Assembly: GCA_011390365.1 (NCBI GenBank)
Contig: JAABSM010000018.1
Location: 1 to 55,581 of the forward strand
Source of the DNA: Gammaproteobacteria bacterium
GTDB taxonomy: Bacteria; Pseudomonadota; Gammaproteobacteria; Chromatiales; Chromatiaceae
Direction of reading: 5' to 3'
DNA length: 55,581 nt
Positions 1 to 55,581 of this stretch are shown here, in pieces (the first letter of the stretch is position 1; the number at the start of each line of letters is the position of its first letter). Under the pieces are notes generated by a model. The model had not been told where the DNA came from. It ran no database searches and was given only the letters and a program-made list of their open reading frames with translations. A program made the translations under genes and the position numbers.

Positions 1-34
1 GCGTCCCCAAGGAAGACCTTGGGGACGAGCGAAT
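1..34. repeat. CCAAGG dyad repeat at window edge
   Basis: Short palindrome built on CCCCAAGG/CCTTGGGG followed by GACGAGCG. The same unit recurs at about 402-432 and, as CCCAAGG/CCTTGGG, at about 606-640. It is intergenic and extends to the window edge. No coding potential is supported. Confidence 0.6.
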
Positions 35-242
35 TTAAGCGCCACGCCAGGTTCCCGCCCTTGATGCGCCTGACTCCGGGGCAGCCCGGAAATCGCCGGA
101 CCGGCATAGGATGTGCCGAATAAAAGGCCTTGTCGCTCGGTCGACGGCACATCCTATGCAGAACCAAAAACGGTCGGCGCACCCACGAAATGAGGCGCAT
201 CATTCCCGGAGAACGCCATGGTGGCTTATCTTAATGACGTTG
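35..242 (-). mobile_element. Non-autonomous ~220-bp MITE, copy 1 (left end eroded)
   Basis: This stretch is the reverse complement of the element at 2641-2861, with the same internal hairpin (ATAGGATGTGCCG arms) and the same CACCATGG-type subterminal sequence. Its right terminal repeat survives with substitutions and ends at 242 (CTTAATGACGTTG). The left terminus has decayed to TTAAGC. No transposase frame is present. It is an older, degraded relative of the copy that interrupts the TpsB-like gene. Confidence 0.8.
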
Positions 243-705
243 ACGGCGTGTACTCCCCCCTCGAACCGGGTCGATAACGCTTGGCTCCCCTTGCGGGGAG
301 CGATGCTTTCAGCCTTGCGCGCGCTCCGCGGTGTTTGCTGGCGCCCGGGTCTTGGCAGCTCTCGGTGCCCAGCGAGACGGCAAGCTGGAGCTTGCAAGAC
401 GTGCGTCCCCAAGGAAGACCTTGGGGACGAGCGAAAACGAGCGGACGAGCGAAACGAGCGGAGGCCTGGCGCGTTACGGCGGAGCGCGCGGCTTGACGCG
501 CCAAGGCATGCTCCGTTCCCGCTGGTTCCCAAGCTCCAGCTTGGGAACCCGGTCTTGGCAGCTCTAGCTGCCCGAAATCTGTTCGCAAGCAAGAGCTTGC
601 AAGACGTGCGTTCCCAAGGTGACCTTGGGAACGAGCGACAGGTGACCTTGGTAACGAGCGACGAACGAGCGGAACGTGCGCGTCAAGCCGCGCGCTCCGC
701 GATAA
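243..705. repeat. Gene-free region packed with short dyad repeats
   Basis: No convincing gene is seen; open frames on both strands cover each other and follow the palindromes. It contains repeated CCCAAGG/CCTTGGG dyads (about 402-432, 606-640), an AAGCTCCAGCTTGGGAACC dyad (about 530-552), and GCGCGCGGCTTGACGCGCC-type GC-rich dyads (about 480-500 and 672-705). The last type recurs at about 34200 and 38100. These look like REP/BIME-like intergenic repeats downstream of the leftward DUF2333 gene. Confidence 0.6.
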
Positions 706-1803
706 TTAACCCTGGGTCAGCAGCGCCTTCAGGTCGATAATCGCCGCATTGGCCTTGGAGATGTAGGAGACCATGACCAGCGAGTGGTTGGCGACCAGAC
801 CGAATCCGCTGCCATTGAGGATCACCGGGCTCCATACCGTCTGCTGGGTCGGTTCGAGTTCGCGGATGATCTGGCGCAGGCTGACGAGGGCGTTTTTCTT
901 CTCGAGTACGTCCTTGAAGTCGACCTCGATGGCGCGTAGCAGGTGGATCAGCGCCCAGGTGTGGCCGCGCGCCTCGTAGAAGACATCATCAAGTTGGCTC
1001 CAGCTGGTCTTCACCCGCGCCTGCATGTTCACCTCGGTGGCGCGTTTGGCGGCCGAGTCCCCGGCCAGATCGGTGTTCAGCCGGGTCTGGCCGACGCTTG
1101 CCGCGAGCTGCTGGGAGAGGCCGCCGAGTCGCTTGTCGACCACCGCCAGCCAGGAGACCAGGTTGTCGGCGCGGGCGAAGAACTGGGCGCCTTGCTCGTT
1201 TTCGTCGTTCAGCCGGGTGAGATATTCGCGCATGTGCTCAACCCCCTTGCGGTACTCCCCCTCGCTATCGGGAAAGATCCAGGAGTTGTTGTTGAAGTTG
1301 AACTGGGGTTCGGCCTCGGCGAGGTCCTTCTCCTCCATCGACTGGGACTGGGAGCGACTGAAATCGTTGCGCATCGCGCGCGCCATGTCGCGCACCTGGG
1401 TCAGCACGCCGAATTCCCAGTTGGGGATATTGTCCAGCCACACCCCCGGGGGGGCGATGTCATTGGTGAGGTAGCCGCCGCTCTTGTCGAGCAGGGTCTC
1501 CGCCAGCGCAATGGTCGTCGCGGTGGTGGTGTAGCCGGTGACGACCTGGCCGCCGCTGGCCAGCGCCTCCTGGCGGGCCAGCTCCTGGACATCGAAGTGA
1601 TCCGGCTCCAGACTCCAGATGATCGACAACACCAGCATGATCACCAGCCAGGTGACCAGTAACAATCCGCTCGACCAGACAATTCCCTTTTCACGCAGCG
1701 TTGTCGGGGCGTAGAGCTTGATAAACTTGCGGATCGGCTCCTTGACCGGGAGCTTCGAAGAGATCGACCGGGAGTCGTCCTGAACACCACTCATGAGCTG
1801 CAC
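706..1803 (-). CDS. DUF2333 family inner-membrane protein
   Basis: This is a 365-residue protein with one N-terminal membrane segment at about residues 43-66 (GLLLVTWLVIMLVLSIIW) and a long soluble part that should face the periplasm. The stretch around residues 110-140, with LTNDIAPPGVWLDNIPNWEFG followed by a QVRD segment, matches my memory of the DUF2333 family, which is common in gammaproteobacteria and has no assigned reaction. It starts at ATG 1803. It lies downstream of the broken TpsB-like gene on the same strand, separated by about 104 bases with no clear terminator. Length is full for the family, so it looks intact. No function is inferred beyond an envelope location. Confidence 0.8.
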   Translation of the reverse strand: MQLMSGVQDDSRSISSKLPVKEPIRKFIKLYAPTTLREKGIVWSSGLLLVTWLVIMLVLSIIWSLEPDHFDVQELARQEALASGGQVVTGYTTTATTIALAETLLDKSGGYLTNDIAPPGVWLDNIPNWEFGVLTQVRDMARAMRNDFSRSQSQSMEEKDLAEAEPQFNFNNNSWIFPDSEGEYRKGVEHMREYLTRLNDENEQGAQFFARADNLVSWLAVVDKRLGGLSQQLAASVGQTRLNTDLAGDSAAKRATEVNMQARVKTSWSQLDDVFYEARGHTWALIHLLRAIEVDFKDVLEKKNALVSLRQIIRELEPTQQTVWSPVILNGSGFGLVANHSLVMVSYISKANAAIIDLKALLTQG

Positions 1804-1907
1804 CTATTGGAATGCGCCAATCCGCTCGATTGGCGATGTTGGAAAAGTTGGGGATCCAAGCGCCATGTTCCACCATCTTGACGACCGGATTCAAGTCTTG
1901 TAACGCA

Positions 1908-3790
1908 TCAATAGGAAAACACCAAAGAGAAGTGGGTGTGGCTGGCATCCTCCCCGGGCGCCGCTTCGTCCAACTGCCAGCCGTGGACCAGCTCGCCGCT
2001 GAGCCTGGGGGCGAAGGCGACGCGCAGACCGATACCGGCGCTCAGCAGCTCTCGCTCCTCCTCGTCTCCGCGCGAGTGGGTCTGCCAGCCGCGGGCGGCG
2101 TCGAGAAACAGGAATGGGGTCAGATTGAATCGATCATCGCCGCTCAGCGGACTCAGCGGGGGCAGGATCAGCTCCTGAATCAGGGAGATGCCGTTATCGG
2201 CGTAGAGCTCCCCCTCGGCATAGCCGCGCGGGCCGAGGTTGCCGCCGGCGGCGAATTGTTCGCTGCCGATGAGGCGATCCCGGGAGAGTTGCAGGTTGAG
2301 CCTGGCATGCCAGGTCAGTCGTTCAGTGATGGCGCGCTGGTGGTCGAGTTCGGCGGCAACATAGAGGTAGTCGGCGCTGGCCCCTTCACGGCTGATGGTG
2401 AAGTATCGATCTTCGTTTCGATCACTGAGGTCGCCAGGGGCGGCGACAAGCCCGATCCGGGCACGGGTCGCGGCCTGCCCCGCGTGTCGCCAGTTGCCGG
2501 CCCAACCGGCGCGCAGTTGCACCACATGGGTGAGGTTATCGGTAATCGGGGTGTCGGAGAAGGCGAAGTTGTTGTCCGATGCCTTGAAGTCCAGCCCCAG
2601 GATCCACTCGCCGCCTTCACTGCCCATCAAGCCCCCGCCGCAATGTCATTAACTTAAGCCACCATGGCATTCTCCGGGAATGATGCGCCTCATTTCGTGG
2701 GTGCGCCGACCGTTTTTGGTTCTGCATAGGATGTGCCGTCGACCGAGCGACAAGGCTTTTTATTCGGCACATCCTATGCCGGCCCGGCGATTTCCGGGCT
2801 GCCCCGGAGTAAGGCGCATCAAGGGCGGGAACCTGGCGTGGCGCTTAAGTTAATGACATTGGCCCGCGCCGTCGGGGATCCCGTAATCGAAACCGAGCCG
2901 CCAGGCGCTGCCATCGAGGGAGAAGGGGGGCGCGACGATGCCGTCGGTGGTGGAGTAGCTGCCCCACGGTTCGGCGACATGACGCCAGGGCAGAAAGCCT
3001 TGGTAGCTCGCCGAGAGGGCGCGAAAATGGTCCGCGGCGGGATCGGCGCTCAGATTCAGGTCGAGCAGATCGCCGCGACCGAAGGCATCCCCCCAGTTGA
3101 CGCCGAGAAACAGGCGCTGCTCGTCGGAGGTGACCGTGCCGTGATTGTTGAAGCCGGCGAAGGCCGACCAGGCCCGGGGCGCTTCGCGGGCGCGCAACAC
3201 CAGGTCGGTGGTTCCCGGCGCTTGGCCCCGTGTCACCGTCGGCGTCAGCTGGCGGAAGGGGTTGCGGTTGATCCAGTCGATATCCTCGCCCAGCCGACGC
3301 GCATCGATCGCTTCCCCTGGCACGGCCCGCAGCCAGCGGCGGTAGTCATCATCACTGAATAGGCAATTGCCCTCCACCAGTACCTCGCCGAGTCGACTGG
3401 GCGCCACCCGCAGGGTTACCACGCCATCGGTGATGTCCTGCTCCGGCAGATAGACCACCGCGAACGGGGAACGACTGGCGGCCAGATGCAGGCGGGTGGC
3501 GGCGGCGAGTCGCCGCAGGGAGTTCATGGAGGCGGGTTTGCCGATGAACGCCCCCAGCGTGGCGAGAAACTCGCCGTCGTCGAGCATCTCCAGCCCGGGG
3601 GCGATGGAGATTGGGGCCTCGGCGCTGACCGGCGCTGCCCCCTCCCCGGCCTCGCCGGTCAGGAAACGTACGCCAAGCAGGCGTTGCAACAGCACCTCCT
3701 CGCCCGGCTGGGCCGCCAACGGCAGCCCCTCCGGCAAGGTGTCGGACGCTTCGCGGGTCACCGGGGCCTGCCTGTTGCTTGTCGGGATTG
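1908..3790 (-). pseudogene. TpsB/FhaC-like outer-membrane transporter, split by MITE
   Basis: The gene resembles two-partner secretion transporters of the ShlB/FhaC type, which export a TpsA partner across the outer membrane. The upstream part (about 3790 down to 2872) carries a POTRA-like region (YLPEQDITDGVVTLRV, DIDWINRNPFRQL) and the first barrel strands. The downstream part (2630 down to 1908) carries the C-terminal barrel (GNLGPRGYAEGE) and ends in an aromatic residue (LVFSY). A 221-bp element at 2641-2861 separates them. Removing the element and one 10-bp target duplication rejoins the frame exactly (IPDGAG-LMGSEGG). No signal peptide or clean start is visible: the reading frame merges with the tpsA tail near 3780, so there is probably a second lesion. 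It is almost certainly non-functional. Confidence 0.85.
2641..2861 (+). mobile_element. 221-bp MITE with perfect 19-bp TIRs inside the tpsB remnant
   Basis: The termini are CAATGTCATTAACTTAAGC (2641-2659) and its exact reverse complement (2843-2861). The flanks GCCCCCGCCG (2631-2640) and GCCCGCGCCG (2862-2871) match at 9 of 10 bases, a target-site duplication. The centre holds a 15-bp inverted repeat, GCATAGGATGTGCCG (2724-2738) with CGGCACATCCTATGC (2765-2779). There is no transposase. A 10-bp duplication fits IS4-like transposases supplied in trans, but I cannot assign a parent IS. Related copies lie at 35-242 and 44778-44936. Confidence 0.9.
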
Positions 3791-5160
3791 GTGTGGATGT
3801 CCGCCAACCACAGATCAATCCAGGCGGGATCCAGCTCCTCGGCGGTAAAGGCCCGGTTGTCGCCGGAGATGGAGTAGTAGAGCTGGCGAATCCGCTGATC
3901 CAGCGCCCCGCCGCCGTAGATCGCCTCCTTTCGCAGCATGTTGAGGAGCACGATGCGCAGGATCTGCGGCGACTGGAGCCCAAAGGCATAACTCGGTGCC
4001 GTGTCCGTCTCGACATACTCCATGCCGTCGTCGGGGGTTACGCCATTTTCGAAGGCGGCGGTGGCCTCTTCCAGTCGGCGCAGGATCTCCGCCGTTAAGG
4101 CCGGCGAGGGTCCCGATGTGCAAAACCCGGATCACCTGAGGCGCCCGATCCTCGCTCTGGGGAATCTGTATGGTGCGCACATCCTCGACCATCAGTTCGG
4201 TCCAGCCATCCGGCAGCGTCGCTTCGGTCGGTGGCTCGGGGCCCTCCGCGCCGCCGTCGAGGGTACGCGGCGCGGTCTCCGCCGCGGTGATGGTGTAGTC
4301 GGGGTAGCGCGCCAGAAAATCTTCATTGTTGAAGACGCCGAAATCCACATCCGCCGGCGTTACCTCCGCCCCGACTCTGGGCTGGACATTAGCGCTTGCG
4401 CTGATGCGATAGATGAGGTCGGGAAAGGCGTTGTCGCGGTTGTCGAAATCAGCCAATCCATCGAGGATGAAGTCCACCTCGGGGATGGGCTGGCCGGCAT
4501 AGACCTCCGTGTCCCCCATCGTCATGGTGACCGGGCGCGGCAGCACGGTGAAGAGCCCGGGGTTCTCCAGCGGGATGTAATTGAGCAGATCCGGGTTATC
4601 GCTCAGACGCACCCGGGTAAGGTAGGAGCCGGCATCAATGACCCGATCCGCGACCGGGTCGGTCTCTTCGCCCAGGGGATAGAACAGGGCGCCCTCGGCG
4701 ACCACCCCCGCCACCAGGTCGCTCAGTTGATGATGGGGGGCGAGGCCGCTGGCGCCGACAATGACATCGAAGCCCTCGGTGGCGTCGCCATAGTAGCGCG
4801 CCAGGTTGTCCGTCACGCCACCGGCGGCTATCCGAACCTCGCCCGCGTTGGCCACCTGCGGATTGCCGCCCCGGTAGTCGCCGCCGATCAGTACCTCGCC
4901 GCCCGCGCCATTGGCGTCACGGGCCTCGATGCGCCCGTCATGGGCAAGCGCGCCGCCAGCGGCGGTGAGCAGCACCCGTCCCTCCTTGCGCTCCACGCCG
5001 CTGGCGCGAATCAGGCCGGACTGATTGACCGCCAGCTCATAGGCGTTGCCGTCCGCCGCCTCCAGCCGAACCTCTGCGGCCTCGATGAGTCCCTGCTGAT
5101 CAATACCCGTACCAAGACCCCTGGCCGAGCCGCCTTCGTCGTCAACAGGCAACTCCATCG
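3776..5160 (-). pseudogene. TpsA-like filamentous haemagglutinin fragment, truncated and frameshifted
   Basis: The translated remnant has the late part of a TPS/haemagglutination-activity domain (GLIEAAEVRLEAADGNAYEL, then GLIRASG and LLTAAGGALAHDGRIEA) followed by an acidic passenger. The signal peptide and most of the secretion domain are missing. The upstream open frame runs into a terminator at 5254-5285, so a GTG start at 5281 is not credible. Near 4100-4110 the frame shifts: the text after LHIGTLAG continues in another frame as PALTAEILRRLEEAT and then the C-terminal part with PSYAFGLQSPQILRIVLLN. Beside the broken TpsB-like gene this is a decayed two-partner secretion locus. A sequencing error could explain the frameshift but not the N-terminal loss. 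Confidence 0.75.
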
Positions 5161-5253
5161 CCAGCCGCCCTCCTCCGGGGTCAACACCCGTTTTTGCGCC
5201 AGGAATTGGGGGGGCAGATCGTTGGTGGTCGACGGAGGGCCGCGGTGGAGGGC

Positions 5254-5285
5254 AAAAAAAAAGCGTGGCAGGGGGTGCCACGCTT
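5254..5285 (-). terminator. Rho-independent terminator, leftward
   Basis: Read on the minus strand it is a 10-bp perfect stem, AAGCGTGGCA/TGCCACGCTT, with a short C-rich loop, followed directly by a run of nine T (the plus-strand A-run at 5254-5262). It ends leftward transcripts entering from above 5285. No leftward gene is present there, which supports the small RNA proposed at 5254-5342. Confidence 0.85.
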
Positions 5286-5342
5286 AAAATTACCGAAAGG
5301 AGGATAAGAAGTACTGAATCGTCGGTGGCGATTCAGCATGTA
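5254..5342 (-). ncRNA. Candidate leftward small RNA
   Basis: Read leftward, the interval shows a hairpin with an 8-bp stem CTGAATCG/CGATTCAG (5314-5336), then a pyrimidine-rich single-stranded tract containing CCTCCTTT (5296-5303), and then a strong terminator. The CCTCC tract is complementary to Shine-Dalgarno sequences, as in some base-pairing sRNAs. A TTGACA box lies just upstream at 5369-5374. The size would be roughly 90 nt. I do not recognise a family. The alternative is the leader of the original tpsA gene, left stranded when the 5' end of that gene was lost. Confidence 0.5.
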
Positions 5343-5347
5343 AGTAG

Positions 5348-5374
5348 TTTCTAATATATCGAACCGCCTGTCAA
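5348..5374 (-). promoter_or_regulatory. Possible sigma70 promoter for the leftward small RNA
   Basis: On the minus strand there is a perfect TTGACA (-35, 5369-5374) and, 15 bases on, TAGAAA (5348-5353), a 4/6 match to the -10 box. A transcript would begin near 5341 and end at the terminator around 5254. The -35 is convincing; the -10 and spacing are weak. Confidence 0.4.
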
Positions 5375-5406
5375 CCCCCGTTTGCGATTTTTTTTAATCT
5401 TTCTAA

Positions 5407-6555
<1,149 letters not shown>

Positions 6556-6721
6556 AGGCCAAGAACCGTCGCACAAAACAGTTGACTACGCGAAGAAAAC
6601 TTCTTCCTCCAGGTTTCGCCATTGGGCTATATTAGAATAGGACAAAATTGACGTGGCGCGAGCTGGTCCGAGCTATCGTGACGCCAATCCATCACGCGTC
6701 ACTGGGGACAAGGGTAAAGAG

Positions 6722-8998
6722 ATGATGACTGCAATGCGCAAGGCGGCGATTACGCCCGTCAAAGAGAAATACCGCGGGGTCATGGCGACCTGCCGCGAAT
6801 CTGCCAACAGCTACCTGACCACGCGCATGGCGGACTGGTTCGAGGGGTTCGAAGAGGCCCTGATGGAGGCATCGGACGCCTCCACCGACAATCGATCCCA
6901 GCTCAGCTTCATCGAAGCGATACGCCCCATCGCCGCGGGACGCCGGGAGATCGGCGACGCCCTGTTGAGGAAGGTCGACGAGGGTTTCGAGGCGTTTCTC
7001 GCCGGCAACCCGATCCATTACCCGTTCCGGGAGAGACAGGCCGGGGGAGATCTCTCGCTGATGGACTCAGGGGAAGAGGAGGAGTACCTCGCGGTACGCA
7101 AGATCGCGGACCGTTACCAGGGCCAGTGGCCCGAGGCGTTCTACGGCATCGAGCAACGTCTGGCGATGGTCCGCGGCGGTCGCAAGATCGAGACCCCGGA
7201 CATCCCTGGCGGCCCGATGCACATCACCTTCGCCTTTCAGCAGGCGGTCAAGCCCCTGGGGCTGGAAGCGCGGGTCTATCCGGTTCTCTACCGGCTCTTC
7301 GCCGCTACCGTACTGCATAACGCCATCGAACTCTACAACGAATACAACACCCTGCTGATCGCCCAGGGCATCTTCCCCAATCTCAAGTATGTCGCCAAGA
7401 AGGAGCCGGAGAGCGAAAAGAAGAAGGCGCGGCACGCCGCCAACAACGAAACCCGGGGAATGACCCCATCCCGACCGGCGCGTCAGGGCGACCCGGCGGA
7501 AAGCCAGGTGGTCGACACCATCAGCGAGATTCTCAACAAGCAGCGCAAGGGAGATCCCCGCTTCCGCTCCCACCCTGACGTCAATCCCTTCGCCCCGCCG
7601 CGGCAAATGGTCGACAGCGAAACGGTGGTTGGCGCATTGCAAAACGTGCAGCCGGCCACCGTGGCGGCCGACTATCTGCCGCCGGCGGACGACAACGGCA
7701 TCGGCAAGATCGCGAACATCGACGTCGGCCAGCAGCACCTGGACAAGAGCCGCCGGCAACTCGGTGAAGAGAAGCAGAGGTTTTTCAAGGAGGTCGACCA
7801 GAACTCGGTCCAGCTCAACGATCTGGACGTGATCGAAATGGTCGGCATGCTGTTCGAGCGGATCCTCGACGAGGATGACCTGCCGAACGTGGTCAAGGCG
7901 CTGCTCAGCTATCTGCACACCCCCTACCTGAAGGTCGGCATCATGGACCCCGGCTTCCTGGTCGATCCCCAGCACATGGCGCGCAAGCTTCTCAACCTGA
8001 TGGTCCACGCGGGCCGCTACTGGGTGGATGAATCCGACCTGCGCCGCGGCATCTACTATCCGCTGAAGCGGGCGGTCGACCGTATCCTGGGCGAATTCCA
8101 CAAGGACCTGGGTCTCTTCGAAGAGGTGCTCAGCGAACTCTGGGGCAAGGTAGAGCAACTGGAGAAACGCGCGGCGGCGATGGAGAAACGCTCTCGGGAT
8201 GCCGCCGGCGGCCAGGAACGGCTGACCATGGCCCGCGGACGCGCCCGCGAGGTGCTGAATGATCTGCTTGGCGCGCGGCCGCTTCACCCGGACATACGCG
8301 CCTTTTTCGACAACGTGTGGATGGAGCGCCTCTCCTTCATGCTGCTGCGCAATCCCGATGCGGAGAGCAGCCAGCAGTGGAAAGACTCCCTGACCATCAT
8401 CCAGACCCTGATGATGGGGTTCGACGGGCGTGAACACCCGGATATGCCGGAGCGCATGCGCAGCATCTATCCCAATATTCGCAATTACATCGACAAGGCC
8501 CTGAAGTCCCTCGGCGACTTCCAGCGCCCCTCGGCGGAGAGGCTGTTCGCCTGTTACGACGCCTTTCTCGCCGGCGACCCCGCCGCCCTGCAAAGCACCG
8601 GAGCCGTCGCTTATCGGCCCGCTGCCTCGGAAGAGCCGACGACGAGGGCGGCGCCGGAAATCGAGCTAAGCCAAGAGGAACAGGCGACGCTGCAAAAACT
8701 GGAAACCCTGAATTTCGGGACCTGGTTCGTGATGGAGGACAGCAAGGGCAAGGTGCGCCCCATGAAGCTATCGTGGTTCAACCCCACCAGCCGCCACTTC
8801 ATGTTCGTCGATCAGTCCGGAGTTCAGGCGATCCTGATCGACTCGAAGAGACTGGCGAAGCGCCTTTGCAACGAAGAGGCGAAGATCGTGAAACAAGACG
8901 CGGACACCCCGTTCGTCGGTCGGGCCTTGCGCAGGATACGTGAAACGTTGCAAAATCTGACGGGAAACAGTCAACCGAACCCGGCCTATCAGCCTTGA
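6722..8998 (+). CDS. DUF1631 family protein
   Basis: This is a 758-residue soluble protein with no signal peptide. The N-terminal part (FIEAIRPIAAGRREIGDALL) and the middle (LDVIEMVGMLFERILDEDDLPNVVKALLSYLHTPYLKV) fit the DUF1631 family of gammaproteobacteria, whose function is not established. Charged helices at about residues 470-530 look coiled-coil forming. The C terminus (FGTWFVMEDSKGKVRPMKLSW) resembles the PilZ-like ends seen in such proteins. I chose ATG 6722 because AAGGG precedes it; an upstream GTG at 6653 is in frame but has no ribosome site. A PilZ gene follows 34 bases later, so the pair may act in c-di-GMP signalling (inference). Confidence 0.85.
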   Translation: MMTAMRKAAITPVKEKYRGVMATCRESANSYLTTRMADWFEGFEEALMEASDASTDNRSQLSFIEAIRPIAAGRREIGDALLRKVDEGFEAFLAGNPIHYPFRERQAGGDLSLMDSGEEEEYLAVRKIADRYQGQWPEAFYGIEQRLAMVRGGRKIETPDIPGGPMHITFAFQQAVKPLGLEARVYPVLYRLFAATVLHNAIELYNEYNTLLIAQGIFPNLKYVAKKEPESEKKKARHAANNETRGMTPSRPARQGDPAESQVVDTISEILNKQRKGDPRFRSHPDVNPFAPPRQMVDSETVVGALQNVQPATVAADYLPPADDNGIGKIANIDVGQQHLDKSRRQLGEEKQRFFKEVDQNSVQLNDLDVIEMVGMLFERILDEDDLPNVVKALLSYLHTPYLKVGIMDPGFLVDPQHMARKLLNLMVHAGRYWVDESDLRRGIYYPLKRAVDRILGEFHKDLGLFEEVLSELWGKVEQLEKRAAAMEKRSRDAAGGQERLTMARGRAREVLNDLLGARPLHPDIRAFFDNVWMERLSFMLLRNPDAESSQQWKDSLTIIQTLMMGFDGREHPDMPERMRSIYPNIRNYIDKALKSLGDFQRPSAERLFACYDAFLAGDPAALQSTGAVAYRPAASEEPTTRAAPEIELSQEEQATLQKLETLNFGTWFVMEDSKGKVRPMKLSWFNPTSRHFMFVDQSGVQAILIDSKRLAKRLCNEEAKIVKQDADTPFVGRALRRIRETLQNLTGNSQPNPAYQP

Positions 8999-9032
8999 GA
9001 CGTCCGTTATTCCACAGCACCCGGCAAGACCC

Positions 9033-9377
9033 ATGCAAGACAGAAGATGCGAAGACCGCGTCAATGTAGACGCCCAGATCGATATCCTGGACGCGACCCG
9101 CGAAACCCTCCTTGGCGTTCTCATGGACATCTCCCCCGGCGGCTTCATGATGAGCACCAACCAGGAGATCGAGACCGGCCAGCTCTTCCAGCTGTGTCTC
9201 GCCATCCCCGGCCAGAACCGCAATGGCGACGCCTGCACCCTCCATGTCGGCGCCGAAGCGGTGTGGCGTCAGGAGGCCCCGGACGGCTCCCACGCCTGGA
9301 TCGGCTTTCACATCATCGACATCAACGACGAAGACAGCGAACGTATCGACCAGTTGATCGAAGAGTGGGGCAAATAA
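9033..9377 (+). CDS. PilZ domain c-di-GMP binding protein
   Basis: A 114-residue single-domain protein. The c-di-GMP signature is complete: an RxxxR motif at the N terminus (R5 and R9 in RRCEDR) and DISPGG (D/NxSxxG type, starting at D32), followed by the beta-barrel pattern ending in WIGFHIIDI. It has no membrane segment. It lies 34 bases after the DUF1631 gene and is probably co-transcribed with it. Its target is unknown; PilZ proteins commonly control pili, flagella or polysaccharide export. A promoter for tmRNA begins just past its stop. Confidence 0.9.
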   Translation: MQDRRCEDRVNVDAQIDILDATRETLLGVLMDISPGGFMMSTNQEIETGQLFQLCLAIPGQNRNGDACTLHVGAEAVWRQEAPDGSHAWIGFHIIDINDEDSERIDQLIEEWGK

Positions 9378-9380
9378 GCC

Positions 9381-9409
9381 TTGCACGGGAACTTTGCCGC
9401 CCCTACACT
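9381..9409 (+). promoter_or_regulatory. sigma70 promoter of ssrA
   Basis: TTGCAC (9381-9386), a 17-base spacer, and TACACT (9404-9409) form a good sigma70 promoter. Transcription would start near 9417, about 40 bases before the mature tmRNA 5' end at 9458, consistent with a leader removed by RNase P. Confidence 0.75.
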
Positions 9410-9457
9410 TGTCTCTCCCTTACAGCCGGGATCGCAAGCGGTCCCGTCTGCCGCTTT

Positions 9458-10106
9458 GGGGGCGACTTGGCTTCGACGTGGGTTGCAAAACCTGAGGTGC
9501 ATGCCGAGGATGCAGATCTCCTCGTAAATCCATCTGCAAAAAGATAGTTGCCAACGACGACAACTACGCACTCGCTGCTTAAACCCCAGTAGGGTGCCGT
9601 CTCACTGAAGCCGTGCTTGTGCGTTCAGGTTTGAGGCGTCATATCTCACAAGATCGCGCGGAGGCTGGCCTGGGGCCAAAGCGCTAAAACCTTACCGGGA
9701 TCGCCGTTTGATCACCCTGTCCGTCGGGTGACAAGCGGTTAAAAAAAATAGACCGGACTAAGCATGTAGAGCCGAAGGCGGAGGACTTGCGGACGCGGGT
9801 TCGATCAAAAGGTCGCCTTCACCCGAAAGGGTGAAGTGAAAACGGGGCTCACATCGGTGAAACCTACAGCGAACTTCCTGAAAGTTCGCCAAGGCAATAC
9901 CGAGGGGTAGGAAGAGGGCCAACCTCAGACCTGCCCTGTAGAGACTCATAGACGCGCTGAAATCCTCGGACCGAGCGCGCACTAGGATTCGCGGTGGAGA
10001 TTGAATGCCGCGAATAACACGCCCCGCACCCTGGAAACTCCAGGGTGAAGGTATAGTCCGGCCCGTTTCGAAAGAAATGGATCCAGCCGTCCCGCCGCCT
10101 CCACCA
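9458..10106 (+). ncRNA. ssrA: tmRNA (one-piece), interrupted by a group I intron
   Basis: tmRNA rescues stalled ribosomes by acting as alanyl-tRNA and then as mRNA for a degradation tag. The 5' end GGGGGCGACTTGGCTTCGACG (9458 on) pairs through GGGGGCG with CGCCTCC before the 3' ACCA (10103-10106). The tag frame starts at GCC 9550 and reads ANDDNYALAA, then TAA (9580-9582), one residue from the E. coli tag. The T-arm is split: the 5' exon ends GCGGGTTCGAT at 9805 and the 3' exon resumes TCCCGCC at 10090. Joining them restores a GCGGG/CCCGC T-stem with a TTCGATT loop. Mature length would be about 365 nt. A terminator follows at once. Confidence 0.97.
9806..10089 (+). other. Group I intron in the tmRNA T-loop (284 nt, no ORF)
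   Basis: The exon ends in U at 9805. The exon CGAU plus the first intron base C pairs with GGUCG (9811-9815) to form P1, placing the expected U-G wobble at the 5' splice site. P2 is a perfect CUUCACCC-GAAA-GGGUGAAG hairpin (9818-9837). Core blocks like P, Q, R and S of group I introns are visible: GGUGAAACCUAC (about 9856), GGCAAUACCGAG (about 9893), GUAGAGACUCAUAGAC (about 9938) and GAAGGUAUAGUCC (about 10047), with GACU/AGUC able to form P7. A GAAA-capped P9-like hairpin precedes the terminal G at 10089. No homing endonuclease frame fits. Confidence 0.92.
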
Positions 10107-10110
10107 AAGC

Positions 10111-10145
10111 AAAGCCCCGACCTGTCAAGGCCGGGGCTTTTTTTT
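10111..10145 (+). terminator. Rho-independent terminator of ssrA
   Basis: Stem AAAGCCCCG/CGGGGCTTT with an interior loop, followed by T-run 10138-10145, starting five bases after the tmRNA CCA. Confidence 0.9.
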
Positions 10146-10149
10146 GCGC

Positions 10150-10188
10150 AAAAAACAAGGCCCGCCGGCATTGCTGCCGACGGGCCTT
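10150..10188 (-). terminator. Rho-independent terminator of the CsrB-like RNA
   Basis: Read leftward the stem is AAGGCCCGTCGGCA/TGCCGGCGGGCCTT with a GCAA loop, followed by G and six T. It lies back to back with the ssrA terminator, so the two RNAs are convergent. Confidence 0.88.
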
Positions 10189-10576
10189 AGGGAATATCGG
10201 ATCACCGCAACCCGATAGAGCCTCCTGTCCGTGATCATCCTGACCACTCGCCGACGATATCCCTATCGCGACTCACTCCATTGACGAACGCTCCCCGCGA
10301 CGACGCCATCCTGGCATCGCCAGCCCATCCCGGGCTCTCCCTCCGCCTCCCTGCCACCGCCACATCCCGTGGCGGCCCGTGCCGCTTACCGCGGCCTCCC
10401 GCACCGGTCCTCCTGACCGGGGAATCCCTTCCCGGCACCTTCCCGTGCCTTCAACGCTTCCCAGATTCTCCTTGCCGCGTCCTTCCTGTTGCCTTCCCTT
10501 GCGGGCCATCCTGGCCAAGGCCTTCCTGGCTGGTCGGGCCATCCTGGCCCGGACCCCCAGAACATCCTGTCCTTGG
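10157..10576 (-). ncRNA. csrB: CsrB/RsmB-like CsrA-sequestering RNA
   Basis: CsrB-type RNAs titrate the translational regulator CsrA through many GGA motifs in hairpin loops. Read leftward, this interval has 28 GGA triplets, including five exact copies of the CsrA motif CAGGATG. Many sit in loops of short perfect stems, for example GGGCC-AGGAU-GGCCC, GCC-AGGAU-GGC, GGUC-AGGAG-GACC and GAU-AGGGAU-AUC. A strong terminator ends it. The 5' end is estimated: a weak -10 (GATACT, 10582-10587) lies upstream and no -35 is visible, which fits an activator-dependent promoter. The symbol is by family resemblance. Open frames here are by-products of high GC. Confidence 0.85.
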
Positions 10577-10994
10577 CGCTTAGTATCGTTGAGCCGCCGG
10601 CTTTTCGCTGTAGTAGCATTTTGCAGCTTGTGTAGGACAATTCCGAAAACCGCGAAGGCATCGCCGAGCTCGGCTCAGCGATCCGACCTGTTACCACTTG
10701 TAACTATTCAGATCGCTACGCGAAAACGCGGTTTTACGGCGCCCATCCATGGGCCCCGCCCCCGCGGGGTTTCCATATAAGATTCGCTGCTGGCGAATCT
10801 TTCGCTTGCGACGAAGGGGGAGAGTGCCAGCTTCTCCCCCTTTGAAACCCCCAATCCGTTGTGTAACCATCTACGGCGATCCCGCTATCGCGGGATGCGC
10901 GGAATCGTTACTCCCACTTTTCCACATGCGAAACGGCGTCGGGAAAGGTAGAATCCCCACTGCCGCAAATCACGGAAACAAGTCAGACGAAAGC
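10577..10994. other. Intergenic region between csrB-like RNA and ybgC, with inverted repeats
   Basis: No gene is supported. Near the CsrB-like RNA an imperfect dyad, TTGT-N5-ACAA (10628-10640), could bind the response regulator that usually activates such RNAs (GacA/UvrY), but it is a weak match. Other dyads are GATTCGC/GCGAATC (about 10782-10800), GGGGGAGA/TCTCCCCC (about 10817-10842) and ATCCCGC/GCGGGAT (about 10880-10898). The last 100 bases should contain the tol operon promoter; I see no consensus boxes. Confidence 0.4.
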
Positions 10995-11405
10995 ATGGAA
11001 GAACATATCCACCACACAAGGGTCTACTTCGACCATACGGACGCTGGCGGCGTGGTGTATCATGCCAACCACCTGAAATTTCTCGAACACGGCCGTACCG
11101 AGTGGCTACGAGAACTGGGGGTCGAGCAGGATTGGCTACGTGACGCGCATCAGTTGATGTTTTTCGTGAATCGCGTGGAGATCGACTACCTCGCTCCCGC
11201 GCGCTTCAATAGCCGCCTGGAGATCCGCTCGCGCCTCGAACGCCTGGGACGCGCGAGCATGCTCTTCGACCAGACCATCGTCGACGCCGATAGCGACCGG
11301 AAATGCTGCGCCGCCAAGGTCCGCATCGCTTGCGTCTCCACCAAAACCTTAAGACCCGCCCCCCTGCCGGCGGCGATCACGGGAAGAATCAAACATGCAA
11401 TTTGA
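10995..11405 (+). CDS. ybgC: Acyl-CoA thioesterase YbgC
   Basis: This hotdog-fold thioesterase hydrolyses acyl-CoA and is linked to phospholipid metabolism and the Tol system. At 136 residues it has the 4HBT signature VYFDHTDAGGVVYHANHLKFLEHGRTEWL, with the catalytic Asp in DHTDAGGVVYH. ATG 10995 is chosen over the longer frame because the family starts just before RVYFxHTDAGG. It overlaps tolQ by 11 bases, a typical first gene of the ybgC-tolQRAB-pal-cpoB operon. The tail is slightly extended (LPAAITGRIKHAI). Confidence 0.95.
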   Translation: MEEHIHHTRVYFDHTDAGGVVYHANHLKFLEHGRTEWLRELGVEQDWLRDAHQLMFFVNRVEIDYLAPARFNSRLEIRSRLERLGRASMLFDQTIVDADSDRKCCAAKVRIACVSTKTLRPAPLPAAITGRIKHAI

Positions 11406-12126
11406 TCTCAGTTACGTCGAGCTGGCGCTCAAGGCAAGTCTGCCGGTCCAGATCGTCATGGGCCTACTGGTGCTCGCCTCGGTCATCTCGCTGGCGATGA
11501 TCTTCGAACGCCTCGCCACCCTGCGGCGGGCGCGCAAGCGGGCCTACGCGTTCGAGGATCTGTTCTGGGCCGGCGAAGCGAGCCTGGGGGAGATCTATCG
11601 CAACGTCACCACCCAAAAGAAGGACGCCATCGGCATGGCCGCCATCTTCGCCGCCGGTTTTCGCGAATTCGCCCGCCTCAAGAAGGATCCCGCCATCGAT
11701 CCGCGCAGCATCGTCGAAGGGGCGCGCCGCTCCATGCAGGTGGCCATGAACCGGGAGCTGGACGCCCTCGAAAGCAACCTGTCGTTTCTCGCCACCGTCG
11801 GCTCCACCAGCCCCTATGTGGGTCTGTTCGGCACCGTCTGGGGCATCATGACCAGTTTTCAGGCCCTTGGCGCGGTCAAGCAGGCGACCCTGCAAATGGT
11901 CGCCCCCGGCATCGCCGAGGCCCTCATCGCCACCGCCATGGGGCTGGTGGCGGCGATCCCGGCGGTCATCGCCTACAACCACTTCTCCCACGACGTGGAG
12001 CGGCTCTCCAACCGCTACGAGGACTTCCTCGACGAGTTCACCACCATCCTGCAGCGCCACGCCCACGCCCGCCCGGGTGAGACCGCGAGCGGCGAACGCG
12101 CCGCCGCCCCCGCGGCGCAAGCCTGA
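11395..12126 (+). CDS. tolQ: Tol-Pal system proton channel subunit TolQ
   Basis: TolQ forms with TolR the proton-driven motor that energises TolA to keep the outer membrane constricted at division. At 243 residues it has three membrane segments: about residues 17-38 (VQIVMGLLVLASVISLAMIF), 125-150 and 165-190. The ExbB/TolQ signature is present (SFLATVGSTSPYVGLFGTVWGIMTSF and GIAEALIATAMGLVAAIPAVIAYN). It starts inside the end of ybgC and is followed by tolR after 11 bases. Confidence 0.97.
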   Translation: MQFDLSYVELALKASLPVQIVMGLLVLASVISLAMIFERLATLRRARKRAYAFEDLFWAGEASLGEIYRNVTTQKKDAIGMAAIFAAGFREFARLKKDPAIDPRSIVEGARRSMQVAMNRELDALESNLSFLATVGSTSPYVGLFGTVWGIMTSFQALGAVKQATLQMVAPGIAEALIATAMGLVAAIPAVIAYNHFSHDVERLSNRYEDFLDEFTTILQRHAHARPGETASGERAAAPAAQA

Positions 12127-12137
12127 CCGGAACCACC

Positions 12138-12566
<429 letters not shown>

Positions 12567-12573
12567 GCCGCCG

Positions 12574-13656
12574 ATGCTCCTTTTCCTCCGGCATCACGGG
12601 CTGGCACTGGTCGCATCCCTGCTGGTTCACGGCGGGTTGATCGCGCTGCTGGTGTTCGGCCCCACCACGGCGCAAAGCCCGGCCCCGCCCAAGCCGGTCA
12701 ACATCGTCCAGGCCCAGGCCATCGACGCCGACATCCTGCGCCACCGTGCCGAGGAGCAAGCGCGCAAGGCGGAAGAAGAGGCGAAACGACTCGCCGAACA
12801 GCAGCGGATCGCGGACGAGAAGCGAAAGGCCGAAGAAGAGCGCCAGCGCAAACTGGAGGAGAAAAGGCGCGCCGAGGAGGATAAGCGACGCCAGGAGGAG
12901 GAGGCGCGCAAGAAGGCGGAAGCGGAGAAGAGGCGCAAGGCGGAAGAAGAGAAGAAGCGCCAGCAGGAAGAGGCGAAAAAGAAGGCCGAGACGGAGCGCA
13001 AGAAGAAGCTGGAAGAGGAGAAGAAAAAGGCCGCCCAGAAGAAAGCGGAGGAGGAAGAGTCCAAAAAGGCGGAGCTGGAGGCCCAGAAAGAGAAACAGGA
13101 AGAAGATGAGGCCAAGGAGGAGAAGGCCCGCCAGCAAGAGGAGGAGCGCAAGCGCGCCGCGGAAGAACAGCGAAGGCAGGAAGAGGAAGAGCAGCGCAAG
13201 CTCGAAGAGGAGCTGGCGCGTCAGATGGAGGAGGAGTTGCACCGTGAGGCGATGCGTCTGGAGCAGGAACGGCTGGAGCAGGAGGCCGCTGAACGCGCCC
13301 TGCGGGAGCGCCTGCTGGCGGAGCAGCAGCAGGAGCTGGAGCGCCGCCGCCTGGAGATGCAGAAGGAGTACGGCGCGGTGATCGCCATGCACACCGAGCA
13401 GATCAAGAACGCAGTGCGGCGCAACCTGCGCTGCGCCATCGACGGCCAGGGGCTGCGTTCCGTGATTCAGGTCCAGCTCTCCGCCGGCGGCCATGTGGTC
13501 AACTACAAGACCATCGAAAGCAGCGGCAACAAGGCCCTCGACCGCTGCCGCGAGGCGGCGGTGGCCAAGACCGAGGCCCTGCCGACCCCCAGCGAGGATT
13601 TTTTGTTCGAGGGGTATTTTCGAGTATTCAATCTCGAATTCGACGGTGTCGATTGA
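12574..13656 (+). CDS. tolA: TolA, inner-membrane anchor of the Tol-Pal system
   Basis: TolA spans the periplasm from TolQR to TolB/Pal. The 360 residues show an N-terminal membrane helix with the typical SLLVHGGLIALLV pattern (about 9-27), then a very long Lys/Glu/Arg/Ala-rich helical domain II (about residues 55-265), then a compact domain III. Domain III contains an RRNLRCAIDGQGLRSVIQVQLSAGG-type segment with the conserved Cys pair. The purine-rich coding sequence of domain II produces long spurious frames in other registers. Seven bases separate it from tolR. Confidence 0.95.
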   Translation: MLLFLRHHGLALVASLLVHGGLIALLVFGPTTAQSPAPPKPVNIVQAQAIDADILRHRAEEQARKAEEEAKRLAEQQRIADEKRKAEEERQRKLEEKRRAEEDKRRQEEEARKKAEAEKRRKAEEEKKRQQEEAKKKAETERKKKLEEEKKKAAQKKAEEEESKKAELEAQKEKQEEDEAKEEKARQQEEERKRAAEEQRRQEEEEQRKLEEELARQMEEELHREAMRLEQERLEQEAAERALRERLLAEQQQELERRRLEMQKEYGAVIAMHTEQIKNAVRRNLRCAIDGQGLRSVIQVQLSAGGHVVNYKTIESSGNKALDRCREAAVAKTEALPTPSEDFLFEGYFRVFNLEFDGVD

Positions 13657-13826
13657 TCATTGCCCGCGAGTCGAAGACAATAGGGGGTTTGGGCGCACCA
13701 GCTCACGACCATCGCCCATCAGGAACATATCCCGTCAGCCCCCGCTCGCGGAGGACGCCCCGAAAGCCCCTCTTCCCGAGGGAGAGGGGTTGGGGTGATG
13801 GCTTAAATGTCAGGAAGAATTCGCGC
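13657..13826. repeat. tolA-tolB gap with a G/C-tract dyad
   Basis: A 170-base gap inside the tol operon. It contains a CCCCTCTTCCCGAGGGAGAGG dyad followed by GGTTGGGGTGATGG (13766-13800), a repeat also found at 29511-29550. An AGGAAG ribosome site precedes the tolB ATG. Confidence 0.6.
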
Positions 13827-15140
13827 ATGAAGAAGTTGCTGTTGATCCTTCTGGCCGGCCTCTGGAGCAGCCAGGCGATCGCCATTCTCACCATTCGCAT
13901 CACCACCGAGGCGGGGATCGAAGGCCTGCCGGTGGCGGTGGTCCCCTTCGCTTGGGAGGTCCCCGGGCGCAGTCCCGATCAGGACGTCGCCGCGGTGGTC
14001 GGCGCCGATCTGGAGCGCAGCGGGCGCTTCAAGCCGCTGCCGGTGGAGGACATGCTCGCCCGCCCCAGCCGCGGCAGCGAGGTGGACTACGCCGACTGGC
14101 GCGCCATCAACGCCGAAAACCTGGTCATCGGCCGCATCGAACCCTACGGCGACAGCGAATACCAGGTCACCTTCGAGCTGTTTGATATCGGCAAGCAGGA
14201 ACGCATCACCGGCTACCAGTTCCAGACCAAACGCCGCGATCTGCGTGCCACCGCCCATCACATCGCCGACATCGTCTACGAAAAGCTCACCGGTCAACGC
14301 GGCGCCTTCTCGACCCGCATCGCCTACATCACCTCGGTCAACGAGGGCGCCTCCAACCACCGGGTCACCCTCACCGTGGCCGACGCCGACGGCTACGGCC
14401 CCCAGACCATCATCGACTCCGCCGAGCCATTGATGTCCCCCGCCTGGGCCCCGGACGGCCGCCGCATCGCCTACGTCTCGTTCGAAAAGAAACGTCCCTC
14501 GATCTGGGTGCAGGAGATCTTCACCGGCCGCCGCAAGCAGATCGCCTCCTTCAAGGGCATCAACGGCGCCCCCGCCTGGTCGCCGGACGGCCTCAAGCTG
14601 GCCCTGACCCTTTCCAAGGAGGGTAATCCGGACATCTACGTGCTCGACCTCGAGCGCGGCAGCCTGCGCCCCCTCACCCGCCACTACGCCATCGACACCG
14701 AGCCGGCCTGGTCGCCGGACGGGCGCTACGTCATCTTCACCTCCGACCGCGGCGGCGGCCCCCAGATCTACCGCGTGCCGGTAGACGGCGGCAAGGAGGA
14801 GCGCCTTACCTTCGAAGGCAGCTACAACGCCCGCGCCTCCTATTCGCCGGATGGCGGCATGATCACCATGGTCACCCGCCAGGAGGGCGCCTATCGCATC
14901 GGCGTGCTGGAACTCGCCAGCGGTCAGATGCGCGTCCTTACCGATGGCTCGCTGGATGAATCTCCCAGTTTTGCCCCCAACGGAAGCATGATAATCTATG
15001 CCACCAAGATCGCCGGCAAGGGCGAACTGGCCGCCGTCTCCACGGATGGGAGGGTCAAACAGCGACTCGCCCTGCAAGAGGGAGATGTACGTGAACCCGT
15101 ATGGTCTCCTTACACCCGCAAGAAAGCGCAGAGGAATTGA
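13827..15140 (+). CDS. tolB: Tol-Pal system beta-propeller protein TolB
   Basis: TolB is a periplasmic protein that binds Pal and TolA. At 437 residues it has a Sec signal (MKKLLLILLAGLWSSQAIA), an N-terminal alpha/beta domain (about 22-160), and a six-bladed propeller built from WD40-like SPDGxxIAY/LAL/VIFTSDR repeats (about 200-435). I chose ATG 13827 because it gives the signal peptide and follows AGGAAG; the frame upstream is an artefact of the repeat. pal follows after 13 bases. Confidence 0.97.
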   Translation: MKKLLLILLAGLWSSQAIAILTIRITTEAGIEGLPVAVVPFAWEVPGRSPDQDVAAVVGADLERSGRFKPLPVEDMLARPSRGSEVDYADWRAINAENLVIGRIEPYGDSEYQVTFELFDIGKQERITGYQFQTKRRDLRATAHHIADIVYEKLTGQRGAFSTRIAYITSVNEGASNHRVTLTVADADGYGPQTIIDSAEPLMSPAWAPDGRRIAYVSFEKKRPSIWVQEIFTGRRKQIASFKGINGAPAWSPDGLKLALTLSKEGNPDIYVLDLERGSLRPLTRHYAIDTEPAWSPDGRYVIFTSDRGGGPQIYRVPVDGGKEERLTFEGSYNARASYSPDGGMITMVTRQEGAYRIGVLELASGQMRVLTDGSLDESPSFAPNGSMIIYATKIAGKGELAAVSTDGRVKQRLALQEGDVREPVWSPYTRKKAQRN

Positions 15141-15153
15141 AGAGGAACTCAAC

Positions 15154-15750
15154 ATGATCCAAACCCACCCCACAAAGCTGGCCCTGCCCGCGCTACTCCT
15201 CGCCGCCCTGGTCGGCTGCTCCACATCGCCAACCATGGACGGCCCCGGCGCACCGGTCACCTCGGTCGATGACACCAGCACCGGCTCCTACAGCGCGGTG
15301 GAGTACTTCGGCGCCAATACCGATATCGCCCGCGAAGGCGGCGTACCCGAAGGGGACGAGTTCGAGGAAGAGGGTTACTACAACGACGCTGGCGGCGCAA
15401 CCACTGACGACCTCAACGCCGCCCTCAATATACGCACCATCTACTTCGACTACGACTCCAGTGAGATTCGCGGCGACTTTCGCAACGCCGTCATCGCCCA
15501 CGGCATGGCCCTGGCGAGCAACCCCAATCTTTCCATCACCGTCGAAGGCCACTGCGACGAACGGGGCTCCCGCGAGTACAACATCGCCCTCGGCGAACGC
15601 CGCGCCAACACCTTGCGCCGCCTGCTCCTCGCCCAGGGCGCGATGGAGAACCAGATCGTCACCATCAGCTACGGCGAAGAGCGCCCCGCGGTGCTCGGCT
15701 CCAACGAACAGGCCTGGGCGCGCAACCGTCGCGCCGAGTTGATCTACTAG
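15154..15750 (+). CDS. pal: Peptidoglycan-associated lipoprotein Pal
   Basis: Pal anchors the outer membrane to peptidoglycan. The 198 residues begin with a lipoprotein signal ending LLLAALVGC (lipidated Cys at residue 22 or so). An acidic linker follows, then an OmpA-like domain with IYFDYDSSEIR, VEGHCDERGSREYNIALGERRA and the ending ARNRRAELIY. The ATG at 15154 has AGAGGAA seven bases upstream. It lies between tolB and cpoB. Confidence 0.97.
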   Translation: MIQTHPTKLALPALLLAALVGCSTSPTMDGPGAPVTSVDDTSTGSYSAVEYFGANTDIAREGGVPEGDEFEEEGYYNDAGGATTDDLNAALNIRTIYFDYDSSEIRGDFRNAVIAHGMALASNPNLSITVEGHCDERGSREYNIALGERRANTLRRLLLAQGAMENQIVTISYGEERPAVLGSNEQAWARNRRAELIY

Positions 15751-15881
15751 GAAACCGGTCAAAAATCCAGGTGATAGTTACACAAGCTCCGAGCCGCGAG
15801 CCTCCAGCAGCTAGAAGCTCGCGGCTCTCAGACATAAGCTTCTTCTATCGCCTATTTTTGAATCATCACAACGGGAACAAC
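15751..15881. repeat. pal-cpoB spacer with an 11-bp inverted repeat
   Basis: GAGCCGCGAGC (15791-15801) and GCTCGCGGCTC (15816-15826) form a perfect 11-bp stem with a 14-base loop and no T-run. It could attenuate or stabilise the message between pal and cpoB. Confidence 0.55.
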
Positions 15882-16712
15882 ATGAACACCACCAAGCCCC
15901 TCATCGCCCTTCTCTGCGCCGGCATCGCCCTTGGCATTACCGCCCCCGTCGCCGCCCAGGACCTGGAACAGCGGGTCGCCGTACTGGAACGCCAGGTGCG
16001 CGCCCTCTCCGACGTCATGCTGCGCCTCGACACCCTGACCCGGGAGATGCAGCAACTGCGCGGCGAGGTGGAGCTGCAAAGCCACGCCATGGACGCCCTG
16101 AAAGAGCGCCAGCGCGACCTCTACCTTGATCTCGACAAGCGCATGAGCAAACTGCAAGAGGACACCGCCAGCGCCATGAACGCGGTCCCCGCGCCCGCCT
16201 ACACCCCGCCGCCGACCAGCGGCTCAAGCGCCGCCATCTTACCCGGACCAGCGGCCAGCTCCAGCATCAGCACCAGCGGCGGCCCCGGCAAACCCATCCC
16301 CGCCGACCTCCCCCCCGGCGACCCCGCCGAGGAGAGCGACCGCTACCGCGAGGCCTTCGACATGCTGCGCGAAGGCAACTACCAGGAGGCACGCCGCGCG
16401 CTGCGCATCTTCCTGATCCAATACCCGGACAGCGACAGATCCGACAACGCCCAGTACTGGCTGGGCGAGGCAGGCTACGTCACCCGCGACTTCGCCACCG
16501 CCCTTGAGGACTTCTCCACCCTCATCGAGCAATACCCGAACAGCCCCAAGGTGGCCGACGCCAAGCTCAAGAGCGGTTACATCCTCTACGAAACCCAGCG
16601 CTTCGACGACGCCCGTGAAATGCTCAAGGCCGTTACCCGACAACACAGCGGCTCCACCGCCGCGCAACTGGCGCAAAAGCAGCTGGACCGGATGGAACGG
16701 GAGAATCGCTGA
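15882..16712 (+). CDS. cpoB: Cell division coordinator CpoB (YbgF)
   Basis: CpoB links the Tol machine with peptidoglycan synthesis at division. At 276 residues it has a Sec signal (ends PVAAQ), an N-terminal trimerisation coiled coil (about 28-100, LEQRVAVLERQVRALSDVMLRLD), a Pro/Ser-rich linker, and a C-terminal TPR domain (about 155-270; YREAFDMLREGNYQEARRAL, YWLGEAGYVTRDFATALEDF). ATG 15882 gives the signal peptide. It is the last gene of the tol-pal operon here. Confidence 0.95.
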   Translation: MNTTKPLIALLCAGIALGITAPVAAQDLEQRVAVLERQVRALSDVMLRLDTLTREMQQLRGEVELQSHAMDALKERQRDLYLDLDKRMSKLQEDTASAMNAVPAPAYTPPPTSGSSAAILPGPAASSSISTSGGPGKPIPADLPPGDPAEESDRYREAFDMLREGNYQEARRALRIFLIQYPDSDRSDNAQYWLGEAGYVTRDFATALEDFSTLIEQYPNSPKVADAKLKSGYILYETQRFDDAREMLKAVTRQHSGSTAAQLAQKQLDRMERENR

Positions 16713-16942
16713 GTTTCGGACCTGGACGTGAAAAGAATAGACAGGATTAACCGGATTTTCAGGATAAACGGGATTTAGTCAGGTAGCTGGTTCCCACGCG
16801 CCGCGTGGGAACCCCTCCCAGTGCCCCGATCCCACCGAATCCACGAACCGACAAACAATCGCCATACCCCTAAGCACACCCCTCCGCCCAAAAATCCCGG
16901 CCATCCTGAAAATCCCGTTAATCCTGTCCATTCTTTCCCGTC
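16713..16942. repeat. cpoB-queE spacer with inverted AGGATT repeats
   Basis: ATAGACAGGATTAACCGGAT and continuation (16736-16776) faces its approximate reverse complement (16901-16932, ATCCTGAAAATCCCGTTAATC type). Between them is a GGTTCCCACGC/GCGTGGGAACC dyad (16789-16812). The whole can fold into one large hairpin. The right-hand copy ends about ten bases before the queE start, and no standard ribosome site is visible there. Confidence 0.7.
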
Positions 16943-17608
16943 ATGTCGACAACCAGCGAAAACACCTGCCCCCGCCTGCGCGTCAGCGAGATCTTCCTCT
17001 CCCTGCAAGGTGAATCCCTCAGCCAAGGCCTGCCCACCGTATTCGTACGCCTCACCGGCTGCCCGCTGCGCTGCAGCTACTGCGACACGGAGTATGCCTT
17101 CAGCGGCGGCGAATGGCGTGAGCTGGACGAGATCCTGGCCGAGGTCGCGGAATACCAGGTCGCCCAGGTCACCGTCACCGGCGGCGAACCCCTCGCCCAG
17201 CCCAATTGCCCCCTGCTCCTCACCCGCCTCTGCGATGCCGACCACAAGGTCTCCCTAGAGACCAGCGGCGCGCTGGACATCGCCGAGATCGACTCCCGGG
17301 TGGTTCGCGTCATGGACCTCAAGACCCCCGCCTCCGGCGAAGAGGGGCGCAACCTCTACGCCAACCTCGCCCACCTCGGCCGACGCGACCAGGTCAAGTT
17401 CGTCATCGCCGACCGTAACGACTACCGCTGGGCCAGAGAGCTGATCCGGGATCGCAACCTCAACCAACGCTGCCCCCTCCTGATGCTCCCCGTCCACCAA
17501 AGCCTCCACCCCCGCCAGCTCGCCGAATGGATCCTCCAAGACCGCCTCCCCGTCCGCCTCCAGATCCAGCTCCACAAATCCCTCTGGGGCGACGAAAAGG
17601 GCCGCTGA
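16943..17608 (+). CDS. queE: 7-carboxy-7-deazaguanine synthase QueE
   Basis: This radical SAM enzyme converts 6-carboxytetrahydropterin to 7-carboxy-7-deazaguanine for preQ1/queuosine. At 221 residues it carries the cluster motif CPLRCSYC (CxxxCxxC) near residues 40-47, the SAM-binding VTVTGGEPLAQ, and the N-terminal IFLSLQGES signature. In many gammaproteobacteria queE follows the tol-pal-cpoB operon, as here. With tgt 10 kb upstream the window encodes two steps of the pathway; queC and queD are not present. Confidence 0.95.
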   Translation: MSTTSENTCPRLRVSEIFLSLQGESLSQGLPTVFVRLTGCPLRCSYCDTEYAFSGGEWRELDEILAEVAEYQVAQVTVTGGEPLAQPNCPLLLTRLCDADHKVSLETSGALDIAEIDSRVVRVMDLKTPASGEEGRNLYANLAHLGRRDQVKFVIADRNDYRWARELIRDRNLNQRCPLLMLPVHQSLHPRQLAEWILQDRLPVRLQIQLHKSLWGDEKGR

Positions 17609-17621
17609 GCCGCGGAGCGCG

Positions 17622-18713
17622 CTATGGAATCAATCGCCGCCGCAACGCCACCGGTAACAGCCGCATGAAGCCATGCGTCAGCACCACCGCCAGAAAGAAC
17701 AGGTTACGGGGAAAGACCGCGACCACCGGATAGCCGGGCATGGAACACTCCCGGCCCTCGCTCCAGGCCGCCAGCGCCTCGCCGCTGGCGCGGATCAGGC
17801 TGGCGGAACGGGGGTAGTCGACGATGCCATCGATCCACTCGTTGGGAATCCCCTCCACCCCGGTCGACGCCCCTGCCAGCGCCCCGGTGATCGCCCCCAC
17901 CGTATCCGTATCGCCGCCCAGGTCGAGGACCGAGGTCAGGGCTCTGGCGAAACCCCCGTAGTGACGCAGCCAGGCATAGAGCGCCACCGGAACCGTATGG
18001 TAGATGTAACCGCTCACCCCCTCGGTCTCGCCGATGCGATCCGCGAACGCCTCGACCGACGCCCCCTCCCCCAGCGACGCCTCCATCGCCTCCAGCAGCT
18101 CGCCCCACGCCTCATCCAGCGGGGCCAGATCCCGCCACTCGCGAAACAGCTTCTCCCGCGATGTTTTCGATAGCTCACAACCATGGGACACCCCGAACGC
18201 CGCCCCGATCGCCACCGCCATCGCCCCGGTCAGCGCCTTGGGATCCCGATGGGTAATGCGGGTACTCCCAGCCACCAGCGCCGCCATTCGCTCCCGATCC
18301 GCCGCGCAGGCCGCGCCGATGATCGGACTGCGCATCGCCGGCCCGTTGCCCGCCGACCACACCCCGCTCGAACGGGGCGGAAAGCCCAGCCACAGCTTGA
18401 AGATCGCACGCCCCGTCGCCATCCCGATTCCCGCCGGCAAGCCCGCCAGCCACCAACGTAGCCGCCACCCCAGGCAAGCGGCAAAGCGATTCGCGTCCCC
18501 GTCCGCCTGAATCAGGCAACGCGCGGTGTAGAGGGCATGCTCGGTATCGTCGCTCAACATCCCCCGCCCCAGGATCAGCCGATGTCGCCAGCGATTCCAG
18601 CCAAGCCGCCGAATCACCCCCCGACTCAGCCCCTCCGCCGGCAACCCCAATGCATCCCCCACCGCGAGACCGGCGAGGGCGCCCTGAATCCTCTTTTTGT
18701 TCGTCGTGCTCAT
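17622..18713 (-). CDS. ADP-ribosylglycohydrolase family protein
   Basis: Enzymes of the DraG/ARH family remove ADP-ribose from proteins or nucleic acids using two Mg or Mn ions. At 363 residues both metal motifs are present: SDDTE at residues 54-58 and LGGDTDT near residue 290. ATG 18713 is used because it starts the conserved KKRIQGALAGLAVGDALGLPAEG region; the longer frame antisense to the cytochrome is not credible. A hydrophobic C-terminal stretch (FFLAVVLTHGFMRLLPVAL) may bind membrane. It is convergent with queE (13-base gap) and divergent from the 11-heme cytochrome. No ADP-ribosyltransferase is seen nearby. Confidence 0.9.
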   Translation of the reverse strand: MSTTNKKRIQGALAGLAVGDALGLPAEGLSRGVIRRLGWNRWRHRLILGRGMLSDDTEHALYTARCLIQADGDANRFAACLGWRLRWWLAGLPAGIGMATGRAIFKLWLGFPPRSSGVWSAGNGPAMRSPIIGAACAADRERMAALVAGSTRITHRDPKALTGAMAVAIGAAFGVSHGCELSKTSREKLFREWRDLAPLDEAWGELLEAMEASLGEGASVEAFADRIGETEGVSGYIYHTVPVALYAWLRHYGGFARALTSVLDLGGDTDTVGAITGALAGASTGVEGIPNEWIDGIVDYPRSASLIRASGEALAAWSEGRECSMPGYPVVAVFPRNLFFLAVVLTHGFMRLLPVALRRRLIP

Positions 18714-18841
18714 GGGGGACAATATACAATACCTTGATGACCTTCCAAACTTATTGCCCTCCCTCCTTGACCATCTCTTGCCTCCGGCATCTCGCCATAC
18801 CATGGCGCGGTGGCGGTTGGGTTCAATCCAGCGGGAGACGG

Positions 18842-20329
18842 ATGCCGAGGTCGCGGCGTTGCTGGGGGATTTGCGGGAAGTGGGGCATTGTCGATCTCGC
18901 GCGTCGCCATGATGGTCGCTGGTTAACGGCCGTTCTGTTGCTGTTGTGGTCTGCGTCACCTTTCGCCGAGGAGGGGTGTCTGGCGTGCCACGGCGCGGAG
19001 ACGCCGGCGCCCTGGCATCGTTTCGCGGAACGGGCCTGTACGGCTTGTCATGGCGGGGATGCCGATGCCACGGAGCAAGAGGCGGCGCATGGGGGGTTGA
19101 TTCGCTTTCCCGGGGATCTGGCCAATGCTCCAAGAACCTGCGGGGGGTGCCATCCGCGCGAAAGTCATGGGGTGCTGCATTCCCCGATGCATCTGGGCTT
19201 GGGGATGGTGGCGACGACCCGGGCGGTGCTCGGGGAGGAGGTGTCGGGGCGGGATCATCGCTTGCAGGCGCTGGGGAATAGCCCCGCCGACTCGATGCTG
19301 CGACGGTTGTGCGCGGGGTGCCATCTGGGGCGCTCGAAAACGGACCACTCCGTGGATGCGACCCTGGATCGAGGCGGCGGCTGTGGTGCGTGTCATGTCA
19401 ACGCCTATCCGCCGGACGGACACCCCGCCCTGAGCGCGCGGGTGGAGGATGGCCGCTGCTTTGGTTGTCACTCCCGCTCTGGGCGCGTCTCCCTGAATTA
19501 CACGGGATTAGGGGAAGTGATCGCGGATGAGCGCACCGATCAACCGCTGTTCCGGCTCGCCGACGGGCGCTTGGTGGAGCACAAGCCAGCGGATCTTCAC
19601 CATCGCGCGGGGATGGCGTGCATCGACTGCCATACCGGGCCGGGAGTGATGGAGGGGCGCGCCTCGCCGCTCGGGGGACGGGCGGATATCGCCTGCGTCG
19701 ATTGCCACGCCCCGCAACGCTTCGTGAGCCGGGACCGCTGGCCGGCGGACCAGAGCTCCTCCCTCTCGCGCATCCCCTTCGAAAGCAAACCGGGACAGCG
19801 TTTCTCTCGCACTGCCGCCGGCACGCCACTGTGGCATCTGGAACTGGTCGGGGAGTCGGCGTGGCTGCACCTCAAGCTGGCGTCCCGGCGGGTTCGGGTT
19901 CCCCAGCTCACGGATGCCCACCGCAAGATCACCGCCGACCACGAGCGCCTCACCTGCGACGCCTGCCACGCCGCCTGGGCGCCCCAGTGCTACGGCTGCC
20001 ACATGGACTTCGACCCGGAACAGGAGCAGTGGGACCACCTCGAACAACGGGAGGTCGCCGGCCGTTGGACGGAGCGACGCTGGGATATCCGCAACGACAC
20101 CCCGGCCCTCGGCCTGCGCCGGGACGGCAGGATCGACGTGGCGATTCCGGGGATGATCATGACCCTGGCGCATCCGGCATGGGACGAACCGCTGCGCATC
20201 GAACGCCACGCCGCCCTCTCGCCTCACACCAGCGGGCCATCACGGCCCTGCTCTGGTTGTCACCTTGGTGAAGCCCCGGACGGGGCTGGCGAGCGGGTTG
20301 TGACACCGCCGCTGTTGGAGCTGGAGTAG
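18842..20329 (+). CDS. Periplasmic undecaheme (11 CxxCH) cytochrome c
   Basis: From ATG 18842 the protein has 495 residues, a signal segment (WLTAVLLLLWSASPFA) and eleven CxxCH motifs, at about residues 46, 66, 100, 157, 181, 206, 260, 285, 372, 383 and one near 475. Several nearby His residues can be distal ligands. I do not recognise a named family. The start is uncertain because the frame continues upstream, but the region before 18842 is antisense to the neighbour. It probably transfers electrons in the periplasm for the cytochrome-NrfD cluster that follows after 211 bases. It is separated from that cluster by a promoter with CRP-like and FNR-like boxes, so it may be a separate unit. Confidence 0.85.
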   Translation: MPRSRRCWGICGKWGIVDLARRHDGRWLTAVLLLLWSASPFAEEGCLACHGAETPAPWHRFAERACTACHGGDADATEQEAAHGGLIRFPGDLANAPRTCGGCHPRESHGVLHSPMHLGLGMVATTRAVLGEEVSGRDHRLQALGNSPADSMLRRLCAGCHLGRSKTDHSVDATLDRGGGCGACHVNAYPPDGHPALSARVEDGRCFGCHSRSGRVSLNYTGLGEVIADERTDQPLFRLADGRLVEHKPADLHHRAGMACIDCHTGPGVMEGRASPLGGRADIACVDCHAPQRFVSRDRWPADQSSSLSRIPFESKPGQRFSRTAAGTPLWHLELVGESAWLHLKLASRRVRVPQLTDAHRKITADHERLTCDACHAAWAPQCYGCHMDFDPEQEQWDHLEQREVAGRWTERRWDIRNDTPALGLRRDGRIDVAIPGMIMTLAHPAWDEPLRIERHAALSPHTSGPSRPCSGCHLGEAPDGAGERVVTPPLLELE

Positions 20330-20366
20330 CGGCGACGGGCAATTAAGCTCGTCTTTCAGCCAATTG

Positions 20367-20382
20367 TGTGACACTCCTCACA
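20367..20382. promoter_or_regulatory. CRP/Vfr-type box
   Basis: TGTGA-CACTCC-TCACA matches the CRP half-sites perfectly. It lies 158 bases before the pentaheme start codon and upstream of two FNR-like boxes, where an activator could work with them. Confidence 0.6.
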
Positions 20383-20417
20383 TTCTAGCGGCTTGACCCC
20401 AGCCACCCGCCGTTTAT

Positions 20418-20462
20418 TTGATCTAAAACAATAAAATCGCTTTAGGCCTTGATAAATGTCAA
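20418..20462. promoter_or_regulatory. Tandem FNR/ANR-like boxes
   Basis: TTGATCTAAAACAA (20418-20431, 8 of 10 consensus positions) and TTGATAAATGTCAA (20449-20462, 9 of 10 against TTGAT-N4-ATCAA). Their centres are 31 bases apart, about three helical turns. If the second is at -41.5, transcription would begin near 20497, leaving a 44-base leader with a CCCGG/CCGGG hairpin and the strong AAGGAGG ribosome site. This implies oxygen-controlled expression of the cytochrome cluster. Confidence 0.6.
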
Positions 20463-20540
20463 TCACGGTGGTTTCATATCAAGCACTAAAAGATCCCGGT
20501 AGCGAAGTACCGCCGGGCAATAAAACCGTAAGGAGGTATC

Positions 20541-21803
20541 ATGAAGGTTCATCTCACCGCCGCCGCGTGGTGCGCGGCGCTATTGCTGCCATTCGCGTCC
20601 GCCGTCACCGCCGAAGACTCCAAGAGCATCCACCACGTCGATGCCACCGCCTGCAAGCAGTGTCATGAGGAGATCTACACCCAATGGCACGGCTCCATGC
20701 ATGCCAACAGTTCGGCGCTCAAGGACCCGATCCACGGCGCCTTCTACAAGAACGTGATGGGCGATCCCCTTGAAGAGGATCTGCGCAAGGAGGGCAAATA
20801 CCCGGTCTGCCTGAAGTGCCATGCACCGGTGGCGGCGATCGACAAGAAGACCAAGCTTGACGCCAAGCCCGCCTATGGCAACGGCATCACCTGTACCGTT
20901 TGCCATTCGTTCAAGGGCTTCAAGGGCAATGACAGCGCCGACGGCAAGCCGCTCTACGGCATCGATGCCTACGAGATCGACAGCCAGGGGCTGTATGGCC
21001 CAACCGGTAACACCTACACCACCAAGCGCACTCCGGAAGACGCCAAGTGGCCCACCCCCATCCACCATCCGCAGCCCATGACCGGCAACATGGCGGGGCT
21101 GTTCAAGAGCAACGACGCCTGCATGGGTTGTCATGAGAAACGAGACAACGCGAAAGGCGCGCCGCTGTGCCAGACCGGCAAGGAGTACCGCTCCGGCGAC
21201 AACTTCGTCGCCTGCCAGGCCTGCCACATGCCCATCGTCACCGTGCCCAAGATGAAAGACGGCAAGGTGGTGGAGGGAGAGACCGTGAGCATCGCCGATC
21301 ACACCATGGGCGGCGGCCACGACGGCAAGATGGTGACCCGCGGCCTGGCCATGACCATGGATAGCGAGCGGGAGGGGGATACCCTCAAGGCGAAGTTGAC
21401 GGTGCGCAATCGTCTGCCCCACGCCTACCCCACCGGCGCGCCCTTCCGCAACTTCTTCATCAAGATCGCCGCCTATGACGAGAATGGCAAGGAGCTGTGG
21501 AAGAACTACGAGGTGCATCCCATCAAGGACGATCCGAAGGCCGCCTTCTGGTACACCCTGGGCGACGACAGCGGCAAGCCCACCTCGCCGCCGGTAGCCA
21601 CCAAGCTGCTCGCCGACACCCGCCTCAAGCCCAACGAAATGCGCACCCTGGAGTACGAGATCCCGCTAGCCGGTGCGGCGATCGTGCGCGCCGAGGCGCT
21701 GTATGACCTGCTATTGCCGCCGATCAAGGCGAACGTAAAGGGCAAGATCCCCGACGAACTGCTCCAGCCCAAGCTGGCGGCATCGGTGGAGATCCGTCTC
21801 TAG
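20541..21803 (+). CDS. Pentaheme cytochrome c family protein
   Basis: This 420-residue exported protein has a Sec signal (ends SAVTA) and five CxxCH motifs at residues 38-42, 90-94, 118-122, 184-188 and 215-219. After the hemes comes a beta-rich domain of about 190 residues (LKAKLTVRNRLPHAYPTGAPFRNFFIKIAAYDENGKELW). That pattern is like the C-terminal domains of cytochrome c554-type multiheme proteins (general resemblance only). AAGGAGGTATC precedes ATG 20541. It heads the cluster behind CRP-like and FNR-like boxes and probably takes or delivers electrons for the tetraheme/ferredoxin/NrfD module after it. The substrate is unknown. Confidence 0.88.
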   Translation: MKVHLTAAAWCAALLLPFASAVTAEDSKSIHHVDATACKQCHEEIYTQWHGSMHANSSALKDPIHGAFYKNVMGDPLEEDLRKEGKYPVCLKCHAPVAAIDKKTKLDAKPAYGNGITCTVCHSFKGFKGNDSADGKPLYGIDAYEIDSQGLYGPTGNTYTTKRTPEDAKWPTPIHHPQPMTGNMAGLFKSNDACMGCHEKRDNAKGAPLCQTGKEYRSGDNFVACQACHMPIVTVPKMKDGKVVEGETVSIADHTMGGGHDGKMVTRGLAMTMDSEREGDTLKAKLTVRNRLPHAYPTGAPFRNFFIKIAAYDENGKELWKNYEVHPIKDDPKAAFWYTLGDDSGKPTSPPVATKLLADTRLKPNEMRTLEYEIPLAGAAIVRAEALYDLLLPPIKANVKGKIPDELLQPKLAASVEIRL

Positions 21804-21808
21804 TACAG

Positions 21809-21869
21809 ACAGCCGCGCCTAAGTTTTCCGTGGATTGTCGAGACCTCATGAAGACTTTGGCGCGGCTGT
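21809..21869. repeat. ACAGCCGCGCC dyad repeat
   Basis: A 61-base imperfect palindrome whose arms are CAGCCGCGCCTAAGTTTT and its counterpart ending GGCGCGGCTGT. A half copy (CACAGCCGCGCCAAAGTTTT) lies at 31711-31730, next to the 100-bp MITE. It separates the pentaheme and tetraheme genes. Confidence 0.6.
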
Positions 21870-21941
21870 AACGAAACCGATCGTCCCACCGGCCCACGAA
21901 CTCGGGCCGGAGACGGCAATGGAGCATCAGCGGGCGGTTCC

Positions 21942-22700
21942 ATGAAGTTGAAGTTTGCAGCGATCAGTATCCATCTGGCCCTTGGCGTTTGCCTTGTATC
22001 ATCAGGGGTCCAGGCCCAGGAAGGCGGTCTCGACCTGAGCGGCTGGGACTGGAGCGCCACCAGCGACGAGGCGGCGGCGGAGCCAGCGGCCCCGGCCGAA
22101 CCGGCGAAGCCGAAAAAGCCCCGCCCTGGCGAAACCGCGATCCCCGACTTTGAGGCCGAGCCGCAAGCGGCCATCGCCCTCTTCCCGGACATGCCGAATC
22201 TGAAGGTGATCCCCAGCCAGAAGGATGAGGAGATGCTGCCCTGCGGCAACTGCCATCAATGGGCGGAGAGCGACCCCACCCCGCGCCTGCTCAAGGAGCC
22301 CCACAACAACTTCGCGTTGCAGCACGGGCTGCATGGCAAGGGGCAGTTCTGGTGCTTCACCTGTCATGATCTGGAAGGGGATGGCGGGTTGCGTACCCTG
22401 GAGGGGGAGACGCTGGGTTTCGATCAAGCCTATGTGCTGTGCAGCCAGTGCCATGTGCAGGAGGGGCGGGACTGGGCCTTCGGCGCCCACGGCAAGCGCA
22501 TCGGTTCCTGGCGCGGCGAACGCCAGGTGCTCAACTGCACCGCCTGCCATTATCAGCATCGCCCCGGCTGGCTGCCGCGCAAGGCGCTGGCGGGGCCGGC
22601 GATGCGCATGGGACTGGAGCGACCCGAACACTGGGTCCCCCTGGAGCAGCGAGGCGGACGGGATCCCCTTCCCACGCCGATCTGGGAGCGTGCGCGATGA
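21942..22700 (+). CDS. Periplasmic tetraheme cytochrome c
   Basis: This 252-residue protein has a Sec signal (ends SSGVQA), an Ala/Pro/Lys-rich linker (about 43-65) and four CxxCH motifs at residues 101-105, 138-142, 167-171 and 199-203. Its stop overlaps the start of the Tat-exported ferredoxin-like gene (ATGA), so the two are translationally coupled. The order multiheme cytochrome, ferredoxin subunit, NrfD-type membrane subunit resembles DsrJ-DsrO-DsrP, Hmc and Qrc complexes, in which the cytochrome exchanges electrons with a membrane quinone site. The exact partner protein is not identifiable from sequence alone. Confidence 0.88.
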   Translation: MKLKFAAISIHLALGVCLVSSGVQAQEGGLDLSGWDWSATSDEAAAEPAAPAEPAKPKKPRPGETAIPDFEAEPQAAIALFPDMPNLKVIPSQKDEEMLPCGNCHQWAESDPTPRLLKEPHNNFALQHGLHGKGQFWCFTCHDLEGDGGLRTLEGETLGFDQAYVLCSQCHVQEGRDWAFGAHGKRIGSWRGERQVLNCTACHYQHRPGWLPRKALAGPAMRMGLERPEHWVPLEQRGGRDPLPTPIWERAR

Positions 22701-23644
22701 GTGACAAGAGCAACGATCAAAGACGGGATCCGGGCGCGGATCCGCAACCCACCGACCTGGCACGGCGACGCTTTCTGCAACGCCTGGGGGTCACGGCGCT
22801 GGCCGCCGGCGCGACCGCCTCGGCCCCCGCCTGGGGCGGCAGCACGCTGGGTGACGCCTTCGCCGACTTCTTTCAGGATCATTACCAACGCATGGACGCG
22901 GATGAGGTCAAGGAGACCCTGGCGCGCATCGAGCGCAAGGCGAAACGCCGTTACGGGGTCGACATCGACTGCAAGGATACCCCAGCCATTCCGGGCGTGG
23001 TGTTCGGCTACGCCATCAACATCTCCAAGTGCCGAGGCTACCGGGACTGCGTCCACGCCTGCGTGGAGGAGAACAATCTCAGCCGCGACACCCAATACAT
23101 CCGGGTGGTGGAGATGCATCATGGCAGTCTCAACCTCCACGAGGGGGATCACTACTACCAGGGCACGGTGCCCGAACCCGGCAAGTACTACCTGCCGATG
23201 CAATGCATGCAGTGCGACAATCCGCCCTGCGTCAAGGCCTGCCCGGTGGAGGCGACCTGGATGGAGCAGGACGGCGTGGTAGTGGTGGACTACGACTGGT
23301 GCATCGGCTGCCGCTACTGCATGGCCGCCTGCCCCTATCAGGCGCGCCATTTCAACTGGGGCGACCCCGATCTGCCTCCAGGGGAGATCAATCCCGACAC
23401 CCACTTTCTGGGCAACCGTCCGCGCCCCAAGGGGGTGGTGGAGAAGTGCCACTTCTGCCTGCAACGCACCCGCGAGGGCCGCATGCCCGCCTGTCAGGAG
23501 GCCTGTCCCACCGGCGCCCGCATCTTCGGCAACCTGCTCGACCCCAATAGCGAGATCCGCTACGTGCTGGAGAATCGCGCCGTCTTCCGATTGAAGGAAG
23601 AGCTGGGTACCGAGCCGAAATTCTGGTACTTCCGCGATGTCTGA
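22697..23644 (+). CDS. Tat-exported 4Fe-4S ferredoxin-like subunit (DsrO/HybA-like)
   Basis: A 315-residue iron-sulfur subunit of a periplasm-facing redox complex. The twin-arginine signal is clear (ARRRFLQRLG, hydrophobic stretch to about residue 50). Four cysteine clusters follow in the pattern of DmsB/NrfC/DsrO proteins: ISKCRGYRDCVHAC, CMQCDNPPCVKACP, CIGCRYCMAACPYQA and CHFCLQRTREGRMPACQEACP. ATG 22697 overlaps the tetraheme stop, and the end overlaps the NrfD gene by 8 bases. It should pass electrons between the tetraheme cytochrome and the membrane subunit. Confidence 0.93.
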   Translation: MSDKSNDQRRDPGADPQPTDLARRRFLQRLGVTALAAGATASAPAWGGSTLGDAFADFFQDHYQRMDADEVKETLARIERKAKRRYGVDIDCKDTPAIPGVVFGYAINISKCRGYRDCVHACVEENNLSRDTQYIRVVEMHHGSLNLHEGDHYYQGTVPEPGKYYLPMQCMQCDNPPCVKACPVEATWMEQDGVVVVDYDWCIGCRYCMAACPYQARHFNWGDPDLPPGEINPDTHFLGNRPRPKGVVEKCHFCLQRTREGRMPACQEACPTGARIFGNLLDPNSEIRYVLENRAVFRLKEELGTEPKFWYFRDV

Positions 23645-24914
23645 AGCGATGCCCGAACAACAAACCCGCGCGCCCCTGCCATTCGGGCGATTCCTCCTGG
23701 ATGGTCTGCGCCAGATGTTGCGCGGCAACGCCGCCTATTGGGCCTGGGTCACCCTGCTGCTGGCGCTGATCGGCATCGGCGGCTGGTACTACTACCTGCA
23801 ACTCAGCCAGGGGCTGGTCACCACCAACATGACCAACCAGGTCTCCTGGGGCTTCTACATCGCCAACTTCACCTTTCTGGTGGGGGTCGCGGCGGCGGCG
23901 GTGATGCTGGCGATCCCCGCCTACATCTTCCACCGCGACGACATCAAGACGGTGGTGCTGATGGGTGACACCATGGCGATCTCGGCGGTGATCATGGCGA
24001 TCCTGTTCGTGGTCGTCGACCTGGGCCGCCCCGATCGAATCTGGCACCTGTTGCCGGGCATCGGCCGCTTCAACTTCCCGGAATCGATGCTCGCCTGGGA
24101 TGTGGTGGTGCTCAACGGCTACCTGCTGCTCAACCTGGTGATCTCGTTCTACATCATCTCCTGCCACTACCGGGGCTGCGAGCCGAAGCTGCGCTTCTAC
24201 TTCCCGTTCGTGGTGGTGGCGATCTTCTGGGCGATCTCGATCCACACCGTCACCGCCTTCCTGTTCTCCGCCAACCACGGGCGGGAGTACTGGCACCACG
24301 CCATCCTCGCCCCCCGCTTCATCGCCTCCGCCTTCTGTTCGGGGCCGGCGCTGATGATCCTGGGGCTCCAAATCATCCGCCGCATCAGCAACTACCCGAT
24401 CCCCTGGAGCGTGATCAACCACCTCGCCATCGTCATGACCGTGTCACTTCAGATCACCCTCTTCTTCGTCGCCGCCGAACTCTTCACCGAGTTCTACAAC
24501 GAGAGCGAGGGCGCGATGTCCGGCCACTACCTGTTCCTGGGGTTAAACGGCCACGACGCCCTGGTCCCCTGGATATGGAGCGCGCTGGCGATGCTCGGCG
24601 TTGCTACCCTCATCGGCACCATCCACCCGTTGCGACGCAAGGTCATGCTGCTCAATATCGCCTGCGTGCTGACCGTGATCGGGGTATGGATCGAAAAGGG
24701 CATGGGCTTCGTCATCCCCGGCTTCGTCCCCTCCACCATCGGCGAGATCCACGAATACGCCCCCAACCTGCATGAGGTGATGGTCAGCCTCGGCATCTGG
24801 GGCATCGGGCTGCTGATCTTCACCCTGATGGCCAAGGCCGCCATCCCCATCGAATGCGGCGAACTGCGCGCACCGGGGGTGAAGGCGGGCAAGAATATTT
24901 GCGCGACGGATTAA
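23637..24914 (+). CDS. NrfD/DsrP-like integral membrane quinol-interacting subunit
   Basis: This 425-residue protein has about ten membrane helices, starting at residues 35-55 (YWAWVTLLLALIGIGGWYYYL). It carries the NrfD-family features TNQVSWGFYIANFTFLVGVAAAAVMLAIPAY and VVVDLGRPDRIWHL, and in length is closer to DsrP/HmcC proteins than to the eight-helix PsrC type. It shares 8 bases with the upstream ferredoxin gene. Such subunits exchange electrons with quinones. With the upstream tetraheme and iron-sulfur proteins it forms the first of two membrane modules in the cluster. Confidence 0.93.
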   Translation: MSEAMPEQQTRAPLPFGRFLLDGLRQMLRGNAAYWAWVTLLLALIGIGGWYYYLQLSQGLVTTNMTNQVSWGFYIANFTFLVGVAAAAVMLAIPAYIFHRDDIKTVVLMGDTMAISAVIMAILFVVVDLGRPDRIWHLLPGIGRFNFPESMLAWDVVVLNGYLLLNLVISFYIISCHYRGCEPKLRFYFPFVVVAIFWAISIHTVTAFLFSANHGREYWHHAILAPRFIASAFCSGPALMILGLQIIRRISNYPIPWSVINHLAIVMTVSLQITLFFVAAELFTEFYNESEGAMSGHYLFLGLNGHDALVPWIWSALAMLGVATLIGTIHPLRRKVMLLNIACVLTVIGVWIEKGMGFVIPGFVPSTIGEIHEYAPNLHEVMVSLGIWGIGLLIFTLMAKAAIPIECGELRAPGVKAGKNICATD

Positions 24915-25304
24915 AAGAGTGGGAGTGGAACGATGAAGGATATCAGGCGACTTCCCGCAATAACGGCGCCCATGGACCGTCGCCAAAAGGCACTATGGGT
25001 TTACTCCTTGCCTCGCGGGGAAACACACCAAACGCCAGAACGCCCCCGCGATCCCATCCCCCCCTTTTGCAAAGGGGGGTTAGGGGGGATTTACCGAACC
25101 GAGCACCAAAATCCAGGCTTCAGCCTTGATCAGAAAAAATCCCCCCCAGCCCCCCTTTGCGAGGGGGGGGCGGGTTTGGTGCCTTCGTTCGACGCCCAAA
25201 TCGCCATTAGAATCCTTCTGGGGTCCGCTGTTCGGTTCCCCAAGCCTTCCCTTTTTTCCACGCGCCACTTTCTCCCGAAAATCAGCCTACCGGAGCGTAA
25301 CGCC
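24915..25304. repeat. 390-base gap with an inverted pair of CCCCCC/GGGGGG repeats
   Basis: No gene is supported. The repeat CCCCCTTTTGCAAAGGGGG, continued by a GGTTAGGGGGGATTT-type tail (25054-25092), faces an inverted copy (25135-25171). The match extends outward through GCACCAAA/TTTGGTGC. The pair can form a very stable stem and resembles a repeat seen widely in environmental proteobacteria. A frame from 24933 leads into the rhodanese gene but has no protein-like content. The hairpin splits the NrfD and rhodanese genes and could act as a transcriptional break. Confidence 0.65.
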
Positions 25305-26600
25305 ATGATCCGCAAGCTTACCGTCATCCTCGCAACCTCCCTGCTGCTGGCAACCGGCCCGGTCCTCGCCGATACCGCCAAGGGCCGCATCAAGTACATC
25401 TCCGACAAGGCAAACACCATCCAGCTCGACGTCAAGGACAAGCCGGCGGTTGTGGTGCGTTTCGACGCCAATACCGCCTATGATGGCGTCGCCGGCATCG
25501 ACGACCTCTTACCGCCAGACCTGATTCAGGTGGAGTATCAACCCGGCCAGCCCGCGAGCAAGATCAAGAAGATCGTCTTCGGGCTGCCAGCGGGGACGGA
25601 GATCGACATCCACGAGATGCTCGCCATACTGCAAGGCCAGCGTGGCCCCTACACCCTGGGCGACGCCCGCCCGGCGGCTCGATATCCCGACGGCCATATC
25701 CCCTCGGCCATCTCCACCCCGGGCAATGACAAGGAGGCCTTTCTCGCCAGCCTGCCAGAGGACAAGAACAGGCTGCTGGTGTTCTACTGCGGCGGTCCCA
25801 CCTGTCCCTATACCGGCAAGGCGATCGAGATGGCCCAGGCCGTCGGCCACACAAACCTTAAAGGCTTCCAGGCGGGTCTGCCGGGCTGGAAGAAGAACAA
25901 ACTGCCGGTGCATGCCAGCCCCCGCTGGCTGGCGAAGAACCTCGACCCCCACCATGTGGTGCTGGATGTGCGTCCGCCGGTGCAGGCCGCCGCCGCTCAC
26001 ATCCCCGGCGCGGTCAGCCTGCCCGCCGAGCGCATCCAGGCCATGACCCAAGGTTTCATCGATCGCCAGGTGGAGGCGAAACTGCCCGGCGTCAGCGACA
26101 AGCGGGCGCCGATCATCCTCTACGCCGACAGCCACGCCGATCAGGGGGTACTGATCGCGCTGCGTGAACTGATCAGTTGGGGCTACAAGGGCGCGCGGGT
26201 GCTGGAAGGCGGCTTCCAGCAATGGACCGCCGAGGGCCTGCCCAGCGCCAGCCAGGCGCTGGCCACCACCATTGAATACACCCCGAAGAAGGTCGAGGGG
26301 GCGATCAGCGGCGAGGCGTTTCTGGCGCTGGCCGGCGAGCCGGCGAAGGCATTGCTGTTGGATGTCCGCACCGTCGCCGAAACCGCCCAGAGCGGCACCT
26401 TCGCCGGCGGTGCGCACATCCCCCTGGATGCCCTCGAAGGTCGCATCGGCGAACTGCCGAAGGAAAGGGAGATCATCACCTACTGCGCCAACGGCATCCG
26501 CGCGGAGATGGCCTATGAAGCGCTCAAGGAGAAGGGCTTCAAGGTCCGCTTCCTTAATCAGGTAGTAAACTTCGCGGAAGACGGGGAACCACGATTGTAA
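25305..26600 (+). CDS. Exported triple-rhodanese protein
   Basis: A 431-residue protein with a Sec signal (ends GPVLA), a small beta-rich N-terminal domain (about 24-100; GRIKYISDKANTIQLDVKD) and three rhodanese domains. Domain 1 (about 115-195) has FYCGGPTCPYT with a candidate persulfide Cys. Domain 2 (about 205-310) has ILYADSHADQG, with Asp where the Cys should be, so it is probably catalytically dead. Domain 3 (about 330-425) has ITYCANGIRAEMA, active type. ATG 25305 gives the signal peptide. It lies between the cytochrome module and the molybdoenzyme genes, which suggests sulfane-sulfur delivery or binding in the periplasm (inference). Confidence 0.9.
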   Translation: MIRKLTVILATSLLLATGPVLADTAKGRIKYISDKANTIQLDVKDKPAVVVRFDANTAYDGVAGIDDLLPPDLIQVEYQPGQPASKIKKIVFGLPAGTEIDIHEMLAILQGQRGPYTLGDARPAARYPDGHIPSAISTPGNDKEAFLASLPEDKNRLLVFYCGGPTCPYTGKAIEMAQAVGHTNLKGFQAGLPGWKKNKLPVHASPRWLAKNLDPHHVVLDVRPPVQAAAAHIPGAVSLPAERIQAMTQGFIDRQVEAKLPGVSDKRAPIILYADSHADQGVLIALRELISWGYKGARVLEGGFQQWTAEGLPSASQALATTIEYTPKKVEGAISGEAFLALAGEPAKALLLDVRTVAETAQSGTFAGGAHIPLDALEGRIGELPKEREIITYCANGIRAEMAYEALKEKGFKVRFLNQVVNFAEDGEPRL

Positions 26601-26684
26601 TCCTGGGGAAAAGCGCACCCTCTCTTCTCCGTGATCGCTGTGCCTCCGTGGCTTAACTGATGTGGCTTAACTGAAGAATATGGC
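26601..26684. repeat. CTCCGTG repeat and TGGCTTAACTGA direct repeat
   Basis: Short spacer before the molybdoenzyme gene with a CTCCGTGATCGCTGTGCCTC-type repeat and two adjacent copies of GTGGCTTAACTGA (26649-26674). Part of the CACAGAG/CTCCGTG repeat family also found near 31750, 46330 and 52790. Confidence 0.55.
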
Positions 26685-28862
26685 ATGAAACGTCGCGACT
26701 TCATCAAACTCCCCGGACTGGCCGCCCTCGGCGTCGCCGGCGGCGGGCTGCTCTCCGGTTGTCAGAGTCGCCCGCTGCCGGGCAGCGGCGAGGTGACCGT
26801 CACGCCGACGGTGTGCGAGATCTGCTTCTGGAAGTGCGCCGGCTGGGTCCATGCGGAGAACGGCGAACCCTGGAAGATCACCGGCAACGCGGAGGATCTG
26901 CACAGCGGCGGGCGCCTGTGTACTCGGGGTAGCGGCGGCCTAGGGGCCTATGCCGATCGGGATCGCCTACGCCAGCCGATGCTGCGGGTGGAAGAGAAGG
27001 GCAGGCAGCGCTTCAAGCCGGTCTCCTGGGAGGAGGCCTTGTCGTTCATCGCCGAACGCATGGAGCAGATCGGCGAACGCCACGGTCGCGACCGCCTGGC
27101 GCTGCTCTCCCACGGCTCCGGCGGCGGCCAGTTCAAGCGCCTGCTCAACGCCTTCGGTTCGCATATCTTCGCCCAGCCCTCCTACGCCCAGTGTCGCGGG
27201 CCGCGTCAGGTCGCTTTTGCGCTGACCTATGGGGAGGATGTGGGTTCGCCGGATCGCACCGACATGGCCAACGCCCGCTGCATCGCCCTGATCGGCTCCC
27301 ACATCGGCGAGAACCTGCACAACGGCCAGGTCCAGACCCTGAGCGAGGCGATCGCCCGCGACGCCACCCTGATCACCGTCGACCCCCGCTTTTCGGTGGC
27401 CGCCGGCAAGTCGCGATACTGGCTGCCGATCGGCCCCGGCACGGACATCGCCCTGCTGTTGGCGTGGATGCACGTCCTCATCAACGAAGACCTCTACGAC
27501 CACCGCTTCGTCGAGCAACACACCCTCGGCTTCGAACAACTGCGGGAGCACGTCCAGTCCTTCAACCCGGAGTGGGCCTGGCTGGAGACGGGGCTGGAAC
27601 CAGAACGGATTCGCGCTACCGCCCACGAGCTGGGCCGCCACGCACCGGCAAGCCTGGTCCACCCCGGTCGCCACACCACCTGGTATGGGGACGACACCCA
27701 ACGCGAGCGGGCCATCGCCATCGTCAACGCCCTGCTCGGCAACTGGGGGCAACAAGGGGGCTTCTATCGTCCGGAAAAGGTGGAGCTGCCCGCCTACCCC
27801 GCCCCCAAGCCCGCCAAACCGGCCAGCGACTGGAAGGCGGCGATCCAGGCCGACCACCCGCTGGCCCCCAAGGGGATCAGCCACAAGGTGATCGAGGCGT
27901 GCATCGGCGACCAGGCCCAGGTCAAGGGGCTGTTCGTCTACGCCACCAATCTGCCCATGACCATCCCGGGCATCGCCGACAAGCTGAACCGGGCCGCCGA
28001 CGACCTGGAGCTGATGGTGGTGGTGGATACCCTGCCGATGGAGGTGACCGGCTACGCCGACGTGATCCTGCCCGAATGCAGTTATCTGGAGCGCCACGAC
28101 GACCTGCGCAACTCGCCGGAACGAGAACCCTCGCTGGCGCTGCGCCAGCCCGCCTTCGAACCCCTTCATCAGAGCAAACCGGCGTGGTGGATGGCCAAGC
28201 AGTTGGCGGAACGCCTGGGGCTGGGGGAGTACTTCCCCTGGCAAGACTACACGGAGGTTCTCGACTGGCAATTGCAACAGGTGGGCAGCTCCCTGGAGGA
28301 GATGGAGCGTATCGGCGTCAAGACCTTTCCGCGCAAGACCGGCCTCTATTTCAGCGCCGACGACCCGCCGAGCTTTCGCACCGCCAGCGGCAAGGTGGAG
28401 CTCTACTCCCAGCTGCTCGCCGACTACGGCTACGATCCCCTGCCCCGCTACACCCCGCCGCAACAGCCCGGGGAGGGGTATTATCGCATGCTCTATGGCC
28501 GCGCCCCGGCCCACACCTTCGGCCGCACCACCAACAATCCGGTGCTGTTCGAACTGATGCCCGAGAACCATCTGTGGCTGCATCCCATCACCGCCGCCGA
28601 TCACGGTCTCAAGAGCGGCGACTATGCGCGCATGAAAAACCGCGTCGGTGTACGCGGCAATCCGATCCGGGTACGGGTCACCGAGCGGGTCTCGCCCCGC
28701 GACCTGTTCCTCGCCCACGGCTTCGGCCACAAGGCGGGGGGGCTGCGCCTGACCGACGGCGTCGGCGGCGACGACGGCGAGATGATGGACAATATCAAGA
28801 TCGACCCCATCACCGGCAGCACCGGCATGCGGGCGACCTTCGTCACCCTGGAAAAGGCGTAA
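26685..28862 (+). CDS. PsrA/PhsA-like molybdopterin oxidoreductase, Tat lipoprotein
   Basis: The 725-residue catalytic subunit belongs to the DMSO reductase superfamily and is nearest, by pattern, to polysulfide, thiosulfate and sulfur reductases. It has a twin-arginine signal (MKRRDFIKL) that ends in a lipobox (LLSGC), so it should be anchored on the periplasmic side. The [4Fe-4S] motif CEICFWKC with a fourth Cys in LCTRG follows. SYAQCRGPRQ offers a Cys ligand for molybdenum. Later blocks (DTLPMEVTGYADVILPECSYLERHD, RTTNNPVLFEL) are typical. Genes for PsrB-like and PsrC-like partners follow. The direction and substrate (polysulfide, thiosulfate, tetrathionate or sulfite) cannot be decided from sequence. 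Confidence 0.9.
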   Translation: MKRRDFIKLPGLAALGVAGGGLLSGCQSRPLPGSGEVTVTPTVCEICFWKCAGWVHAENGEPWKITGNAEDLHSGGRLCTRGSGGLGAYADRDRLRQPMLRVEEKGRQRFKPVSWEEALSFIAERMEQIGERHGRDRLALLSHGSGGGQFKRLLNAFGSHIFAQPSYAQCRGPRQVAFALTYGEDVGSPDRTDMANARCIALIGSHIGENLHNGQVQTLSEAIARDATLITVDPRFSVAAGKSRYWLPIGPGTDIALLLAWMHVLINEDLYDHRFVEQHTLGFEQLREHVQSFNPEWAWLETGLEPERIRATAHELGRHAPASLVHPGRHTTWYGDDTQRERAIAIVNALLGNWGQQGGFYRPEKVELPAYPAPKPAKPASDWKAAIQADHPLAPKGISHKVIEACIGDQAQVKGLFVYATNLPMTIPGIADKLNRAADDLELMVVVDTLPMEVTGYADVILPECSYLERHDDLRNSPEREPSLALRQPAFEPLHQSKPAWWMAKQLAERLGLGEYFPWQDYTEVLDWQLQQVGSSLEEMERIGVKTFPRKTGLYFSADDPPSFRTASGKVELYSQLLADYGYDPLPRYTPPQQPGEGYYRMLYGRAPAHTFGRTTNNPVLFELMPENHLWLHPITAADHGLKSGDYARMKNRVGVRGNPIRVRVTERVSPRDLFLAHGFGHKAGGLRLTDGVGGDDGEMMDNIKIDPITGSTGMRATFVTLEKA

Positions 28863-28875
28863 GGAGCATTACACG

Positions 28876-29415
28876 ATGAGTCACTACGCCATGGTTATCG
28901 ACACCCGCCTGTGCATCGGCTGCGGCGACTGCGTGGTCGCCTGCAAGAGCGAGAACAGGACCCCGACGGGCCTCAATCGCGACTGGGTGGTGGAGCAGAC
29001 CCGGGGCCGCTATCCCGACCTCACCACCGAGTTCCGTTCCGAACGCTGCAACCACTGCTCCCACGCCACCTGCGTGCTGTGCTGCCCCACCGGCGCCAGT
29101 CACCACTGGCAGGGCAGTAACATCGTGCTGGTCGACGCCGACCGCTGCACCGGTTGCAAGGCGTGCATCGCCGCCTGCCCCTACGACGCCCGCTACATCA
29201 CCCCGGAGGGCTACATCGACAAGTGCACCTTCTGCCACCACCGCGTCGCCAAGGGCCTCGACCCTGCCTGCGTCGCCACCTGCCCCACCCACTGCATGCA
29301 CTTCGGCGACCTCGACCAGGCCAGCAGCCGCGTCGCCGAATTGCTGGGTAAAAGGGACTACAAGACCCTGCTTTCTGGCACGGGCAATAGGCCTAACGTT
29401 TACTACCTGACATGA
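28876..29415 (+). CDS. PsrB-like 4Fe-4S electron-transfer subunit
   Basis: 179 residues with four clusters of cysteines in the DmsB/PsrB arrangement: CIGCGDCVVACK, CNHCSHATCVLCCP, CTGCKACIAACPYDAR and CTFCHHRVAKGLDPACVATCP. It has no signal peptide; in this family it is exported together with the Tat-targeted catalytic subunit. A GGAGC ribosome site lies in the 13-base gap after the molybdoenzyme gene. It carries electrons between the molybdoenzyme and the PsrC-like membrane subunit. Confidence 0.93.
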   Translation: MSHYAMVIDTRLCIGCGDCVVACKSENRTPTGLNRDWVVEQTRGRYPDLTTEFRSERCNHCSHATCVLCCPTGASHHWQGSNIVLVDADRCTGCKACIAACPYDARYITPEGYIDKCTFCHHRVAKGLDPACVATCPTHCMHFGDLDQASSRVAELLGKRDYKTLLSGTGNRPNVYYLT

Positions 29416-29839
29416 AGAGAAGAATCGACAGGATTAACAGGATTTTCAGGATTGACGAGATGGTGAATGGAAGATTCGACTCCACCACCCGCCCGACAAG
29501 CTTCCAACAAAGCCCCTCGCCCCTGGGGGAGAGGGGTTGGGGTGAGGGGGCTGGCCTCCACCGTTGCGCGACTAGAGATCGTCCCCGTCAGCCGCTCCCC
29601 CAACAATCTCGTCCATCCTACAAATCTCGTCCATCCTGTCCCATTTTCTTTCTTTTCAACCGGACACAGCAGCCAGAATCCGCGACAAGGCGGCACGGTT
29701 CAGACTCGGCGTTCGCGGTTGCAAACCGCTCCCACAGCGTTTGCCAGCAACCCCGTCCATCCTGTCTATTTTTCGATTTGCGTCAGACCGCCAACCCTTC
29801 CCGGCAATCCTGTAAATCCTGTAAATCCTGTCTAAAACA
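29416..29839. repeat. 424-base repeat-filled gap between psrB-like and psrC-like genes
   Basis: No gene is supported. It starts at the psrB-like stop with GACAGGATTAACAGGATTTT (29427 on), then a CCCCTCGCCCCTGGGGGAGAGG dyad (29511-29550), then CGTCCATCCTGTC-type units (29605-29643 and 29755-29770). It ends with three direct ATCCTGTAA units (29804-29838) that finish directly at the next start codon. The two genes should be co-expressed, so repeats have accumulated inside an operon. Confidence 0.65.
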
Positions 29840-30832
29840 ATGATCGAAGAACTCCTCACCACCGCCCGCTACCACCCCAAGGTCGATCCGTCGCTGGGGA
29901 TCTGGAGCTGGGAGATCCCGGTCTACCTCTTCTTCGGCGGGCTGACCGCCGGCATGATGCTGCTCGCGGCCTGGGCGCTGCTGACACGCAAGGAGGGGCA
30001 GGCCCCCTTCGCCGCCCACCGGCTGGCGCTGTGGGCGCCGATCATGCTCTCCATCGGCATGACCACCCTGTTCCTCGATCTGGAGCACAAGCTCTACGTG
30101 TGGCGATTTTACACCAGCCTGCAACCGACCTCGCCGATGTCCTGGGGGGCGTGGATCCTGGTGGTGATCTACCCGATCAGTATCCTGCAACTCCTCTCCA
30201 CCCTGCGTCAGGGCTATCCGAAGCTGGCCGGTTATCTGACACCGCTGCCGCTGGTCCCGGCGATCCTCGACTTCAGCGAGCGCCATCGCCTGAGCATCGC
30301 CGGCTGGACCATCCCCTTCGCCGCCGCGCTGGGCATCTACACCGGTATCCTGCTCAGCGGCTTCAGCGCCCGCCCCTTCTGGAACAGTGCCATCCTCGGC
30401 CCGCTGTTTCTGGTCTCCGGCCTCTCCGCCGCCGCCGCGATCACGGTCCTCGCCGCCCGCGATCACCGCGAACGGCGACTATTCGGCGACATCGACATCG
30501 GCCTGCTCAGCCTCGAACTGCTGCTGATCCTGCTGCTGGTGCTGGGACTGGCCAACGGCGCGCAACCCCAGCTGGAGGCGCTGGATCGCATCCTCCACGG
30601 CGAATACGCGGAGCTCTTCTGGGGCTGGCTGGTGGGGATCGGGATCCTGTTGCCGCTGATCCTGGAGATCATGGGCCGCCGCCGCGAGATCCCGCTCCAC
30701 TTCATCGCCCCGCTGCTGGTCCTCGCCGGCGGCCTGCTGCTGCGCTGGCTAACCGTCGAACTGGGCCAGCTCAGCAGCTGGAACGACTACCCGCTCCCCT
30801 TCGACCCAACGCTTCTGCAAAAACTCCAGTGA
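29840..30832 (+). CDS. PsrC/NrfD-like membrane subunit
   Basis: The 330-residue protein has about eight membrane helices and the NrfD-type start (WSWEIPVYLFFGGLTAGMMLLA), LDLEHKLYVWRFYT in a loop, and SGFSARPFWNSAILGPLFLVSGLSAAAAI, the usual PsrC region. It is the membrane anchor and quinone partner for the PsrA-like and PsrB-like subunits. ATG 29840 follows an ATCCTGTAA repeat without a recognisable ribosome site, so initiation may be weak or coupled. A rhodanese lipoprotein gene follows after 8 bases. Confidence 0.92.
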   Translation: MIEELLTTARYHPKVDPSLGIWSWEIPVYLFFGGLTAGMMLLAAWALLTRKEGQAPFAAHRLALWAPIMLSIGMTTLFLDLEHKLYVWRFYTSLQPTSPMSWGAWILVVIYPISILQLLSTLRQGYPKLAGYLTPLPLVPAILDFSERHRLSIAGWTIPFAAALGIYTGILLSGFSARPFWNSAILGPLFLVSGLSAAAAITVLAARDHRERRLFGDIDIGLLSLELLLILLLVLGLANGAQPQLEALDRILHGEYAELFWGWLVGIGILLPLILEIMGRRREIPLHFIAPLLVLAGGLLLRWLTVELGQLSSWNDYPLPFDPTLLQKLQ

Positions 30833-30840
30833 GGGTCCCC

Positions 30841-31614
30841 ATGCCTATTCGAGCCAGACTCCTGTTATCCGCCATCATCCTGCTGCCGCTCTACGGGTGC
30901 GACAAGGCCCCGGAGAACAACCGCCAACGCCTCGCCGAGGCGGCGCGGCAGATCCAGGCCGAGCCGGGCCGCATCACCCCGGCCGAGCTCGCCCAACGCC
31001 TGATCGCGGATCAGGGCGACTTTACCCTGGTCGATCTGCGCCCTGCCGAGGAGTACGCCACGGAACGCATCGAATCGGCACGCAACCTCGCCATCACCGA
31101 TCTATTGGAGTCACCCGCCGATCAGACGCAACGCCAACTCATCCTCTACGACGAGTACGGCGACCTGGCGGCCCGTGCCAGCGTGCTGCTGCACCTGGCC
31201 GGAAAGGACAGCGTCGTCCTGCAAGGGGGTTGGAAAGCCTGGCGGGAGCACCTGCAAGCCCCCGCTGAGGGCATTGAAGAAAAGGAAAAACGCCGGCGAA
31301 CCGCCGCCCATTGTTTCTTCGAAGGGGAGTATCGAGCCGACGCGGGTCTGCCCACCCGATCGCCAACGCCAGCCGCCGCGACCACTGGCGGATTCATCCC
31401 GCCGCTGACGCCAGCAAGCCCCAACAAGGCCTCTGATGCCCTGGGACTTGGTCTGGGTCTAGGGCCAGACCCCCAATCCCCGCCCCCGGAATCAACACCT
31501 TCCGGGAACGCGGGACTGGGTCTCGGGCTGGGATTGGGGCTGGGGCCTGAACAGGCCCCACCGGAACAAACCCCCAAGAAACGGGGCAAGTTGGTGGTGG
31601 GAGAGGGGTGCTAG
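30841..31614 (+). CDS. Rhodanese-like lipoprotein with a low-complexity tail
   Basis: A 257-residue protein. The lipoprotein signal ends LPLYGC (Cys20). A rhodanese-like domain (about 45-135; TLVDLRPAEEYATERIESARNL) follows, but the catalytic loop reads LILYDEYGDLA, so the Cys is replaced by Asp and it is probably a binding rather than catalytic domain. The last 110 residues are low-complexity, with two runs of alternating Leu-Gly (LGLGLGLG) encoded by tandem CTNGGN hexamers. The stop TAG is part of the CTAG that bounds a 100-bp MITE. It is the last gene of the psr-like operon. Confidence 0.85.
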   Translation: MPIRARLLLSAIILLPLYGCDKAPENNRQRLAEAARQIQAEPGRITPAELAQRLIADQGDFTLVDLRPAEEYATERIESARNLAITDLLESPADQTQRQLILYDEYGDLAARASVLLHLAGKDSVVLQGGWKAWREHLQAPAEGIEEKEKRRRTAAHCFFEGEYRADAGLPTRSPTPAAATTGGFIPPLTPASPNKASDALGLGLGLGPDPQSPPPESTPSGNAGLGLGLGLGLGPEQAPPEQTPKKRGKLVVGEGC

Positions 31615-31710
31615 TGCAGCACCCGCCAAATAAGCAACAACACTATTTATATAAAAATCAATACCCTATTCCCCGCATTATTCATGATCACTTGGCGGGT
31701 GCCGCACTAG
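31611..31710 (+). mobile_element. 100-bp CTAG-bounded MITE, copy 1
   Basis: It begins CTAGTGCAGCACCCGCCAA and ends TTGGCGGGTGCCGCACTAG, nearly perfect 19-base inverted ends, with an AT-rich core (CTATTTATATAAAAATCAAT). It has no coding capacity. CTAG at both ends with TA as the implied duplication fits IS630-type insertion. The left CTAG supplies the stop codon of the rhodanese lipoprotein gene. Confidence 0.88.
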
Positions 31711-31834
31711 CACAGCCGCGCCAAAGTTTTCATAAGATCTCTCACTGAGGCACGGAGATCACGGAGGAGGAGTTCTCCGTGTACTCCGTGCCTTTGTGAG
31801 AGATTTTGCGGGCTTGATGACACACTCGCGGTCG
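31711..31834. repeat. Repeats between the psr-like operon and ccm
   Basis: A half copy of the CACAGCCGCGCC repeat (31711-31730) and a GGCACGGAG/CTCCGTGCC dyad (31749-31792) that could form a hairpin between the convergent operons. There is no T-run for a classical terminator. Confidence 0.55.
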
Positions 31835-33103
31835 TCAGGGCACCACGGAATCTATGACGATCTCTACCGCCTCGTCCTGGCCAACCTGAACCGGGGAGAC
31901 TTCGCCGCGCAGGTCGCCGGCCTTGGCCATGGCGTCGCCGCTTTTGGTGACCCGCGCGCCGACCAGGACTTCCGTGAAGCCGGAGAGTTTGCCCATCGGC
32001 ATCACGGCGTTGGCGTCGCTGAGGGTGATCTCCAGCGGCAGGTCGCTGACCCGGTGGCGGGAGGCGGCGAGGGGGAAGCGGGGGCCTTCCGCCGCGCGGG
32101 CGTAGATGTAGACCGTGTCGCCGTCGCTGACCTGGGGCGAGAGGGCGGCGTCGAGGACGACGCGCACGGTGATCGCCTCGTCCCCGGCGGCGACGACGGG
32201 TTGGGAGGGCTCGGCCTGGGCAGCGGTCGCATTATCGCCGACGCCTGCCCCGGCCTGGCCTTGCGCACGGGCGATCAGCTTGTCCACCTCGGCGAGGCCG
32301 GCGGCGTCATCCGCCACCAGCGGCCGCAGGGTGCGCCAGTATTCCAGCGCCTGTGCCAGGTTCCCTTCGCCCTCGGCGATCAGGCCGGCCAGCCACAGGC
32401 CGGTGGTATTGCCAGGCTCCACCGCCAGCGCCTTATGCACCAGCTCCTTGACCCGGCCATCCCGCATGTCGCCGCCATTGGCCATGGCCAGGGCATCGGC
32501 CAGCGCCAGCATCACCGCCGGCTCTTCCCCCGCAAGACGATAGGTAGCCTCGAAGGCGGTGGCCGCCTTGCCATACTCTTCCAGCACCATCATGGTACGT
32601 CCCAGCATAAACCAGCCGTCCACGTCCTGGGGGTTCTCCTTGAGACGATCGGTGAGCCGCTTGACCATCTCCTCAACGGTGCCCGGTTGACCGGCCTGAT
32701 GTCCGGGTTCGGCGCGCTGGGCGTTCATGCTGGCCGAGTCGGCCAGCTCCGGCTCCCCCAGCTGGAGGTAGAGCAAGGCCCCGACCAGCGGCAGCAGCAC
32801 CGCCACCGCCGCAAAGGCGCCCTTGCCCATGCCACTGACCTTCTCTCCCTCGCCATCGTCCCGCTGATCCACGTCGATCAGCAGCGCCGACTCCACCTCG
32901 CGCTTGGCCTGCTCGAACTCCGCCTCCGACAGCACCCCTTCGTCACGTTCGGCGGCCAGCTCGTCGATGCGCTCGCGGGCGATCAGTACGTTCTGGCGGT
33001 CGCGATCCTGATCGGCGGCCACGCGCGAAAACAACAGGGAGGGGGCGAGTATCGCCAGTACCACGGCGATCAGCACCGCGCTCAAGATCCAGAACATCAT
33101 CAT
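31835..33103 (-). CDS. ccmI: Cytochrome c biogenesis protein CcmI
   Basis: CcmI holds apocytochrome c for the heme lyase CcmFH. The 422 residues contain an N-terminal membrane helix (FWILSAVLIAVVLAILAPSLLF), a cytoplasmic loop with a Leu/Glu-rich coil, a second helix (about 95-112), and a periplasmic TPR region (about 145-300; DVDGWFMLGRTMMVLEEYGKAATAFEATYRL). A beta-rich C-terminal domain follows (about 320-420). It overlaps ccmH by four bases (ATGA). It is the last gene of the leftward ccm operon. Confidence 0.93.
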   Translation of the reverse strand: MMMFWILSAVLIAVVLAILAPSLLFSRVAADQDRDRQNVLIARERIDELAAERDEGVLSEAEFEQAKREVESALLIDVDQRDDGEGEKVSGMGKGAFAAVAVLLPLVGALLYLQLGEPELADSASMNAQRAEPGHQAGQPGTVEEMVKRLTDRLKENPQDVDGWFMLGRTMMVLEEYGKAATAFEATYRLAGEEPAVMLALADALAMANGGDMRDGRVKELVHKALAVEPGNTTGLWLAGLIAEGEGNLAQALEYWRTLRPLVADDAAGLAEVDKLIARAQGQAGAGVGDNATAAQAEPSQPVVAAGDEAITVRVVLDAALSPQVSDGDTVYIYARAAEGPRFPLAASRHRVSDLPLEITLSDANAVMPMGKLSGFTEVLVGARVTKSGDAMAKAGDLRGEVSPVQVGQDEAVEIVIDSVVP

Positions 33104-33570
33104 TGATTATCATCCTGCCGCAACAGCTCCGCGGCGCGTTGGTGGTCGGTTTCCGCCATGGTTTTCGCCGCCTCCCGGTTGCGCTGGCGAATCACCATCA
33201 CCAGTATCGCGATGCCGATAACCAGGATGACGAAAGGGCCAAACCACAACAGCAGGGTGGAGCCGCGCACCGGCGGCTGGTAGAGCACGAAATCGCCGTA
33301 GCGCTCCACCATGTAGGTATAGATCTGCTCGTCACTGTCGCCGGCGACGATCATCTCATAGGTCTGCTGACGCAGGTCCAGGGCCAGCTCGGCATTGGAA
33401 TCGGCGATGTTCTGATTCTGACAGACCAGGCAGCGCAGCTCCTCGATCAGGGATTTGTAACGCGCCTCCTGTTCGGGGGTGTCGAAGACGTAGGTCTCCA
33501 CCCGTGCCAGGGCGCTTGCCGCCAGCAGCACCAGCAGTAGCGTGACCAACAGTCGCATGGGCTTCATCAC
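33100..33570 (-). CDS. ccmH: Cytochrome c biogenesis protein CcmH
   Basis: CcmH reduces the CxxCH thiols of apocytochromes. The 156 residues include a signal (ends ASALA), the redox motif LRCLVCQNQNIADS, and one C-terminal membrane helix (LLLWFGPFVILVIGIAILVMVI). It is the short CcmH type with a separate CcmI. It overlaps both neighbours by four bases, so translation is coupled. Confidence 0.96.
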   Translation of the reverse strand: MMKPMRLLVTLLLVLLAASALARVETYVFDTPEQEARYKSLIEELRCLVCQNQNIADSNAELALDLRQQTYEMIVAGDSDEQIYTYMVERYGDFVLYQPPVRGSTLLLWFGPFVILVIGIAILVMVIRQRNREAAKTMAETDHQRAAELLRQDDNQ

Positions 33571-34163
33571 GACTCCTCCTTGAGTTCCCGGATAAGCGGG
33601 ATCAGGGTGGTTTCCAGGGATTCATCGGTGACCGGGCCGATATGCTTGTGGCGGACTATGCCCTTCTTGTCGATGACGAAGGTCTCCGGCACCCCGTAGA
33701 CCCCCCAGTCGATACCGACGCGCCCGTCCAGATCGGTGGCCGAGGTCAGATAGGGGTCGCCGAAGCGCCGCAACCACTGCACCGCGTCCGCCCGTTCGTC
33801 CTTGTAGTTGAGGCCGACGATATCCACCAGGTCCATGCGCCCGAGTTTGCTGATCACCTCGTGCTCGGCGCGACAGGAGACGCACCAGGAGGCCCAGACA
33901 TTGAGCAGCCAGACCTTGCCCTGCATGTCGGCGGCGGAGATGGTCTGGTCGGGATCGTGCAGGCGCGGCAACAGAAACTCTGGCGCGGGCTTGCCGATGA
34001 AAGGCGAAGGCACCTCGCGCGGATCCAAGGTCAGGCCGATGCCGAGGAAGACCACCAGCACCAGGAAGATCCCCAGCGGCGCCCAGCGGGCGATGGAGCC
34101 GCCGCCAGGCTGTTCAGCCGGCTGCTCCGGCTTGTCAGTCGCCGATTCGTTCGATTCCGTCAT
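33567..34163 (-). CDS. ccmG: Thiol:disulfide interchange protein CcmG (DsbE)
   Basis: A membrane-anchored thioredoxin that keeps apocytochrome or CcmH cysteines reduced. At 198 residues it has an N-terminal helix (about 27-46), the DsbE-type PSPFIGKPAPEF start, and a thioredoxin fold with active site WASWCVSCRAEH. WCVSC is a variant of the WCPTC usual in CcmG. The GVPETFVIDKKG block with the cis-Pro region is present. Confidence 0.95.
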   Translation of the reverse strand: MTESNESATDKPEQPAEQPGGGSIARWAPLGIFLVLVVFLGIGLTLDPREVPSPFIGKPAPEFLLPRLHDPDQTISAADMQGKVWLLNVWASWCVSCRAEHEVISKLGRMDLVDIVGLNYKDERADAVQWLRRFGDPYLTSATDLDGRVGIDWGVYGVPETFVIDKKGIVRHKHIGPVTDESLETTLIPLIRELKEES

Positions 34164-34270
34164 GTTGTTATTTACTCTTAGTCAATCCGTTCGACCCGAG
34201 GAGCGCGCGGCTCGACGCGCCACTGTGTTCACCCTCGCGCGTCAAGCCTCGCTCCGCCGATCGGAGTCGC
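34164..34270. repeat. GCGCGCGGCTCGACGCGCC dyad repeat
   Basis: GGAGCGCGCGGCTCGACGCG (34199 on) faces CGCGCGTCAAGCCTCGCTCC (up to 34258). It belongs to the same GC-rich dyad family as at about 480-705 and 38097-38160. Confidence 0.55.
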
Positions 34271-34453
34271 TTAATCCTCGTCTTCATCCTCGTCATCGTC
34301 GGTCATCACATCGACCACCGCGCCGCCCACCTTGAACGGGATCTTTACCACCTCGATCGCCACGTCAACGGTGGTGCCGATAATGGTTCCGGCGCAGCCT
34401 GCCAAAGAGAGAAGCGAGGCAATCAAAAACAAACGTGCTGCTTTTAGAAACAC
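34271..34453 (-). CDS. Small NF038104-like lipoprotein
   Basis: From GTG 34453 the protein has 60 residues, with a lipoprotein signal (LFLIASLLSLAGC) and a short tail (GTTVDVAIEVVKIPFKVGGAVVDVMTDD) ending in acidic residues. The pattern matches a small lipoprotein family I recall as NF038104; its function is unknown. AGGAG lies upstream of the GTG. A longer in-frame start exists but would bury the signal. It is inserted in the ccm operon between ccmG and ccmF. Confidence 0.7.
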   Translation of the reverse strand: MFLKAARLFLIASLLSLAGCAGTIIGTTVDVAIEVVKIPFKVGGAVVDVMTDDDEDEDED

Positions 34454-34579
34454 TTCAATCTTCTCTCCTGAGCTGGAAGCCCGAGGTGACCTCGTCACCA
34501 CCTTTTCCCGAGCTTACGAAGCGTTCAGTGACTTCGTTAACGGATCAAGTGGCTTCAAGAGAACATGAACCTTCATCAT

Positions 34580-34613
34580 GTCAATCCTGAAAATCCTGTT
34601 AATCCTGTCTAAT
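34580..34613. repeat. ATCCTGTTAATCCTGTCT repeat at the 3' side of ccmF
   Basis: Iterated AATCCTG units (AATCCTGAAAATCCTGTTA and continuation) that end three bases from the ccmF stop. They belong to the repeat family found at 16.7, 29.4, 29.8, 54.7 and 54.9 kb. Confidence 0.65.
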
Positions 34614-34615
34614 TC

Positions 34616-36568
34616 TCATGAAACCTCTACGCGCTTTCTGCCAAGACGGTAGTAACGCCCATCGCTGGCCGCCAGCAGACCGCCCAGCGCCATCAGCAGG
34701 CCGCCCAGCCAGATCCAGCGCACGAACGGCTTGTGATACACCCGTACGCTCCAGGCCCCTCCCGTACCCAACGCCTCACCCAAGGCGACGAAGAGGTCGC
34801 GGGTGATGCCGGCATCGATACCCGCCTCGGTCATGGGCATCTGGGAGGCGAAGTAGTTGCGTTTCTCGGGGTGCAGGGTGGCGATCCGTTCGCCCTCCAG
34901 GGTCACCACTACCTCGCCCCGATCGGCGCGATAATTGGGGCCCATCACCGGCTCAACGCCGTTGAACTGGAAGTCGTAGCCGCCCAGATTATAGGACTGG
35001 CCCGGCTCCATGCGCAGGTCCTTTTCGGTGCTGTAGATGGAGGTGAGGGTGACGCCAACGATAAACACGGCAACGCCGAGGTGGCCGAAGACCATGCCCC
35101 AGCCGCCGCGGCTGGTTTTGCCCAATGCCCTGGCCAGGCCGTCCCTGCCCCCCTGATCCTTGATCCATACCAGGGTGGTAAAGGTGACCCACAGCGCCAG
35201 CACCATGCCCAGCGCCGCCAGCCAGTGGAACTTCGGCGCGAATACCACCGGCAGCAGGATGCCGACCACCAGACTGGCGATCAACGGGATCCGCAACTTC
35301 CGCATCAACCGCTCGGCGCTATCCTGCTTCCAGCGCGTCAGCGCGCCGATCCCCACCATCACCGCCAAGGGGATGGTCAGGGGGATGAAGACGGCATTGA
35401 AATAGGGCGGGCCGACCGAGATCTTGCCCAGCCCCAGGGCATCGAGAAAGAGGGGGTAGAGGGTGCCGAGCAGCACGCTGGCGGTCACCACCACCAGCAC
35501 CACGTTGTTCATCAGCAGGCCGCTCTCTCGCGACACCATGTTGAAGCTGACACTGGAGCGGATCTGCGCCGCCCGCCAGGAGTAGAGCAGCAGCGAGCCG
35601 CCGATCACCGCGCCGAGGAACATCAGGATGAAGACGCCTCGCTCCGGGTCGGTGGCGAAGGCGTGGACCGAGGTGAGCACCCCGGAGCGCACCAGGAAGG
35701 TGCCGAGCAGGCTGAGGGAGAAGGCGAAGATCGCCAGCAGTACCGTCCACGCCTTGAACGCGCCCCGCTTCTCGGTCACCGCCAGCGAGTGCATCAACGC
35801 GGTACCCACCAGCCAGGGCATGAACGAGGCGTTTTCCACCGGATCCCAGAACCACCAGCCGCCCCAGCCCAGCTCATAGTAGGCCCACCAGGAGCCAAGC
35901 ATGATGCCCAGGGTAAGGAAGGCCCAGGCGACGTTGACCCAGGGGCGCGACCAGCGCGCCCAGGCGGCATCCAGGCGCCCGCCGAGCATCGCCGCGATGG
36001 CGAAGGCGAAGGCGACGGAAAAACCCACATAGCCCATGTACAAGAGCGGCGGATGGATCGCCAGCCCCGGATCCTGCAACAACGGGTTGAGATCACGTCC
36101 CTGAAGCGGCGGATCAAGCAGCCGCTCGAAGGGGTTGGAGGTAAACAGCATGAACATCAGAAAGCCGACGCTGATCATGCCCATGACGCCGATCACCCGC
36201 GCCGTGACCCGCTCGGGCACGCTGCGGCTGAACCAGGCCACCGCCGCGGTCCAGATCGACAGGGTGAGCCCCCACAACAGCAGGGAGCCCTCGTGGGCGC
36301 CCCACACGGCGGAGACCTGATAGAGGGTCGGTAATTTGGTGTTGGAGTTGGAGGCGACGTACAACACCGAGAAGTCATTGGCCAGGAAGGCCCAGGTGAG
36401 GCAGGCGTAGGCCACCAGCATCATCAGCAATTGCGCCTGAGCGATCGGTTTGGCCATCGCGACCCATGAGGCGATGCCCTTGTGCGCCCCCCAGGTGGGC
36501 AGGATCGCCTGAATCACGGCGAGCACCAGCGCCAGAATCAGCGCCATATGGCCGAGTTCAGGGATCAT
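34616..36568 (-). CDS. ccmF: Cytochrome c heme lyase subunit CcmF
   Basis: CcmF attaches heme from holo-CcmE to apocytochrome c. The 650 residues span about fifteen membrane helices. The WWD-type heme-handling motif is present ([22 protein letters not shown]) as are the flanking conserved segments ([26 protein letters not shown], with a ligand His). ATG 36568 overlaps the ccmE stop. Long plus-strand frames across the gene are antisense artefacts of high GC. Confidence 0.97.
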
Positions 36569-37065
36569 TGGAGCTGCTCTCCCGCGCCCAGGCCACCCTG
36601 CTCGGTCGCCGCCAGCTCCTTCTCGGCCATGCCCGCCACCCCTTCGGCGTGAGACTTGGCGAGGGCGTCCTGCACCTCCGGCGGCATGTAGTTTTCGTCG
36701 TGTTTAGCCAGCACCTCTTCGGCCACGAATACGCCGTCCGGCCCCATTCGGCCCTGGGCGATCACCCCCTGGCCCTCGTCGAAGAGGTCGGGCAGGATGC
36801 CGGTATAGGCGACGTTCACCTCGTTGGCGTTATCGGTGACCACGAAGCGCACCGTCAGCTCCTGGCCCCGCTCCAGGGAGCCCTCCTTGACCAGCCCGCC
36901 GAGGCGAAAGAGGTGATCCTTGGGGGCCTTGGCCTCGGCCACCTCGGTGGGAGAGAAGAAATAGGAGAGGTTACTGCCAAGGGCGTTGACCACCAACCAG
37001 GTCGCCACACCCAGGGCGGCCACGCCCACCGCCAGAAAACCCATTCGCTTGTGTCTTGCCTTCAT
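36565..37065 (-). CDS. ccmE: Heme chaperone CcmE
   Basis: A periplasmic heme chaperone that binds heme covalently through a His. The 166 residues show an N-terminal anchor helix, the OB-fold ([37 protein letters not shown]) and the heme site [14 protein letters not shown]. An acidic/Gln-rich tail follows. It overlaps ccmF by four bases. Confidence 0.96.
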
Positions 37066-37071
37066 CGCCTG

Positions 37072-37248
37072 CTACTCCGAGGACTGCTGTTGGTTGTCGC
37101 GCATGCGCATCAAGCGGCGCACCCGAGCCAGCGCGGCGCGCCTGCGCCCGGCCAGCAACAGGGGTTCGGCGATCATCAATATCGCCGTCGCCCCGAAAGA
37201 GCCCCATACATAGAGGGCGTAACCGCCCATGTGGAAAAACTCCTTCAT
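37072..37248 (-). CDS. ccmD: Heme exporter protein CcmD
   Basis: A 58-residue protein with one membrane helix (GGYALYVWGSFGATAILMIAEPLLL) followed by a basic tail, the CcmD pattern; it helps release holo-CcmE. The ATG at 37248 overlaps the ccmC stop (ATGA). The longer frame upstream is antisense noise inside ccmC. Confidence 0.92.
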   Translation of the reverse strand: MKEFFHMGGYALYVWGSFGATAILMIAEPLLLAGRRRAALARVRRLMRMRDNQQQSSE

Positions 37249-38000
37249 GCCTTGCCCTCCCTTACCATCTCCTGCACCCAAGTGGTGTCCTTTTCCCGCT
37301 CCAGGATGATGCTGCGCACCCGCGACATCGCCGTCGCGATGGAGTAGGCCCAGAAGGCGACGGTCATCAGCAGCATGGTGTAGAGCATGGTCGCCTCCAT
37401 GCTCGACTCGCCGCCCATCTTGATCGTCGCCCCCTGATGCAGGGTATTCCACCACTGCACCGAGTAGTAGATGATCGGGATGTTCACCACCCCGACGATC
37501 GCCAGAATCGCGCCGGCGCGGTCGGCGCGGCGCGGGTCATCGATGGAAGATTGCAGGGCAATGAATCCTAAGTACAGAAAAAAGAGAATTAGTTCCGAAG
37601 TCAGGCGCGCATCCCACACCCACCAGGTCCCCCACATCGGCTTGCCCCAGAACGCCCCGGTCCACAGCGCGATGAAGGCCATCAGCGCGCCGGTGGGGGC
37701 CAGCGCGCTGGCCATCATCGACGACAGACGGGTATTGAAGACCAATCCAACCGCCGCCCACCCCGCCATGATGACGTAGATGAACATGGACATCCACGCC
37801 GCCGGCACATGGATGAAGATGATGCGATAGCCCTCGCCCTGCTTGTAGTCGGTGGGGGCGACGAAGAAGCTCAGATAGAGGCCGACCGCCATCAGCACCG
37901 CCGTGATCACCGTCGACCACAGCCAGATCTTGCCGGCCAGCGGATAGAAGGCGGCCGGCGAGGAGAACTTGAACCAGTTGATGAATCGGGAGTTGTTCAT
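37245..38000 (-). CDS. ccmC: Heme transporter CcmC
   Basis: CcmC loads heme on CcmE. From ATG 38000 it has 251 residues and six membrane helices. It has the WWD signature MWGTWWVWDARLTSELILFFLYLG and flanking His residues in IIFIHVPAAWMS and NTLHQGA. I prefer ATG 38000 (MNNSRFINWFKFSSPAAFYPLAGK) to the upstream start because the family begins there. Confidence 0.95.
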   Translation of the reverse strand: MNNSRFINWFKFSSPAAFYPLAGKIWLWSTVITAVLMAVGLYLSFFVAPTDYKQGEGYRIIFIHVPAAWMSMFIYVIMAGWAAVGLVFNTRLSSMMASALAPTGALMAFIALWTGAFWGKPMWGTWWVWDARLTSELILFFLYLGFIALQSSIDDPRRADRAGAILAIVGVVNIPIIYYSVQWWNTLHQGATIKMGGESSMEATMLYTMLLMTVAFWAYSIATAMSRVRSIILEREKDTTWVQEMVREGKA

Positions 38001-38186
38001 AGGAAGAAATCTGAAAAGTCTTGATAACAATCGCCCGGGGTTTCGCCTTGGAACCGCATGTCCCAACCCCCGAAGGCTGAAAAACCGAGCAAGCAGGCGG
38101 AGCGCGCGGCTTGACGCGCCCGCGCACTCACTCGCGCGCCGAGCCGCGCGCTTCGCGGCCAGGTCAATGTGCTGGCCATGCCGAGC
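38001..38186. repeat. ccmB-ccmC spacer with GC-rich dyads
   Basis: GGAGCGCGCGGCTTGACGCG (38101 on) faces GCGCGCCGAGCCGCGCGCTTCG (up to about 38157). This 186-base spacer breaks an operon that is otherwise tightly packed from ccmC to ccmE. Confidence 0.55.
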
Positions 38187-38855
38187 TCACTCATTGGAGA
38201 TCCGCAGCGCCGCCGCCGAGGCCACCGGGGCCAGCACCAGCGACATCACCAGCAGCGCCCCCAGCATGTAGAGGTGTCCATCACCGCCCAGCCCGGAGAC
38301 CGTCGCCTCCACCGAACCGGCGCCGAAGATCAGCACCGGGATGGTCAGCGGCAATACCAGCAGCGACACCAGCACCCCGCCGCCGCGCAGCCCCAGGGTA
38401 AGGGCCGCGCCGATGGCGCCGATCAGACTCAGGGTCGGGGTTCCCAACAATAAGCTAATCAGCAGCACCTGCAAACCCTCCGAAGAAAGATCATATTGCA
38501 GGCCAAGCAGGGGCGCCATCAACACCAGCGGGACTCCGCTCACCAACCAGTGGGCGAAGATCTTGGCGAACACCAGCAGCGCCAGCGGCTGCGGGGTGAG
38601 CAGCATCTGTTCCAGGGTGCCGTCGGCATGGTCGGCGGCGAACAGTCGCTCCAGGGCCAACATGGAGGCGAGCAGCGCCGCCACCCACACCACCCCGGGG
38701 GCGATCAGGCGCAGGGTGTTCATCTCCGGGCCTATGCCCAAGGGGAACAGGCTGACGACGATGACGAAGAAGAACAGGGTGGTCATCAGGTCGGTGCGAC
38801 GACGCATCGCCAGGGTCAGATCGCGCTTCAATATGGTGCGAAAGGTCTCAAACAT
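38187..38855 (-). CDS. ccmB: Heme exporter permease CcmB
   Basis: The membrane component of the CcmAB transporter, which releases holo-CcmE from CcmC. It has 222 residues and six helices, with LFFVIVVSLFPLGIGPEMNTLRLIAPGVVWVAALLASMLALERLFAADHADGTLEQML, the CcmB hallmark region. It overlaps ccmA by 8 bases. Confidence 0.96.
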   Translation of the reverse strand: MFETFRTILKRDLTLAMRRRTDLMTTLFFFVIVVSLFPLGIGPEMNTLRLIAPGVVWVAALLASMLALERLFAADHADGTLEQMLLTPQPLALLVFAKIFAHWLVSGVPLVLMAPLLGLQYDLSSEGLQVLLISLLLGTPTLSLIGAIGAALTLGLRGGGVLVSLLVLPLTIPVLIFGAGSVEATVSGLGGDGHLYMLGALLVMSLVLAPVASAAALRISNE

Positions 38856-39483
38856 GGCCCTTCTCCCCCACCCCCAGTTGCAGGTTGCGCACCTCGCCCT
38901 GGGTCAGACTCACCTCCTGATGGGTGGTCAGGATCACCATGCCGCCTTTGGCTACATGCTCGCGAATCACCCCTTGCAGCAGCCCCACCGCCGCCTTGTC
39001 CAGCGCGTTGAAGGGTTCGTCCAGGACCCATAACTGGGCTCTATTGAGCAGCAGGCGGGCCAGACCCACCCGCCGTTTCTGGCCCTGGGAGAGCACTTTT
39101 GTGGGCAGGTCCTCGAAACCGCGCAGGCCGAGCCGATCCAGGGCATTCCAGAGTTGCTCGTCCGTCGTCTCCACCCCATCCAGGGTACAAGCCACGCGCA
39201 GATTCTCGACGCCGTTGAGGTCATCCTTGATCGCCCGCTTATGGCCGATATAGGTCAGCTGGCCGGCATACTCTTCGCGCAGGCCGCGAATATCCTCGCC
39301 ATTCCAGCGCACCTCGCCGCCGCTGGGGAGGATCAGCCCGCACAGGGTACGCAGCAGGGTGGTCTTGCCGCTGCCGTTGTGGCCATGCAGATGCAGCAAC
39401 TCGCCCTCGCCGATGCTAAAGGCGAGGCCATGAAACAGCCTGCGATCGCCCCGGATGCACTCCAGATCGCAAACCTCAAGCAT
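38848..39483 (-). CDS. ccmA: Heme exporter ATP-binding protein CcmA
   Basis: The ABC ATPase for CcmB; first gene of the leftward ccm operon. The 211 residues carry Walker A GHNGSGKTTLL, the signature LSQGQKRRVGLARLLL and Walker B LWVLDEPFNALD. ATG 39483 gives the normal start (LEVCDLECIRGDRRLF). Confidence 0.96.
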   Translation of the reverse strand: MLEVCDLECIRGDRRLFHGLAFSIGEGELLHLHGHNGSGKTTLLRTLCGLILPSGGEVRWNGEDIRGLREEYAGQLTYIGHKRAIKDDLNGVENLRVACTLDGVETTDEQLWNALDRLGLRGFEDLPTKVLSQGQKRRVGLARLLLNRAQLWVLDEPFNALDKAAVGLLQGVIREHVAKGGMVILTTHQEVSLTQGEVRNLQLGVGEKGHV

Positions 39484-39773
39484 GGCTTGTCCTTGACGGA
39501 ATGGGAGTCAATCCCGGCCCTCCAGCAAATATTCACGCCCCGAACTGGTGCAAAAGGGGCTTGGGGAAAAGAGTTGGGATTCTACATGTACCGGCGGCGA
39601 AAATCACATGGCAAATATCAAAGGGGCCCCGGAACAGGCTTCGAACCCGCAATCCCTTGCAGGCCTCATAACCCTGAAATAGCTAACGCAATGGCGCGCT
39701 TTTTCTTGCCCCTCTCCGGCCTTTCTGGTATAGATACCGCGCTTTACCGAAACCAACTCTGGGAGTCGAGTGC

Positions 39774-40223
39774 ATGACCGCTGAGAACAATGTCGGAACG
39801 GAGGAAAAAAAGATCGATCCGTTCGACTTTGAACCCTACCAGCCCAAGGATGGGGAAGAATACATGAGCGAGGCCCAGGAAGCCCACTTCCGCGCCATCC
39901 TCAACGCCTGGAAACGGGACCTGATGGAAGAGGTGGACCGCACCGTGCATCATATGCAGGACGAAGCCGCCAACTTTCCGGACCCCACCGATCGCGCCAC
40001 CCAGGAGTCGGAGTTCAGCCTGGAGCTGCGCACCCGCGACCGGGAGCGCAAGCTGATTCGCAAGATCGACAAGACCCTCGACAAGATCGATGACGGCGAA
40101 TACGGTTTCTGCGAATCCTGCGGCGTCGAGATCGGCCTGCGTCGTCTGGAGGCCCGCCCCACCGCGACCCTCTGCATCGACTGCAAGACCCTCGACGAGA
40201 TCCGCGAAAAACAGCGCGGCTGA
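39774..40223 (+). CDS. dksA: RNA polymerase-binding transcription factor DksA
   Basis: DksA acts with ppGpp in the secondary channel of RNA polymerase. The 149 residues include the coiled-coil tip DPTDRATQ (DxxDxA, D70/D73/A75) and a four-Cys zinc finger [20 protein letters not shown] followed by LCIDC. The acidic N-terminal extension (about 1-30) is longer than usual. ATG 39774 is the likely start (GAGTGC upstream). bpt follows about 64 bases later. Confidence 0.96.
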
Positions 40224-40287
40224 TGCCGTCGCCCGCGGCGCCCGCCACGCGCGCGCCGCGGTATCCCAACGCCTCCCGAGTCGCGCG

Positions 40288-41046
40288 TTGACTTCATCAG
40301 AGACACCCGCCCCGGCCCCGCCCCTCAGCGTTCGCCTGTTCCGCAGCGACTGGCACGAATGCAGCTATCTGGAAGGCCGCGCCGCCCGCACCCTCTTCGT
40401 CGATCCCCGTCAGCCCAAGGACAACGCCCTCTACACCAGCCTCCAGGCATCGGGCTTTCGCCGCAGCGGCAACGAGATCTATCGCCCCGATTGCGGCCCA
40501 TGCCAGGAGTGCGTGCCGGTACGCCTCCCCGTCAACCGCTTCGCCCCGCGTCGTCGCCACCGCCGGCTGCTGAAGAAGAACCGGGATCTCTTCACCCTAT
40601 CCTGGGCCAGCGCCCGCTATACCGACGAATACTTCGACCTCTATCGTCGCTACCTCGACTCCCGTCACGCCGACGGGGAGATGGCCAACCCCGATCCCGA
40701 CGATTTCAGCCGCTTTCTCATCGGCGGCTGGTCCGAGACCATGTTCCTCTGCCTCCATGACAAACGCAAACTGGTCGCGGTCGCGGTCACCGACTTCACC
40801 CACGGCGCCCTTTCCTCCGTCTACACCTTCTTCGACCCCGAATACCAGGACTACAGCCCCGGCGGCTACTGCATCCTCAATCAGATCGCCGAAACCCGCC
40901 GCTTCGGCATGCCCTGGCTCTATCTGGGCTACTGGGTGGATGGCTGTCGCAAGATGAGCTACAAGATCGACTATCGACCGATTCAGCTGCTGATCGGCGA
41001 CCAATGGCGAGAAGCGGCCGCGGGGCAAGAGATCATCGTACCTTGA
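40288..41046 (+). CDS. bpt: Aspartate/glutamate leucyltransferase
   Basis: Bpt/Ate transferases add Leu (or Arg) to N-terminal Asp/Glu, marking proteins for ClpAP/ClpS. From TTG 40288 it has 252 residues. Conserved blocks are DWHECSYLEGRAARTLFVDP, GFRRSGNEIYRPDCGPCQECVPVRLPV and GYCILNQIAETRRFGMPWLYLGYWV. The start is inferred: no ATG lies near the conserved N terminus and the longer frame overlaps dksA. Its 3' end overlaps the convergent hrpB by 14 bases. Confidence 0.9.
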   Translation: MTSSETPAPAPPLSVRLFRSDWHECSYLEGRAARTLFVDPRQPKDNALYTSLQASGFRRSGNEIYRPDCGPCQECVPVRLPVNRFAPRRRHRRLLKKNRDLFTLSWASARYTDEYFDLYRRYLDSRHADGEMANPDPDDFSRFLIGGWSETMFLCLHDKRKLVAVAVTDFTHGALSSVYTFFDPEYQDYSPGGYCILNQIAETRRFGMPWLYLGYWVDGCRKMSYKIDYRPIQLLIGDQWREAAAGQEIIVP

Positions 41047-43405
41047 TCACCCGACTGGCATCCTGAAAGTAGACCTTCCAGCCGCTCCAGGCGGGGATCT
41101 CCCAGCCCTTGGGCGGGTCCTTGCGGATGCCGCCGAGGCGTTCGAGGGTAATCTTTCTGGGGCCGGGATCGTAATGGACGGCGAGGGGCAGGTTTTGCAG
41201 GTGGAGTTTGCGGGGGTGGCGTTCGTCGAATTCGGCCCTCTCCCAGCTGGGAATGCCAAAAAAGGCGAGATCGCTGGCCTCGATGAGGAGCATGTCTTCA
41301 CCGCTTTCGACGCCAAGTTGCTGGAGGCGTTGCTCCAGCCAGCTTTCCGGCTCGGTGACCTCCCCTTCGCCCATCCCCAACCTTAGATAGAGGTTCCAGG
41401 CGGCGATATCCTCGCGGATCGATTCGCCGCAACCTTTCAGCATTCGGTTAGCGAGAATCAGGCGGACGATGGCCCGGCGCGCGACATCGCCGCTGGGTTG
41501 GGTGAAGATTTCGCTAACCTTGCGCCCGGCGTAGTGGCGTTGCATGCCCACCCGCAGCTCGCCCTGCTCGCCGGACCACTGGATCTCGCCCAGCTCGATC
41601 TCGCCCAGGTCGAGCTGATCCAGCAGCTTGAGGGAGACCGGGGCCATGCAGGTGGCGAAGCTGAGGGTCTGGCGGGTACCGCGACCGGGCAGGCTGTGCT
41701 GATCGAGGACCAGCGCCGCCTCGACATCCTCGGCGAAGCGGCTTTCGCGCCCTACCGTGACCTCGTCGCTGCCGTTGCCCAGCGCCTCGCGCCGCTTGGC
41801 GCGGCGCACGAAGAGCAGCTCGGGAGCGGCGCGGGCGATCCGTTCCAGCAGCTTATCCCGATCAAAGGACGGGCCATCGAGACTCTCCGGCAGACCCAGG
41901 GCGATGCGGGTATGGCGGGCAATACGGCGCGCCTCCTTGCGGGTGGCCGGGTCGATGGGAATCTCGGCGGGGGGCGTCTCGCGCAGTACCTTGATCACGG
42001 TGGCGACATCGCAGGCCAGGGGTTGCCACTCCTTGAGGGCGCGATGGGCCGCTTCGTCGTGAAAGGGGCGCAGCAGCGGGCGTCCGGCGGAGAGGGCGGC
42101 GGCCAGGTCGACCATCACGGCGCGACTGGCGTCGTCGGCCATGGCGGTGATGAGATGGGCGAAGATGGGGTCGAGGGGCAAAGGGGCGATGCGCGCGCCG
42201 TGCTCACTGAGCAGGCCGTTCTCATCGATCGCCCGCATGCCGCGAAGACGCTGGGTGGCGCGCAGGATGGCGTGCTCCGGCAGAGGATCGGGAAAAACGA
42301 GGCGATCGGCGGCGGCGCCGGCGGCCGCGGCGGCCAGCATCAGGTCGGTGAGCTCTTCGCGCAGCACCTCTGGCGGGGTGTGGGCCTCCAGTGGCGCGCG
42401 CCTTCCCCATAGCCTCAACGCGCGCCCCGGCCCGAGCCGACCGGCGCGTCCCGCGCGCTGATCGGCGGCGGCGCGGGAGATGGGGTGCAAACCCAGCACG
42501 CTGCGCCCATTGCGGTGATGGGTGCGACGTTCCAGGCCGGAGTCGATCACCAGGCGCACGCCGGGAATGGTGAGGGAGGTCTCGGCGACGTTGGTGGCAA
42601 GAATCACCTTCTGGCCGTCACCGGCGCGCAGGGCGCGGCGTTGCAGTTGCGGATCGCTGCCGGCGTGGAGGGGGACCACCTCGACCCGAAGCTTGCTGTA
42701 AAGGCGCTGGTAGAGGGCCTCAATCTCGCCCTTGCCGGGCAGGAAGACCAGGATGTCCCCAGCCTCCCCCTCGTCGATGGCGCGAATGACCGCCTGGGCG
42801 GCCTTTTCGTCGAGATCTCGGGTGCTGGGCGCACCCTCCAGGCCGGCATAGGCGATCTCCACCGGGTGCAGCCGTCCGCCGGATTCGAGCCGTTGGGCCT
42901 GAAAGTAGCCGGCCAGGCGTGCGCCGTCGACGGTGGCGGAGGTGACCACCAGGCGCAGATCGTCGCGCCTCATCAACAGCGCCGCGAGCAGATCCGTATC
43001 CCAGCGCCGTTCATGAAACTCGTCGAGCATGACGCTGGTGACGCCAGCGAGTCCGCGCCACGGGGAGTCCGCCCCGCCCTGCCCGGCGAGCAGGTTGAGG
43101 GCGATGCCGGGGGTGGCGAAGAGGATACGGGTCTCGTCGCCATAACAGGGTTCGAAGCGCACCGCGAATCCCACCTCGCCCCCCGCTTCGCCGCCCATCA
43201 GTTCGGCTACGTGGCCGGCCAGGGCGCGGCAGGCGAGGCGACGCGGTTCGATCACCAGCACCCGCCCCTGCTCGCCGCACCAGATCGGCAGGCGGGTCGA
43301 CTTGCCGCTGCCTGTAGGAGCCTCAACGAGTACGTTGCCGGCGGCGAAGGCGCGCCCGAAGTCGCCGCGAATCGCCTCAATGGGGAGCTGCTGGGGTTCA
43401 GCCAT
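41033..43405 (-). CDS. hrpB: ATP-dependent helicase HrpB
   Basis: A DExH-box (DEAH-like) RNA helicase. The 790 residues carry Walker A APTGSGKST (about 30-38), motif II LDEFHERRWDTDLL, SAT, and the C-terminal LPGKGEIEALYQRL, ATNVAETSLTIPGVRLVIDSG and QRAGRAGR motifs. A C-terminal HrpB domain (about 590-790) follows. It starts inside the last 8 bases of the upstream thioredoxin-HEAT gene, and its 3' end overlaps bpt. Confidence 0.95.
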   Translation of the reverse strand: MAEPQQLPIEAIRGDFGRAFAAGNVLVEAPTGSGKSTRLPIWCGEQGRVLVIEPRRLACRALAGHVAELMGGEAGGEVGFAVRFEPCYGDETRILFATPGIALNLLAGQGGADSPWRGLAGVTSVMLDEFHERRWDTDLLAALLMRRDDLRLVVTSATVDGARLAGYFQAQRLESGGRLHPVEIAYAGLEGAPSTRDLDEKAAQAVIRAIDEGEAGDILVFLPGKGEIEALYQRLYSKLRVEVVPLHAGSDPQLQRRALRAGDGQKVILATNVAETSLTIPGVRLVIDSGLERRTHHRNGRSVLGLHPISRAAADQRAGRAGRLGPGRALRLWGRRAPLEAHTPPEVLREELTDLMLAAAAAGAAADRLVFPDPLPEHAILRATQRLRGMRAIDENGLLSEHGARIAPLPLDPIFAHLITAMADDASRAVMVDLAAALSAGRPLLRPFHDEAAHRALKEWQPLACDVATVIKVLRETPPAEIPIDPATRKEARRIARHTRIALGLPESLDGPSFDRDKLLERIARAAPELLFVRRAKRREALGNGSDEVTVGRESRFAEDVEAALVLDQHSLPGRGTRQTLSFATCMAPVSLKLLDQLDLGEIELGEIQWSGEQGELRVGMQRHYAGRKVSEIFTQPSGDVARRAIVRLILANRMLKGCGESIREDIAAWNLYLRLGMGEGEVTEPESWLEQRLQQLGVESGEDMLLIEASDLAFFGIPSWERAEFDERHPRKLHLQNLPLAVHYDPGPRKITLERLGGIRKDPPKGWEIPAWSGWKVYFQDASRVIKVR

Positions 43406-44042
43406 GGCTGGAGAGATGCTCCAGGGATTCGGCGGCGATCTCCCTTACCTCGGCATCGTCATCCGCCAGGCAGCGCTTGATCGCCGCCAGGGCATCGGGG
43501 TGATGGACGAAGGCGAGATAATGGGCGGCGTCGGCGCGGATCTGGGGCTCGGCGGCGCGGGTCTGGGCGATAAGCGGCTCCAGCGCATGGTGTAGCGCGC
43601 CACTCCCCTCCAGCTCCTCGATCACCGCGCCGATGCCGATGCGCACCGCCATCGGCGTCTCCAGGGTGGCGAGGGGCGTTACCAGCGCCTTGGCCCGTTG
43701 CGGCTGCTGGCGAATCAGGCTGATCGCCCGATCGAGGCGACGATGCTCCAGCAGATGGGCGAAATAGGCCGGCCAACCCTGATCGCCCGCCGCCGTGCCC
43801 GCCCAGTCGCGAAGCTCGCTCAGATTCATCAGCCCTTCGAACTCGAACTCGCCGATGCGCAGCCAGGGTACCGATCGCACCCCCAGCTCCGCCGCGACCT
43901 CCCCACGAACGGCGATGTTCACCGCCTCCAGGCGACCGATCACCCCCTCCTTCAGCAACTTGCCCAGCCCTTCCAGCATCGACGGGCAATGGGGACAGCC
44001 GGGGGCGATGAGCAGCAGGCAATCGGTAGCGGTTGGGTTCAT
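43398..44042 (-). CDS. Thioredoxin-like domain fused to HEAT repeats
   Basis: 214 residues. The N terminus is a thioredoxin/glutaredoxin-like fold with CPHC (IAPGCPHCPSMLEGL) and a cis-Pro (VRSVPWLRIG). The C terminus (about 120-210) is HEAT-like, with helices repeated around PLIAQTRAAEPQIRADAAHYLA and LADDDAEVREIAAESLEHL. No signal peptide, so it is cytoplasmic. It overlaps hrpB by 8 bases, suggesting coupled expression. I recognise both domains but not a named family; a redox-linked scaffold is inference. Confidence 0.8.
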   Translation of the reverse strand: MNPTATDCLLLIAPGCPHCPSMLEGLGKLLKEGVIGRLEAVNIAVRGEVAAELGVRSVPWLRIGEFEFEGLMNLSELRDWAGTAAGDQGWPAYFAHLLEHRRLDRAISLIRQQPQRAKALVTPLATLETPMAVRIGIGAVIEELEGSGALHHALEPLIAQTRAAEPQIRADAAHYLAFVHHPDALAAIKRCLADDDAEVREIAAESLEHLSSHG

Positions 44043-44075
44043 GGCGGGGTCCTGTAAAAGCCAAAAGATGGCATT

Positions 44076-44175
44076 CTAGTGCAGCACCCGCCAAATAAGC
44101 AATAACACTATTTATATAAATATCAATGCCCTATGCCCCGCATTATTCATAGTCACTTGGCGGGTGCTGCACTAG
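44076..44175 (+). mobile_element. 100-bp CTAG-bounded MITE, copy 2
   Basis: Same termini (CTAGTGCAGCACCCGCCAA / TTGGCGGGTGCTGCACTAG) and AT-rich core as the copies at 31611, 45008 and 54775, exactly 100 bases. It lies upstream of the thioredoxin-HEAT gene. Confidence 0.88.
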
Positions 44176-44219
44176 CGATTCGACAGGCGGAGTTCAGCCC
44201 TGAAACATGCTCCAGGCCG

Positions 44220-44252
44220 AGGACTGCCAGTCCTTGAAGGACTGGCAGTCCT
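44220..44252. repeat. GGACTGCCAGTCC dyad
   Basis: AGGACTGCCAGTCCTTGAAG and the inverted GGACTGGCAGTCCT form nested palindromes. Copies lie at 45512-45544 and 46252-46286. Confidence 0.6.
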
Positions 44253-44381
44253 TCTGGCGGCGCAAAATCAAATCGCCAACGGTGGATTTCAGGCGTGGAG
44301 AGAAGCGGGCCGATGGCATAGAATGGGGCATTCCCAAAGCCCTTGATCAAAGCGCCTTCGCCAAAGCAATCCAAGCCCGCC

Positions 44382-44768
44382 ATGCCCCAAACCCTGCCCC
44401 TGGTCGACCCGGACAACAAGTGCTCGCGCTGCACCAACTCCAAATGCTGCACCTATATCACCCAGCATCTCGATACGCCGCGTTCGAAGGCGGATTTTCG
44501 CCTGCTGCTGTGGCAGGTTTCCCATCATGGGGTGTCGATCTACAAGGACAGCGATGGCTGGTTCCTGCTGGTGGAGGGCAAGTGCGAGCATCTGCAAGAG
44601 GGGGGCGGCTGCGGCATCTATGAGGATCGACCGGAGATCTGCCGGGATTACAGCAACGACTGGTGCGAATTCGACCAGCCCGCCGAAGAGGGATTTGATC
44701 TATACTTTGCCGACTACGCCTCGTTGTTGAGTTATTGCCGCCGCCGGTTCAGGCGCTGGGAGCTTTGA
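44382..44768 (+). CDS. YkgJ-family cysteine cluster protein
   Basis: 128 residues from ATG 44382. The PF03692-type pattern CSRCTNSKCCTY (CxxCxxxxCC) near residue 14, CEHLQEGGGCGIYEDRPEICRDYSNDWCEF, and a final Cys (LSYCRRRF) suggest a metal or iron-sulfur site; the function is unknown. A longer frame from 44343 exists. It is flanked by repeats on both sides and has no partner gene. Confidence 0.8.
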   Translation: MPQTLPLVDPDNKCSRCTNSKCCTYITQHLDTPRSKADFRLLLWQVSHHGVSIYKDSDGWFLLVEGKCEHLQEGGGCGIYEDRPEICRDYSNDWCEFDQPAEEGFDLYFADYASLLSYCRRRFRRWEL

Positions 44769-44777
44769 CCTCTTGGG

Positions 44778-44936
44778 GTACGCCGACCGTTTTGGTTCGG
44801 CATGGGATGTGCCGTCGACCGAGCGACAAGGCTTTTTATTCGGCGCATCCCATGCCGGTCCGACGATTTCCGGCCCGCTCCAGAGTCAGGCGCATCAAGG
44901 GCGGAAGCCTGGCGTGGCGCTAACGGAATGACACTG
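44778..44936 (+). mobile_element. ~220-bp MITE, copy 3 (left end lost)
   Basis: It aligns with 2641-2861 from GTACGCCGACCG to the right terminus (GGAATGACACTG). The internal arms are GCATGGGATGTGCCG (44800-44814) and CGGCGCATCCCATGC (44841-44855), with a compensatory A-T to G-C change relative to copy 2. About 60 bases of the left end are missing. No coding frame is credible. Confidence 0.82.
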
Positions 44937-45007
44937 TATACGCCTTGGCGCGCGAAGGGCTATCGTACAGCCCCAGGGCTGTACTCCAAACAGATGCCGC
45001 ATCGGCA

Positions 45008-45107
45008 CTAGTGCAGCACCCGCCAAATAATCAATAACACTATTTGTATAAAAATAAATACCCTATGCCCCGCATCATTCTTAGTCACTTGGCGGGTGCT
45101 GCACTAG
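45008..45107 (+). mobile_element. 100-bp CTAG-bounded MITE, copy 3
   Basis: Same element as at 31611-31710, 100 bases from CTAG to CTAG. The right CTAG (45104-45107) holds the TAG stop codon of the leftward glutaredoxin-like gene. Confidence 0.88.
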
Positions 45108-45436
45108 CCCCCAAAGCGCTTCCTGAGATACTTGATGATGGCGTCGGATTCGTACATCCAGCGCTCACCCTTGTTGTCCTTGATGCGCAGGCAGGGCACC
45201 TGGCCCTTGCCGCCGCCGCGCAACAGCTCCTTGTGCCAGACCCGGCTCTGCTGGATGTTGCGTTGCGGGATATCGAGAGAGAGTCGCCGCATCTCGCGCC
45301 GGACGATGTGGCAAAAGGGACAGGCGGGGAAGTGGTAGAGGATGAGGGAAGCGGTCTGTTCATCCACCCTTTTCTGCTGTTCCGGCGTTCTCTCCATGCC
45401 CTTGGGGGCGAGGATCTGTTTCAGTCGCTTGTACAC
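45104..45436 (-). CDS. Glutaredoxin/GST N-terminal-like protein
   Basis: From GTG 45436 it has 110 residues; GGAGAG lies 7-8 bases upstream, which supports this start over the longer frame. The fold shows the redox motif FPACPFCHIVRREM, a VPCLRI segment with the cis-Pro, and YESDAIIKYLRKRFGG, the pattern of glutathione S-transferase N-terminal or glutaredoxin domains. The gene ends in a TAG contributed by the adjacent MITE terminus. Its partner is unknown. Confidence 0.82.
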   Translation of the reverse strand: MYKRLKQILAPKGMERTPEQQKRVDEQTASLILYHFPACPFCHIVRREMRRLSLDIPQRNIQQSRVWHKELLRGGGKGQVPCLRIKDNKGERWMYESDAIIKYLRKRFGG

Positions 45437-45511
45437 TATACGGTCTCTCCGTCTGGTTCTCGCCTGGCGGGTTTGAGGATAGTGTAACCCCGCGGGAGAG
45501 GATTCGATATA

Positions 45512-45544
45512 AGGACTGCCAGTCCTCCCAGGACTGGCAGTCCT
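45512..45544. repeat. GGACTGCCAGTCC dyad, second copy
   Basis: AAGGACTGCCAGTCCTCCC followed by AGGACTGGCAGTCCT, a near-perfect inverted pair just downstream of the ankyrin lipoprotein gene. Confidence 0.55.
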
Positions 45545-45578
45545 GGCGCGACTCACCTTGGGCGATTTCCTTCAACAC

Positions 45579-46133
45579 TCATAGCAGCGCGACGATTTGC
45601 GAGTGCCCGTTGCGTTCGGCCCATGCGATGGCGTTCAGGCCGTCATGTCCGATCAGATCTCGGCGGGTGCCGTGGGCGAGCAGCACCTTGACCGTCTCCA
45701 GATGACCCCGCTTGGCGGCCCAGATGAGGGAACTCCAGCCGCTGGTGTCCTCCTGGTGGTTGATATCCGCGCCGGCGTTGATCAGCAACGACGCCACATC
45801 CGCGTGGTTGTTGGAGGCCGCCAGCAACAGCGCGGTATAGCCCCCCTTGTCGGCCTGATCGACCCAGGCGCCGGCATCGAGCAACGCCATCACTGCCTCC
45901 ACATGACCATTGAGGGCGGCCTTCATGAGCGGACTCCAGCGGCACTGATCCACTTCGTTGACATCCTCCTGCTCGCCAAGCAGAAGGTGAATCTGGTTCA
46001 AATCGCCGCGCTCGGCGGCGGCGAGCATGGGCGGATCCTCGTCTGGCGAATCCTCACCCTCCCGCTGCCCGCATCCGGCCAGTGTGGAGGCGCACACCAA
46101 TGTTCCTGCGATTAAGCGAACGATCTTGCCCAT
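45579..46133 (-). CDS. Ankyrin-repeat lipoprotein
   Basis: The 184 residues begin with a lipoprotein signal (LVCASTLAGC), a short acidic linker, and four to five ankyrin repeats (for example SPLMKAALNGHVEAVMALLD, YTALLLAASNNHADVASLLI, SSLIWAAKRGHLETVKVLLA, NAIAWAERNGHSQIVALL). It is probably periplasmic, anchored to the inner or outer membrane, and mediates protein contacts. No partner is identifiable nearby. Confidence 0.88.
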   Translation of the reverse strand: MGKIVRLIAGTLVCASTLAGCGQREGEDSPDEDPPMLAAAERGDLNQIHLLLGEQEDVNEVDQCRWSPLMKAALNGHVEAVMALLDAGAWVDQADKGGYTALLLAASNNHADVASLLINAGADINHQEDTSGWSSLIWAAKRGHLETVKVLLAHGTRRDLIGHDGLNAIAWAERNGHSQIVALL

Positions 46134-46440
46134 ACGCCAATTCCCGAGTTATTTGATTGGGTATAGCATAAGATCGAGGGACGCCTGCCCTCAATGAGAA
46201 TTCGCAGGGGCCAAGAGACTTCGGCAAGGGAGTCTGAAAATGAACCCGGCTCAGGAGTGGCAGTCCTTCAAGGACTGCCACTCCTCGGTGGAGTGTGCCA
46301 CCATGGCTTGACTTAATGACATGGACTCACCACAGGAAACACAGCGTTCACAGGGCGTTAATTCGATGGATGGAAGCTATTCATCCGTTTTCTCCGTGCT
46401 CTCTGTGTGCTCTGTGGTTTTACCCAAACACCCCCCCTCG
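46134..46440. repeat. Gene-free 307-base region with repeats
   Basis: It contains the AGGAGTGGCAGTCC/GGACTGCCACTCCT dyad (46252-46286), a lone ACTTAATGACATGG that resembles a terminus of the ~220-bp MITE (about 46296-46323), and CACAGCGTTCACAG/CTCTGTGTGCTCTGTGG repeats (46325-46425). No gene is supported. Confidence 0.5.
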
Positions 46441-46761
46441 TCACTTTCCCGGCGGGGTGAAGAGGGGAGAGGGAAAGGGGCTAACGTTGGCGTTGGCGTC
46501 GATATCGAAGATCTTGCTGTGGCCGCGCTTCTCCACCTCGTCGATGCGGATGATCGCCTGCAAGGGCACCAGGGTGCGGGTGACGCCGCTGAACTCGTCC
46601 TTGAGTTTTTCCTCTCCCGGATCGATCACGACGGTGGTATTCTCTCCGAAAACCAGTTTATTGAGCTCGACGAAGCCGAACAGCTCCGCCTGCGTCACGG
46701 ATTCTGCGAACAGCTGGTAGATTTTCCCCTGATTATGAAAAGTTACACGAAAAATACGCAT
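46441..46761 (-). CDS. DUF1820 family protein
   Basis: 106 residues, soluble, without a signal. The text FRVTFHNQGKIYQLFAESV, LYGF-like LFGFVELNKLVFGE, VIDPGEEKLKDEF and PLQAIIRIDEVEKRG matches the gammaproteobacterial DUF1820 family; its function is unknown. The C-terminal tail (SPFPSPLFTPPGK) is longer than I expect and lies over a repeat. It is divergent from hisI. Confidence 0.85.
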   Translation of the reverse strand: MRIFRVTFHNQGKIYQLFAESVTQAELFGFVELNKLVFGENTTVVIDPGEEKLKDEFSGVTRTLVPLQAIIRIDEVEKRGHSKIFDIDANANVSPFPSPLFTPPGK

Positions 46762-46871
46762 GATGGGCCTTCAGTGACTGTAAATTGATGCCGGCGGGGT
46801 CTAGTATATCAGCCACACCCAGAACACAATCCGTCTTTTCTTCACACACGAAACCATATCGGAGTCTGCTT

Positions 46872-47300
46872 ATGTGGAAAGAGCTCGAGGGCTACGCCAG
46901 GGACCGTTCCCTGCCCTGGCTGGAGGCGTCGCGGCACCTGCCCTTCAATCAGGACGGCCTGCTGCCCGCCATCGCCCAACAGCACGACAGCGGCGAGGTG
47001 CTGATGATGGCCTGGATGAATCGCGAGGCGCTGGAGGAGACGCTGGCGACCGGCCGCGTCTGCTACTGGTCCCGCTCCCGGGGCAAGTTGTGGCGCAAGG
47101 GTGAATCGTCGGGGCAGGTGCAGCTGTTGCGTGAGATGCGCTTCGATTGCGACGGGGACACGATCCTGCTGCTGGTGGATCAGACCGGCCCGGCCTGTCA
47201 CAGCGGTCGCCGCAGCTGTTTCTACAACGCGGTACGCGATGACCGGCTAGTCGTCATCGATGACCCCATGATCGATCCCGAGACCCTCTACCCGCGCTGA
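46872..47300 (+). CDS. hisI: Phosphoribosyl-AMP cyclohydrolase
   Basis: HisI opens the purine ring of PR-AMP in histidine synthesis. 142 residues from ATG 46872. The motifs are GEVLMMAWMNREALEETLATGRVCYWSRSR, LWRKGESSGQVQ and the zinc site DCDGDTILLLVDQTGPACHSG then RRSCF. It is the single-domain form without HisE and stands away from any his operon. gloB follows after 11 bases. Confidence 0.95.
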   Translation: MWKELEGYARDRSLPWLEASRHLPFNQDGLLPAIAQQHDSGEVLMMAWMNREALEETLATGRVCYWSRSRGKLWRKGESSGQVQLLREMRFDCDGDTILLLVDQTGPACHSGRRSCFYNAVRDDRLVVIDDPMIDPETLYPR

Positions 47301-47311
47301 GGAGAAGCCGA

Positions 47312-48088
47312 ATGCCGCAGATACTCCCGATTGCCGCCTTTTCCGACAACTACATCTGGCTCATCGTCGGCCCGCGGGGCGAGGCGAGCGTGGTGGATCC
47401 CGGCGACGCCCGCCCGGTTCTCGATGTTCTGGATCGGCAGGGGCTGACCTTGACCAACATCCTCATCACCCATAAGCACAACGACCATACCGGCGGCTGC
47501 GCCCGCCTGCTGGAGGCCTTTGCGGATATTTCCGTGTTCGGACCGAGCAACGAGCCCATCGCCTGCGTGACCCATCCGGTACGCGAGGGCGATCAGCTGG
47601 AGATCCCGGGCATCGACGGCGGCTTGCGGGTGATGGAGGCGCCGGGGCACACCGAGGGACATGTGGCCTATCATGGCGATGGCGCGCTCTTTTGCGGCGA
47701 CACCCTGTTTCTCGGCGGCTGCGGTCGCATCTTCAGCGGCACCCATGACCAGATGGCGGATTCCCTGGCCCGTTTCGCCGCCCTGCCCGGCGACACCCTG
47801 ATCTACTGCGCCCACGAGTATACCCTGGCCAATCTGGGCTTCGCGGAGTGGGTGGAGCCGGATAACGCGGCGATTGGCGAGCGCCTGGCGAAAATCCAGG
47901 TCCTGCGTCGAGAAGGGAAAGCGAGCGTCCCGGCCCCGCTCAGCGAAGAGCTTGCCACCAACCCCTTTCTGCGCACCCGAGAGAGAGAGGTCATCGCCGC
48001 CGCCGAGCGCTGGGCGAAGCGGGATCTCGCCGACCCGCGCGAGGTTTTCCACGCCCTGCGCGACTGGAAAGACCAGGACTACGACTGA
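47312..48088 (+). CDS. gloB: Hydroxyacylglutathione hydrolase (glyoxalase II)
   Basis: GloB hydrolyses S-lactoylglutathione to lactate and glutathione. The 258 residues carry the metal motif THKHNDH (53-59), APGHTEGHVAYH, FCGDTLFLGGCGRIF and the C-terminal glutathione-site region (CAHEYTLANLGFA, NPFLRTRE). Full length. A GGAGAAG site precedes ATG 47312. Confidence 0.96.
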   Translation: MPQILPIAAFSDNYIWLIVGPRGEASVVDPGDARPVLDVLDRQGLTLTNILITHKHNDHTGGCARLLEAFADISVFGPSNEPIACVTHPVREGDQLEIPGIDGGLRVMEAPGHTEGHVAYHGDGALFCGDTLFLGGCGRIFSGTHDQMADSLARFAALPGDTLIYCAHEYTLANLGFAEWVEPDNAAIGERLAKIQVLRREGKASVPAPLSEELATNPFLRTREREVIAAAERWAKRDLADPREVFHALRDWKDQDYD

Positions 48089-48106
48089 AAACAGGATAAC
48101 CCGTTC

Positions 48107-52753
<4,647 letters not shown>

Positions 52754-52996
52754 GGCCTCATCCTAAATTCCGCGGTTGAAGCCACGGAGGCACAGAGATC
52801 ACAGAGAGAAAACAAAGAGCTGCATCACCTTCTGACATTACCTACAAGGTAGTTTAGGCTAAGTCAGAAACTTATTGAAAATTCTCCGTGTACTCTGTGT
52901 CTCTGTGGCTAACTGCGCTTTTTTGCTGCATACGAATCGAGATTCGCCTCGCCTTCGGCATGCGGCGGCTGGTTGACCGGGAGGTCAACGCGCCAG
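52754..52996. repeat. CACAGAG/CTCTGTG inverted repeat between convergent genes
   Basis: GCCACGGAGGCACAGAGATC (52781 on) faces CTCCGTGTACTCTGTGTCTC and GTGGC (52884-52909), arms of about 28 bases with a 75-base loop. It could act as a bidirectional hairpin between the hybrid kinase gene and the AAA gene; no T-run is seen. No gene is supported. Confidence 0.6.
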
Positions 52997-54676
52997 TCAG
53001 CCAGCCAAGGCGGTGAAATACTCGGGGATGAAGGCGGCGTCCGTCGCCTCGTCGATCGCCAGGCGGATCTGCTTCATGAGGATCTCCGGGGCGACCGGGG
53101 CCTGATAGCCAAACAGCGCGGTCTTCAGGGCCTTGGCGCCGGAGAGATCACTGGTATGGGTAATGCGATAGGCCTTGACCGCCAGCGCCTCCGCCGCCGC
53201 CGGGGTCAGCATGGGCGGGATCTCATCCTTCAGCGTTTCAAAAGCGGCCTGCGGAATCTCCACCCCCCGTTTGCGACACAGGGCGCGCAGCAGCTCGAAG
53301 CCCTCTCGCGCATCGCTGGTGGGAAAGAGGGGGATGCGTACATCGATGCGCCCGGGCCGCTTGAGATCGACCTCAATCAGATCGGGCCGACTCGACGCCA
53401 ATACCCAGATGATCTTGCCGCGATTCTCCGAGCGGCTCATCTCCTCCGCCATCATCGAGTAGAGCCGCCCCGAGACCCCGGAATCACCGCTGCCGCCGGA
53501 ACGGGCGCCGAGGGCCTGATCCGCCTCGTCGATGAAGACATAGCAGCGGCCCAGGGCATGCAACAGCCGGAAGATCTTCTCCAGATTGCCCTCGGATGAC
53601 CCCACCCACTTGTCGCGAAAATTCTTGAGCCGGACGATCGGCACCCCCGCCTCCCCCGCCAGACACTCCACCATGAAGGTCTTGCCGGTGCCCACCGGGC
53701 CGCACAGCAGATAGCCCTTGGGCACCGCCTCCAGGTTGCCCTGCTTCCATAGCTTGAGGTCTTCCCGCAGCCACGCCTTGACCTTCGCCATGCCCTGAAG
53801 ATCCTCCAGGGTGCGATGGGACTCGATGAACTCGATCAGGCCATTGGCGTCGTTCTCCACCAACTCCTTCTTGAGTACCGCCAGATCGCCGTCTTCCAGC
53901 CTCTCGCGCCGATACTCCCGCTGCTTGAGCAACGCCTCCACCGCCCCCAGGCTCGCCCCCGCCAACTGGCGAGCCGGGTATTCCAGGCGCTGCGCGTAGC
54001 CCGCCAAGGTGACGGAATAGTGGGGCGCGATCAGCTTCAGCCCCCGCTCCAACTCTCCCGGCGAAGGCAGGGGGATGCGCACCCGGGAGGCGCGGGGATT
54101 GTTGACGATGAGCGGGTTGAGGTCGTTGATATTCTCGGCAATCAGAAAGGTCGCCAGCGGATGCTCGACAAACAGGCCATCCACCGCCCAGTCCCGCACC
54201 AGCATCGCCAGCGCGCCCAATTCGGTATGAAAGGCCCCTTGCAACGCCGGCGCGGCGAGATGGGCGGCGCGAATATAACACCCCACCTGCAACCGCCTCT
54301 CGCCCATGCGTCCCATGTTGGCGCAGTAGCGAAAGAAGTGGGTCAAGGTATCCACCGCCCGCCCCGGCTCCCGAGGCAGATCATTGTTGCGCTTGTAGGG
54401 CGGCCACTCGGAGACGTGATCCCCGCCCTTCTCGATGCGAATGCCGTTGCCGATGTCGTAACTCAGGATCACATCGAAGTGACTCATCAACACCTCGATG
54501 AGAAACTCCTGCAAACTTCCCAACCGCGTACCGCCCTTTACCGGAAGCAGCATACGATCGTTGACGTTGCCGTATAACAGGAACTGACTGCTCGCGCCGC
54601 TCTGGTAAAGCGTCGAGATCTCCTCCGCCCAGGGGGGGAGGAGGGATGGCGGGGGTGGTGGGGGATTGTTGGGCAT
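52997..54676 (-). CDS. AAA+ ATPase associated with a PspA-family gene
   Basis: 559 residues, soluble. The N-terminal half is a helical/alpha-beta region (about 20-270; QFLLYGNVNDRMLLP). The C-terminal half is one AAA+ module: Walker A LCGPVGTGKTFMVECLAGEA near 330, Walker B CYVFIDEADQALG near 390, a sensor/Arg region (KIIWVLASSRPDLIEVDLKRPGRIDVRIPL) and a helical lid. The pattern is of the classic FtsH/Vps4-like AAA group. Upstream on the same strand lies a PspA-family gene, so remodelling of PspA (ESCRT-III-like) polymers is a reasonable inference. Confidence 0.85.
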   Translation of the reverse strand: MPNNPPPPPPSLLPPWAEEISTLYQSGASSQFLLYGNVNDRMLLPVKGGTRLGSLQEFLIEVLMSHFDVILSYDIGNGIRIEKGGDHVSEWPPYKRNNDLPREPGRAVDTLTHFFRYCANMGRMGERRLQVGCYIRAAHLAAPALQGAFHTELGALAMLVRDWAVDGLFVEHPLATFLIAENINDLNPLIVNNPRASRVRIPLPSPGELERGLKLIAPHYSVTLAGYAQRLEYPARQLAGASLGAVEALLKQREYRRERLEDGDLAVLKKELVENDANGLIEFIESHRTLEDLQGMAKVKAWLREDLKLWKQGNLEAVPKGYLLCGPVGTGKTFMVECLAGEAGVPIVRLKNFRDKWVGSSEGNLEKIFRLLHALGRCYVFIDEADQALGARSGGSGDSGVSGRLYSMMAEEMSRSENRGKIIWVLASSRPDLIEVDLKRPGRIDVRIPLFPTSDAREGFELLRALCRKRGVEIPQAAFETLKDEIPPMLTPAAAEALAVKAYRITHTSDLSGAKALKTALFGYQAPVAPEILMKQIRLAIDEATDAAFIPEYFTALAG

Positions 54677-54688
54677 ATTCTTAGAAGA

Positions 54689-54731
54689 AATAGACAGGAT
54701 TAACAGGATTGCTCAGGATTTACATGATTTC
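54689..54731. repeat. GACAGGATTAACAGGATT repeat
   Basis: Iterated AGGATT units ending about 13 bases upstream of the AAA gene start codon. An inverted copy lies at 54921-54960, so both ends of this intergenic gap carry the repeat. Confidence 0.65.
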
Positions 54732-54774
54732 AGTTCTGGTATAATCGAATACTTTGACCATCAAGGATCTTCAC

Positions 54775-54874
54775 CTAGTGCAGCACCCGCCAAATAAGAA
54801 ATAACACTATTTATATAAAAATCAATACCCTATGCCCCGCATTATTCATAGTCACTTGGCGGATGCTGCACTAG
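54775..54874 (+). mobile_element. 100-bp CTAG-bounded MITE, copy 4
   Basis: Same 100-base element; the right inverted end has one substitution (TTGGCGGATGCTGCACTAG). It is inserted in the gap between the PspA-family gene and the AAA gene. Confidence 0.88.
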
Positions 54875-54920
54875 TTCCGAATCAACGCCTCACCAAACCA
54901 CTGTCTATTTGCAACAAAAG

Positions 54921-54960
54921 AAATCCTGTCAATCCTGAAAAATCCTGTTAATCCTGTCCA
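54921..54960. repeat. AATCCTGTTAATCCTGTCC repeat
   Basis: AATCCTGTCAATCCTGAAAA and further units, ending about ten bases from the stop of the PspA-family gene. Inverted relative to 54689-54731. Confidence 0.65.
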
Positions 54961-54970
54961 TTAAACCCCG

Positions 54971-55581
54971 TCACTGAGACTCCATATTCCCCGGCCCCAT
55001 GGTCCGGCTGCTCTGAGCCTCTTTGGCGGCATCCTTCTCCGCACCGCCCTTGGCCCCATCCGGCTCCAAGGCAATCCCCGCCTCGGCGGCGAAGCTGGCC
55101 AGGGCCTGGTTGGCCATCGCCTGCTGCTCCACCTCCTGGATATCCAGATCATCCAGCGGCAAACTGTCCCGGGCGACCCGGGCGCGACCCGCGGCCTGCG
55201 TGCGTTCGCTCTCCACCATCTCTTCGAGGCGATTGAGGGTATCCCCCGCGCCGCCGATGCTGGAGATCATGCCCGCGGCCATCTCACTGAGATCCGCGGT
55301 GGCGCGCTTGACCTTGAGATCGCTGATGCCGCGGGCGATCTTCTCGATCTTCGCCCTGGCCTCGTTGATGGAGAGATCCCGAGTGCGCACCAGATTCTTG
55401 TAGGTGGTCTCCTCCTCTTCGAGCTGACGGCGGTTCTCCTCCAGATCCTGCTTCACCTGCTGCAAGCGCAAGGCGTACTTCGCCGCCACCTCCTGATTGC
55501 CCGCCTTGAGATGAGCGGTGGTCTTGGCGATCAACTCCTGCTCCTCAGCCTCCTGCTTCTTCACCTGCCCCATCAAGCGCT
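54971..55581 (-). CDS. PspA/IM30 family protein (partial, runs off the window)
   Basis: The last 203 or so codons of a coiled-coil protein; its start lies beyond 55581. Heptad-rich helices (LKAGNQEVAAKYALRLQQVKQDLEENRRQLEEEETTYKNL) and a later LDDLDIQEVEQQAMANQALASFAAEAG tail fit PspA/IM30-type membrane-remodelling proteins. The acidic/Gly C terminus is variable. It is followed on the same strand by the AAA+ gene after about 295 bases of repeats and a MITE. Confidence 0.75.
   Translation of the reverse strand, partial: RLMGQVKKQEAEEQELIAKTTAHLKAGNQEVAAKYALRLQQVKQDLEENRRQLEEEETTYKNLVRTRDLSINEARAKIEKIARGISDLKVKRATADLSEMAAGMISSIGGAGDTLNRLEEMVESERTQAAGRARVARDSLPLDDLDIQEVEQQAMANQALASFAAEAGIALEPDGAKGGAEKDAAKEAQSSRTMGPGNMESQ

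Follow-up and report, generated by a model that had tools for sequence, protein, structure and literature searches.

The window (the whole stretch of DNA analysed, 55,581 nucleotides from a gammaproteobacterial genome) holds a single ssrA gene, which encodes tmRNA, at positions 9458-10106. This gene is split by a 284-nt insert at 9806-10089, and the features of the locus are the following:

9458..9805, forward strand: ssrA 5' exon, with the 5' strand of the acceptor stem, the tag frame ANDDNYALAA, the 5' strand of the T-stem and the first six nucleotides of the T-loop (from RF00023 and the sequence)
9806..10089, forward strand: group I intron, 284 nt, with a terminal G (from the RF00028 match, covariation in 40 relatives and an insert at the same place in a congener)
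10090..10106, forward strand: ssrA 3' exon, with the last T-loop nucleotide, the 3' strands of the T-stem and the acceptor stem, and an encoded CCA (from the joined-exon fold)
10111..10145, forward strand: probable intrinsic terminator of ssrA, a AAAGCCCCG / CGGGGCTTT hairpin followed by a T run (from the fold)

The Rfam tmRNA model (RF00023) matches at 9458-9824 with 199.2 bits, the sole match above the cut-off in the 4.26-Mb genome (besides 11 weaker ones), and it finds the tmRNA parts in the standard order. The 3' end of the model is misplaced into the intron, because the true tmRNA 3' end lies at 10106 and the last model positions are forced into the insert. ARAGORN called no tmRNA in the window. 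The 5' exon terminates with GGACGCGGGTTCGAT at 9805, and the 3' exon reads TCCCGCCGCCTCCACCA, letters with which many uninterrupted family tmRNAs, found by a T-arm pattern search, also end. When the exons are joined, they give a 365-nt tmRNA with an encoded CCA, a T-stem of five pairs, a T-loop of seven nucleotides and a fully paired acceptor stem (7 of 7, including one G-U). The intact 5' half, the tag, the CCA end, and the split after 9805 with resumption at 10090 are as the original prediction had described them. The tRNA-like domain, the tag frame and smpB, by which a functional tmRNA would be recognised, are all present in the genome.

The fold of 10105-10150, which includes the probable terminator, has an energy of -23.4 kcal/mol, and the hairpin at 10111..10145 is absent from the list of a consensus terminator scan. 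A promoter scan for ssrA found none; the candidate TTGCAC-17-TACACT, picked by eye, matches at only 7 of 12 positions, so no promoter is claimed.

A candidate CsrB/RsmB-like regulatory RNA was observed downstream at 10156-10620, on the minus strand and facing ssrA. By simple count it holds 10 hairpins with GGA in the loop, and it contains 13 AGGA motifs, a number that none of 1000 letter shuffles (mean 3.4) attained. There are also three partial CsrB matches (the best with 21.4 bits of a 71-bit gathering score, E 0.00066) and a terminator-like hairpin at 10189-10156, and CsrA is encoded in the genome. Against this candidate, 8 of the 1102 equally long stretches of the window are as rich in AGGA motifs. 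On the same strand downstream of ssrA in 21 other loci, two of which had fewer than 600 bases, no more than two GGA-loop hairpins were found.

Identity and structure of the insert

The Rfam group I intron model (Intron_gpI, RF00028), whose use had been proposed with the original prediction, matches at 9791-10080 over its full length (positions 1-253 of 253) with 36.3 bits and an E value of 1e-7; across the 4.26-Mb genome, where its E value is 2e-7, no other match has E <= 0.001. The score lies under the curated gathering score of 50 bits, so independent support was sought. When eight related loci were scanned together with this model, only L046 and L106 reached E 0.001. The stretch 9790-10110 folds to a lower energy than its dinucleotide shuffles (z -5.44, 0 of 100 equally low).

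According to the boundaries, which were set by comparison with uninterrupted relatives, the insert lies after the sixth nucleotide of the TψC-loop, that is, between loop nucleotides 6 and 7 (UUCGAU/U). Exon CGAU pairs with intron GUCG to form P1, with a U-G at the 5' splice site, P2 is capped by the GNRA tetraloop GAAA, and the intron ends with a G, in agreement with what had been noted before. This terminal G is found in 95 of 95 introns passing the rule for relatives (one from the window, 6 viral and 88 from genome contigs), a rule that does not demand it; the U-G pair, being part of the search pattern, cannot serve as a test among the relatives.

All 13 helices form in the window intron, including the P3-P9 core with the P3/P7 pseudoknot; we presume that the names of the general group I scheme apply to them (P1, P2, P3, P4, P5, P6, P6a, P7, P7.1, P7.2, P8, P9 and P9.0). 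The window's own row has standard pairing at every pair of the tested structure, a weak point alone because the structure was written from the window. In 40 related introns, aligned by sequence alone (alignment A1), this structure of 74 pairs in 13 helices is paired in 95.7% of the cells, compared with 35.9-43.5% when slid. Both sides change at 40 of the 74 pairs, and the covariation score is 0.309; shuffles give 0.128, and slid versions no more than 0.072. None of 500 shuffles was as high on any of five measures, a comparison that is inflated by kinship among the 40 rows. Most of the helices show covariation; changes on both sides occur at all eight pairs of P2, and in P9.0, which adjoins the 3' splice site, a G-C changes jointly to A-U. 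Because the search pattern already requires the four exon-side pairs of P1, nothing can be concluded from their constancy. P7 is invariant in the 40 introns, which makes covariation impossible and likewise gives no evidence. P8 is 85.4% paired in the 40 rows, the third pair of P5 is broken in 25 of them, and P10 is poor by eye.

The full-length model match, although under the gathering score, the covariation and the T-arm restored by joining the exons bear out the prediction that a gammaproteobacterial tmRNA gene is interrupted in its T-loop by a group I intron. That the insert is some other element, such as an island integrated at ssrA or the spacer of a permuted tmRNA, might be entertained given that tmRNA genes are often integration sites (available text of PMC11915505). 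Nevertheless, this is hardly credible for an insert of only 284 nt with group I architecture and covariation, in a gene whose tmRNA parts stand in the standard order.

No homing endonuclease was recognisable in the window intron (Pfam and PHROGs, E 1). An antisense frame of 137 aa at 9758-10171 (minus strand), which spans the whole intron and its borders, was rejected as an endonuclease, neither Pfam nor PHROGs giving a match at E 1, and is probably due to chance in GC-rich DNA.

The available text of a 2025 survey (PMC11915505) reports 883 intron-form tmRNAs from 21 phyla, still mainly Bacillota, so that the earlier statement placing these introns in a few bacterial lineages is outdated. Most of them lie at T-loop position 7, and 36 have homing endonuclease genes; in this text, supplement aside, the words Gammaproteobacteria and Pseudomonadota have 0 occurrences. 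The window intron resembles the position 7 form in the gene, the loop position, the -1 U paired to G in P1 and the terminal G, and no structural difference was found from what that text describes (PMC11915505). Its 284 nt compare with a published mean of 293 nt for the founding set, and, like most of the published cases, it is without a recognisable homing endonuclease (same text). The tmRNA intron of Clostridium botulinum, from another phylum and likened here by description, not by sequence, has the same host gene, with 287 nt versus 284 nt in the window and a 5' exon of 338 versus 348 nt, and it had previously been shown to self-splice (available text of PMC2729099). Judged by these likenesses, the window intron is a further case of the intron-form tmRNA already known from many bacteria.

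Occurrence and movement of the intron among relatives

The comparison of ssrA with that of sister genomes, also proposed earlier, has been carried out, and the congener G001 (the other sampled species of the genus; SLIM01000034.1) bears in the same gene, at the same place, a 300-nt insert (Intron_gpI 29.8 bits). An assembly or binning artefact would be conceivable in a genome assembly of 169 contigs. However, it is rendered extremely improbable by the same split gene in this separate record and by the neighbouring tgt and tol genes, which look proteobacterial by eye. It is further opposed by the window tmRNA being nearest to family members by path on the exon tree, with no starred branch holding it there.

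A scan of named genomes, which requires an exact sequence match on either side of the splice site and therefore undercounts and gives no frequencies between phyla, found at least 117 pattern stretches, of which at least 88 hold a complete tmRNA T-arm, an intron and a 3' exon. These passing loci comprise at least 62 from Gammaproteobacteria, at least 10 from other or unclassed Pseudomonadota, at least 15 from other phyla and at least one without a phylum. The remaining stretches among the 117 listed are either cut at contig ends (5) or fail the rule (24), the latter including L122, an intron cut at a contig end, and L159, which begins intron-like and for which no 3' exon was found. Two metagenome-assembled records titled Klebsiella pneumoniae (L109 and L124) have intron-bearing tmRNAs that group with environmental gammaproteobacteria, and these titles may be wrong.

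In the family (Chromatiaceae in the NCBI taxonomy, which holds Thiocapsa), the pattern occurs in 17 of 211 genomes, two of which correspond by the coordinates of their hits to Thiocapsa sp. KS1 and Thiocapsa roseopersicina DSM 217. Reading of the loci confirmed 14, from 6 of 61 genera, and rejected three. The uninterrupted T-arm pattern was found in 150 of the 211 genomes, the 14 confirmed carriers all lacking it, and 47 genomes have neither pattern. In a sample of the class, the pattern occurs in 21 of 369 genomes, with 19 confirmed (including the window's genome) and two rejected. These family and class counts are lower bounds, given the exact pattern, and a reversed-pattern control matches one of 211 and two of 369 genomes. 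The named-genome, family and class sets overlap (for example, both the congener and Thiocapsa are present twice). The rarity of the tmRNA intron in this group, which had been described as uncommon in this lineage, is not supported by these figures, nor by the presence of Thiocapsa, Thioalkalivibrio, Methylophaga, Parahaliea, Pseudohaliea and others among the matches listed.

The tmRNA introns of Thiocapsa, Thioalkalivibrio, Methylophaga and Halieaceae have the same site and core as that of the window, but they lie on other branches of the intron tree; the intron of Thiocapsa sp. KS1 is 75.2% identical to the window's, whereas the nearest one compared, L145, reaches 83.3%. On this tree of 99 introns, the 14 family introns need five changes, at least four of them forced by well-supported branches, and their union in one clade is rejected (p-AU 5.9e-5) in a test that leaves out 13 viral, long-branched or distant rows. 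The p-AU value is 0.011 when G012 and G069 are also removed, a grouping chosen after seeing the tree. On the joined-exon tree (114 rows), the tmRNA bodies for the most part remain within the family, G012 pairing with the intron-less G004 and G069 with the intron-less G022 (99/93 in both cases, all of them family members), and the family is not one clade, with four changes, at least two of them forced. The introns of the family are not one clade, whereas its tmRNA bodies largely keep to the family, so the introns have moved sideways. In addition, the tmRNA of G012 is 83.4% identical to that of the window, with introns only 53.0% identical; between G012 and L158 the introns share 86.9% identity and the tmRNAs 72.9%. 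Introns have thus moved between tmRNA genes.

The pairing of the window with its congener on the intron tree (99/86) suggests that the intron was inherited within the genus. However, it counts against this inheritance that the two introns share 78.7% identity, below the values for the window intron against L145 (83.3%) and L143 (82.5%), and that no supported branch joins the two on the exon tree. According to these trees and identities, the intron lineage is one that has spread sideways among gammaproteobacterial tmRNA genes.

Six presumed viral contigs from IMG/VR (L040, L041, L043, L044, L045 and L046) hold a predicted intron of the same kind at the same T-arm motif, and the Rfam tmRNA was found in five of them, but not in L040. 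The intron of L043 scores 103.7 bits with RF00028, those of L041 and L045 are alike, with 672 nt, and that of L046 has 777 nt, above the 700 given as not exceeded in the available text of PMC11915505. The L041 intron carries an antisense endonuclease-like frame (LAGLIDADG_3, 2.9e-5) which is 52% identical over 132 aa to an antisense frame in the intron of L086, from Candidatus Marithrix (PHROG endonuclease, 4.8e-23, no Pfam match), and L046 has a different antisense endonuclease-like frame (phrog_3322, 1.6e-17). The relatedness of endonucleases from viral and bacterial tmRNA introns points to a possible route of spread. A search of INPHARED with the window tmRNA gave 12 similar records, with at most 28% query cover and none past query position 345, so the intron was untouched. 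It is conceivable, though somewhat doubtful, that one nucleotide site of ssrA has been invaded repeatedly and independently within the Thiocapsa-holding family by introns travelling separately from the tmRNA body. The vectors between bacteria would then be tmRNA genes borne by phages, in whose T-loop introns homing endonucleases can occur.

Predicted splicing and ribosome rescue

The ssrA gene almost certainly harbours, at the principal site known for tmRNA introns, a group I intron that would self-splice to give a 365-nt tmRNA acting with SmpB. As is general for group I introns, the precursor would be transcribed through the intron, the pairing of exon CGAU with intron GUCG in P1 would mark the 5' splice site by its U-G, and a guanosine bound in P7 would attack this site. 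The freed exon end would then attack after the terminal G, so that the ligated junction would read GGGUUCGAUUCCCGC and the T-loop would be rebuilt in a 365-nt tmRNA with SmpB, encoded in the genome, as its partner. That splicing takes place in the cell, by each of these steps and with a functional product, is to be expected from the structure and from the tmRNA intron of C. botulinum (available text of PMC2729099).

No ArfA was found in the genome, in a search whose control finds ArfA in E. coli alone. The genome does encode an ArfB-like protein (NF006718, 181.8 bits), presumably to be named ArfB, so that rescue need not rest on splicing alone. The earlier claim that rescue of stalled ribosomes depends on self-splicing would therefore hold for tmRNA-based rescue, but need not do so for rescue as a whole. 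The same protein, together with the RF00028 match below the gathering score, would also fit a decayed group I intron without splicing, in which case ssrA would be a pseudogene and rescue would be carried out by ArfB. This is nonetheless very unlikely, as the window structure has standard pairs throughout (in itself a weak argument, the structure having been written from the window), SmpB is kept, and the congener keeps an intron with compensatory changes in P2.

Self-splicing of the intron, the preferred reading, would bear on how tmRNA genes are found and used in these bacteria. The blank result of ARAGORN in the window implies that such ssrA genes can be missed, and the impression of rarity is corrected: an appreciable minority of the genomes of this class need to splice out an intron before trans-translation can proceed.
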